A DNA stretch of 38,819 nt. It comes from Acutalibacter sp. 1XD8-33 (GTDB lineage: Bacteria; Bacillota; Clostridia; Oscillospirales; Acutalibacteraceae). Each line of letters starts with the position of its first letter. Within the stretch, counting starts at the first letter, position 1. Shown here piece after piece: positions 1 to 38,819 of the stretch. The stretch is from positions 1 to 38,819 of the forward strand of contig NZ_RAZF01000028.1 in the NCBI RefSeq assembly GCF_003612555.1, read 5' to 3'. The notes under the pieces are model-generated. The model saw nothing but the letters and a program-made list of their open reading frames with translations, was not told the origin of the DNA and made no database searches. Both the position numbers and the translations under genes were made by a program.

Positions 1-42
1 AAACTCTTTCCCACACCACTGGCATTTGTGCTCTGTTCCCAT
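1..42 (-). CDS. 5' end of a zinc-ribbon-like protein (partial)
   Basis: A minus-strand frame opens with ATG at 42-40 and runs off the left edge, giving MGTEHKCQWCGKEF. A strong Shine-Dalgarno (GGAGGA, complement of 51-56) lies eight to nine bases upstream. The Cys-x2-Cys pair (CQWC) so close to the N-terminus suggests a zinc knuckle, as in small DNA-binding or nuclease-associated proteins, but 14 residues cannot give a function. Confidence 0.45.
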   Translation of the reverse strand, partial: MGTEHKCQWCGKEF

Positions 43-135
43 TCCTTATATCCTCCGTTTTTCTTCATCCCCCCTTCATTATACCGCCTTCTTCTTTTCT
101 TGCGTAGGTTCGTATCTATTTTTCGCTTACCCATC

Positions 136-501
136 CAGTTAAAGTATTTGAACGGTGAGCAGAAACTATTCGATATGGAAAAATACGATATCCATTGTAT
201 TTTTGCCGCACCAGGTTATCACTTTCTCACATCCTATAACCCTGTATGTATACGACCAATTTTGGTTGAGAATATGAATTTTACAGGTATATTCTGGTTT
301 CCAATTTCACCACATACACTTATCTCTTTATCAAAAAAGAATAGTGGAGATTTGTTAAGCCGAAATCTACATATTTACCATTATCTCATTACAGGTGAAA
401 GCATCTGGACATTTAATAAACACATTTGTGAGAATGCCATAAACATAGTCATATCTTCGGAACGGATAGAAGATCCCCGCTTCAAATTTCTGAAGAACTA
501 A
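136..501 (+). pseudogene. DUF4238-like C-terminal remnant
   Basis: The open frame ends at 501. From about residue 60 of its longest form it reads FLTSYNPV, then FWFPISPHTLISLSKK, then a helix-like end with INIVISSE. This order (an F-x-T/S-S-x-NPV motif, a 'P-ls-p' strand, then a late helix with a basic/Ser end) resembles the C-terminal half of DUF4238 proteins, which are usually about 250-300 residues. No credible start or Shine-Dalgarno precedes it, and the region before 136 translates to low-complexity sequence, so I read it as a 5'-truncated remnant. The family name is from memory of its motifs. The fragment is AT-rich, like the zincin gene after it. Confidence 0.35.
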
Positions 502-540
502 TTTCCATAGTAATGAATAAGCTAAACGCCGTCTGCCACG

Positions 541-575
541 ATATGTGGTTATTGTTTGCTTTTGGAACCATATAT
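541..575. promoter_or_regulatory. Imperfect inverted repeat upstream of the zincin gene
   Basis: ATATGTGGTT at 541-550 is mirrored by AACCATATAT at 566-575 with one mismatch. It lies 55-90 bases before the start of the gene at 631 and overlaps a weak promoter-like stretch (TTATTG, 18 bases, TATAAG). It could be an operator; nothing else supports this. Confidence 0.25.
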
Positions 576-630
576 AAGTTGTTAAAAGTCAAATAGCATT
601 TTAAAGTTAATTCCGGAGGAGATAGATACT

Positions 631-1278
631 ATGGCTATAGGTTTTATGGATATTGTTCGTTTGCTAAATATTGATGCGCCTATTCATTTTACACCAAGAG
701 AGAAACTTGATAAACAAAATTATGTGTCAACCCGTATTATGAGCGATGAGGAAAGAGATGCAATATTTGATCATACGCATGATATCAGCAAAAATTATAA
801 TTGTGCAGAAGTAGGGTTATATTTCCCTGACATTGAAGTAGATGAATACTATTTCTTAGAGTGTCAACGAAATCCCGTTGCAATCGAAGTCGAAATGGAA
901 GAACTCCAAAAAGTAATACCGATTGAAAAGAATGATATTTCTCTCATTTGGGCTATTTTCTGTGTTCTCCATGAATATGGACATTGGATTCATTTTAAGG
1001 ACAGTGGCATGACTGCAAAGGAATACTGTGAAGAAAGATTTCCTGAACACAAAAAAATTCTTCCAATGGAACAGCGTATTGCTGCGATGCCGGATTTCCA
1101 TCCTAATAAGTGGATGCTTGCAAGAGAGTTACATAAAATCTATGCAGAACTCCCAGATGAAAAAGCCGCAAATGAGTATGCGATAGAACATATTGCTGAC
1201 GCAGTTGTACTCATTCAACGTGCTATCTTGGATTGTCCCCCCAAAAAAGCTGAACCCCCTACTTCAAATCATTCTTGA
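631..1278 (+). CDS. IrrE/ImmA-like zincin (putative metallopeptidase)
   Basis: This is a 215-residue protein with HEYGH at residues 114-118, a zincin zinc-binding HExxH. It sits in a hydrophobic helix (LIWAIFCVLHEYGHWIHF), and a second motif EKAANEYA follows at about 177-184, where the Glu would be the third zinc ligand. The pairing HExxH plus E-x-x-AN-x-(Y/F)-A is the signature of the IrrE/ImmA (M78) group, whose members cleave repressors in mobile elements or stress responses. No HTH domain is fused, so the substrate is unknown. GGAGGAG at 616-622 supports the ATG at 631. Codon use and base composition are AT-rich and unlike the rest of the window, which suggests transfer. The last residues (PPKKAEPPTSNHS) look foreign and run into a short repeat, so the natural C-terminus may have been replaced. 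Confidence 0.6.
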   Translation: MAIGFMDIVRLLNIDAPIHFTPREKLDKQNYVSTRIMSDEERDAIFDHTHDISKNYNCAEVGLYFPDIEVDEYYFLECQRNPVAIEVEMEELQKVIPIEKNDISLIWAIFCVLHEYGHWIHFKDSGMTAKEYCEERFPEHKKILPMEQRIAAMPDFHPNKWMLARELHKIYAELPDEKAANEYAIEHIADAVVLIQRAILDCPPKKAEPPTSNHS

Positions 1279-1302
1279 TTTCGCAGTTTATCTGAACCCC
1301 CT
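1250..1302. repeat. Short direct repeat flanking the zincin stop
   Basis: CTGAACCCCCT occurs at 1250-1260 and again at 1292-1302, one copy on each side of the stop codon at 1276-1278. The second copy begins a GC-rich stretch (to about 1350) without coding potential. This could be the edge of a decayed insertion sequence; I cannot name a family. Confidence 0.4.
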
Positions 1303-1400
1303 GTCAAGTGAAAAATGGCACCCCTAAAGGCGTAAGGGGAGCCATTGTATCAGAATCTATGCGGTATGCCATCCTAGGAAAACCAAAAAGATATTTGGGC

Positions 1401-1428
1401 AAAAAACCGCGTAGTTACGCGGTTTTTT
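1401..1428. terminator. Bidirectional rho-independent terminator
   Basis: A perfect 13-base stem (AAAAAACCGCGTA with its complement) has a two-base spacer and poly-A/poly-T edges on both sides. It works as a terminator in either direction and closes the AT-rich left block. Confidence 0.75.
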
Positions 1429-1586
1429 GCATCTCAAAAGCCTGGATTTCGAAAGTGCCGAAACGTGGATGTAAAAATGGCCTTTTGGCTTTGCGGCAGG
1501 AAGTGAACCCTCACAACAACAGAATAGGGAAAATTGGGATGGCAGCAAAAGGAAAACTGCTGGCCCTCTTGCTGCAAAAACACATA

Positions 1587-1631
1587 GCCGATCGCTGGAG
1601 AGCAACCTCCAAAATAAGCGACCGGCTTTTT
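1587..1631 (+). terminator. Stem-loop with U-tract before the element remnant
   Basis: GCCGATCGCT (1587-1596) pairs with AGCGACCGGC (1617-1626) with one mismatch, an inner GGAG/CTCC stem, and then TTTTT. It lies 26 bases before the ATG at 1657, so it may be an attenuator or the end of a leader. The 1279-1586 stretch otherwise holds only the terminator at 1401 and no convincing gene. Confidence 0.5.
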
Positions 1632-1656
1632 AATTTTCAGGAAGAAGGTGCATCAA

Positions 1657-2149
1657 ATGATCAAGGTAAAAATCACAGGAAAGGCTAGGGCATCTCTCCA
1701 CCGAGATCCACCAGCTCTACCATGATATGCGTGAGGCTGGCATCAGCAAGCCCCCGAAAAACATCCTGCTCCATGACGATGAGGACGTGGAAGTCACCCT
1801 TTCCTCTGACAACGAGATTGGCAGCTGCCTGTTGCGAGTGCTCGGAAAGCATGACACTCTGGCTGACGCCAACACCGTGGCCTTTGCCGTGTCTGCTGCC
1901 AGAGAGGAAATCCTCCCAAAGCTGGAACAGAACATCGTCCACAACCAGTATCTCACCAAAGAAATGCTGTTCGATGGTATTAAGGACACGACCCAGGCCG
2001 CTGGGCCGGTCAAGCTGACGTTCTACTGCCCCTTAGTGGGCCAGCTGGACGATGGCGAGTGCGACCAGTATATCGAGGTGGGCGGCGGGTTCCTGGCAAC
2101 GTACCAAGACCAGATCGAACAAGCCCCCGAGATGGACGATATGGCCTGA
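1657..2149 (+). pseudogene. Integrative-element hypothetical protein, frameshifted
   Basis: The N-terminus MIKVKITGKA starts at ATG 1657 in one frame. The rest continues in the next frame as HLSTEIHQLYHDMREAG and on to the stop at 2149, with the frame change near 1688. The rejoined product would be about 165 residues, acidic, with no membrane segment. I know this style of protein from the cargo of Tn1549-like conjugative elements, where its function is not established, and I do not recognise a domain. It heads a run of broken element genes (methyltransferases, AbrB-like, SpaA), which supports an element origin. The second half alone (from 1727) is a long open frame and could still be translated from an internal ATG. 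Confidence 0.5.
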
Positions 2150-2160
2150 AAAACCGTTCC

Positions 2161-2631
2161 TTACGTAGCTCTTCCATTGCTGATGCTACTGACCCATTCT
2201 TTAAGCACAGGTTTTACCGGCGGAGAGATGTTTTCCGGCAATTCGTTTGCTGAAAAGAAACGCAGCCTTTCCACTTCGCCGGCCTGCACTTTAAGGCTCC
2301 CCGTGTGTTTTTTACAAAGATAAACAACGTCCACAATATAAACCTCATCGCCATTCGGATACACATGATGAAAGTCTTTGCCGGAAAAGACACCGAACAG
2401 TTCCAATTCGTTGGCAACGAGGCCGGTTTCTTCCAGAAGTTCACGCTTTGCGGCGGCTTCTGTCGATTCGCCTAGCTCCAGAGCCCCTCCTGCATATCCC
2501 CAGCAATGATTGTCTGTCCGCTGCTGCAAGAGTATCCTCCCCTGCCCATCCTCTACGATCACGCTTGCGCCCACCATGAGAACGGGCTGGTGCCCTATCC
2601 ATTTTCTCAATTCCATAATGTAGTTCGGCAT
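2161..2631 (-). CDS. Nudix hydrolase
   Basis: This is an intact 156-residue protein with a complete Nudix box at residues 49-71 (G-x5-E-x7-RELLEETGL), which binds the metal and cleaves a nucleoside diphosphate linked to another group. The substrate is not predictable; the N-terminal MVGASVIVEDGQGRILLQQR strand pattern resembles mutT/ADP-ribose pyrophosphatase-like members. Length is typical. It lies opposite to the broken genes around it and has its own promoter (2670-2698). Its stop is 11 bases from the end of the upstream remnant. It is one of only a few intact genes in the decaying element, so it may be cargo under selection or an insertion. Confidence 0.85.
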   Translation of the reverse strand: MPNYIMELRKWIGHQPVLMVGASVIVEDGQGRILLQQRTDNHCWGYAGGALELGESTEAAAKRELLEETGLVANELELFGVFSGKDFHHVYPNGDEVYIVDVVYLCKKHTGSLKVQAGEVERLRFFSANELPENISPPVKPVLKEWVSSISNGRAT

Positions 2632-2669
2632 ACTGATCCCTCTGATTTGTTTGGTAATGGATTTACTAC

Positions 2670-2698
2670 ATTATAACAATAAAACTGTCAAATTGCAA
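2670..2698 (-). promoter_or_regulatory. Promoter of the Nudix gene
   Basis: On the minus strand, TTGCAA (2693-2698) is followed after 17 bases by TATAAT (2670-2675), a near-consensus sigma-A promoter about 39 bases before the Nudix start at 2631. Confidence 0.7.
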
Positions 2699-3158
2699 GA
2701 ATAGTACAGACGACCTTTTTTGCGGTGAGACGCACGAGGTCGGCTCGCCCATGAGAATATGAAATTAAATTTAACTATAAGACAGGTCGGATGGCAGATG
2801 ACTATCCGACTTTTGGATATGTTCGCAGGAATCGGCGGGTTCCGCTCCGGCCTGGAGGCCGTGGGCGGCTTTGAATGTGTCGGTCATTGCGAGATAGACA
2901 AGTATGCAAATCAGGCATATGATGCTATGTATGATACGGAAGGAGAAGTGTTTTTTGCAGACGCCAGAACCACTGACCCGGCAGCGCTGCCGGATATCGA
3001 CCTTATTTGCGGCGGCTTCCCTTGTCAATCTTTTTCAATCGCTGGAAAGCGGAGAGGATTTGCAGATGACGCCAGAGGAACTCTCTTTTTTGAGATTGCC
3101 CACATCGCCGCCGCTAAAAGACCTGCATTTCTGCTGCTTGAGAACGTTCCCGGTTTGC

Positions 3159-3177
3159 AGAGTTGCGTAGCAACTCT
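3159..3177. repeat. Mini-hairpin inserted in the C5 methyltransferase (1)
   Basis: AGAGTTGC / GCAACTCT is a perfect 8-base stem with loop GTA. Removing 18 bases restores the family-typical NVPGLLSH from NVPGLQSCVATLSH, so it reads as an in-frame insertion of six codons. Confidence 0.7.
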
Positions 3178-3234
3178 TTCGCATCGACAACTGCCAGACG
3201 TTTGCGACGATCCTCGGTGCGCTGGCATAGGGGC

Positions 3235-3261
3235 CCCCGCAAAATCGAAGATTTTGTGGGG
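3235..3261. repeat. Mini-hairpin inserted in the C5 methyltransferase (2)
   Basis: CCCCGCAAAATC pairs with GATTTTGTGGGG (one G-T wobble) around loop GAA. It lies inside a stretch of about 120 bases (3218-3339) that interrupts the expected join between GALD-like and YDVAW-like residues. Confidence 0.65.
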
Positions 3262-3288
3262 AGAGGAGGAGCGGCGGAGCGTGCGAGC

Positions 3289-3310
3289 TTTTGCCCGTTT
3301 ACGGGCGAAA
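3289..3310. repeat. Mini-hairpin inserted in the C5 methyltransferase (3)
   Basis: TTTTGCCCGT pairs with ACGGGCGAAA (one wobble) around a two-base loop, within the same interrupting stretch as the hairpin at 3235. Confidence 0.6.
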
Positions 3311-3365
3311 CGAGCAAGCGCAGCCCGCGACAACGAGGCGTACGATGTCGCGTGGCTGAAGTGCA

Positions 3366-3387
3366 TGAGTTGGGCAAGCCCAACTCA
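3366..3387. repeat. Mini-hairpin inserted in the C5 methyltransferase (4)
   Basis: TGAGTTGGGC / GCCCAACTCA is a perfect 10-base stem with loop AA. It sits directly before the conserved SKDFGVPQSR block, where family members have no such insertion. Confidence 0.7.
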
Positions 3388-3468
3388 CACAGCAAGGATT
3401 TTGGAGTTCCCCAATCCCGCAAGAGGGTGTATATTGTCGGATATTGATTCAAGAGTTTATCGGCCTTG

Positions 3469-3496
3469 CCCAGAGTTTTGCAAGCAAAACTCTGGG
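3469..3496. repeat. Mini-hairpin inserted in the C5 methyltransferase (5)
   Basis: A perfect 13-base stem (CCCAGAGTTTTGC and its complement) surrounds loop AA. It carries the AGAGTT...AACTCT ends seen in the other hairpins. Confidence 0.7.
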
Positions 3497-3498
3497 AC

Positions 3499-3522
3499 TT
3501 AACGGAGCGTTAGCGACGTTAA
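3499..3522. repeat. Adjacent TTAACG palindrome with GAGCG-type loop
   Basis: TTAACG (3499-3504) and CGTTAA (3517-3522) enclose GAGCGTTAGCGA. The layout matches the palindrome at 17381-17410 (GTTAAC arms, loop CGAGCGCAGCGAGC). The stop that ends the N-terminal methyltransferase frame (TAG) lies in this region. Confidence 0.5.
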
Positions 3523-4282
3523 CGGCGGCGGCTCCATTGAGCAAGTCCTACCTGGCCCGGAAGGGTGCCGGGTCTATTCCCCAGCAGGGGTGTCAATCAC
3601 CTTGACAAGCAACGCTGGAGGTTTCGGCGGGCGCAGCGGGCTTTATGACGTGAGCCTGCCCATCAAGGTCATGACCAAGGCTGGCTATCAGCTTGCCCAT
3701 CCCGGTGACAGCATTGACTTGGCCTATGCCACCATGAACACCCGGCGCGGGCGAGTCGGGGACAAGATAGCGCATACTGTCACCCCTGGAAATAATCAGG
3801 GGTATTTCTTTATCGACCTGAACGAAAGCCCGGAACTGACGGAAAATGCCAGGTGTCTGCTGGCAAATCAGGATGCGGGCATCGGGAAGTTTAAGGGTGG
3901 GAAATCAGGAGTTTTTGTGGAAGGACAGGCCCCATTTTCCATTCCTGTGCAAGACGCGGACGGCAATCTGCACTACGGTAAAGTTCGCAAACTTATGCCT
4001 ATCGAATGCTGGCGCTTGCATGGGTTTAGTGATGAACAGTTCCACAAAGCTGCCGCAACCGGGCTGTCCGACGCCCAGCTTTATAAGATGGCTGGGAATG
4101 CGGTCACCGTGCCGGTCATTTCCGCTTTGGGCGAGAAAACCAAAGAGATATTTGGGGGCACATGGTTGTCTGACTATGTGTCGAACCGTCTGGGCGGCTT
4201 TGAAAGTTTCCCATCAGAGGAACCCACAGAAACAGAGGACATGGATGGCGGCCTGTCCATAAAATAAGTATAGCAAAATTAT

Positions 4283-4326
4283 AAGCCGGTATCAATCGTT
4301 CAGGAAACGATGATACCGGCTTTTTT
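4283..4326 (+). terminator. Rho-independent terminator after the C5 methyltransferase
   Basis: AAGCCGGTATCA pairs with TGATACCGGCTT around an inner CGTT/AACG stem and a CAGG-like loop, followed by TTTTTT. This is a strong terminator 15 bases past the stop at 4267. Confidence 0.8.
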
Positions 4327-4372
4327 CGTTTTCTGGGCGATTTCCCGGCGTACAAAGGAGGATGATCAAGAG

Positions 4373-5195
4373 ATGTCCTATCGTCCATCTCTCATCAAAT
4401 CGCCGGTATCTTGGATGGGCAATAAGGCGCCCATCCTCCCTATCATTTACAGCCTGTTCCCCCTGGAGTACGGCAGGTTCGTGGAGGTGTTCCGCGGCTC
4501 CGGGAGCGTGCTGCTGGGAAGCCGCCTGACCCTTTCGAGGTGTATAACGACTTCAACCAAACCCTCACAAATCTGTTTCACTGTATGAAAGAGCGGGCGA
4601 TGGCTTTCTGGCAGAAGAAATAGAGCTAACAGACATCCTGTTTCCGCCACCAGCGGCAGAGGAATTGAGGGCCATCCGGCAGCGCATCACCAAGGATTAT
4701 GACGTGCATCGGGCCGCCATGTACTTGAAGTTGCTGCGCTATAGCTATTCCTGCGGGAAGAAGTCCTTCGCCTCCCAGCCTTTCGACCTGCGGCGGCTGT
4801 TCAGCCTGATTCAACAGTTAGAAAACCGGCTGGCCAATGTTGTAATCAAGACTTTGAAACCCTCATCCACCACCATGACCGGCCTGACACCTTCTTCTAC
4901 CTCGACCCGCCGTACTTTTCCACGGAGGATATGTACGCGGTGGAGTTTGCCTGGGCAGATCATGTGCGACTGCGGGACATGGCAAGGGATATACAGAGAC
5001 GGTTCCTGCTGTCCTACAATGATTGCCCGGAAATCCGAGATTTGTACGACGGCTTTCCAGTATTCGATTTCACCAGGGTGCACTCCATGGCCCAGAGGTA
5101 TGAGGCCGGGAAAGAGTTCAAGGAGCTGCTCATCAGCAATTACGATTTATTCGAACGAGAAAAATCAAAACCAGCGCAAATGAAGTTTGAAATAC
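4373..5195 (+). pseudogene. DNA adenine-N6 methyltransferase (Dam/D12 class), frameshifted
   Basis: Reading across frames recovers most of a D12-class methylase. It begins SPVSWMGNKAPILPIIY, then FVEVFRGSGSVLL (SAM motif, with Arg where a Gly is usual), and later LDPPYF, the catalytic DPPY, near 4905. The frame changes three times, near 4523, 4602 and 4850. Each is explained by loss of one base in a short homopolymer (AAA to AA, TTTT to TTT, CC to C). The last frame continues openly past 5195 to 5371, but homology ends near the KPAQM residues. Shine-Dalgarno AAAGGAGG lies 11 bases before ATG 4373. Like the cytosine methylase upstream, it has no partner endonuclease here. Inactive as drawn unless the indels are sequence errors. 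Confidence 0.8.
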
Positions 5196-5210
5196 TAGGA
5201 AGTGATTATT

Positions 5211-5486
5211 TTGTCAAAAGAACAATTCATTTTGGTGTCCGTGCTCTTGGAAATGTTCCTGGAGGCTGGCATCAATACCGAAAGCATCATCCAGGTGAGC
5301 GCCCGCGAGAGCAAAATCATCATCGACACCCCGGACAGCACCGAGGATTACGTCTGCGACAGGGATTGTGATAATTGCCCGCTTAACGCAGTCCCCTGCG
5401 AGTTTGAGTTGTGTAAGAGTTGGCACGAGTGCCAACTCTGCTGTCCTTGCGAGGCCAACTGCGACGGAGGGGGGCTTAACGAATGA
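5211..5486 (+). CDS. Cys-rich small protein, carries an in-frame hairpin insertion
   Basis: This 91-residue frame starts at TTG 5211 (AGGAAGTG six bases upstream; GTG 5202 is the alternative). The N-terminal 50 residues are a predicted amphipathic helix and strands (SKEQFILVSVLLEMFLEAG). The C-terminal third is Cys-rich (DRDCDNCPLNAVPCEFELC, then CCPCEANCDGG), which suggests a zinc- or metal-binding tail. A 24-base hairpin at 5416-5439 encodes KSWHECQL. Taking it out leaves ELCSCPCEANC, a smooth reading, so it looks like an in-frame insertion of eight codons. The stop overlaps the next start (ATGA at 5483-5486), which implies translational coupling to the AbrB-like gene. I do not recognise the family. 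Confidence 0.6.
   Translation: MSKEQFILVSVLLEMFLEAGINTESIIQVSARESKIIIDTPDSTEDYVCDRDCDNCPLNAVPCEFELCKSWHECQLCCPCEANCDGGGLNE
5416..5439. repeat. Mini-hairpin inserted in frame in the Cys-rich gene
   Basis: AGAGTTGGCAC pairs perfectly with GTGCCAACTCT around loop GA. The length (24) is a multiple of three and removal leaves a clean open frame. Confidence 0.7.
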
Positions 5487-5827
5487 AAAAGCTGCTGCGC
5501 ATTTTAGGCAAGCGGGGTCGCATTACCATCCCCTTTGAAATCCGGCAGCGGGTGGGATTTGCTTACAACGACGTGCTGTCCTTCACCAAGTCCAGCGATG
5601 GCAGGTCAGTGATCGTTCGCAGGGAGAAGCTCTGTGATGATTGCCAAGGCAAGGGAGCGCGGGCGGTGACAGATGACCGCGCCATGCTATGCGAACTGTT
5701 GGACTCCTTGCCCACGGAATTGAAGATGGTGGCGTTTGTGCAGCTTTCGGAGAGCCTGGGCAGGCTGCCCAAGAGGGAAATTCGAACTGCTCCGCCGCGC
5801 CTCCGGGATGCGGAAACGCCCATGTGA
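5483..5827 (+). CDS. AbrB/SpoVT-type DNA-binding protein
   Basis: This is a 114-residue protein. Residues 5-48 (RILGKRGRITIPFEIRQRVG, then a strand with LSFTKSSDGRSVIVRR) match the swapped-hairpin AbrB fold, which binds DNA as a dimer and represses or tunes transcription. The remainder contains a Cys-x2-Cys pair (CDDCQGKG) and an amphipathic helix (MLCELLDSLPTELKMVAFVQLSESL). The ATG overlaps the stop of the Cys-rich gene, so the two are probably co-translated and may act together. Similar proteins occur in conjugative-element modules. It appears intact although both neighbours are damaged. Confidence 0.7.
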   Translation: MKKLLRILGKRGRITIPFEIRQRVGFAYNDVLSFTKSSDGRSVIVRREKLCDDCQGKGARAVTDDRAMLCELLDSLPTELKMVAFVQLSESLGRLPKREIRTAPPRLRDAETPM

Positions 5828-5833
5828 TGGGAG

Positions 5834-7127
5834 GTGTTTTTCTCTTATACCGCCTCGCTGACCGACACCAACAAGGTGCTGGGCAACTACACTTTTTCCT
5901 CCGATTATAGTACCATGAAATTCAGCACCAGCGGGAACGTGCTGACTATCACATCCCCCACCGCGCCCACCGGCAACGTAACGGTTTCTGCCAGCAAGAA
6001 GGATTCCAAGCGCATGGGGCTTGTGGTTTGGGATGACGGCACTTTCGGCCCCGGCGTGGGGCAGCAGAACACCGTCACCTACACCCAATCCGTGACTGAC
6101 CCCATCGCGGCTTATCTTAAGCTGAATTGTGTCCAATAGTTCATGCAAATCCTTTACATGAACTATCCGGCTCCGCCAAGATCGTCAAGAGCTCCGAGAA
6201 CGGCAAGGTGGAGGGTATCACGTTCAAAATCACAGGTAACGGCGTTGACCAGACCGTTACCACCAACTGGCGAGGCGAGGTGCAGATCGACAACCTCCAG
6301 CTGGGCCAGTATACCGTCACGGAGCAGGTGGCTGGCGACTATATCCCCCAGGAGCAGCAGAAAGTAACCGTGCAGGCTGGTCAGACGGCAACCGTCAGCT
6401 TTAACAACAGCTTACAGAAAGGTAGCCTGACCGTCACCAAGAATAGCAAGGATGGGCTGAATTCCGGTGTTCGTTTCCATTTATATGGGACTTCCAGTAT
6501 GGGCGAAACTGTTGACCTCTTTGCCACCACCAGCAGTTCTGGTGTAGCGCAGTTCCCCGATATTCCCATCGGCAGCGGGTATACCCCGGAGGAAGTGGAT
6601 ACGGCTGTCCGCTACGTTGTGCCCGCCGCCCAAAGCGCCAATGTTGAGTGGGAGAAGGTTACCAACGCTACCTTCCGCAATGTCCTCAAGAAATTCAACA
6701 TCACTCTGGATAAAGTGGATGGCGAAACAGGCACTCAGCAGGGCGACGCCACTCTCGCAGGCGCTGTGTACGGCGTGTACAAAGACGGCGAGCTGGTAGA
6801 CACCTACACCTCCGACAGCAAGGGCCACTTTACAACCAGTTATTATACCTGCGGCTCTGCTTGGACGGTGCAGGAGATCAGCCCCAGCGAGGGCTATCTG
6901 TTGGACGAAACCGCCTACCCCGTGGACGCTGACCCCAAGCGGTATGAGGTGGAGTTCAACTCGGCCCCGGCTCTCACCAGCCCTGAGACCGTCGTGACCG
7001 GGAAAATCACCATCTTCAAACATTATGACGATGGTTCCACCCAGATCGAGACCCCGAAGTCGGCGCGGAGTTCGCCGTGTTCCTCGAGTCCTCTGGCAGC
7101 TATGACAGCGCAAAGGACAGCGAAAAA
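5834..7127 (+). pseudogene. SpaA/Cna-B-type surface protein, truncated and frameshifted
   Basis: The recovered reading holds several Cna-B-like repeats. Examples are KVEGITFKITG...GEVQIDNLQLGQYTVTEQ, then SLTVTKNSKDGLNSGVRFHLYG, then FNITLDKVDGETGTQQGDATLAGAVYGVYKDG...TVQEISPSEGYLLD. These prealbumin-like domains of Gram-positive cell-wall proteins often carry isopeptide bonds. The signal peptide and N-terminus are missing (5' truncation near 5834). A hairpin insertion of 32 bases at 6134-6165 shifts the frame exactly as observed, and a one-base loss in a C-run near 7055 shifts it again. Homology ends near 7127, where an inverted relaxase-like fragment begins, so the LPXTG end is lost. Such adhesins are common cargo of Tn1549-like elements. 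Non-functional as drawn. Confidence 0.8.
6137..6165. repeat. Mini-hairpin that frameshifts the SpaA gene
   Basis: TAGTTCATGCAAA pairs with TTTACATGAACTA (one mismatch) around loop TCC. Deleting 6134-6165 (32 bases) joins KLNCV to SGSAKIVK in one frame, matching the observed shift of frame. Confidence 0.7.
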
Positions 7128-7295
7128 GATTATCTCGGCACTATGCTCCTGCTGGTACTGCTCCCGCTTACAGGGCTTTACCTTGTCCAACTGCTTACGG
7201 ACGCTCTTGTATTTGTCATACTGAGCGCACATTTCAAGCCGTTCATCCAGGACGGCGAGGCGGCGTTCTGCACTCACGATTTTGTCGGACAAGTC
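7128..7295 (-). pseudogene. Relaxase-like C-terminal scrap (inverted)
   Basis: The minus strand reads LSDKIVSAERRLAVLDERL, then YDKYKSVRKQLDKVKPCKRE and QYQQEHSAEII. This is a charged coiled-coil stretch of the kind found in the C-terminal part of MobA/MobL relaxases of Tn1549-like elements. Only about 56 residues remain and no start or stop belongs to it. It abuts the broken SpaA gene on one side and an HTH fragment on the other, so it marks a rearrangement point. The family assignment is from memory of the motif. Confidence 0.45.
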
Positions 7296-7302
7296 ATAAT
7301 AG

Positions 7303-7505
7303 TGGCTGTTTATATCTATCTGGCAGACTGGGCGAACAGGAAGGGCGAATACTGACCTGCTATCCCTACTATTGCCGGGGAGTTGAAGCTGTCGCAATTT
7401 ACTGTCCGCAGGGCCTTGCAGGATTTGAGAAAAGCCTAATTATTGGAAACGGAGCAGCGCTACCGTGCCAAGAGCGGCAAGAGCAGTTTGCGTTTTCGGC
7501 TGTAG
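7303..7505 (+). pseudogene. HTH-domain replication/regulatory protein remnant
   Basis: The frame reads VAVYIYLADWANRKGEY, stop, PAIPTIAGELKLSQFTVRRALQDLRKA, stop, LLETEQRYRAKSGKSSLRFRL, stop at 7503-7505. It is a winged-helix domain (PTIAxELxLSxxTVRRALxDL) as in GntR-like or replication-initiator HTH proteins of mobile elements. Two nonsense codons (TGA 7353, probably from TGG, and TAA near 7437) break it, and the N-terminus is gone. Confidence 0.6.
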
Positions 7506-7510
7506 AAGAT

Positions 7511-7575
7511 ATGACAGAAAGCACCTGCCGCCAAGGAGCAATCGCGCTCTTTTGGTGGCAGGTGCCTCCTGTCAT
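7511..7575 (+). terminator. Long stem-loop at the right end of the element remnant
   Basis: ATGACAG and GCACCTGCCGCCAA at 7511-7534 pair with TTGGTGGCAGGTGC and CTGTCAT at 7552-7575, with an internal gap. There is no long T-run, so it may be a terminator or a structural end of the element. Confidence 0.45.
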
Positions 7576-7641
7576 CATGACGGGTGTAGAGAAGTATCCC
7601 TTTAGAAAAAGTCATACAGCAGAGAAGAAAGAGTGCTTTCT

Positions 7642-7674
7642 CTTGACTTTGACCCCCGCTCCAAGGTGTACAAT
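7642..7674 (+). promoter_or_regulatory. MerR-like long-spacer promoter of the flavodoxin remnant
   Basis: TTGACT (7643-7648) and TACAAT (7669-7674) are separated by 20 bases, and the spacer carries CTTG...CTCCAAG outer arms. Long spacers with such dyads are typical of MerR-family targets, which often drive flavodoxin or reductase genes. No merR gene is in view. Confidence 0.45.
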
Positions 7675-7700
7675 ATAGGAAAACTGAAGGAGGACTCCCT

Positions 7701-7875
7701 GTGAACAAAAAATTAGTCGCTTACTTTTCCGCCAGCGGCATGACCGCCAGCGCCGCCAAAGCCTTGGCCGAGGCCGCCAATGCCGACTTGTACGAGATAA
7801 AGCCCGCCGTACCCTACACCAGCGCCGACCTAAACTGGCAGGACAAAAGCTCCCGCAGCTCGGTGGAAATGCGCG
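7701..7875 (+). pseudogene. Flavodoxin-like gene, 3' truncated
   Basis: GTG 7701 has a good Shine-Dalgarno (GAAGGAGG at 7686-7693). The product begins [24 protein letters not shown] with the FMN phosphate-binding loop (SASGMTA), then [18 protein letters not shown] and [11 protein letters not shown], a clear flavodoxin-family N-terminus of about 57 residues. After that the frame runs through the antisense of the MATE gene and is meaningless (to 8417). Full members are about 150-180 residues. The break coincides with the 3' break of the convergent MATE gene. Confidence 0.8.
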
Positions 7876-8474
7876 ACCCCGGCTACGCTCATATGGAATA
7901 CCGCCACGAACAGCAGATCCAGGCCGATATTGAGCAAAGAGGAAAAAATCAATATGCACAGGGGCGTGAAACTGTTGCCAAAGGCCCGCATGATGCCGGA
8001 GAATATGTTGTGGCCCACGGTGGCCAGCAGCCCGGCACAGATAACAAGCATATAACTGTACGCCTCTTTCAGGATGGATTCCGGCGTATCCATCAGAACC
8101 ATAAACTGCCGCAGGAACAGCAGCGAGATAATCGTCATTATCAGGGTGATGCCCCCGCTAAGTGCAAAGGTGGAGGCGATGGCCCGGCGCAACCTGCCGG
8201 GTTCTTTCGCGCCAAAGCATCGGGTGATCACCAGCACGAACCCTCCCGCAAGCCCGCCGGAAAGCTGGATGATAAGCCCGTAAAGCGACCCGGTAGAGCC
8301 AATAGCAGCGATGGCTCCGTCCCCCAGCACATAACCGGCGACTACCGTGTCGACTACACTATATATTTGCTGGAAGATGCTGCCGATCAGCAGCGGTATG
8401 GAAAATCTCAGCACTAAGCGCAGGAATTTGCCCTGGGTCATGTCTATGGTGCGTTCTCTCTTGGCGTTTGTCAT
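7870..8474 (-). pseudogene. MATE-family efflux protein, C-terminal half deleted
   Basis: Starting at ATG 8474 (Shine-Dalgarno GGAGGG seven bases before), the protein reads [37 protein letters not shown], a standard MATE N-terminus. It continues through about six membrane helices to [17 protein letters not shown], then switches to unrelated residues and stops at 7830. MATE transporters need 12 helices, so half is gone. It lies 29 bases downstream of the MFS gene on the same strand and was probably the second gene of that operon. Likely inactive. Confidence 0.85.
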
Positions 8475-8503
8475 GATAAAACCCTCCTATATATTCTGTG
8501 AAA

Positions 8504-9679
8504 TTATATTTTTTTAGAGTGTATGGGCCGAAAAACAAACATGCTCAGAAACAACGCTACTATGGGCAGAAGTACGGCGATACCATAAATGTTCCGATAG
8601 CCCAGAGAACCCGCCGCCAGCCCCCAGAGAAAGGAACCCAGCGAGTACCCCAGGGAACCCATGCAGCTATAAGTGGCCGCAGCGGCTCCCCGGCGCTCTG
8701 CCGGGGCACGGGACATGGAGATGGGGCCGATGGCCGCGTTGCTGATCCCGCCGCCGAATCCGTTGAGTATCCCCGCCGCATAAAACAGGATATCACCGCC
8801 CATAAAGAACAGACACACAAAAGCCAGCCCGGACAGTAGCAGACCCGCCACAAACAGTAGCCGCAGGTCAGACAGCCTGTCAATGATCTTCCCCAAAAGC
8901 AGAGTAGCCAGCAGAAAAGCGGCGGCCTGCAGGGTAAACAGCAGGCTGATATCCCTGACCCCGGTCTCCACCCCATAGGTGGGGAGATAGGCATAGGCGG
9001 AGCCGGCAGCCATAAGCAGCAACTGGACTACTCCGGGCAAGAAAGCGCTCTTTTCCAGCAAAGCCCAAAGTCCGCGCTGCCGTGTGTGTTCGTTCTCTGC
9101 CTGCTCGGGGACAGCCGGGGCTTTCGTACCGCGAAAGGTCAGGCCAAGGATAGCTCCGACGCCAAAGAGCAGCGCGCCTCCCAGCCAGACAGGGGCATAG
9201 TTTTCACCGAAAATCAGCCGCAGCCCCACAAAGGAACCCGCAGCCCCAGCGATAGTCCCGGCGATGCCGAAATAGGACAGCCCGCTTTTCACCTTTTCTT
9301 GGGGCAGCACGTCGGTGGCGATGGCCGTCTGGGACACTGACCCGGCAGAGATACCAAAGCCCTGTACGAGCCGTATCACGATGATGGGCAGGGCCATAGG
9401 CAGCGCGATGAACCCCACCATCCCCGCCGCCATGATGAGAAAGCCGGAGCATAGCACAAGGCTTTTCCCCTTTCTGTCTGCCAGCGCCCCCGCCAGAGGA
9501 GCGCCCGCCATAGCCGCCATAGCCGAGAGGGCGTGGCCCATCCCCAGCACGGACGGGGCGAAGTTCAGTCCGTCTAAGTAGAGGGGCAGCACGGTCATGA
9601 TGAACTGGTTGCCCATTTGCAGCAAAATCGCGGCAGTAAAAATCCGCAAAAACCTCCGATTCCAGATGTTGTTATGCAT
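8504..9679 (-). CDS. MFS transporter (drug-efflux type)
   Basis: This is an intact 391-residue, 12-helix major facilitator. N-terminal helices include MGNQFIMTVLPLYLDGL. The loop between helices 2 and 3 carries GALADRKGK (motif A), and helix 4-5 has RLVQGFGISAGSVSQTAIATD, typical of multidrug or sugar efflux members. Proton-driven export across the cytoplasmic membrane is the family role; the substrate is unknown. A 14-base LacI-type operator lies 24 bases upstream of the start (9703-9716). The repressor gene that carries the same operator is immediately upstream on the same strand, so this exporter is probably its target. The MATE remnant follows 29 bases later. Confidence 0.85.
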   Translation of the reverse strand: MHNNIWNRRFLRIFTAAILLQMGNQFIMTVLPLYLDGLNFAPSVLGMGHALSAMAAMAGAPLAGALADRKGKSLVLCSGFLIMAAGMVGFIALPMALPIIVIRLVQGFGISAGSVSQTAIATDVLPQEKVKSGLSYFGIAGTIAGAAGSFVGLRLIFGENYAPVWLGGALLFGVGAILGLTFRGTKAPAVPEQAENEHTRQRGLWALLEKSAFLPGVVQLLLMAAGSAYAYLPTYGVETGVRDISLLFTLQAAAFLLATLLLGKIIDRLSDLRLLFVAGLLLSGLAFVCLFFMGGDILFYAAGILNGFGGGISNAAIGPISMSRAPAERRGAAAATYSCMGSLGYSLGSFLWGLAAGSLGYRNIYGIAVLLPIVALFLSMFVFRPIHSKKI

Positions 9680-9702
9680 GATTCTATCTCCTTCTCTTTG
9701 TG

Positions 9703-9716
9703 TGTTACCGGTGACA
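9703..9716. promoter_or_regulatory. LacI-type operator before the MFS gene
   Basis: TGTTACCGGTGACA is a near-perfect palindrome with a central CG. It differs from the site at 10791-10804 at two positions and lies between the MFS start and the lacI-type gene's terminator. Confidence 0.7.
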
Positions 9717-9726
9717 TATTTCTCTT

Positions 9727-9755
9727 AAAAAACCGCCGGAGCGTTCCGGCAGGTT
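9727..9755 (-). terminator. Terminator of the LacI-type gene
   Basis: On the minus strand AACCTGCCGGA pairs with TCCGGCGGTT around ACGC, then TTTT. It starts at the repressor's stop codon, so MFS expression needs either readthrough or a promoter inside this short gap. Confidence 0.65.
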
Positions 9756-10759
9756 TATTTTTCTGAAATCGTGCCCCGGTCGATATAGCGCATATCCAGA
9801 AACCTTGTCTGAGGTGGAAGCTCCGGCTCCTCCATGCGCTGCAAAAGCAGCTCCATGGCCGCCTCGCCCACCTGGGACAAATCCGGCTCCACGGAGTTGA
9901 TGGGCGGGGCCAGTTCCTGGGCGATACGGTTATCGTACCCGGAGATGCTCATGTCCTCCGGCACCCGCAGCCCTGCGGCGTAGAGGGCCTGCATAGCGCC
10001 CGCCGCCAGAATATCCGCCGTGCAGAAAACCGCCGTGGGACGCTCCGTCAGGGCCAGCAGCCGCTCCATAGCCTGCCGCCCCAGCTTGATGCCGTAAGTC
10101 TCCGTCAGGCTGAGCAGCTGCTCTCGGCGCGGCACCCCGGCCTCCTCCATGGCTCGGCGGAAACCCTCTAATCGGTGCGCCTCCACCGTAGCGAATGGCT
10201 CCGGCCCCAGAAAAGCCACCCGCCTGTGGCCCTTCTCCAAAAAACGCTTGGTGCTCTCATATGCCCCATCCAAATCCCGAAAGCAGATGTTGTCTACAAA
10301 AGGGTCGGCATAAGCCCGCTCCACCGCCACCACCGGGATGGACCTTGCCCATAAGAGCTCCGTCTGCCCTTCGGTGAGATAGATATTGGAGATAACCGCG
10401 ACCCCGTCCACCCGCATTCCAATGAATTGGCGAATCAGCTCCTCCTCGTCCCGCACCTCCACCCGGCTCTGCATGGTGAACAGCCGGTAGCCCCGGCGCT
10501 CCGCAGCGGCCATCAGCGCCTTGCTGATCTCCTGGTGCAGGTTACTGGCGTTCTCCACCACCAGGCACCCGATGGTATTGCTGCGCTTGGTGGTCAGCGC
10601 CCGTGCGATGGTGTTGGGGACATAGCCCAGCTTTTTCACGGCGGTCTCCACCCGTTCCCGGGCCTCGGGGGAGACGTACCCCCGCTTATGCAAGACCCGC
10701 CCTACCGTTGCAGTGGACACCCCGGCCTCCCGGGCAATGTCCTTCATTTTCGGTTCCAT
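9755..10759 (-). CDS. LacI-family transcriptional repressor
   Basis: This is a 334-residue LacI/GalR protein. The N-terminal HTH and hinge helix (MKDIAREAGVSTATVGRVLHKRGYVSPEARERVETAVKKLGYVPNTIARAL is the usual layout) is followed by a periplasmic-binding-protein-like effector domain. That domain has IGCLVVENASNL, RFLEKGHRRVAFLGPE, and FCTADILAAGAMQALYAAGLRVPEDMSISGYDN. The effector is unknown. Two nearly identical palindromes match its expected target: one in its own promoter (10791-10804) and one before the MFS gene (9703-9716). The sequence therefore supports autoregulation and control of the exporter. Confidence 0.85.
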   Translation of the reverse strand: MEPKMKDIAREAGVSTATVGRVLHKRGYVSPEARERVETAVKKLGYVPNTIARALTTKRSNTIGCLVVENASNLHQEISKALMAAAERRGYRLFTMQSRVEVRDEEELIRQFIGMRVDGVAVISNIYLTEGQTELLWARSIPVVAVERAYADPFVDNICFRDLDGAYESTKRFLEKGHRRVAFLGPEPFATVEAHRLEGFRRAMEEAGVPRREQLLSLTETYGIKLGRQAMERLLALTERPTAVFCTADILAAGAMQALYAAGLRVPEDMSISGYDNRIAQELAPPINSVEPDLSQVGEAAMELLLQRMEEPELPPQTRFLDMRYIDRGTISEK

Positions 10760-10790
10760 TCCCTCACCGCATTTCGTTGTTTTATGGTTG

Positions 10791-10832
10791 TGTCACCGAT
10801 GACATGTTAGCATATAAAAAATCTAAAATCAA
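10791..10832 (-). promoter_or_regulatory. Promoter and operator of the LacI-type gene
   Basis: On the minus strand TTGATT (10827-10832) is followed after 17 bases by TAACAT (10804-10809). The palindrome TGTCACCGATGACA (10791-10804) abuts the -10 and covers the transcription start, the classic place for a repressor. Confidence 0.7.
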
Positions 10833-10864
10833 TAGGGAAAAGAAAAAATTTTTCGTGGTGAGGT

Positions 10865-11447
10865 CTATTCCTCTATTTCCTTACCCTCCCCATACGCTGC
10901 CTGTATCTCCTCCAGCAGCGCTTTTGCCGCCGGGGTGAATGCCTGGAACTTCCGCCATACCAGATACATTTTCGACTCTAGCCGTGGGTATAGCGGCCGA
11001 AAGCAAAGGCCGGTGTTTGGGTTGATGTCGAACAAGTCTTTTTTAGGGCGATGGCGTAGCCCAGCCCCTCCTGCACCAAAATTTTCGAGTTATAGCTCAG
11101 ATTGAAGGTGGCTGAAATGTTAAGCGAATCCACCTCCTCCCCGAACCAGGACAGCAAACTTGTGCGCAGGCTCTGCCTGGTGACGACCAGCGGCAGGCCC
11201 AGCAGGTCTTCTTTTTGAATGACCTCCTTCTGGGCCAGGGGGCTGTCCTCCCGCATGGAGACTCCCAATATGTCTGTATAGGGCAGCACCAAGCCGTTGT
11301 ACCGCCCCAGGTCGGCGCTCTCTACCAGCACGCCGAAGTCTAAAAGGCCCTGATCCAGCCGCAGGGTCACGTCCTCCGCGTCGCCGCTTTGGTGACGCGG
11401 CGCTCCCTGGCCACAGCCAAAAAGTAACGCAGGACGCGTATTTCCAT
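10865..11447 (-). pseudogene. LysR-family regulator, internally deleted and frameshifted
   Basis: The start at 11447 gives MEIRVLRYFLAVARE and VTKAA, the first helix of a LysR HTH. It then jumps directly to DVTLRLDQGLLDFGVLVESADLG, which belongs well inside the effector domain, so roughly 100 residues including the recognition helix are missing. The effector domain continues (LGVSMREDSPLAQKE, then ILVQEGLGYAIALKK). After an A-run near 11035 the frame changes by one base and continues as DLFDINPNTGLCFRPLYPRLESKMYLVWRKFQAFTPAA to the stop at 10865. Non-functional. Confidence 0.8.
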
Positions 11448-11507
11448 TTTTCTCACCTCTGCTGGTATTATAACGCCAGCAGTTATTCCTATATTTCTAT
11501 AGAAAAG

Positions 11508-11798
11508 ATGTATCCGGCCCCGCATAGGTCTCCCGAAGAAAAGTTTATTGATGCTGTAAATAAGCGGATTCAGAATCAAAGTGCACCAACTAATTTGCAA
11601 ACATTGCGAAAAATCGCGGGATATTCCCAGCGGGTGTTATCAGAAAAATCGGGAGTCAATCTGCGAACGCTTCAGCAATATGAACTTCGGGCAAAGGATA
11701 TTACCAAGGCATCTGGTCGGAGTTTATCTGCGTTATCCAAAACGTTGGGATGCCGGATGGAGGATTTACTGGAATATGCTATGAATGAGGCGGATTAA
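11508..11798 (+). CDS. XRE-type HTH protein, possibly 5'-truncated
   Basis: This is a 96-residue frame. Residues 28-85 form a Cro/C1-type HTH (NLQTLRKIAGYSQRVLSEKSGVNLRTLQQYE, then SALSKTLGCRMEDLLEY). The first 25 residues (EEKFIDAVNKRIQNQSAPT) resemble the linker of longer relatives that carry another N-terminal segment. There is no good Shine-Dalgarno before ATG 11508, so it may be the 3' part of a larger gene. A terminator follows. The AT-leaning composition fits an acquired gene. Confidence 0.6.
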   Translation: MYPAPHRSPEEKFIDAVNKRIQNQSAPTNLQTLRKIAGYSQRVLSEKSGVNLRTLQQYELRAKDITKASGRSLSALSKTLGCRMEDLLEYAMNEAD

Positions 11799-11845
11799 TT
11801 TTGGACCAAAATACTCCAAACCGGATTAAGTGTGGAGAGCGAGGA

Positions 11846-11884
11846 AAGGCCATCACCATTACATAGTGGTGGCCTTCGGCTTTT
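11846..11884 (+). terminator. Terminator after the XRE gene
   Basis: AAGGCCATCAC pairs with GTGGTGGCCTT (one wobble), followed by CGGCTTTT. It lies 48 bases past the stop at 11798. Between here and 12050 I see no gene. Confidence 0.65.
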
Positions 11885-12053
11885 CTAGTAGTTTTTTGAA
11901 GGAATATGTTCCAGTCTTTCCAAAACTGTGCCGTTTCGGGAAAGAATATTAAATTCATTTCTATACAATAAAAAGAAGATGATGAAAATTTTTACGCTGG
12001 TTAGCTTAGCTAAAACAAAACATTGAAAACGTTTACAACGAGCGAAGCAAGGA

Positions 12054-12157
12054 GTGGGTAAAATGTTTCGGAGACTTCGCTCTGCGAAGTCTCGCCTTTC
12101 TCAAAGGCCGCGGGGGTTGGGGGACGCTGGTCCCCAATGGGGGCCAGCGTCCCCCAA
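12054..12157 (+). repeat. Composite palindromic repeat, copy E
   Basis: The order is core-like GTGGGTAAAATGTTTCG (12054-12070), then a perfect hairpin GAGACTTCGC-TCT-GCGAAGTCTC (12071-12093). Next come CCTTTCTCAAAGG (12095-12107), a GGGGGTTGGGGG run, and a large stem (TTGGGGGACGCTGG with its complement, 12117-12157). The core, hairpin and CCTTTCTCAAAGG order matches copy A base for base over most positions. It lies between convergent genes. Confidence 0.75.
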
Positions 12158-12199
12158 GGTCTTAAAAAGCATGCTTTCTGCGAAAGCCGCTTTTGCCGC

Positions 12200-12586
12200 T
12201 CAAAGAATTGTCTCCTGGGCCCGTCTGCATAGCTGGCACAGAGCCATAGCCGGCAGTGTGAGGCCGCACCACAGCAGGGAGTATGGCAGGCAAACTTGGC
12301 CCATAAGATTCAGCGGCATTTGAGAATAGTCCCAAACCTGCATTCCCAGAATATGGTTGACTACAACGCCGGCAGCCAGCTCTACGCCAGTGATGAGCCC
12401 CGCTCCGGCAAGACAGCGCAGAAGCAGATTCTTTCCATCCAGACGCCCGCAGCATATCCGGTTGATAAGGCACAGGCAGACGCCGCCGGCAATGGCCATA
12501 GAGTAGTGGGTGTGCCCTCTCCAGGCCATTTCTAATGTAGGATAGGCGCAGCTGCCAGTTAGAAAGATCATTCCGTCATGATTCAT
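12200..12586 (-). CDS. CmpB-like (ABC-transporter type IV/DUF1113) membrane protein
   Basis: This is a 128-residue membrane protein with about four hydrophobic segments: FLTGSCAYPTLEM, YSMAIAGGVCLCLINRIC, LLLRCLAGAGLITGVELAAGVVVN and VCLPYSLLWCGLTLPAMAL. The segment ILGMQVWDYSQMPLNLMGQVCLPYSLLW matches the (W/V)DYS-x-x-P-x-N-x-x-G-x-(V/I)-C-x-x-(Y/F)-S-x-x-W signature of the CmpB-like family, whose transport role is only nominal. ATG 12586 is preferred over the longer frame because GGAGGA lies eight bases before it. It is divergent from galE. Confidence 0.7.
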   Translation of the reverse strand: MNHDGMIFLTGSCAYPTLEMAWRGHTHYSMAIAGGVCLCLINRICCGRLDGKNLLLRCLAGAGLITGVELAAGVVVNHILGMQVWDYSQMPLNLMGQVCLPYSLLWCGLTLPAMALCQLCRRAQETIL

Positions 12587-12802
12587 ATGAACTTCCTCCT
12601 TTCGGGTTCTGCCATGATAATTTCGTTCAGAGAAATAAATGGGCCGACAGAGCACAGGCAAAGAGAACACGCGGGCGGCGGACCGCTTAAAAAAACCGCA
12701 GGACGGTTCTGTTTCTTGCCTGGCAGTCCATAGTATCTCCCGCAAGTATGGAAACTATTTTGACCATTTCTCGGAGAATATTGATTTTTGCCTTGAAAAT
12801 CC

Positions 12803-12831
12803 TTGTATTTCTTCCGTTCTTTGCCTATAAT
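12803..12831 (+). promoter_or_regulatory. galE promoter
   Basis: TTGTAT (12803-12808), a 17-base spacer and a consensus TATAAT (12826-12831) lie 55 bases before the galE ATG. Confidence 0.7.
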
Positions 12832-12885
12832 ATTTGCAAAGGCGGAGAATCCGCAAAAAGAAACTTCCGGAAAGGCGGGGTCGTG

Positions 12886-13908
12886 ATGAAGGTTTTGGTA
12901 ACAGGCGGTGCGGGATATATTGGCAGTCATACAGTGGTAACGCTTTTGCAACAAGACCATCAGGTGGCGATTGTAGACAATTTGTGCAACAGCAAACGGA
13001 CGGCGGTTCAGCGTGTCGAGGAGATTACCGGAAAGAAGGCCGCGTTTTATCAGTGTGACGTGCGGGACGAGGAGGCCCTGCGGCAGGTCTTTCAGAAGGA
13101 GAAGCCCCAGGCGGTGATCCATTTTGCCGGGCTGAAGGCTGTGGGCGAATCCGTGCGGAAGCCCCTGGAGTACTATGACAACAATATCGGCTCCACCCTG
13201 GCGCTGCTGAAGGTGATGGCGGAACAGGGTGTGAATAACATGATTTTCAGCTCTTCGGCCACGGTGTACGGTGAACCGGCTACCGTGCCCATTCGGGAGG
13301 ACTTCCCCTTGCCCAGCAGCGCAAACTGTCCTTATGGCAATACCAAGCTGATGATTGAGCACATCCTGACCGACTACGTTCACGCCCATCCGGAGTTCAG
13401 CGCCGTGCTGCTGCGGTACTTCAACCCGGTAGGCGCCCACGAGAGTGGGCTGATCGGCGAGGATCCCAACGGGATCCCCAACAATCTGGCCCCCTATATC
13501 GCCCAGACGGTGGTGGGCAAGCTCCAGAAGGTCCACGTGTTCGGCAATGACTATCCCACCCCCGACGGCACCGGCGTGCGGGACTACATCCACGTGGTGG
13601 ATCTGGCGGAAGGCCACGCTGCGGCTCTGGGGGTGTTTGAGAAGGGCTCCTGCGGGCTGAAGATCTATAACCTGGGCACGGGCAGGGGCTTCTCCGTGCT
13701 GGAGATGATCGCCGCTTTCTCCAAGGCCGCGGGCAAAGAGATCCCGTACGAAATTAACGCCCGCCGCCCCGGAGATATTCCCACCTGTTATGCGGACTGC
13801 TCCCTGGCCAAGGTGGAGCTGGGCTGGGAGGCCAAAAAGACGGTGGACGACATGTGCGCGGATACCCTCCGCTGGCAGAGGATGAATCCCAATGGCTTTG
13901 AGGATTGA
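12886..13908 (+). CDS. galE: UDP-glucose 4-epimerase
   Basis: This is a 340-residue NAD-dependent short-chain dehydrogenase-type enzyme that interconverts UDP-galactose and UDP-glucose in the cytoplasm. It supplies UDP-galactose for surface sugars and lets galactose enter glycolysis. Visible features are the Rossmann motif GGAGYIG at residues 7-13, the SSSATVYG catalytic Ser/Thr block, YGNTK (Tyr-x3-Lys), YFNPVGAH and the substrate loop RPGDIPTCYAD. Length is normal. The longer open frame from 12748 would include the promoter, so ATG 12886 is the start (AGGCGGGG five bases upstream). It overlaps maf by 17 bases. galK lies 4 kb away on the same strand; no galT is in view. Confidence 0.95.
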   Translation: MKVLVTGGAGYIGSHTVVTLLQQDHQVAIVDNLCNSKRTAVQRVEEITGKKAAFYQCDVRDEEALRQVFQKEKPQAVIHFAGLKAVGESVRKPLEYYDNNIGSTLALLKVMAEQGVNNMIFSSSATVYGEPATVPIREDFPLPSSANCPYGNTKLMIEHILTDYVHAHPEFSAVLLRYFNPVGAHESGLIGEDPNGIPNNLAPYIAQTVVGKLQKVHVFGNDYPTPDGTGVRDYIHVVDLAEGHAAALGVFEKGSCGLKIYNLGTGRGFSVLEMIAAFSKAAGKEIPYEINARRPGDIPTCYADCSLAKVELGWEAKKTVDDMCADTLRWQRMNPNGFED

Positions 13909-14464
13909 GGAGAGAATCGTGCTGGCCTCTCAGTCTCCCAGCAGGAAAATGCTGCTGGAGCAGGCAGGGGTCAGTCTGGATGTGGTGGTCTCCGGCGCGG
14001 ACGAAACCGTTCCGGCGGATTTCACCCCCGCCCAGACGGTGGAGTGTCTGGCCCTGCGGAAGGCCCAGGCCGTGGAGCCCCTGTGCCCTGGGCGGGCCAT
14101 TGTGGCGGCGGACTCGGTGGTGAGCATCGACGGTATGATCATCGGCAAACCGGCGGACGATGAGGCGGCCAAGGCCACCCTGGAGCGCCTTTCCGGCAAG
14201 ACCCACAGGCTCTACACCGGCATCTGCCTGCTGGTGCGGGGAAAGACCCAGGTGTTCCATCAGATGACGGAGGTGACCTTCTACCCCCTAACCCGGGAGG
14301 AGATCGACGAGTATGTGGCCATGGGCGAGTCCACCGGCCGGGCGGGAGGCTATGGCATCGAGGGCGTGGGCGTGATGCTGGTCCGGGAGATCGCCGGGGA
14401 CTACCCCAATATCGTGGGCCTGCCCGTAGCGGAAACCCTCCGCCGCCTGCGGGAGATGCTATAG
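13892..14464 (+). CDS. maf: Maf-like nucleoside triphosphate pyrophosphatase
   Basis: This is a 190-residue Maf/HAM1-fold protein. The N-terminal LASQSPSRKMLLEQAG contains the S-x-SPRR-type phosphate loop, AADSVVSIDG holds the catalytic Asp, and GKPADDEAA...LSGKTHRLYTGICLL and YVAMGESTGRAGGYGIEGVG follow family order. Maf enzymes hydrolyse modified or canonical dTTP/UTP-type nucleotides and in Bacillus affect septation. The start overlaps galE's end by 17 bases, so the two are co-transcribed; yunB follows after 50 bases. Confidence 0.9.
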   Translation: MALRIEERIVLASQSPSRKMLLEQAGVSLDVVVSGADETVPADFTPAQTVECLALRKAQAVEPLCPGRAIVAADSVVSIDGMIIGKPADDEAAKATLERLSGKTHRLYTGICLLVRGKTQVFHQMTEVTFYPLTREEIDEYVAMGESTGRAGGYGIEGVGVMLVREIAGDYPNIVGLPVAETLRRLREML

Positions 14465-14514
14465 CTTTGGCACAAAACCTCCCCTTCTGTGTAATATAAA
14501 AAGGGGGTGGTGTT

Positions 14515-17183
<2,669 letters not shown>

Positions 17184-17475
17184 AGTGTGTAGTTTTTTGG
17201 AGTTTTTATGGGGGGAACGGCGCGCGGGGCAGCTTGACGGCAGGCATACGGCCGGACGGGAGCTTTAAGCTGGGATACTGTGCCCAGAGCTGGCTGGTTT
17301 CGGGCCCAGGGGAGCTTTTTTTCAGTTGCAAAAGAGTTTCATCTCGTTACACGAGATGAACTCTCCGCCCCCCTCTTGTATAGTTAACCGAGCGCAGCGA
17401 GCGTTAACTATTATTCACACCCGCAAAAATTGCGCTTCTCAGGTGTTAAGATCAAGGGTAAGACCGTGGAGCTCA

Positions 17476-17496
17476 AGAGTTCGCGAAGCGAACTCT
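17476..17496. repeat. AGAGTT...AACTCT mini-hairpin within copy A
   Basis: AGAGTTCGC pairs perfectly with GCGAACTCT around loop GAA. Copy B has at the equivalent place only a short GTGGGAC/GTCCCAC stem. The same hairpin with loop AA occurs elsewhere in copy B (29107-29126). Confidence 0.75.
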
Positions 17497-17526
17497 CCCA
17501 CACACTCGCAACCTTTGAGAAAGGTA

Positions 17527-17547
17527 AGACTTCGTTTCACGAAGTCT
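17527..17547. repeat. AGACTTCG mini-hairpin within copy A
   Basis: AGACTTCGT pairs perfectly with ACGAAGTCT around loop TTC. It occupies the same slot, between the core and the CCTTT...AAAGG stem, as the hairpin at 12071-12093 in copy E. Copies B and D lack it. Confidence 0.75.
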
Positions 17548-17763
17548 ACGAAACTTTTACCCTGGACCGGGTGTGGGGGTGAGCGTCTGCCAGTGGCAGA
17601 CAAGCTACGAACCGATCGAAGCGGCAGCTGAGACTCGCGGAGCCCCACGGCTTTTCCGGAATGCGCGTTTCTGTGCGCATGAAGGCCACACAGTATTACT
17701 CTCAAAAGTATAAATAAAAGCCTGAACAGAATGGGCGGTAGCCCTGGAAAGCGAGGAACAGAT

Positions 17764-18999
17764 ATGACAATTAATCTCAAAGCCCTGTACGGCAACAACT
17801 GGCAGGAACAGGCGGAACGCTACGAGAAAATTCGGGAAGGCTTTCAGGAAACCTTTGGCGGAAGCCAGGACGCGGCTTTTTTCAGCGCGCCGGGGAGAAC
17901 GGAAATCGGCGGCAACCATACCGATCACAACCATGGACGAGTGCTGGCCGCGGCAATTGATCTGGATATTGTGGGAATGGCGAGAAAGACGGACACCGGT
18001 GTAGTCCGGCTGCGTTCGGTGGAGTATCCCCGTTTGGATACGGTAGACCTGAATGATCTGGACCCCCGCTGGGAAAGCAGCGGTTCCCAGGCTTTGATCC
18101 GGGGGATTTGCGCCCGCTGCCAGAAATTGGGATACCAGACTGGAGGCTTCGACTGCTATACCCAGACACGGGTGCTGAAAGGATCGGGACTTTCCAGCTC
18201 GGCGGCCTTTGAGATCCTGGTGGTGACTGTGGTGAGCCATCTCTATAATGATGGGGCCATCGACCCGGTCACCGCCGCCCAGATCGCCCAGTATGCGGAA
18301 AATGTATACTTCGGGAAGCCTTCGGGACTGCTGGACCAGATGGCGGCTTCTGTAGGCAGTGTAACAGCCATCGACTTTGCGGACCCCGCAGAACCGGTGA
18401 TCGAGAGGGTGGGCTTTGACCTAAACGCCTATGGACATGCTCTGTGCGTAGTGGATACCGGAGGCAGTCACGCGGATCTTACCAGCGACTATGCCTCTAT
18501 TCCCCCGGAGATGAAGGCTGTGGCGGCATTTTGGGGCAAGGAATTCCTTCGGGAAGTGGATGAAACTGTCTTTTACGACCAACTGGGAGAGGTGCGAAAA
18601 GCGGTTGGGGACAGAGCCGTGCTACGGGCGATGCACTTTTTTGACGATGACCGCCTGGCCCATGAGGAGGCGGAAGCCCTCAAAGTGGGAAATTTCTCGG
18701 GTTTCCTGGAGATGGTGAGGGCCTCTGGGAAGTCCTCTGTGCAGCGCCTGCAAAATGTATACTCTCCCGCCAACCCCATTGAGCAGGGAATTACCTTGGC
18801 GGTTTCCCTTTCAGAGAGGCTTTTAGGCAGGCATGGAGCCAGCCGGGTACACGGCGGCGGCTTTGCGGGGACCATCCAGGCCTACGTGCCCTTCGATATG
18901 CTGGATCAGTACCGGGCGGGTATGGAGAGAGTCTTTGGGCCTGGCAGCTGTTATGTGTTGTCGGTACGCGGTGCCGGCGGCACAAAAGTGGAGAGATAA
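17764..18999 (+). CDS. galK: Galactokinase
   Basis: This 411-residue GHMP kinase phosphorylates galactose at C1 with ATP, the first committed step of the Leloir pathway. Family motifs are all present: the galactokinase signature PGRTEIGGNHTDHNHG near the N-terminus, the ATP loop KGSGLSSSAAFE, and the third motif RVHGGGFAGTIQA near the C-terminus. Length is normal. ATG 17764 has GAGG seven bases upstream; the frame extends back to 17731 without a better start. It lies just after repeat copy A, whose tail is 45-80 bases upstream, so the repeat could carry or affect its promoter. The DUF3267 gene starts four bases after its stop. Confidence 0.95.
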   Translation: MTINLKALYGNNWQEQAERYEKIREGFQETFGGSQDAAFFSAPGRTEIGGNHTDHNHGRVLAAAIDLDIVGMARKTDTGVVRLRSVEYPRLDTVDLNDLDPRWESSGSQALIRGICARCQKLGYQTGGFDCYTQTRVLKGSGLSSSAAFEILVVTVVSHLYNDGAIDPVTAAQIAQYAENVYFGKPSGLLDQMAASVGSVTAIDFADPAEPVIERVGFDLNAYGHALCVVDTGGSHADLTSDYASIPPEMKAVAAFWGKEFLREVDETVFYDQLGEVRKAVGDRAVLRAMHFFDDDRLAHEEAEALKVGNFSGFLEMVRASGKSSVQRLQNVYSPANPIEQGITLAVSLSERLLGRHGASRVHGGGFAGTIQAYVPFDMLDQYRAGMERVFGPGSCYVLSVRGAGGTKVER

Positions 19000-19003
19000 G
19001 GTT

Positions 19004-19621
19004 ATGCCTAAGCTCAAATGGGCTGGGATCATTCGAGGAGAGGCGGGGGCTCTTCAGCAGGGCGTGCCATTGCCTGGAGACGCGGTAAAAATGGCAATGC
19101 CCGCTTCCATGGGGGAGATGATGAAAAAGGCGGCGGTGTTTCTCCCTCTTCCCTTGACTGTTCTCTTAGGAGCCATGTTTGTGAAAACTTATCTGAGCGG
19201 CCAAGTGGTGGTACAGCCCGTTTTTACCGTGCTGGGCTTTTGCGCGAGCGTGCCAGCTCTCCTGCTCCACGAGCTCTTGCACGCGCTCCCATATCCAAAG
19301 ACTGCGGTGGTACATATCGGCCTGGTTCCCCAAGCAATGGCCGCGGTGGTGCTGGTCTCCCATCCATTGGGGCGGGGGAGGTTTATCTTCATGTCTCTGC
19401 TGCCCACTATTCTGGGAATCGTGCCCATTGCCCTGTTCCTCTGTTTCCCCCCGGACTGGACGGCCTGGAACGGCTTTTTCTTTGGGTTTGCTGCCATGGG
19501 GCTGGTAAGTCCTTATCCGGATCTTTACAACGTATTTCAAGTGCTGCGGCAGACACCCCGGAGATGCCAGATTCAGTTTTGGGGCGATGATACGTATTAT
19601 TTTATGGGAGAGAGTCTTTGA
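19004..19621 (+). CDS. DUF3267-like membrane zincin
   Basis: This is a 205-residue integral membrane protein. Hydrophobic helices (VFLPLPLTVLLGAMFV; PVFTVLGFCASVPALLL; FIFMSLLPTILGIVPIALFLCF; GFFFGFAAMGLV) surround HELLH at residues 89-93, an HExxH metal site within a helix. A later YPDLYN (Asp) could be the third ligand. This layout is that of the DUF3267 family of putative intramembrane metalloproteases, whose substrates are unknown. It starts four bases after galK and is surely co-transcribed, though no link to galactose is known. Confidence 0.75.
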   Translation: MPKLKWAGIIRGEAGALQQGVPLPGDAVKMAMPASMGEMMKKAAVFLPLPLTVLLGAMFVKTYLSGQVVVQPVFTVLGFCASVPALLLHELLHALPYPKTAVVHIGLVPQAMAAVVLVSHPLGRGRFIFMSLLPTILGIVPIALFLCFPPDWTAWNGFFFGFAAMGLVSPYPDLYNVFQVLRQTPRRCQIQFWGDDTYYFMGESL

Positions 19622-19699
19622 ACCTGTACGCGTAACCAAAGACGCCGGGTCTTTCCATAGCTCGGTGATTGCAGCTCGTGAATACATTATTCTGACCCG

Positions 19700-19760
19700 G
19701 AAGCCGCCGGTTTTGAGAAAGCAAGACCGGCGGCTTCTGCGTTTGCAAATTTTTTTCCAG
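19700..19760 (+). terminator. Terminator of the galK operon
   Basis: GAAGCCGCCGGT (19700-19711) pairs with ACCGGCGGCTTC (19726-19737), a perfect 12-base stem. A T-run starts at 19749. Confidence 0.75.
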
Positions 19761-19776
19761 GAGACTAATTTTCCTC

Positions 19777-19807
19777 TTGACAAATCCCAGCGGTTAGTAT
19801 ACACTAA
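19777..19807 (+). promoter_or_regulatory. feo promoter with a DtxR-like dyad
   Basis: TTGACA (19777-19782), 17 bases, TACACT (19800-19805). The palindrome TTAGTATACACTAA (19794-19807, one central mismatch) overlaps the -10. TTAG...CTAA dyads are typical of DtxR/IdeR/MntR metal repressors, so iron repression is a reasonable inference. Confidence 0.6.
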
Positions 19808-19895
19808 TTGTGTCGTGATTAGTTGTTGCTAACCGTACGAAAAGGGTAGCATGATTGATCAGGCGGTCATAATCGACAGTCAGAAGGGAGGCGGG

Positions 19896-20108
19896 ATGAT
19901 GCCGTTAACAATGGCTATTCCGGGAGAGACGGTAATAATCCGCAGGATCACCGGAAAAGACGAGGTACGCCAGCACTTGGCAGAACTGGGCTTTACGGTG
20001 GACAGTATGGTTACCGTAATAAGCCAGCTGGCCGGAAATGTTATTTTGCAGGTCAAAGACAGTAGAATCGCCCTGGATAAGACCATGGCAAACCGTATTT
20101 TTATTTGA
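19896..20108 (+). CDS. feoA: FeoA-domain protein (first copy)
   Basis: This is a 70-residue SH3-like FeoA protein: MMPLTMAIPGETVIIRRITGKDEVRQHLAELGFTVDSMVTVISQ, then a strand with VILQVKDSRIALDKTMANRIFI. FeoA is thought to assist the FeoB ferrous-iron channel from the cytoplasm. GGGAGGCGG precedes the tandem ATG at 19896/19899, which is better than the frame start at 19851. The second FeoA follows within 12 bases, then feoB. Paired feoA genes are common in Clostridia. Confidence 0.9.
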   Translation: MMPLTMAIPGETVIIRRITGKDEVRQHLAELGFTVDSMVTVISQLAGNVILQVKDSRIALDKTMANRIFI

Positions 20109-20119
20109 GGAGGGCCGGT

Positions 20120-20341
20120 ATGAAAACGCTAAAGGAGGCAAAGGTAGGCGACACCGTTCAGGTGGTGCGTCTGCATGGAGTGGGAGCCGTAAAACGGCGG
20201 ATTATGGATATGGGGATTACCAAGGGGGTGGAAATTTTTGTCCGCAAGGTAGCGCCTCTGGGAGATCCCATGGAATTGAAGGTGCGGGGATATGAGCTGT
20301 CCGTGCGCAAAGCGGATGCGGAGATGGTGGAGATTGCCTGA
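20120..20341 (+). CDS. feoA: FeoA-domain protein (second copy)
   Basis: This is a 73-residue protein: MKTLKEAKVGDTVQVVRLHGVGAVKRRIMDMGITKGVEIFVRKVAPLGDPMELKVRGYELSVRKADAEMVEI is the classic FeoA pattern (described here by motif: GDTVQVV, RRIMDMGIT, APLGDPMEL, GYELSVRK). It is closer to the canonical FeoA consensus than the first copy. GAGGAGG lies seven bases before ATG 20120. It sits between the first feoA and feoB in one operon. Confidence 0.92.
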   Translation: MKTLKEAKVGDTVQVVRLHGVGAVKRRIMDMGITKGVEIFVRKVAPLGDPMELKVRGYELSVRKADAEMVEIA

Positions 20342-20402
20342 GATTTTGTTTTGGGCTCTTGGAGTTAGTGATAGCTAATATTGTTGTAGGAGGAAAAGAC
20401 CA

Positions 20403-22798
20403 ATGGAAATCAAGATTGCTCTGGCGGGCAACCCAAATTGCGGCAAGACAACGCTTTTTAACGCTCTGACCGGCTCCAACCAGTATGTAGGAAACTGGCC
20501 TGGCGTGACAGTGGAAAAAAAGGAGGGCCGCCTGAAAGGGGACAAGGAGGTCGTGATTCAGGACCTGCCTGGAATTTACTCCCTGTCGCCCTACACCCTG
20601 GAAGAGGTGGTGGCGCGCAGCTATTTGGTGAACGAGCGGCCCGACGCCATTCTCAACATTGTGGACGGCACCAATATCGAACGCAACCTTTATCTCACAA
20701 CCCAGCTCATTGAGTTAGGTCTGCCGGTGGTGGTGGCGGTGAACATGATCGATCTGGTGCGGAAAAATGGGGATAGAATCGACCTGAAAAAGCTGGGGAA
20801 GGCCCTGGGCTGTGAAGTGGTGGAGATGAGCGCCCTGAAAGGCGAGGGCGGGATGGAAGCTGCCCAAACAGCCATGGATGAGGCCAGGCGGAACCGCGCG
20901 GGAGAGCTCCCCCATGTGTTCACCGGCAGCGTGGAGCACGCCATCGCCCACATCGAGGAGTCGATTTCCAGCAAGGTTAGCGACCGCTATCTACGCTGGT
21001 ACGCCATCAAAATCTTTGAGCGGGACGAGAAGGTGATGGAGGAGCTGAGCCTGGACGGCGAACTCAGGGCCCATCTGGAGGAACATATCACGGACTGCGA
21101 GAAGGAGCTGGACGACGACAGCGAAAGCATCATCACAAACCAGAGGTACGCCTACATCAGCAAGGTGGTGGACAAAGCGGTAAAGAAGAAGGCGGCTGCC
21201 CACAGCTTGTCCGTATCGGACCGCATCGACCGGGTGGTGACCAACCGGGTGCTGGCCCTGCCTATTTTCGTGGCCGTGATGTTTTTGGTATATGCCATCG
21301 CCATGGGCGGCTGGAAGGTGTCCATAGGCACCGCCCTCACCGATTGGGCCAACGACGGGCTCTTCGGCGACGGCTGGCTGGTCCCCTTTGTCTCCGATGT
21401 GGACGGTTTGAAGAGGCTTCCGGCGCTTTCGAAGAGGCTTCCGCCATTGTGGAGGCCGGCGAGGCCGGAGAGTCCGTGATATACTTCTATGACGACGATT
21501 CCGGCGAAACCTCCGCTGTGGACGTCACCGAGGAGGCGGTGGCCGAAGCGAAAGAGGTACTGGCCCAGTACGGCGAGGACGGCCCCGATCCCCGCGCCTA
21601 TGGTACTTGGGTGGACAGTATCCCTGTGACGGTGGGAAACTGGCTGGAACAAATTGGCTGTGCGGAGTGGTTGTCAGGGCTGATCAACGATGGTATAATA
21701 GCGGGTGTGGGGGCCGTGTTGGGGTTTGTGCCCCAGATGCTGGTGCTGTTCCTGCTGCTGTCCGTCCTGGAGGATGTGGGGTATATGGCTCGCATTGCCT
21801 TCATCATGGACCGGATCTTCCGCAAGTTCGGCCTCTCCGGAAAGAGCTTTATCCCCATGCTGGTGGGCACCGGCTGCGGCGTACCCGGGGTCATGGCCTC
21901 CCGTACCATTGAGAACGAGCGGGACCGCAGAATGACCGTTATGACCACCTGCTTTGTGCCCTGCGGAGCAAAGATGCCTATTATTGCCATGTTTGCCGGG
22001 GCATTGTTCGGGGGTGGCACATGGGTAACCACATCCGCATATTTTATTGGTGTAATGGCTATCGTAATCTCCGGCGTTATCCTAAAAAAGACAAAAATGT
22101 TTGCGGGGGATCCGGCTCCCTTTGTGATGGAACTGCCCGCCTACCATGTGCCCGCTGTGGGCAATGTGCTCTGGGCCACCTGGGAGCGGGGCTGGTCCTT
22201 CATCAAACGCGCCGGTACCGTGATTCTGGCTTCATCCATTGTTCTCTGGTTTCTTCAGGGCTTTGGCTTTGAGAACGGTGCTTTCGGTATGGTGGAGGAG
22301 AACAATTCCTCTTTGCTGGCATCCATCGGCGGTGTGGCGGCTTTTCTCTTTGCCCCGCTGGGCTTTGGGACCTGGCAGGCCACCGTGGGCACGGTTACCG
22401 GCTTAATCGCGAAGGAAAACGTGGTTTCCACCCTCCATGTCTTATATCCCGGCCCGAATTTTGCCGCTGAGATCGCCGCGGCCTTTACTCCGGTTGCGGC
22501 ATATAGCTTCATGATTTTCAATTTGCTCTGCGCGCCCTGCTTTGCGGCCATGGGAGCCATCAAGCGGGAGATGAATAACTGGAAGTGGACCCTGGGGGCC
22601 ATTGGCTACATGTGCGGCTTTGCCTATATAGCGGCATTTGTTGTATATCAGATTGGGTCGGCCTTTGCGGGGGGCTTTGGAATCGGCACGGTACTGGCGA
22701 TTCTGGCCGTGGCGGCAGTGGTGTACCTGATGGTCCGCAAAAACAGATATGACGGCTCCGGTCTGACTGTGAGCGCCGTAGCAGCCGCAGAAAAATAA
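20403..22798 (+). pseudogene. feoB: Ferrous iron transporter FeoB, split by one frameshift
   Basis: The first frame (20403-21479) has the G-protein domain: G1 GNPNCGKTT, switch WPGVTVEKKEG, G3 DLPGIYSLSPYT, G4 NMID, then the helical spacer and the first membrane helix. The second frame (from about 21404 to 22798) continues with VEAGEAGESVIYFYDDD and the permease gates GTGCGVPGVMASR and PCGAKMPI. The join is at GGTTTGAAG near 21403. Adding one T gives DVDGFEEASGAFEEASAIVEAG, a smooth reading. All other features are intact, so this is either a recent loss, a reversible T-run slip, or a sequence error. FeoB imports Fe2+ driven by its GTPase-linked gate. Shine-Dalgarno GTAGGAGG supports ATG 20403. 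Confidence 0.9.
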
Positions 22799-22810
22799 GG
22801 AGGTGGTTCT

Positions 22811-23005
22811 ATGCTCTTATCCACTGGTATCAATCTGCCTACTGTCCTTATTGGGGCCATAATCGCCGTAATTTTCGTGGCTATTCTTCTTCGGGGAATC
22901 CGCCGGAGGAAAAAGGGCGAGAGCGGCTGTGGCTGCGGGTGCTCGAGCTGTCCGAACAGAGCCGTTTGCCATACGGGGCAGGAGGAAAAGCCTGACGGGC
23001 GCTGA
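22811..23005 (+). CDS. FeoB-associated Cys-rich membrane protein
   Basis: This is a 64-residue protein with one N-terminal membrane helix (NLPTVLIGAIIAVIFVAILL), a basic stop-transfer (RGIRRRKKG), and a Cys-rich cytoplasmic tail (SGCGCGCSSCPNRAVC). This is the FeoB-associated family found directly after feoB in many Firmicutes; the tail probably handles iron. AAGGAGG lies eight bases before the ATG and 12 bases separate it from feoB. Confidence 0.88.
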   Translation: MLLSTGINLPTVLIGAIIAVIFVAILLRGIRRRKKGESGCGCGCSSCPNRAVCHTGQEEKPDGR

Positions 23006-23120
23006 CAGGCTGAACCGATAACAACTTTCTTCCTATTCGCCCCCTCAAGAGATTTCGCCGCATTTTCACCCGCCGTCAGTACCCAACCTGGAAGAAAGCG
23101 TATCAATCTTTAACTGAATA

Positions 23121-23400
23121 GAGCCATAGGCCTTACGACCTGGAAATCTTCCAGAAAACCGGTGTCTGCTCCGACCCTACTGCTAACTGTGCAGTTGTCA
23201 GAATGTTTTATTCTAACCGTATCAAAATGGTGGAACGTGTGGCGATGGCCACGGACGAAGCGATGTACCCCTACACATACTGCGAGCTGTTACCGAGGGC
23301 ATCTCCTATGACGTCATCAATGAATAGATCATTTATGGGGACTATTCCTTTTGGGAAGCGCTGATGAAGCTCTGTGGCAAAGAGCTATTTATCTGGTAAA
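23121..23400 (+). pseudogene. Unrecognised gene remnant (possibly phage regulator)
   Basis: The frame reads RPYDLEIFQKTGVCSDPTANC, AVVRMFYSNRIKMVERVAMATDEAMYPYTYCE. After a one-base shift it continues as VTEGISYDVINE, a TAG stop, IIYGDYSFWEALMKLCGKELFIW and a stop at 23398-23400. The second half faintly resembles phage late-regulator proteins (ArpU/RinA-like 'TEGISY' plus 'F-Y/W' helix), but I cannot support that firmly. It is broken and lacks a start. 23006-23120 holds nothing I can identify. Confidence 0.4.
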
Positions 23401-23409
23401 AACGGAACG

Positions 23410-23443
23410 AAAAAGCGCCTGGCTATGGGCCGGGCGCTTTTTT
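23410..23443 (+). terminator. Terminator after the remnant
   Basis: AAAAAGCGCC pairs with GGCGCTTTTT around a GGC/GCC inner stem, followed by more T. Works on both strands. Confidence 0.7.
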
Positions 23444-23453
23444 GTCTATCGAA

Positions 23454-23476
23454 AACCACTCGCAAGACGAGTGGTT
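23454..23476. repeat. Hairpin near the left end of the IS200-like fragment
   Basis: AACCACTCG pairs with CGAGTGGTT around CAAGA, about 100 bases before the transposase start. IS200/IS605 elements carry such subterminal hairpins as transposase-binding sites, so this is likely the left-end hairpin. Confidence 0.5.
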
Positions 23477-23579
23477 CAAAAGAAGGTTTTTGGCGATGAT
23501 GTAGAACGACTCCTTTTGTTGTAAAATAAGTTTGCGGTCTGGCAACTGCAAGAAGAAACACCAAAAGGAGGACATACAG

Positions 23580-23774
23580 ATGGATGTCACAAACAGTTTA
23601 GCACACACCAGGTGGAATTGCAAATATCATATAGGATTTGCGCCGAAATACGGAAGTAAGGTGTTTTATAAGGAGAAGAAGGCAGAGGTAGGGAAAATAC
23701 TGAGGAGCCTTTGCGAGTGGAAGAAGATAAGGATAATAGAAGCAGAAATATGCCCGGACCACGTACAAGGGTAA
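23580..23774 (+). pseudogene. tnpA: IS200/IS605-type Y1 transposase, truncated at the HUH motif
   Basis: From ATG 23580 (AAAAGGAGG upstream) the product reads SLAHTRWNCKYHIGFAPKYGSKVFYKEK, then ILRSLCEWKKIRIIEAEICPDHVQG and a stop. It matches the first 60 residues of IS200-type TnpA, whose HUH histidine pair follows the CPDH. The sequence breaks off exactly there, so the second His, the catalytic Tyr helix and the right end are lost. Full proteins are about 130-155 residues. The downstream gene on the other strand ends at 23811, 37 bases away. The element is dead as drawn. Confidence 0.85.
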
Positions 23775-23810
23775 CCCCGGGGATTGCCCTGTCCTTTTTG
23801 CGATATCCGG

Positions 23811-24347
23811 TCAGGCTTGCTTCAGATACGCGTCACACCAAAGCTGCGCCTCCACATAATGATACCCTGTCTTGCGCAAAATTTGCCCAAGACTGCCGCT
23901 GTTCGCCTCCATCAGCTGGCGCAGGCCACTGACAGTGAGCAGCTCCACTGTCCCGTTTTTCTGGAATGCCGCCCCGCTGTCACCAACTGTAAAGCTGATG
24001 TGCCAGGGGGCAATATCTTTGAGCAGCAGCCGTGTTTCCGGTCCGTTTCCAAACCAGCCGTGGAGATACGCGCTGCCTTCCAGCACAAAGGACAGGGGAT
24101 GCGCTTCCTCCGGCCTGCCGCCCAGCAGGAGAAAACGTTTATAGAGATACGCGTCCTGGGCTTTTCGCAGGGCGTAGTAGTTGGCAAAGTCCGCAAAACG
24201 GTAAAAGGCGGTGGTCTCCGGGTGCTCCTCCGCCAGCGTTCGGGCCAGCTGAAAGGCCTGTGACTCTGGCAGGCGCATGATGTTCTTCAGCGGAACGCAG
24301 CCGGGATGACAGTAATTCACCAGAACAAGCTGGTCGAATGTTTTCAT
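23811..24347 (-). CDS. Conserved clostridial protein of unknown function
   Basis: This is a 178-residue soluble protein beginning MKTFDQLVLVNYCHPGCVPLKNIMRLPESQAFQLARTLAEE, then TTAFYRFADFANYYALRKAQDAYLY, HPLSFVLEGSAYLHGWFGNG and ISFTVGDSGAAFQKNGTVELLT. I recall similar proteins in many gut Clostridia but no established function. No membrane segment or known catalytic motif is seen. ATG 24347 is preferred to the 24362 start because GAGGAGGGGG lies directly before it. It follows pfkA's terminator on the same strand and is probably transcribed separately. Confidence 0.65.
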   Translation of the reverse strand: MKTFDQLVLVNYCHPGCVPLKNIMRLPESQAFQLARTLAEEHPETTAFYRFADFANYYALRKAQDAYLYKRFLLLGGRPEEAHPLSFVLEGSAYLHGWFGNGPETRLLLKDIAPWHISFTVGDSGAAFQKNGTVELLTVSGLRQLMEANSGSLGQILRKTGYHYVEAQLWCDAYLKQA

Positions 24348-24380
24348 CTTCCCCCTCCTCAAGTCAGGATTATCAAAGAA

Positions 24381-24418
24381 ACCGGCGCCTGCCGGAAGGA
24401 TGTTCCGTGAGCGCCGGT
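24381..24418 (-). terminator. Terminator of pfkA
   Basis: ACCGGCGC (24381-24388) pairs with GCGCCGGT (24411-24418) with an inner GGAA/TTCC stem. On the minus strand the stem is followed by TTCTTTGATAAT. It lies 37 bases past the pfkA stop. Confidence 0.6.
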
Positions 24419-24454
24419 CCCATATCTGGACGCAAAAGCTATGTGTGCCGGACC

Positions 24455-25423
24455 TTAAATAGACAGCCGGGCAGAAACCCGGTATAGGTTCTCGTCAAAG
24501 ATGCGGGGCATGTTCAGGGCCTCGGTGATGTCGAAGTCTACCACCTGCTCGCCCTTCAGGGCAACCACCCGGTTGGAAGCGCCGTTGTACAGCAGCTCTA
24601 CGGCGTGATAGCCCATCCGGCTGGCCACCACCCGGTCCCGCAGACTGGGGGAACCGCCCCGCTGCACATGGCCCAGAACCGTGGCCCGGCTCTCAATGCC
24701 GGTGGCGGCCTGGATCCGTTCTGTGAGCTCCTGGGTATGACCCACACCCTCGGCCACCACAATGATGTAATGCCGCTTGCCGGTGCGCTGGGCGGCCTTC
24801 ATCCGGTCCACAATATCCCGCTGGAAATCATAGGGCACTTCCGGAACCAAAGTCGCCATAGCGCCAACGGCAATGCTGGTATGCAGGGCGATGTCGCCGC
24901 AACGGCGGCCCATTACCTCCACCACGCTGCACCGGTCATGGGACTCTGTGGTGTCCCGGATCCGGTCAATCATTTCCATGGCGGTATTTAAAGCGGTATC
25001 ATAGCCAATGGTATAATCCGTACAGGCAATGTCATTGTCAATGGTGCCCGGCACGCCGATACAGGAGATACCCTCCGCGCAGAGGTCTCTGGCTCCCCGG
25101 AAGGAACCATCGCCGCCAATCACCACCACGCCGTCGATCCCCTTGGAACGGCAGAAATCCGCCGCTTTCTTAACGCCTTCCGGCGTGTTAAATTCCGGGC
25201 TGCGGGCAGTAAACAGAGCCGTGCCGCCATGCTGGATGATGTCGGACACGCTGCGCATCACCATCTCCTTCACGTCGCCGTTCAAAAGGCCGTTATACCC
25301 GCGCATGACGCCGTAAACCTTCATACCAAAGGAAATCGCGCTGCGCACCACCGCCCTTACAGCCGCGTTCATGCCAGGAGCGTCGCCCCCGCTGGTCAAT
25401 ACTGCAATTGTTTTAGCTCCCAT
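24455..25423 (-). CDS. pfkA: ATP-dependent 6-phosphofructokinase
   Basis: This 322-residue enzyme phosphorylates fructose 6-phosphate to the 1,6-bisphosphate, the committed step of glycolysis. Motifs: the ATP loop TSGGDAPGMNAAVRAVVR at the N-terminus, GGDGSFRGA, the catalytic block PGTIDNDIACTDYTIGYDTA, VEVMGRRCGDIAL, and TVLGHVQRGGSP. Length matches the bacterial allosteric PfkA class; the Gly after GGDGS-type positions favours ATP over pyrophosphate. GGAGG lies nine bases before ATG 25423 and it has its own promoter (25463-25490) as well as possible readthrough from dnaE, 126 bases upstream. Confidence 0.97.
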   Translation of the reverse strand: MGAKTIAVLTSGGDAPGMNAAVRAVVRSAISFGMKVYGVMRGYNGLLNGDVKEMVMRSVSDIIQHGGTALFTARSPEFNTPEGVKKAADFCRSKGIDGVVVIGGDGSFRGARDLCAEGISCIGVPGTIDNDIACTDYTIGYDTALNTAMEMIDRIRDTTESHDRCSVVEVMGRRCGDIALHTSIAVGAMATLVPEVPYDFQRDIVDRMKAAQRTGKRHYIIVVAEGVGHTQELTERIQAATGIESRATVLGHVQRGGSPSLRDRVVASRMGYHAVELLYNGASNRVVALKGEQVVDFDITEALNMPRIFDENLYRVSARLSI

Positions 25424-25462
25424 CTTTTGCTACCTCCAACTTTCGTACTGGTCTGTACCCTA

Positions 25463-25490
25463 ATTATACCAAATCTCCGGGAATTATCAA
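25463..25490 (-). promoter_or_regulatory. pfkA promoter
   Basis: On the minus strand TTGATA (25485-25490), 16 bases, TATAAT (25463-25468), 40 bases before the pfkA ATG. Confidence 0.75.
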
Positions 25491-25548
25491 GGGGGTTTGA
25501 AAAGATTTTACGCCTTCCAAGGCTGCCGTTCCCTTTGTTTTCCGGACT

Positions 25549-28500
25549 TTACTGGCCCCGCTGTCCTACAAAGCGGCAGTTCCCCTCCCCCAGAAGCCGC
25601 AAAAGGGCCTTCAGCAGCTGGTCGCTGACCTCCACCCGATATTTTGCGGGGGCCTTCAGCAGCTTGTTCTGATCCTTAAAAAAGATATACAGGTCGTTGT
25701 GCCCGCCGTCAAAGATTGCCACATACTGCATGGCTTTCTGATAGTGGGGATCCTCCATGGAGTCAACGCGCAGATACAGTCCCGGCCGAACACTGCTTGC
25801 CATTTCCCCGGCCTTTGGCGGCAAAGAAAAGGTATCGCACAGCAATTCAGGCTCTTTTTCCTCCTGAAAGCTCAGCCGTCCGCCGGCCTCCACAACAGCC
25901 CCCTCAAATATCAGATTCCCGAACTCCTCCAAAACCCGGGGGAACACCAGCGCGGTCATGGTCCCATACATATCTTCCAATGTGACAAACGCCATGGTGG
26001 ACCCGGACTTGGTATCCTTCCGCCGCACAGAGGTGACAATTCCCAAAAGAGCCACCCTCTGTCCGTCTTGGTACTTCCCCCCCTCCCCATTTTCCGCGCT
26101 CTGGAGGATCTCTCCTGTTTTGGCATACCGCCCCGAGGCGTAAAAAGAGGCGTAGCCCGCCATAGGGTGTCCGGTGAGGTACATGCCTGTTACCTCTTTT
26201 TCCTGGGCCAGCTTGTCCTCGGGAGAAAAATCCTCCGCGTGTGGCAGGGAGATCTCGCCGCCGGGAGCCTGGGGAGAGTCGAAAAAGCCCACCTGCCCCT
26301 CAATGTTCCGGCGCTTATCCTCCTCTAAGCCGTTCAGCACAGGCTCCAGCCCCAGCAGCATCTCCCGGCGGTTGTTGCCAAGGCCGTCCAGAGCGCCGCA
26401 CTTCACCAGGCTCTCAATCGCCCGGCGGTTCATCTCCTTACCGGCCATTCGTTTACAGAAATTGTAGAAAGAAGTGTAGGGACCTCCCCCCCGGCGCTCC
26501 TGGACCATCCGGGCGATGACGCCCTTTCCCAGATTCTTCACCGCCGCCAGACCGAAGCGGATCCGCTGCCCGTCCACCGTGAAGCCCGTGCCGCTATAGT
26601 TCACATGGGGGGGCAGCACTTCCAGGCCCAGGCGCTTGCACTCCTCAATATACTCCGCCACCTTGCCGGTCCACCCCAGCACGCTGGACAGCAGCGCCGC
26701 CATGTACTCCTGGGGGTAGTGGCATTTCAGGTAGGCGGTCTGGTATGCTACTACGGCATAGGCCGCCGCGTGGGATTTATTGAAGGCATAGGAGGCGAAG
26801 TCCTGGATCTCCTGGAAGAGCTTCTCCGCCGTGGCCCGGCCCACCCCCCGGTTCAGGCAGCCCTCCACCTCCCAGGTGCCGTCCTCTCGCCGCTGGCCCT
26901 CGATAAAGATCTTCCGCTCCCGCTCCAACACGTCGTGCTTTTTTTTGGACATGGCCCGGCGCACAATATCCGCCCGGCCCAGGGAGTACCCCGCCAACTC
27001 CCGGAAGATCTGCATCACCTGCTCCTGGTAGATGATGCACCCGAAGGTTACGTCCAGGATGGGCCGCAGCCGTTCGTGCTGGTACTTCACCTTGGCGGGG
27101 TTTTTACAGTTTTCCAAATACGTGGGGATGAACTGCATGGGCCCCGGCCGGTAAAGGGAAATAATGGCGATGAGGTCCTCAATGCCCGTGGCCTGAGACT
27201 GGACCAGCAGCCGGGTCATGCCGGCGGATTCAAACTGGAACACCCCCACGGTATTGCCCCCCGCCAGCATGTTAAAAGTAGCCTTGTCGTCGTGGGGGAT
27301 GGCGTCCATGGAAAAGGCGGGCTCGTTCTGGCGGATGAGCTTCTGGGCGTTGTCAATGACGGAAAGGTTTCGAAGGCCAAGAAAATCCATTTTCAGCAGG
27401 CCCAGCTCCTCGATGGCCGTCATGGTGAACTGGGTGACCACCACGTCGTCATTTTTCGCCAGGGGCACGTACTCCATCACGGGCCGGTCGGTGATCAGCA
27501 CCCCCGCCGCGTGGGTGCTGGTGTGCCGGGGCATCCCCTCCACCTTCATCGCCATATCCACCAGGGCCTTCACCTGGGCGTCGCTCTGGCAGCGCTCCCG
27601 GAAGTCTTTGGACTGCTTCAAGGCTTTCTCCAGAGTCATGCCCGGCTCCATGGGCACCAGCTTGGCCACCTGATCCACCTTGCCGTAGGGCACCGCCATA
27701 GCCCGGCCCACGTCCCGGATAGCCCCCCGAGCGGCCATGGTGCCGAAGGTGACGATCTGGGCCACATGGTCCGCGCCGTACTTGTCCAACACATAGCCGA
27801 TGATCTCGTCCCGGCGCTCGTCGCTGAAGTCGATGTCAAAGTCCGGCATACTCACCCGCTCCGGGTTCAGAAAGCGCTCGAAAATCAGGTTGTACCGGAT
27901 GGGGTCTACATTGGTGATCCCGATGCAGTAGGCGGCCAAGCTCCCCGCCCCGGAGCCCCGCCCCGGCCCCACGGGAATGTCCACGCTTTTGGCGTAGCGG
28001 ATGAAGTCCCAGACGATCAGGTAGTAGTTAACATAACCCATCTGGGTGATGGTGTCGATCTCGTACTGGAGGCGGTCTTTCAAGTCCTGGCCTGGGTCGT
28101 CCCCGTACCGGGCGCGGAGGCCGTCCCAGCACAAGCGCAGGAAAAATTCCTGGTTGGGGGAGCCGTCCGGGGTGTCGAAGTGGGGCAGCTTAGTCTTGCC
28201 AAACTCGAACTCCACCTGGCAGCGCTCCGCGATCTTCACGGTGTTGTCCGCCGCCTCTGGCAGCTCTGGGAACAGCCCCCGCATCTCCTCCTCCGACTTG
28301 TAATAGAGCTCGCCGGAGCCGAAGTCCAGCCCCTCCTCCTCCACTGTGCGCCCGGTCTGGATGCACATCAGCACCCGGTGCATCTCCCGGTCCTCCGCGT
28401 CAATATAGTGACAGTCGTTGGTGACCACCAGGGGGATGCCAGTCTCCTGGGACAGCTTGATGATGCTGGGGTTTACATAATGTTCGTCACTGAGGCCGTG

Positions 28501-29028
28501 GTCCTGAAGCTCCAGGAAAAAATTCTCCGAGCCGAAGATCTCCCGGTAGCGCAGGGCGGCCTCCTTTGCCCCCTGATAGTCCCCCCGGAGCAGGGCCCTG
28601 GGAATTTCCCCGGAGACGCAGGCGGACAGGGCGATCAGCCCCTCGTGGTACTGCTCCATCAGCTGGAAGTCGATGCGGGGGCGGTTGTAGAAGCCCTCGG
28701 TCCAGCCCAGGGAGACCATGGCGGTCAGGTTGCGGTAGCCGGTCTCGTTCTCGCAGAGGAGCACCAGATGGCGGTTTTCGCTGTCGAACTCGTGGACCTT
28801 GTCAAAGCGGGTGCGCTTGGCCACGTAGACCTCGCAGCCGATGATGGGCTTGATCCCCCGCTTTTTCGCCGCCTTGTAGAAGTCGATGACGCCGTACATG
28901 TTCCCGTGGTCCGTAATCGCCACGGCCTTGTGGCCCATCTCCTGGGCCCGGTCCAGCAGGCGCTCGATCCGGCAGGCCCCGTCCAGCAGACTGTATTCCG
29001 TGTGCACGTGCAGATGCGCGAACGCCAT
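25549..29028 (-). CDS. dnaE: DNA polymerase III alpha subunit DnaE
   Basis: This is a 1159-residue C-family replicative polymerase. An N-terminal PHP domain (HLHVHTEYSLLDGA, then AITDHGNMYGVIDFYKAA) is followed by the palm with GPGRGSGAGSLAAYCIGI and PDFDIDF (the catalytic Asp pair near residue 395) and a third Asp in MDFLGLRNL (near 546). The fingers/beta-binding region follows with the helix-hairpin-helix, and an OB fold comes late (VALLGIVTSVRRKDTKSGSTMAFVTLED). In Firmicutes, DnaE works beside PolC in primer extension. GAGGAGG lies seven bases before the ATG. Repeat copy B occupies the space to whiA upstream. A 992-residue open frame on the opposite strand is a shadow. Confidence 0.97.
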   Translation of the reverse strand: MAFAHLHVHTEYSLLDGACRIERLLDRAQEMGHKAVAITDHGNMYGVIDFYKAAKKRGIKPIIGCEVYVAKRTRFDKVHEFDSENRHLVLLCENETGYRNLTAMVSLGWTEGFYNRPRIDFQLMEQYHEGLIALSACVSGEIPRALLRGDYQGAKEAALRYREIFGSENFFLELQDHGLSDEHYVNPSIIKLSQETGIPLVVTNDCHYIDAEDREMHRVLMCIQTGRTVEEEGLDFGSGELYYKSEEEMRGLFPELPEAADNTVKIAERCQVEFEFGKTKLPHFDTPDGSPNQEFFLRLCWDGLRARYGDDPGQDLKDRLQYEIDTITQMGYVNYYLIVWDFIRYAKSVDIPVGPGRGSGAGSLAAYCIGITNVDPIRYNLIFERFLNPERVSMPDFDIDFSDERRDEIIGYVLDKYGADHVAQIVTFGTMAARGAIRDVGRAMAVPYGKVDQVAKLVPMEPGMTLEKALKQSKDFRERCQSDAQVKALVDMAMKVEGMPRHTSTHAAGVLITDRPVMEYVPLAKNDDVVVTQFTMTAIEELGLLKMDFLGLRNLSVIDNAQKLIRQNEPAFSMDAIPHDDKATFNMLAGGNTVGVFQFESAGMTRLLVQSQATGIEDLIAIISLYRPGPMQFIPTYLENCKNPAKVKYQHERLRPILDVTFGCIIYQEQVMQIFRELAGYSLGRADIVRRAMSKKKHDVLERERKIFIEGQRREDGTWEVEGCLNRGVGRATAEKLFQEIQDFASYAFNKSHAAAYAVVAYQTAYLKCHYPQEYMAALLSSVLGWTGKVAEYIEECKRLGLEVLPPHVNYSGTGFTVDGQRIRFGLAAVKNLGKGVIARMVQERRGGGPYTSFYNFCKRMAGKEMNRRAIESLVKCGALDGLGNNRREMLLGLEPVLNGLEEDKRRNIEGQVGFFDSPQAPGGEISLPHAEDFSPEDKLAQEKEVTGMYLTGHPMAGYASFYASGRYAKTGEILQSAENGEGGKYQDGQRVALLGIVTSVRRKDTKSGSTMAFVTLEDMYGTMTALVFPRVLEEFGNLIFEGAVVEAGGRLSFQEEKEPELLCDTFSLPPKAGEMASSVRPGLYLRVDSMEDPHYQKAMQYVAIFDGGHNDLYIFFKDQNKLLKAPAKYRVEVSDQLLKALLRLLGEGNCRFVGQRGQ

Positions 29029-29082
29029 CGTCCCACCTCCTCTTCTCCCGCGCTAAAGTTTCCATACCATTATGGAGTAATA

Positions 29083-29290
29083 CGGAGTGGCCTTCATGCG
29101 CACAGAAGAGTTCGCAAGCGAACTCTCGCGCATTCCGGCAAGACCGTGGGACTCTGTCCCACACCCTGCGAGCTTTTGAAAAAGCTCGAGCAAAACTTTT
29201 ACACTGGTCAGCTGAGTGCGATAAAGCTAACCAGGGTAAAAGTTTCGTCCACCTTTTCAAAGGTGGTGGGGGTGGAGGGGGCAAAGCCCC
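29083..29290. repeat. Composite palindromic repeat, copy B (between whiA and dnaE)
   Basis: Left to right: the complement of the tail with GCGCACAGA (29083-29106), mini-hairpin 29107-29126, GTGGGAC-TCT-GTCCCAC (29146-29162) and CGAGCTTTT-GA-AAAAGCTCG (29169-29188). An inverted core (29191-29207), the core CCAGGGTAAAAGTTTCG (29231-29247), CCACCTTTTCAAAGGTGG (29249-29266), and a GGGGTGGAGGGGGC stretch with a GGGGC-AAA-GCCCC hairpin follow. It fills the 311-base gap; no gene is present. Confidence 0.8.
29107..29126. repeat. AGAGTT...AACTCT mini-hairpin within copy B
   Basis: AGAGTTCGC pairs perfectly with GCGAACTCT around AA. Copy A has the same flanks (GCGCACAGA on one side, CGCGCATTCCGG on the other) joined directly with no hairpin, so A is the empty site for this insertion. 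Confidence 0.8.
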
Positions 29291-29339
29291 TCCCCGCCGG
29301 GGGCCATCAACACTCTCAAAAAAATGCCATTTGTGCAAG

Positions 29340-30275
29340 TTACATAATTCCATCGATGCCCTTTTCTTCGATAATGGCCTCCCCCATCTCCAGCAGCTTT
29401 TGCAGCCGGTGGTTCACCCCGCTGCGGCTGATCCCCAGCCGCTGGCCCAGCTCCCGCAGGGTGAGATCCGGGTTGTTCAGGCGCAGGACCGCCAGCTCCC
29501 GCAGGCCGTCCGGAAGGCTCTCCAGCCCTCGGCAGTCGCTGATGGCCGCGATGGCCGCGATCTGCCGGGCGGAGGCCGAGTAGGTCTTGTCCATATTGGC
29601 GGTCTCGAAATTGGTCTTGCGGTTGATGTTGTTCCGGGCCTCCTTGTACATCTTCACCTGCATCAGCTCCATGGAGGCCCCCGTGGCCCCCAGATAAGTG
29701 AGCAGATTCTCGATCTGGCCGCTGTCCTTCAGGTACACCCCGTAGCCCCCCGGGCGGCGCACCACCGCCGGGTTGCTGGAGAAAGCCTCCGCCTCCCCCA
29801 GCAGGGTGTATAGATCTCCCGCCAAATTTTTATAGGGTGCGGCGAATTCCAGATGGTAGCCCTTGTTGGGGTCCGTCACGTTCCCGCAGGCCAGAAAGAT
29901 TCCCCGCAGAAAGGCCGTCTGGCAGCAGTCTCCCTCCAGCACCGCTCGGTTGATGCGCAGGCTGGGCTCCCGGCCCGTGTGCCCGAAGGCTTCTACCAGC
30001 CGGACCCGCTCCTGCTCCTCGGGCAGGCTCACCCGGTACGCGGGGCGGCGTCTCCGGCTCACCGCATAGCTTAGCTGAGCCGAGACCCCAGGCCCGGACG
30101 CCGCCAGCTCCAGCATCCGCCGGGCGGCTGGGCCACTCTCTGTGGTAAAGGCCGCCTCCTTGATGGTAAAGCACTTGGAGAAAAGCCAAGCGCCATAGCA
30201 TTCCGCCCGCAGGCAACAGTCCCGCTTGATCTGTATTTTGCAAAGCTCCGTTTTGATATCCGCCGTAAACGACAT
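29340..30275 (-). CDS. whiA: WhiA-type DNA-binding regulator
   Basis: This is a 311-residue WhiA protein. The N-terminal part (SFTADIKTELCKI...ECYGAWLFSKCF, then a LAGLIDADG-like fold with FLRGIFLACGNVTDPNKGYHLEF and DLYTLLGE) precedes a C-terminal HTH (LRLNNPDLTLRELGQRLGISRSGVNHRLQKLLEMGE). In Streptomyces it controls sporulation genes; in Bacillus it affects cell division and chromosome segregation. It starts three bases after the P-loop gene, so it is translationally coupled. In many Clostridia it follows rapZ and yvcK; here yvcK is absent. Confidence 0.95.
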   Translation of the reverse strand: MSFTADIKTELCKIQIKRDCCLRAECYGAWLFSKCFTIKEAAFTTESGPAARRMLELAASGPGVSAQLSYAVSRRRRPAYRVSLPEEQERVRLVEAFGHTGREPSLRINRAVLEGDCCQTAFLRGIFLACGNVTDPNKGYHLEFAAPYKNLAGDLYTLLGEAEAFSSNPAVVRRPGGYGVYLKDSGQIENLLTYLGATGASMELMQVKMYKEARNNINRKTNFETANMDKTYSASARQIAAIAAISDCRGLESLPDGLRELAVLRLNNPDLTLRELGQRLGISRSGVNHRLQKLLEMGEAIIEEKGIDGIM

Positions 30276-30278
30276 TCC

Positions 30279-30902
30279 CTATCCGAACCTTTCCCTATCA
30301 CGCGTTTCCCGATCCAAAAGCTGCCTCACCTGGGCCGCGATCCCCTCGTAGTCCACCTGGGAGAAATCAGTGGTGTCCACCACAAGGCGCGGGCCTCCCA
30401 CATCAAAATCCACCATTCCCCGGGCGGTGAAGCCCTCCACAAACCGCCGGAAGCTCATGGGCTGGTATACCGCTTCTTCCCCGGCGGGCTCCGGATATTG
30501 GGTATTCACCACATGACCCCGATGGCGCTGGGGCGACTGATCCCGCCGCAGGAACCGCTGGTATATGACCTCATAATCCCCGGTAAGCAGCAGGGTGAAG
30601 GGCTTGCAGCCGTACCGCTCCAGCAACCGCCTCACGCCGGGGACAGAATCCCTCTCGAAATTGTTTTCCAGAATCACCGAACCGCCCCGAGCCATCACCT
30701 GCCCCGCGGCGTAACACATAGCCTCCATGGCCCCCACGCCCAGCGTCACCTTTTCCGCCCGGCTGCGAAAGCCGATGGTATCGTAAAGGCGCTCCTTGAT
30801 CTCGTCCTTGGAGAACACGGGCAGGCCCAGACGCTCAGAAAGGACCCGGGCCATGTGGGACTTTCCCGCAGCGGGCATGCCGCCGACCAGAATGCAGTAC
30901 AT
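30279..30902 (-). CDS. P-loop ATPase/kinase of unknown substrate
   Basis: This is a 207-residue single-domain P-loop protein with Walker A GGMPAAGKSHM at residues 7-17 and a KDEIKERLYDTIGF helix. Next are GGSVILENNFERD (Walker-B-like strand) and TGDYEVIYQRFLRRD with the LID-like arginines. It resembles the AAA_33/zeta-like small-molecule kinase group, which phosphorylate diverse small substrates. ATG 30902 has GAGGAG eight bases upstream; GTG 30905 is the alternative. It overlaps neither neighbour but ends three bases before whiA. It sits where relatives usually have yvcK (see findings). Confidence 0.75.
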   Translation of the reverse strand: MYCILVGGMPAAGKSHMARVLSERLGLPVFSKDEIKERLYDTIGFRSRAEKVTLGVGAMEAMCYAAGQVMARGGSVILENNFERDSVPGVRRLLERYGCKPFTLLLTGDYEVIYQRFLRRDQSPQRHRGHVVNTQYPEPAGEEAVYQPMSFRRFVEGFTARGMVDFDVGGPRLVVDTTDFSQVDYEGIAAQVRQLLDRETRDRERFG

Positions 30903-30962
30903 CACATAGACTCCTCAATAAATTCCTGATGAAATAGACGGCGCTGAACAAAATTGCGCGGT

Positions 30963-31070
30963 CCAGGGGTGGAAAACTTGGCTTTGTCAAGTTTCGGCCC
31001 CATGGTGGGGTTTGGGGGTGAGTGTCTGCCAGTGGTAGACAGGTCGCGAGCTGACCGAGCCGGCAGGCAA
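30963..31070. repeat. Composite palindromic repeat, copy C (between rapZ and the P-loop gene)
   Basis: Core-like CCAGGGGTGGAAA...GTTTCG (30963-30996) is split by the hairpin CTTGGC-TTT-GTCAAG. Then come CCCCATGGTGGGG, TTTGGGGGTGAG, and TGTCTGCCAGTGGTAGACA, which matches TCTGCCAGTGGCAGA in copy A (17586-17600). GCAGG and AAAACCGCTTC-like tails follow. It is 220 bases of non-coding sequence within a tight gene cluster. Confidence 0.7.
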
Positions 31071-31125
31071 AACCGCTTCTTTGCCCCCGAAGGTCCATGA
31101 ATACCCAAAAAATTTTCGCAAGGGC

Positions 31126-31986
31126 TCAATATTTCTGAATATCCCGATGGGTCACGCTGGCCTTGACTCCCTTTGCCCCCAGATAGCCGCAGGTAAACTG
31201 GGCCAGGGCCACGGACCGGTGGTGCCCGCCTGTACAGCCCACCGCCACCACCAGCTGACTCTTCCCCTCCTTTTCATAGAGGGGCAGCAGGTAGTCCAGC
31301 AGGCTGGTGTACCGGGAGACAAAACCCCGGGTCTCGTCGTTTTCCATCACATAGTCTCGCACATCCGGGTCCAGTCCGGTTTTGGGCCGCAGCTGTTCAT
31401 CGTAAAAAGGATTGGGCAGGCAGCGCACATCCATCACCAGGTCGGCCTCCATGGGGATGCCGAACTTAAAGCCGAAGCTGATGCAGTGTACCGTCAGCGA
31501 GTCGCTGGCTGTGGTGAGAAAGAGCTCCGCAATCCGGCCCTTCAGCTGAGCGGGAGAGAACCCAGAGGTGTCCATGACAAAATGGGAGCCCTCCCGCATG
31601 GGGGCCAGCATATCCCGCTCCAGGCGGACCGCTTGCTCCAAAGAGCCTCCCAGGCCGTCGGAAAGGGGGTGTCTGCGGCGGGTCTCCTTGAAGCGCCGGA
31701 CCAGAACCTCATCGGAAGCGTCCAAAAACAGGATCTTATAGGGCTTTCCCTCCATCTTCAACGCTTCCATTGCCGTAAAGAAAGACTTGAACAGCTCTCC
31801 GCCACGGGTATCCGTCACCACCGCCACGCGGCTCATCGTGTCCTCCGATTTTGCGCACAGGTCATAGAAAACCGGAATCAGCGCCGGCGGCAGATTATCC
31901 ACGCAGAAAAATCCGATATCCTCCATGGAGTGCATCGCCTGGGTTTTACCCGCCCCGGAAAGTCCCGTTACTACCACAAATTCCAT
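31126..31986 (-). CDS. rapZ: RapZ-type nucleotide-binding protein
   Basis: This is a 286-residue RapZ/YvcJ protein. Walker A GLSGAGKT at residues 8-15, VDNLPPALIPVFYDLC, the conserved FLDASDEVLVRRFKETRRRHPL, and a C-terminal domain with FGIPMEADLVMDVRCLPNPFYDEQLRPKTGLDPDVRDYV and GCTGGHHRSVALA. In E. coli RapZ controls amino-sugar synthesis through small RNAs; in Bacillus YvcJ has nucleotide-binding activity of unclear use. ATG 31986 is chosen because MEFVVVTGLSGAGKT is the usual start. It lies 25 bases after murB's stop, in one operon. Confidence 0.95.
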   Translation of the reverse strand: MEFVVVTGLSGAGKTQAMHSMEDIGFFCVDNLPPALIPVFYDLCAKSEDTMSRVAVVTDTRGGELFKSFFTAMEALKMEGKPYKILFLDASDEVLVRRFKETRRRHPLSDGLGGSLEQAVRLERDMLAPMREGSHFVMDTSGFSPAQLKGRIAELFLTTASDSLTVHCISFGFKFGIPMEADLVMDVRCLPNPFYDEQLRPKTGLDPDVRDYVMENDETRGFVSRYTSLLDYLLPLYEKEGKSQLVVAVGCTGGHHRSVALAQFTCGYLGAKGVKASVTHRDIQKY

Positions 31987-32011
31987 TTTAACCGCCTTGC
32001 TCCTCCCTGTT

Positions 32012-32932
32012 TTACCGGTCCCCGATGATCCGCACTTCCGGTTCCAGCTCCACACCGGTCTGCTTCCACACGGTTTCCCGGACCAGCTCCATCAGCTCTG
32101 TCACATCCCGGCAGGTAGCCCCGCCTGTGTTTACAATAAAGCCCGCGTGCTTTTCGCTAACCTGAGCCCCGCCCACGCTGCGCCCCTTTAGCCCGCATTG
32201 GTCGATCAGCGCGGCGGCATAGCCGGTTTTCGGCCGCTTGAACACGCTGCCCGCGCTGGGCATGTCATAGGGCTGTTTTTCCTTCCGCCGGGCCATCAGT
32301 TCTTCCATCTTTGCGCCGATCTCCCGGGGATCCCCCGGGATAAGCCGGAACTCGCCAAAGGCAATCACCTGGCCGGATTCGGTGTATCTGCTGTGACGGT
32401 AAGAAAAATCCAACTCCGCCGCCCCATAGGTTCCGGGATGCCCTTGGGAATCCCAATGCTCTGTTCTGACAATCACATCTTTCATCTCGCCCCCGTAGGC
32501 CCCGGCATTCATATAGACGGCTCCTCCTACGGAACCAGGAATCCCCCAGGCAAATTCCAATCCGGAGAGCCCATGGTCTCTGGCAAACGCGCATACCGAA
32601 GCCAGCGGCGCAGCTGCTCCCGCCCGGACGGACACCTGGTCGGGCCGCAAAGCGATCTCTTGAAATTCTCCCCCCAGGCACACGGCGGCTCCGGAAAACC
32701 CCCGGTCGCTTATCAGCAGGTCAGAGCCCTTTCCAATGATAATTCTGGGAATCCCCTGGCGCTCCAGTTCTTTCAGCACACCGGCCAACTGAGAGGTGGT
32801 TTTCACAATGACAAACCGGTGGGCCGGTCCACCGATCTTAAACGTCGTATGGGGAGCCAACGGTTCCTCCGCCAAATTCTCACAGCATAGGCGGTCCATC
32901 TCCTGGTCAAACGCAATATCATCCATTATCAT
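32012..32932 (-). CDS. murB: UDP-N-acetylenolpyruvoylglucosamine reductase
   Basis: This 306-residue FAD enzyme makes UDP-MurNAc for peptidoglycan with NADPH. The FAD domain has TTFKIGGPAHRFV, IIIGKGSDLLISDRGFSGA, and FAWGIPGSVGGAVYMNAGAYGGEMKD; the substrate domain has SAGSVFKRP with the catalytic Ser of type II MurB and a C-terminal EVRIIG. Length is typical of the Firmicutes form. AGGAGG lies eight bases before ATG 32932. The upstream 640 bases are occupied by the IR-bounded repeat D, so its promoter must lie close to the gene or come through the repeat. Confidence 0.96.
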   Translation of the reverse strand: MIMDDIAFDQEMDRLCCENLAEEPLAPHTTFKIGGPAHRFVIVKTTSQLAGVLKELERQGIPRIIIGKGSDLLISDRGFSGAAVCLGGEFQEIALRPDQVSVRAGAAAPLASVCAFARDHGLSGLEFAWGIPGSVGGAVYMNAGAYGGEMKDVIVRTEHWDSQGHPGTYGAAELDFSYRHSRYTESGQVIAFGEFRLIPGDPREIGAKMEELMARRKEKQPYDMPSAGSVFKRPKTGYAAALIDQCGLKGRSVGGAQVSEKHAGFIVNTGGATCRDVTELMELVRETVWKQTGVELEPEVRIIGDR

Positions 32933-33024
32933 GCGGCCTCCCTCCTGCCATTCTCAAAAGTTCACGTCAAAGCATATGCTCTCATAAGACTGCCCTATTC
33001 TACCTGCGGTTCAAGCGAAAGCTA

Positions 33025-33573
33025 AGAAGCTGTACCAATAGGATTTGTGTTATAGTAAACACACTTGAAAATCGGTATATACCGATTTTCAAGCTGGGCG
33101 GCTCAAGAGGCTGTGACCTCCCCACCTGGTTCAAAAGAGGTGATTCTACCTCTTTTGAACTGCGTTAACTATACTTTTGAGAGAGTGTTTTTGCCTCTGG
33201 CAACTGGGGAGTCTCACCTGCCGGTTCGGTCGGCGCTTGACGGTTCCCACTGGGGACCAGCGCCCCCAGACCCCTGACCAACTGTAAACTGGGTGTTGCC
33301 AAGCTTTGACCAGCTGGACCGGTCGAAGCCGTCCAGGATAAAAGTTTCGCCCGCCTTTTTAAAGGCGGTGGGGGTGGAGGGGGCGAAGCCCCTCCCGCCG
33401 GAGCCGCCGATCTGTGGCGGCGGAGGCCACACAGTATTACTCTCAAAAAGTATACGATTTTCGAGCAAATTCAGTGGGGAGAAGCAATCTGGCGATTGAC
33501 AAGTTCTCACAACGCCACTCCCCGGCTGAATTTGCCGGAAAGGGGAATGCAAACGCCTATTGGTACAGCTTCT
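33025..33573. repeat. Composite palindromic repeat, copy D, bounded by an 18-base inverted repeat
   Basis: The block starts with AGAAGCTGTACCAATAGG (33025-33042) and ends with its exact complement (33556-33573), which touches the hprK stop. Inside are a 30-base perfect palindrome (33064-33093), a GTTCAAAAGAGGT stem (33129-33160) and core CCAGGATAAAAGTTTCG (33333-33349). CCGCCTTTTTAAAGGCGG (33351-33368), a GGGGC-GAA-GCCCC hairpin, the tail GGCCACACAGTATTACTCTC (33425-33444) and a GCAAATTCAG/CTGAATTTGC stem (33465-33535) follow. No gene is present in the 639-base gap. Confidence 0.8.
33064..33093. repeat. Perfect 30-base palindrome within copy D
   Basis: CTTGAAAATCGGTAT followed by its exact complement, with no spacer. 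It starts 22 bases inside the left end of the IR-bounded block. Confidence 0.8.
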
Positions 33574-34537
33574 AAATATCCAGGTCCATTTTTATCTCGC
33601 TGGACTCCATTCCATCCATATCCACGCCCATGTTTGCCAGCAGTTCCTGGGCGGCATTATAGCCCATCTCCTTCTGCCGGTTGTTCATGGCCGCGACTTC
33701 AATAATCACCGCCAGATTCCGCCCGGGTTTCACCGGAATTGTAATCACCGGAATGCGGATTCCCAATATCTCAGTAAACGCGTTTTCGATCCCCATACGG
33801 TCGTATACTTTGGCGGCGTCCCAAGGCTCCAGCTTGATGCAGAGCTCAATTTTCTGCGTAGGCTTCACCGCGCCGGTGCCAAAAATGCGCTGCGCGTTAA
33901 TGACCCCAATACCTCGCAGCTCAATGAAGTGGCGGATATTTTCCGGGGCCTGGCCCACCAGGGAAATACTGGAAACCCGGCGGATCTCTACAGCGTCGTC
34001 GGCAATCAGCCTGTGTCCCCGTTTGATCAGCTCAATGGCCGCCTCTGACTTTCCCACGCCGCTGTCCCCCACCAGAAGGATCCCCTCTCCATACACCTCC
34101 ATAAACACGCCATGGCGGGTAATTCTGGGCGCCAGCTCCACATTAAGATAGGCAACCAGACTGGCCAGTGCACTAGAGGTGGTATCTTGGGATAATAGCA
34201 AGGGGATTTCGTATTTTTCTGCAGCCGCCAGCATCATGTCCCAAGGCTGAATGCCCCGGGCCAGGATAACCGCCACCGGATGCAGGGCAAAATAGCGCTC
34301 AATCGCCTCGGTTCGGGGCTCCTCCCCAAAACGGTTGAGCAGCCCCATTTCCGAACGGCCCAGAATCGCGATACGGTCGGTATCAAAATATTCATAGAAG
34401 CCGTTCAGCTCCAGACCAGGCCTGGTCACATCCCGGGAGCGAACGGGGATCAGGCTGGGATCCCGAGGCAAATAGAGCGGGGTGAGCCCCTGATTTTCTA
34501 TTATTTTTGACAATGGCAGGGTATATTCTTCCACCAT
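33572..34537 (-). CDS. hprK: HPr kinase/phosphorylase
   Basis: This 321-residue enzyme phosphorylates Ser46 of HPr with ATP and removes it, the sensor step of carbon catabolite control in Firmicutes. The C-terminal kinase half shows the P-loop GDSGVGKSEAAIEL (residues 157-170), GHRLIADDAVEI, IELRGIGVINAQRIFG (family signature) and KIELCIKLEPWD. The N-terminal half is the MurF-like domain. AGGAGG lies eight to twelve bases before ATG 34537. First gene of the hprK-murB-rapZ line; an extended -10 (34622-34630) could drive it. Confidence 0.96.
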   Translation of the reverse strand: MVEEYTLPLSKIIENQGLTPLYLPRDPSLIPVRSRDVTRPGLELNGFYEYFDTDRIAILGRSEMGLLNRFGEEPRTEAIERYFALHPVAVILARGIQPWDMMLAAAEKYEIPLLLSQDTTSSALASLVAYLNVELAPRITRHGVFMEVYGEGILLVGDSGVGKSEAAIELIKRGHRLIADDAVEIRRVSSISLVGQAPENIRHFIELRGIGVINAQRIFGTGAVKPTQKIELCIKLEPWDAAKVYDRMGIENAFTEILGIRIPVITIPVKPGRNLAVIIEVAAMNNRQKEMGYNAAQELLANMGVDMDGMESSEIKMDLDI

Positions 34538-34621
34538 ATCATTCTCCTCCTAAATCGTTGTAAAAGCAATCACTCTATTGTGTTGAAAGCGCAACATGGA
34601 AAACACCACATAGTAATTTAT

Positions 34622-34630
34622 AGTATACCA
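34622..34630 (-). promoter_or_regulatory. Possible extended -10 for hprK
   Basis: On the minus strand TGGTATACT (TG-n-TATACT) lies about 85 bases before the hprK ATG; no clear -35 is visible. Confidence 0.35.
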
Positions 34631-34672
34631 CATATTGCTCACGATGGAAAGAGGCTTTCAAAAAACTCTTGG

Positions 34673-34695
34673 CCTGAAAAAATTTTCAGGTTTTT
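34673..34695 (+). terminator. AT-rich stem-loop before the tRNA promoter
   Basis: CCTGAAAA-AA-TTTTCAGG followed by TTTTT. It may insulate the tRNA promoter; it has few GC pairs. Confidence 0.3.
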
Positions 34696-34707
34696 CAAAA
34701 AAAACTC

Positions 34708-34736
34708 TTGCAATTCTTTCCCATGTGTAGTATACT
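34708..34736 (+). promoter_or_regulatory. tRNA-fMet promoter
   Basis: TTGCAA (34708-34713), 17 bases, TATACT (34731-34736), 32 bases before the tRNA 5' end. Confidence 0.75.
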
Positions 34737-34768
34737 AAATAAGCACTAATGAAGAACGATTCAAATAA

Positions 34769-34845
<77 letters not shown>

Positions 34846-34848
34846 CAC

Positions 34849-34890
34849 ATATGGCCCAGAACACTAAGTTCTGGGCCATATCTTGTGTTT
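34849..34890 (+). terminator. Terminator of tRNA-fMet
   Basis: ATATGGCCCAGAAC pairs perfectly with GTTCTGGGCCATAT around ACTAA, followed by CTTGTGTTTT. It starts four bases after the CCA. Confidence 0.8.
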
Positions 34891-34983
34891 TCAGGTTGTT
34901 TGCATACTAGTTTTGACCCCATTTTTACCCCTAAAACTGTAAACCATATACCTTTACAGTTGAATTCGAGTTGAATTTAGCCT

Positions 34984-36402
34984 TTAGACCGGGATTTGCA
35001 GGAGCAGTTGCCCTGCATCCAAGACCAGCATATGGGCTGGGGTTGGTTCAGGCGGACATAGGTTTATCAGCAGTTCCTCTTGCAGCCGCTCCTTCATTTC
35101 CTGTAGGCTCTGGTACAGGTCCGCACCAGTAAACTGCACCTGTGGAAAGTCCGGTGCGGTAAACAAGAATCCTCCTGTTGCCAGTGGCGTTGCGATAACT
35201 GGATAGGAAATCGCCTGCGCCGGAGCTTGGCCCATGTCGAATAGTTCCTCCATCAGCGCCATGCTCTCAACTTTGTGGCTGGTCAGCACATGGGCATAGG
35301 TGTCCATAGTGAATGATACGGAGGCGTGGCCTAGAATGACCGACAGAGTTTTTGCGTCCATGCCCTGCTCCATAGCTCGGGAGGCGAAGGTATGTCTCAG
35401 GGCATGAAGCGTGAAGTGCCTGAGGCCAGCCAAGTTGAGGATTTGGTTGTACTGGTCCTTAAAAGTTCGAGGCTCCATGTAACCTCCCAGGGGATTGGTG
35501 ACAATCATGCCACTGTCGACGTAGTTCTCGCCCGCCGCTTGGCGATCGCTCTGTTGGACTGCTTTCCAGTTCATCAGGTCTTGCATAACAGCGGGAAGAA
35601 TCGGAATGGAGCGGATAGAATTCTGGGATTTGGGGCTCTGTATCACGATTTCGGTCTTGCTCTCCCCTGGCGGGACTGCACCACGCTTCTTCAAGCGGTT
35701 CAGTGTCCTGCGTATGTGCAATAACCCTGCTTGCACGTCTAAATCTTCCCAGCGCAACCCCAGCACCTCTCCAATGCGTAGGCCGGTAAAGAGCACCAGA
35801 CGGATAAAAACGCCGTAGCGGTGCTGGTAGCTGGCCTTGATGAGCCGTACCTGTTCGTCCCTGGTCAGTATTTCGATTTGAGGCTTGTCTCCCTGCGGCA
35901 GGTTGATGGCGGAGGCCGGATTGCTGGGGATGTATCCCTCGTTGACTGCAAAGGAAAAGGCCTTGTGCAAAAACAGATTGAGATTCACAATCGTTTTTGG
36001 CGCAAGGCCCTCTGCCTCGGCTTTGTAATTGTAGAATTCCTGCAACAACCGAGGCGTGACGTCCCGGAGCTGCAAGCCGCCCAAGCTGGGCTTTAAATGG
36101 ATTCGTATGTACCCCTCATAGCTGATATAGGTAGATTGCTTCAAGGAGCGCTTCATGTAGACCTCAAGGCACATATCCAGCCACTCGCCAAGAGTGATGC
36201 TGCTGAACGCATTTGGAGCTGAATCCCGCAGGACGGACAGCTCATGGAGCAGCTTAACGGCTTCCTCCTGGGTATCTGTGTAGCGGGAAACCCTCTTTGG
36301 CTTCCCGGTCGCGTAGTCGATTCCAACCGTCACACGGACCTCCCAGCGGCCGTCGGGCCTTTGACGGATGTTTCCCTCTTTGTTTGCTCTGATTTTTGAC
36401 AT
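34984..36402 (-). CDS. Tyrosine integrase with C-terminal HicB-like domain
   Basis: This is a 472-residue protein. The N-terminal arm-binding region (GNIRQRPDGRWEVRV...TDTQEEA) and SAM-like core-binding domain (LGEWLDMCLEVYMKRSLKQSTYISYEGYIRIHL) precede the catalytic domain with Arg in TGLRIGEVLGLRWEDL, HALRHTFASRAM, and LGHASVSFTMDTYAHV (nucleophile Tyr). After the usual end (about residue 390) comes YPVIATPLATGGFLFTAPDFPQVQFTGADLYQSLQEMKERLQEEL...LPPEP-like, ending LLQIPV. This follows the HicB antitoxin pattern (PDxPxVxTxGxxxxEAxxxxxEAL). ATG 36402 is preferred over TTG 36411. It lies 138 bases from the tRNA 3' end, typical for an element integrated into that tRNA. Confidence 0.9.
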   Translation of the reverse strand: MSKIRANKEGNIRQRPDGRWEVRVTVGIDYATGKPKRVSRYTDTQEEAVKLLHELSVLRDSAPNAFSSITLGEWLDMCLEVYMKRSLKQSTYISYEGYIRIHLKPSLGGLQLRDVTPRLLQEFYNYKAEAEGLAPKTIVNLNLFLHKAFSFAVNEGYIPSNPASAINLPQGDKPQIEILTRDEQVRLIKASYQHRYGVFIRLVLFTGLRIGEVLGLRWEDLDVQAGLLHIRRTLNRLKKRGAVPPGESKTEIVIQSPKSQNSIRSIPILPAVMQDLMNWKAVQQSDRQAAGENYVDSGMIVTNPLGGYMEPRTFKDQYNQILNLAGLRHFTLHALRHTFASRAMEQGMDAKTLSVILGHASVSFTMDTYAHVLTSHKVESMALMEELFDMGQAPAQAISYPVIATPLATGGFLFTAPDFPQVQFTGADLYQSLQEMKERLQEELLINLCPPEPTPAHMLVLDAGQLLLQIPV

Positions 36403-36572
36403 CTGGCTCAACCCTTTCCAATTGGATTTGAAACTGCTTTTCGGTTTCAGGGTTATAATATGTGCCTGAAATGTTGGTGAAAAGCGGTTCTTTATTGGAT
36501 AGGTTTAATTGTGTTTATCTTTGTACTATAATAGCTATTTTAGAAGTGCATTCAGCTGATATTAGAGCCAGT

Positions 36573-38498
36573 CTATTCAGACATATCTCCAGAAGATTCT
36601 TCCACAAATGTTTCGCTTATCCCTGCTTCACTCTTCTCATCCTTCTTGTGAGTAATCTTCAAGAGTTTGTTTCCAGCAGAATCACAAGAATATGGCAAGT
36701 CGAAGTAATCGCTAACTCGGTTTATATCTGCTTTCCAGCGGCCACTTTCCTGTTGATTTTTCATTTTAATGCCAAATACATTATGTTCTTCATCCAAGAG
36801 ATTTAATAGCATATTCCATAGCTCCATCCCTGCCTCCCGGGAGAACGGAGACATCTCTAGGTATTTTTCAAAACAGCTCCTAACTTTGGGCGTAGTGCGG
36901 TCAATAACATCTTCCAAAGAATCATCAAACTTCATATCGGGGCTATAGTCTAAATCGAACCAAGCACAAATACTCTTTTCAAAAAGATGATTTCCTTTTA
37001 GAATATTATCGATTGCTGTCTCATAAAAACCTTCTTCTATAGACAATTGATATGGCGCATACAAGCTCATATCAATAGAATTCCTACTCAAGTAACTTGG
37101 AACGCCAAAAAGTTTCTGGAACTCCTCGTCAATATTCCCGCTCTCCCAATGGTCACGGAAAAACCGATGAGGGTCATTATGAAATTGATGGGCTAAATCC
37201 AGGTTATTCTTTGTCAAACCTTTACGTTTGTTCAGCTCTTCAACATCAGGAACCAGCACATACAAATTCACAACATCTCCTTCCTTTATGCGTTTCCTTC
37301 CTAGCATTTGTATAACCTCTGACTTATCCACCGAATCGACCACAATGTGTTTTAGCTCATCATCATGAAAATTGATGCCATTGTAGAGTATCGTTGTTGA
37401 AATAAGCACGCGATTCTCGAACCGTTCTCTGCGCATCATGTCTTGTAAGGATTGCCTGTCATTTCCTTTTATATCTGCATGGACAAATTGAGCGCACTTT
37501 CCAAGAATAGATTTCAATTCTTCGCCTTGTTTCTTAGTGCGGACAAAAATCAGCCATTTGTCAGAAGATGAAGCATCGTTTATTGCATTCACAATATTTT
37601 GCCACTCGCGGAAAAAGTGCAGGCGTACATAATCATAATTCGTAGAAAACTTATATACTTGCAGATAGTGCCTCTGGGACACTGTATTACACCACTGCTT
37701 CGTATCCTCGCGCTTCTGATTAAGCCTTATCATTTCACGTTCATGTCTGTCCTTTAGTTCCGTAACATTCTCTCCCTTTTTGAGGGCATCGTCCATTTCA
37801 GCTTTTTGATTTTCCTCTACCCTTTGCTTATTAGCATCTTCAATCTGTATGGTTCCGTTGCAATAATTATCCAAAGCAATTTTTTCTTCGAGCAAAAGAA
37901 CAGGTTCTACACTATCCGGCGTAGCTGTCATGTAAATCCGAGTTGTCCAAAAGAAACACGAAATCAGTGCTTTAAGAATCTCGCTTGTATGTGAATTATA
38001 GGTGGAATCGGAACAGAAAAAATGGGCCTCATCGCATATCACCGCTTGAACATATCTAATGGTGCCATACCAATCATGCTTTATGTATGACATAGCTTCT
38101 TGATAAGTTATAATGTCAACATTATTCCAAACAGGGTAGTTGCGAAGTGAACTTGTACCCATTGTAGGCATAGGGCTTAACCTGTTTCCCATAGTTCGCT
38201 GTTGCAAACAGAGTCCGCTTCTATTTGTGAGAAGAAGAATTCTTCCTCCATTTCTCGCGATAATTCTAGACAGATGCTCCAACACAAATGTACTTTTTCC
38301 TGAGCCAGTGGGAGCATTTATAAGTGCTGGTCTTGGTGGATAGCGTTTTGCGGCCCTTGTAGTAAAATCATGCTTAAACCATTCATTGGCTACATTAGTC
38401 ATTTTATCTACGAGATTACCAGAGCCCATATCATTGACGCGCTTGTTGAGCTGACAGCCACTACCAATAAGTGATATCACATCCCACTTAGAATCCAT
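36573..38498 (-). CDS. DEAH-box SF2 helicase-like protein (island cargo)
   Basis: This is a 641-residue protein. Motif I NAPTGSGKST at about residues 64-73, Ia ILLLTNRSG, motif II CDEAHFF, motif III MTATPDS, then a charged, helical insert (EDANKQRVEENQKAEMDD...EREMIRLNQKRED). RecA domain 2 follows with LIFVRTKKQGEEL, VLISTTILYNGINF and motif VI QMLGRKRI. The C-terminal 200 residues match nothing I know. It is an ATP-driven nucleic-acid remodeller; the role could be element replication or phage defence, neither shown. The gene is AT-rich like the left edge of the window and unlike the chromosome. GGAGGG lies six bases before ATG 38498. It heads the island beyond the integrase. Confidence 0.75.
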   Translation of the reverse strand: MDSKWDVISLIGSGCQLNKRVNDMGSGNLVDKMTNVANEWFKHDFTTRAAKRYPPRPALINAPTGSGKSTFVLEHLSRIIARNGGRILLLTNRSGLCLQQRTMGNRLSPMPTMGTSSLRNYPVWNNVDIITYQEAMSYIKHDWYGTIRYVQAVICDEAHFFCSDSTYNSHTSEILKALISCFFWTTRIYMTATPDSVEPVLLLEEKIALDNYCNGTIQIEDANKQRVEENQKAEMDDALKKGENVTELKDRHEREMIRLNQKREDTKQWCNTVSQRHYLQVYKFSTNYDYVRLHFFREWQNIVNAINDASSSDKWLIFVRTKKQGEELKSILGKCAQFVHADIKGNDRQSLQDMMRRERFENRVLISTTILYNGINFHDDELKHIVVDSVDKSEVIQMLGRKRIKEGDVVNLYVLVPDVEELNKRKGLTKNNLDLAHQFHNDPHRFFRDHWESGNIDEEFQKLFGVPSYLSRNSIDMSLYAPYQLSIEEGFYETAIDNILKGNHLFEKSICAWFDLDYSPDMKFDDSLEDVIDRTTPKVRSCFEKYLEMSPFSREAGMELWNMLLNLLDEEHNVFGIKMKNQQESGRWKADINRVSDYFDLPYSCDSAGNKLLKITHKKDEKSEAGISETFVEESSGDMSE

Positions 38499-38503
38499 CT
38501 TTA

Positions 38504-38536
38504 CCCTCCATTATGCCGTGACACATTCTAGTGTCA
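38504..38536 (-). promoter_or_regulatory. Helicase promoter with an internal dyad
   Basis: On the minus strand TTGACA is followed after 16 bases by CATAAT just before the GGAGGG ribosome site. The palindrome TGACAC-ATTCTA-GTGTCA (38519-38536) starts within the -35 box and fills much of the spacer. If this is the promoter the leader would be almost absent, so a farther upstream start is also possible. Confidence 0.4.
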
Positions 38537-38661
38537 ATTATTTTTTGCGCATACAAGATATGCACCCCCGCATTTGGGAAGATGGGATGCAACTATATAT
38601 ATTCCTGTGCTAGGCCTCCCATTTTTCTATTGCAATTATACCAATTTATTCACTAAATTTC

Positions 38662-38694
38662 AAGCCCCCAGCACAACATCAGTGCTGGGGGCTT
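38662..38694. terminator. Strong stem-loop upstream of the helicase
   Basis: AAGCCCCCAGCAC pairs perfectly with GTGCTGGGGGCTT around AACATCA. It probably ends a gene beyond the window on either strand. The rest of 38537-38819 is AT-rich and shows no gene; a small dyad GCATA-CAAGA-TATGC is at 38549-38563. Confidence 0.6.
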
Positions 38695-38819
38695 CACCAA
38701 AATTCAAAGAGGAGCAAATAATCGGTAAGAAACAAAAATAAGACTAACTAGGGTTTACTGAAAAATGAGGAAAAGAGGAAAAGGAAAAGAGATTTGAAAA
38801 TAGAGCAAAAGCGAGCGCG

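Follow-up and report, generated by a model that had tools for sequence, protein, structure and literature searches.

The window, the whole stretch of 38,819 nucleotides from Acutalibacter sp. 1XD8-33 that was analysed, carries a DNA polymerase III alpha subunit gene (dnaE; 25549..29028, reverse strand) and a whiA-like gene (29340..30275, reverse strand), both assigned by Pfam. A repeat element, element B, adjoins the former gene and has the latter on its opposite side (approximate extent 29074..29324, forward strand), with loosely inverted ends GGAGTAATACGGAGTGGCC and GGCCATCAACACTCTCAAAA. Sequence, covariation and folding mark a terminal stem-loop in it, copy B (29090..29139, forward strand), whose outer parts are GCC (29090-29092) and GGC (29137-29139) and whose stem arms are ATGCGC (29096-29101) and GCGCAT (29128-29133). 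The loop of this structure is filled by a 20-base hairpin, AGAGTTCGC-AA-GCGAACTCT (29107..29126, forward strand), termed here the type 1 cassette and defined by its sequence and its genome-wide matches, and an ACAGA bulge (29102-29106) lies between the left stem arm and the cassette. Two further ends of the repeat are found in the window, both empty and both on the reverse strand. Copy A (17648..17702) has the same ATGCGC stem as copy B and the loop ACAGAAAC at 17674-17667, and the third end (33390..33443) has the stem GCCGCC and the loop ACAGATC. The "empty" copy A itself bears cassette arms of the copy B type at 17476..17496 (forward strand); they enclose a 3-base loop and lie within the loop region of its second (GTGG..CCAC) hairpin.

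The first-pass annotation had treated copies A and B as an empty and an occupied version of one site. The hairpin at 29107-29126 is present as described, and copy A (the complement of 17690-17656) does have the same flanks minus the hairpin, but the flanks do not abut directly, given that copy A reads CACAGA-AA-CGCGCATTCC. Thus, the 20 bases of copy B stand for AA in the loop of the 6-bp ATGCGC/GCGCAT stem, a net gain of 18 bases, and the "flank" common to both copies is a covarying stem-loop in its own right. Precise placement, which had also been claimed, is not supported in that form, because the AA is lost and the 3' joint differs between stems (C, AC or TC).

The flank common to A and B forms one end of an intergenic repeat, dispersed through the genome, whose inverted ends are of the type TTTTGAGAGTAATACTGTGTGGCC. 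Ends of this type occur as inverted pairs approximately 220-300 bases apart (C23:18511+/18680-, C39:203606+/203814-, C6:87244+/87492- and C21:38904+/39148-), and in many other elements a full end is present at one side only. Just inside the repeat end, the terminal stem-loop is laid out as GCC, three bases, a 6-bp stem arm, a loop such as ACAGAAAC, the second arm, three bases and GGC. Element B as a whole is a local gain, since G010 and G018, two genomes of the same genus, have only a short whiA-dnaE gap with no such element in it; in G005 the gap holds a different sequence. The parent repeat is MITE-like: its terminal sequences are inverted, and a site that it occupies is vacant in relatives. 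At the right end of element B (29302-29324) the terminal stem-loop is absent and GGCC runs into a GC-rich module, whereas the end at 33390-33443 has the stem-loop present between TCC and TCC, and so the terminal stem-loop may itself be a nested insert.

A covariance model built from 14 empty ends of the source genome recovered at least 137 terminal ends in that genome (E up to 0.1), a lower bound because 150 of 1905 candidates were scored. There were 122 matches with E up to 1e-3, from which 120 were extracted and two short ones (C39:37039 and C9:32517) were left out. The extracted ends fall into two size groups: 92 are no longer than 56 nt and thus empty-sized, one is 59 nt, 26 are 64-74 nt and one is 105 nt, making 27 of at least 64 nt (C8:83054, at 64 nt, is counted as filled-sized and bears neither cassette type). 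The 83 ends that were parsed have loops of 7-9 nt (58 ends) or 22-27 nt (25 ends), and none has a loop of 10-21 nt. These correspond to 58 empty ends, 18 with a type 1 cassette (AGAGTTCGC type with variants) and seven with a type 2 cassette, an unrelated hairpin of the form AGACTTGGC-NNN-GCCAAGTCT, with near variants, that occupies the same site. The other 37 of the 120 are short AAAGG-loop, GTGC-TTC, truncated or misparsed ends, and they include C17:233449 (ATGCGC stem, empty) as well as the 105-base end C8:73540, which has a long composite insert. The filled ends C6:31746, C6:68691, C39:95347, C8:14307 and C50:87296 lie outside the 120 and the counts drawn from them. The composite insert in the terminal loop at C8:73540-73644 is much longer than a cassette and looks as if built from other repeat modules.

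Empty and filled states are distributed over several stems. In the parsed set, the numbers of empty, type 1 and type 2 ends are 7, 11 and 3 for the stem ATGCGC; 11, 1 and 0 for GCCGCC; 10, 2 and 0 for GGCGGC; and 4, 0 and 3 for GGGCGC. For ATGCGC-like stems, empty, type 1 and type 2 loops are found in combination with both end types, long and short, and next to differing hairpins. Long and short end types stand at 6:5 among type 1 copies and 3:5 among empty copies, so that all four combinations occur and no association of filling with end type is evident (Fisher p 0.65, from copies that are related by descent and counts that are not independent). Because the states combine with differing end types and flanking hairpins, the content of a loop appears to vary independently of the sequences that lie a few tens of bases to its left and right.

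Cassettes also reside in other hairpins of the repeat. When loop variants are allowed, the hairpin pattern gives 27 forward and 28 reverse matches in the whole genome, corresponding to 29 distinct sites, and a control read backwards gives 0 and 0. The cassette of copy B was merged with the near-identical copy C8:5870 in the context listing, which gives 28 contexts for the 29 sites counted, and the elements that contain copy B and C8:5849 are alike (88% over 237 bases), so that these two copies are not independent. Terminal loops account for 18 of the sites; nine more, with 3-base loops and including 17476-17496 in copy A, are in the GTGG..CCAC hairpin that follows in the element. The last two, with 4- and 7-base loops, are in other contexts, and the surroundings of one of these recur in G005. 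No clear solo cassette in unique DNA was found among the 29 sites, and no clear flanking duplication of the cassette was seen. The self-contained mobility proposed for the hairpin is therefore not borne out, as 27 of the 29 sites are loops of parent hairpins of the same repeat family.

Related 21-base hairpins (AGACTTGGC, AAACTTGGC, ATACTTGGC, AGACTTCGT and others) occupy the loops of further parent hairpins, including CCAGCTGGTC..CAGCTGG and CTGCCGG..TGCAGAC, and empty versions of these occur too. The cassette core ACTTGGCNNNGCCAAGT has 99 sites in the genome, and 39 of the 41 distinct sites that were read, most of them from stretches chosen for repeats, are in five recognised parent contexts. 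In genome G228 of the same genus (L149), the CCAGCTGGTC loop is likewise occupied by a AAACTTGGC cassette and a different cassette is present at another place, so the habit of placing cassettes in loops is not confined to the source species. Locus L149 (G228:C2) has 48 bases at 100% in common with element B and loop cassettes of its own, which may mean a recent exchange between species. Overall, the A/B pair represents a single case within a broader system in which loop inserts can be exchanged. The pattern is wider than a reading of a single window could show, yet weaker than had been claimed as evidence of mobility.

The direction of change can be approached through relatives. The covariance model detected terminal ends in nine of 29 genus genomes, the source genome included, and the 54 listed ends (of 98 matches) from seven other species are all 48-56 nt and thus empty-sized. 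By comparison, 23 of the 96 source-genome ends down to E 1.4e-7 are filled-sized against none of the 54 listed ends elsewhere (Fisher p 2e-5, with copies that are not independent), in a comparison that covered one genome per species, 54 of the relatives' 98 matches and 150 candidates per genome, with a model trained on the source genome's empty ends, so that filled ends in relatives could have been missed. At 25 loci of relatives, 23 show an end with a short loop such as ACAGGTC, AAAGGGC or ACAGGGC, and for the remaining two the end lies outside the stretch shown. The hairpin pattern itself occurs in three of the 29 genus genomes including the source, and in the other two it is not in a terminal loop. 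Because the 54 listed ends (of 98) are empty-sized, filling of the terminal site looks derived in the source lineage, with filled ends only in the source species among the ends listed.

Three of the 25 loci have matches of at least 250 bases to source-genome stretches (L374/L021, L377/L026 and L382/L085). The two aligned pairs, L374/L021 and L377/L026, gave no clean occupied and empty orthologues, and both gaps hold elements in both species. The second of these pairs was considered as an orthologous empty/filled site, the source end having a type 2-like hairpin and the G229 end being empty, but was rejected because a single flank is held in common. Also, viral contigs scanned twice for ends in either state, filled or empty, yielded no matches.

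The stems that carry these loops vary in sequence and yet pair. Among the 14 empty ends, 96.8% of cells are paired and five pairs have changed on both sides; no cell has changed on one side only, and thus there is no G-T pair. The covariation score of these ends is greater than those of all 500 shuffles and all slid controls, and the number of pair types is not above the shuffles (434 of 500 as high). Parsed ends, to which the pair totals are restricted because the 120-row set includes misparsed arms, contribute 498 stem pairs, with 482 Watson-Crick, four G-T and 12 mismatched, and 13 different fully paired stems. These counts fit arm-to-arm copying and are not the usual trace of stepwise RNA compensation.

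In one copy, C28:89085, the left arm and loop are the exact reverse complement of the loop and right arm of the standard copy, and consequently the ACAGA bulge is gone and AA has become TT. This combination of arm correction and loop inversion is a template-switch signature. The ACAGA or ACA bulge has been erased by arm matching in four copies (C28:89085, C6:31746, C106:57789 and C8:37691), with one mismatch left after the erasure in each of C106:57789 and C8:37691. Described footprints of template switching include multiple compensatory changes and inverted loops, and the process is reported as able to make perfect stems in a single event (PMC8794818).

The perfect hairpin is also encountered far from this genus, in 102 stretches from other genomes (L170-L271). 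Many Lachnospiraceae copies form half of a different double-hairpin repeat, beside TTCGCGAGGCGCGGA or its like, and an uncultured Lachnospira genome has many copies of the perfect hairpin in that repeat. Some of the remaining copies are simple hairpins next to runs of T, and a few come from unrelated phyla. In a sample of the family, four of 200 genomes including the source had a hairpin match; those in two g85 genomes, with 4-base loops, and in G181, with a 3-base loop, were set aside, the contexts being different where the surroundings were read. The copies in the 102 stretches are judged likely to reflect convergence and not descent.

The explanation that best accommodates these observations, to which we assign a probability of roughly 0.55, is that the 20-base hairpin is a discrete loop cassette of a MITE-like modular repeat, propagated in part through the copying of short tracts or template switching and in part as whole elements move. 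The cassette would have entered a terminal loop in the source lineage and then reached other ends by very short-tract copying, perhaps through ectopic template switching or gene conversion during replication, aided by the hairpins themselves. Movement of whole elements would also have spread cassettes, and the template-switch process might in addition keep or re-make the exact complementarity of the arms. Because the type 1 arms are absent from the empty flank, local template switching alone cannot make the insert and an outside template is needed; no outside donor template for the type 1 cassette was found. Joints that differ by one or two bases could also mean that several true insertions took place.

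Of the alternatives, drift combined with a chance similarity of two unrelated intergenic sequences can be dismissed with the greatest assurance. The small size of the insert is the single observation in its favor, and it is refuted by a chance expectation of 0 (0.00 hairpin matches in the window) and by the family-wide dichotomy between empty and filled ends. The annotation's view of the hairpin as a discrete unit and not slow drift is thus upheld by the two-peaked sizes, the unrelated hairpin at the same site in seven of 83 ends and the empty size of all 54 ends listed, out of 98, for other species; scoring repeat copies at the join, as it had proposed, gave an empty/filled split without gradual intermediates (loops of 10-21 nt) in the 83 parsed ends. 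The filled state could instead be ancestral, with empty copies created by precise excision of a palindrome. Palindromes are known to be deleted during replication, and empty copies are found on most stem types, but an ancestral filled state is hard to reconcile with the short ends of the other species (54 listed of 98), with a hairpin pattern that in both non-source genomes of the three having it lies outside terminal loops, and with the likeness of the source genome's empty loops, which contain no remnant, to loops found in relatives such as ACAGGTC and AAAGGGC. We regard this order of events as very improbable.

Two other proposals have somewhat more in their favor, although both seem unlikely. 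If the hairpin were itself a mobile element, inserted into loops by a protein that acts on single-stranded hairpins, such as a Y1 tyrosine transposase (IS200/IS605 or REP-associated), the occurrence of the same cassette in the same loop of several stems with differing joints, and also in a second parent hairpin, would be expected. The genome has three Y1 transposase matches: one is full-length (C9:15610), another is a fragment inside the window (23610-23765) and the third falls short of the family cut-off. The window fragment matches Y1_Tnp (IS200/IS605-type transposase) with E 5e-10 in an open frame of 89 aa. Against such an enzyme, 20 bases offer no room for separate ends, unique DNA has no clear solo copy among the 29 sites, the locus of the full-length Y1 gene (L416) has none of four motifs tested, and four of the nine genus genomes having ends (G005, G229, G232 and G015, the last only 63% complete) have no Y1 match. 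A role as transcribed structured RNAs, in which selection for RNA shape would maintain the nested hairpins as extensions of a helix, is doubtful to almost the same degree. Strong covariation of the terminal stem is compatible with it, as is the folding of copy B RNA (-23.2 kcal/mol, z -2.31), but copy B folds about as unusually as DNA (z -2.30). Furthermore, selection on RNA tolerates G-U, whereas only four of the 498 pairs are G-T and the 14 empty ends have no one-sided changes that might represent G-U intermediates. The sole Rfam match in the window at the gathering threshold is a tRNA, and no terminator-like site and one promoter-like site were found around element B.

A broader proposal can be put forward tentatively: loop-targeted hairpin cassettes may form a bacterial class, in which perfect hairpins of about 20 bases enter only the loops of larger hairpins, replace one another and nest palindromes level by level through replication template switching without a dedicated transposase. 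Within one genome and at many replicate sites, the repeats record how perfect hairpins originate, become nested and keep their arms complementary. With such a record, template switching, selection and transposition become testable against each other in a bacterium. The family also shows how small exchangeable hairpin blocks can build complex intergenic repeats.

There are several known systems with which these elements can be compared. ERIC, NEMIS, BOX and BIME sequences and bacterial MITEs likewise have many short noncoding intergenic copies, inverted ends and a modular make-up, and ERICs carry insertions at fixed sites. The insert here differs in being a hairpin of about 20 bases that sits in a second hairpin's loop; one site has at least two different inserts, and comparable ones are found in other loops. 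A limited search of the open-licence literature found no description of loop-nested interchangeable hairpins in bacteria, and no paper on palindromic repeats of Acutalibacter was found there. Cyanobacterial small dispersed repeats, reported by Elhai and others in 2008, are said to include very short palindromes whose presence or absence at sites suggests movement and, unlike the present cassettes, are not known to be restricted to loops. Solo copies in varied unique sites, the mark of an autonomous mobile hairpin of this kind or of the GC-cluster kind, were not seen, with 27 of 29 sites inside repeat hairpins.

REPINs are hairpin-forming mobile units with excision events that a Y1-type transposase (RAYT) is thought to move, and the cyanobacterial small dispersed repeats are named in the same text (PMC3116915). 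The cassettes described here differ from REPINs in their ends, sequence and architecture. Linkage to a RAYT was not seen at the single full-length Y1 match in the genome, a putative Y1 gene at L416, where all four motifs tested are absent. A parallel may also be drawn with the GC clusters of yeast mitochondria, described in PMC4478555 as palindromes of tens of bases that merge and shuffle and that, depending on the strain, stand alone or merged at the same site. The nested hairpins recall this merging and shuffling, but their host is bacterial and not mitochondrial and no clear duplication flanks the cassette. Finally, hairpin evolution by template switching, as presented in PMC8794818, likewise makes or keeps perfect stems by copying one arm from the other and leaves loop inversion as a footprint; that account deals with RNA genes, whereas the system found here is a repeat family with interchangeable loop inserts.
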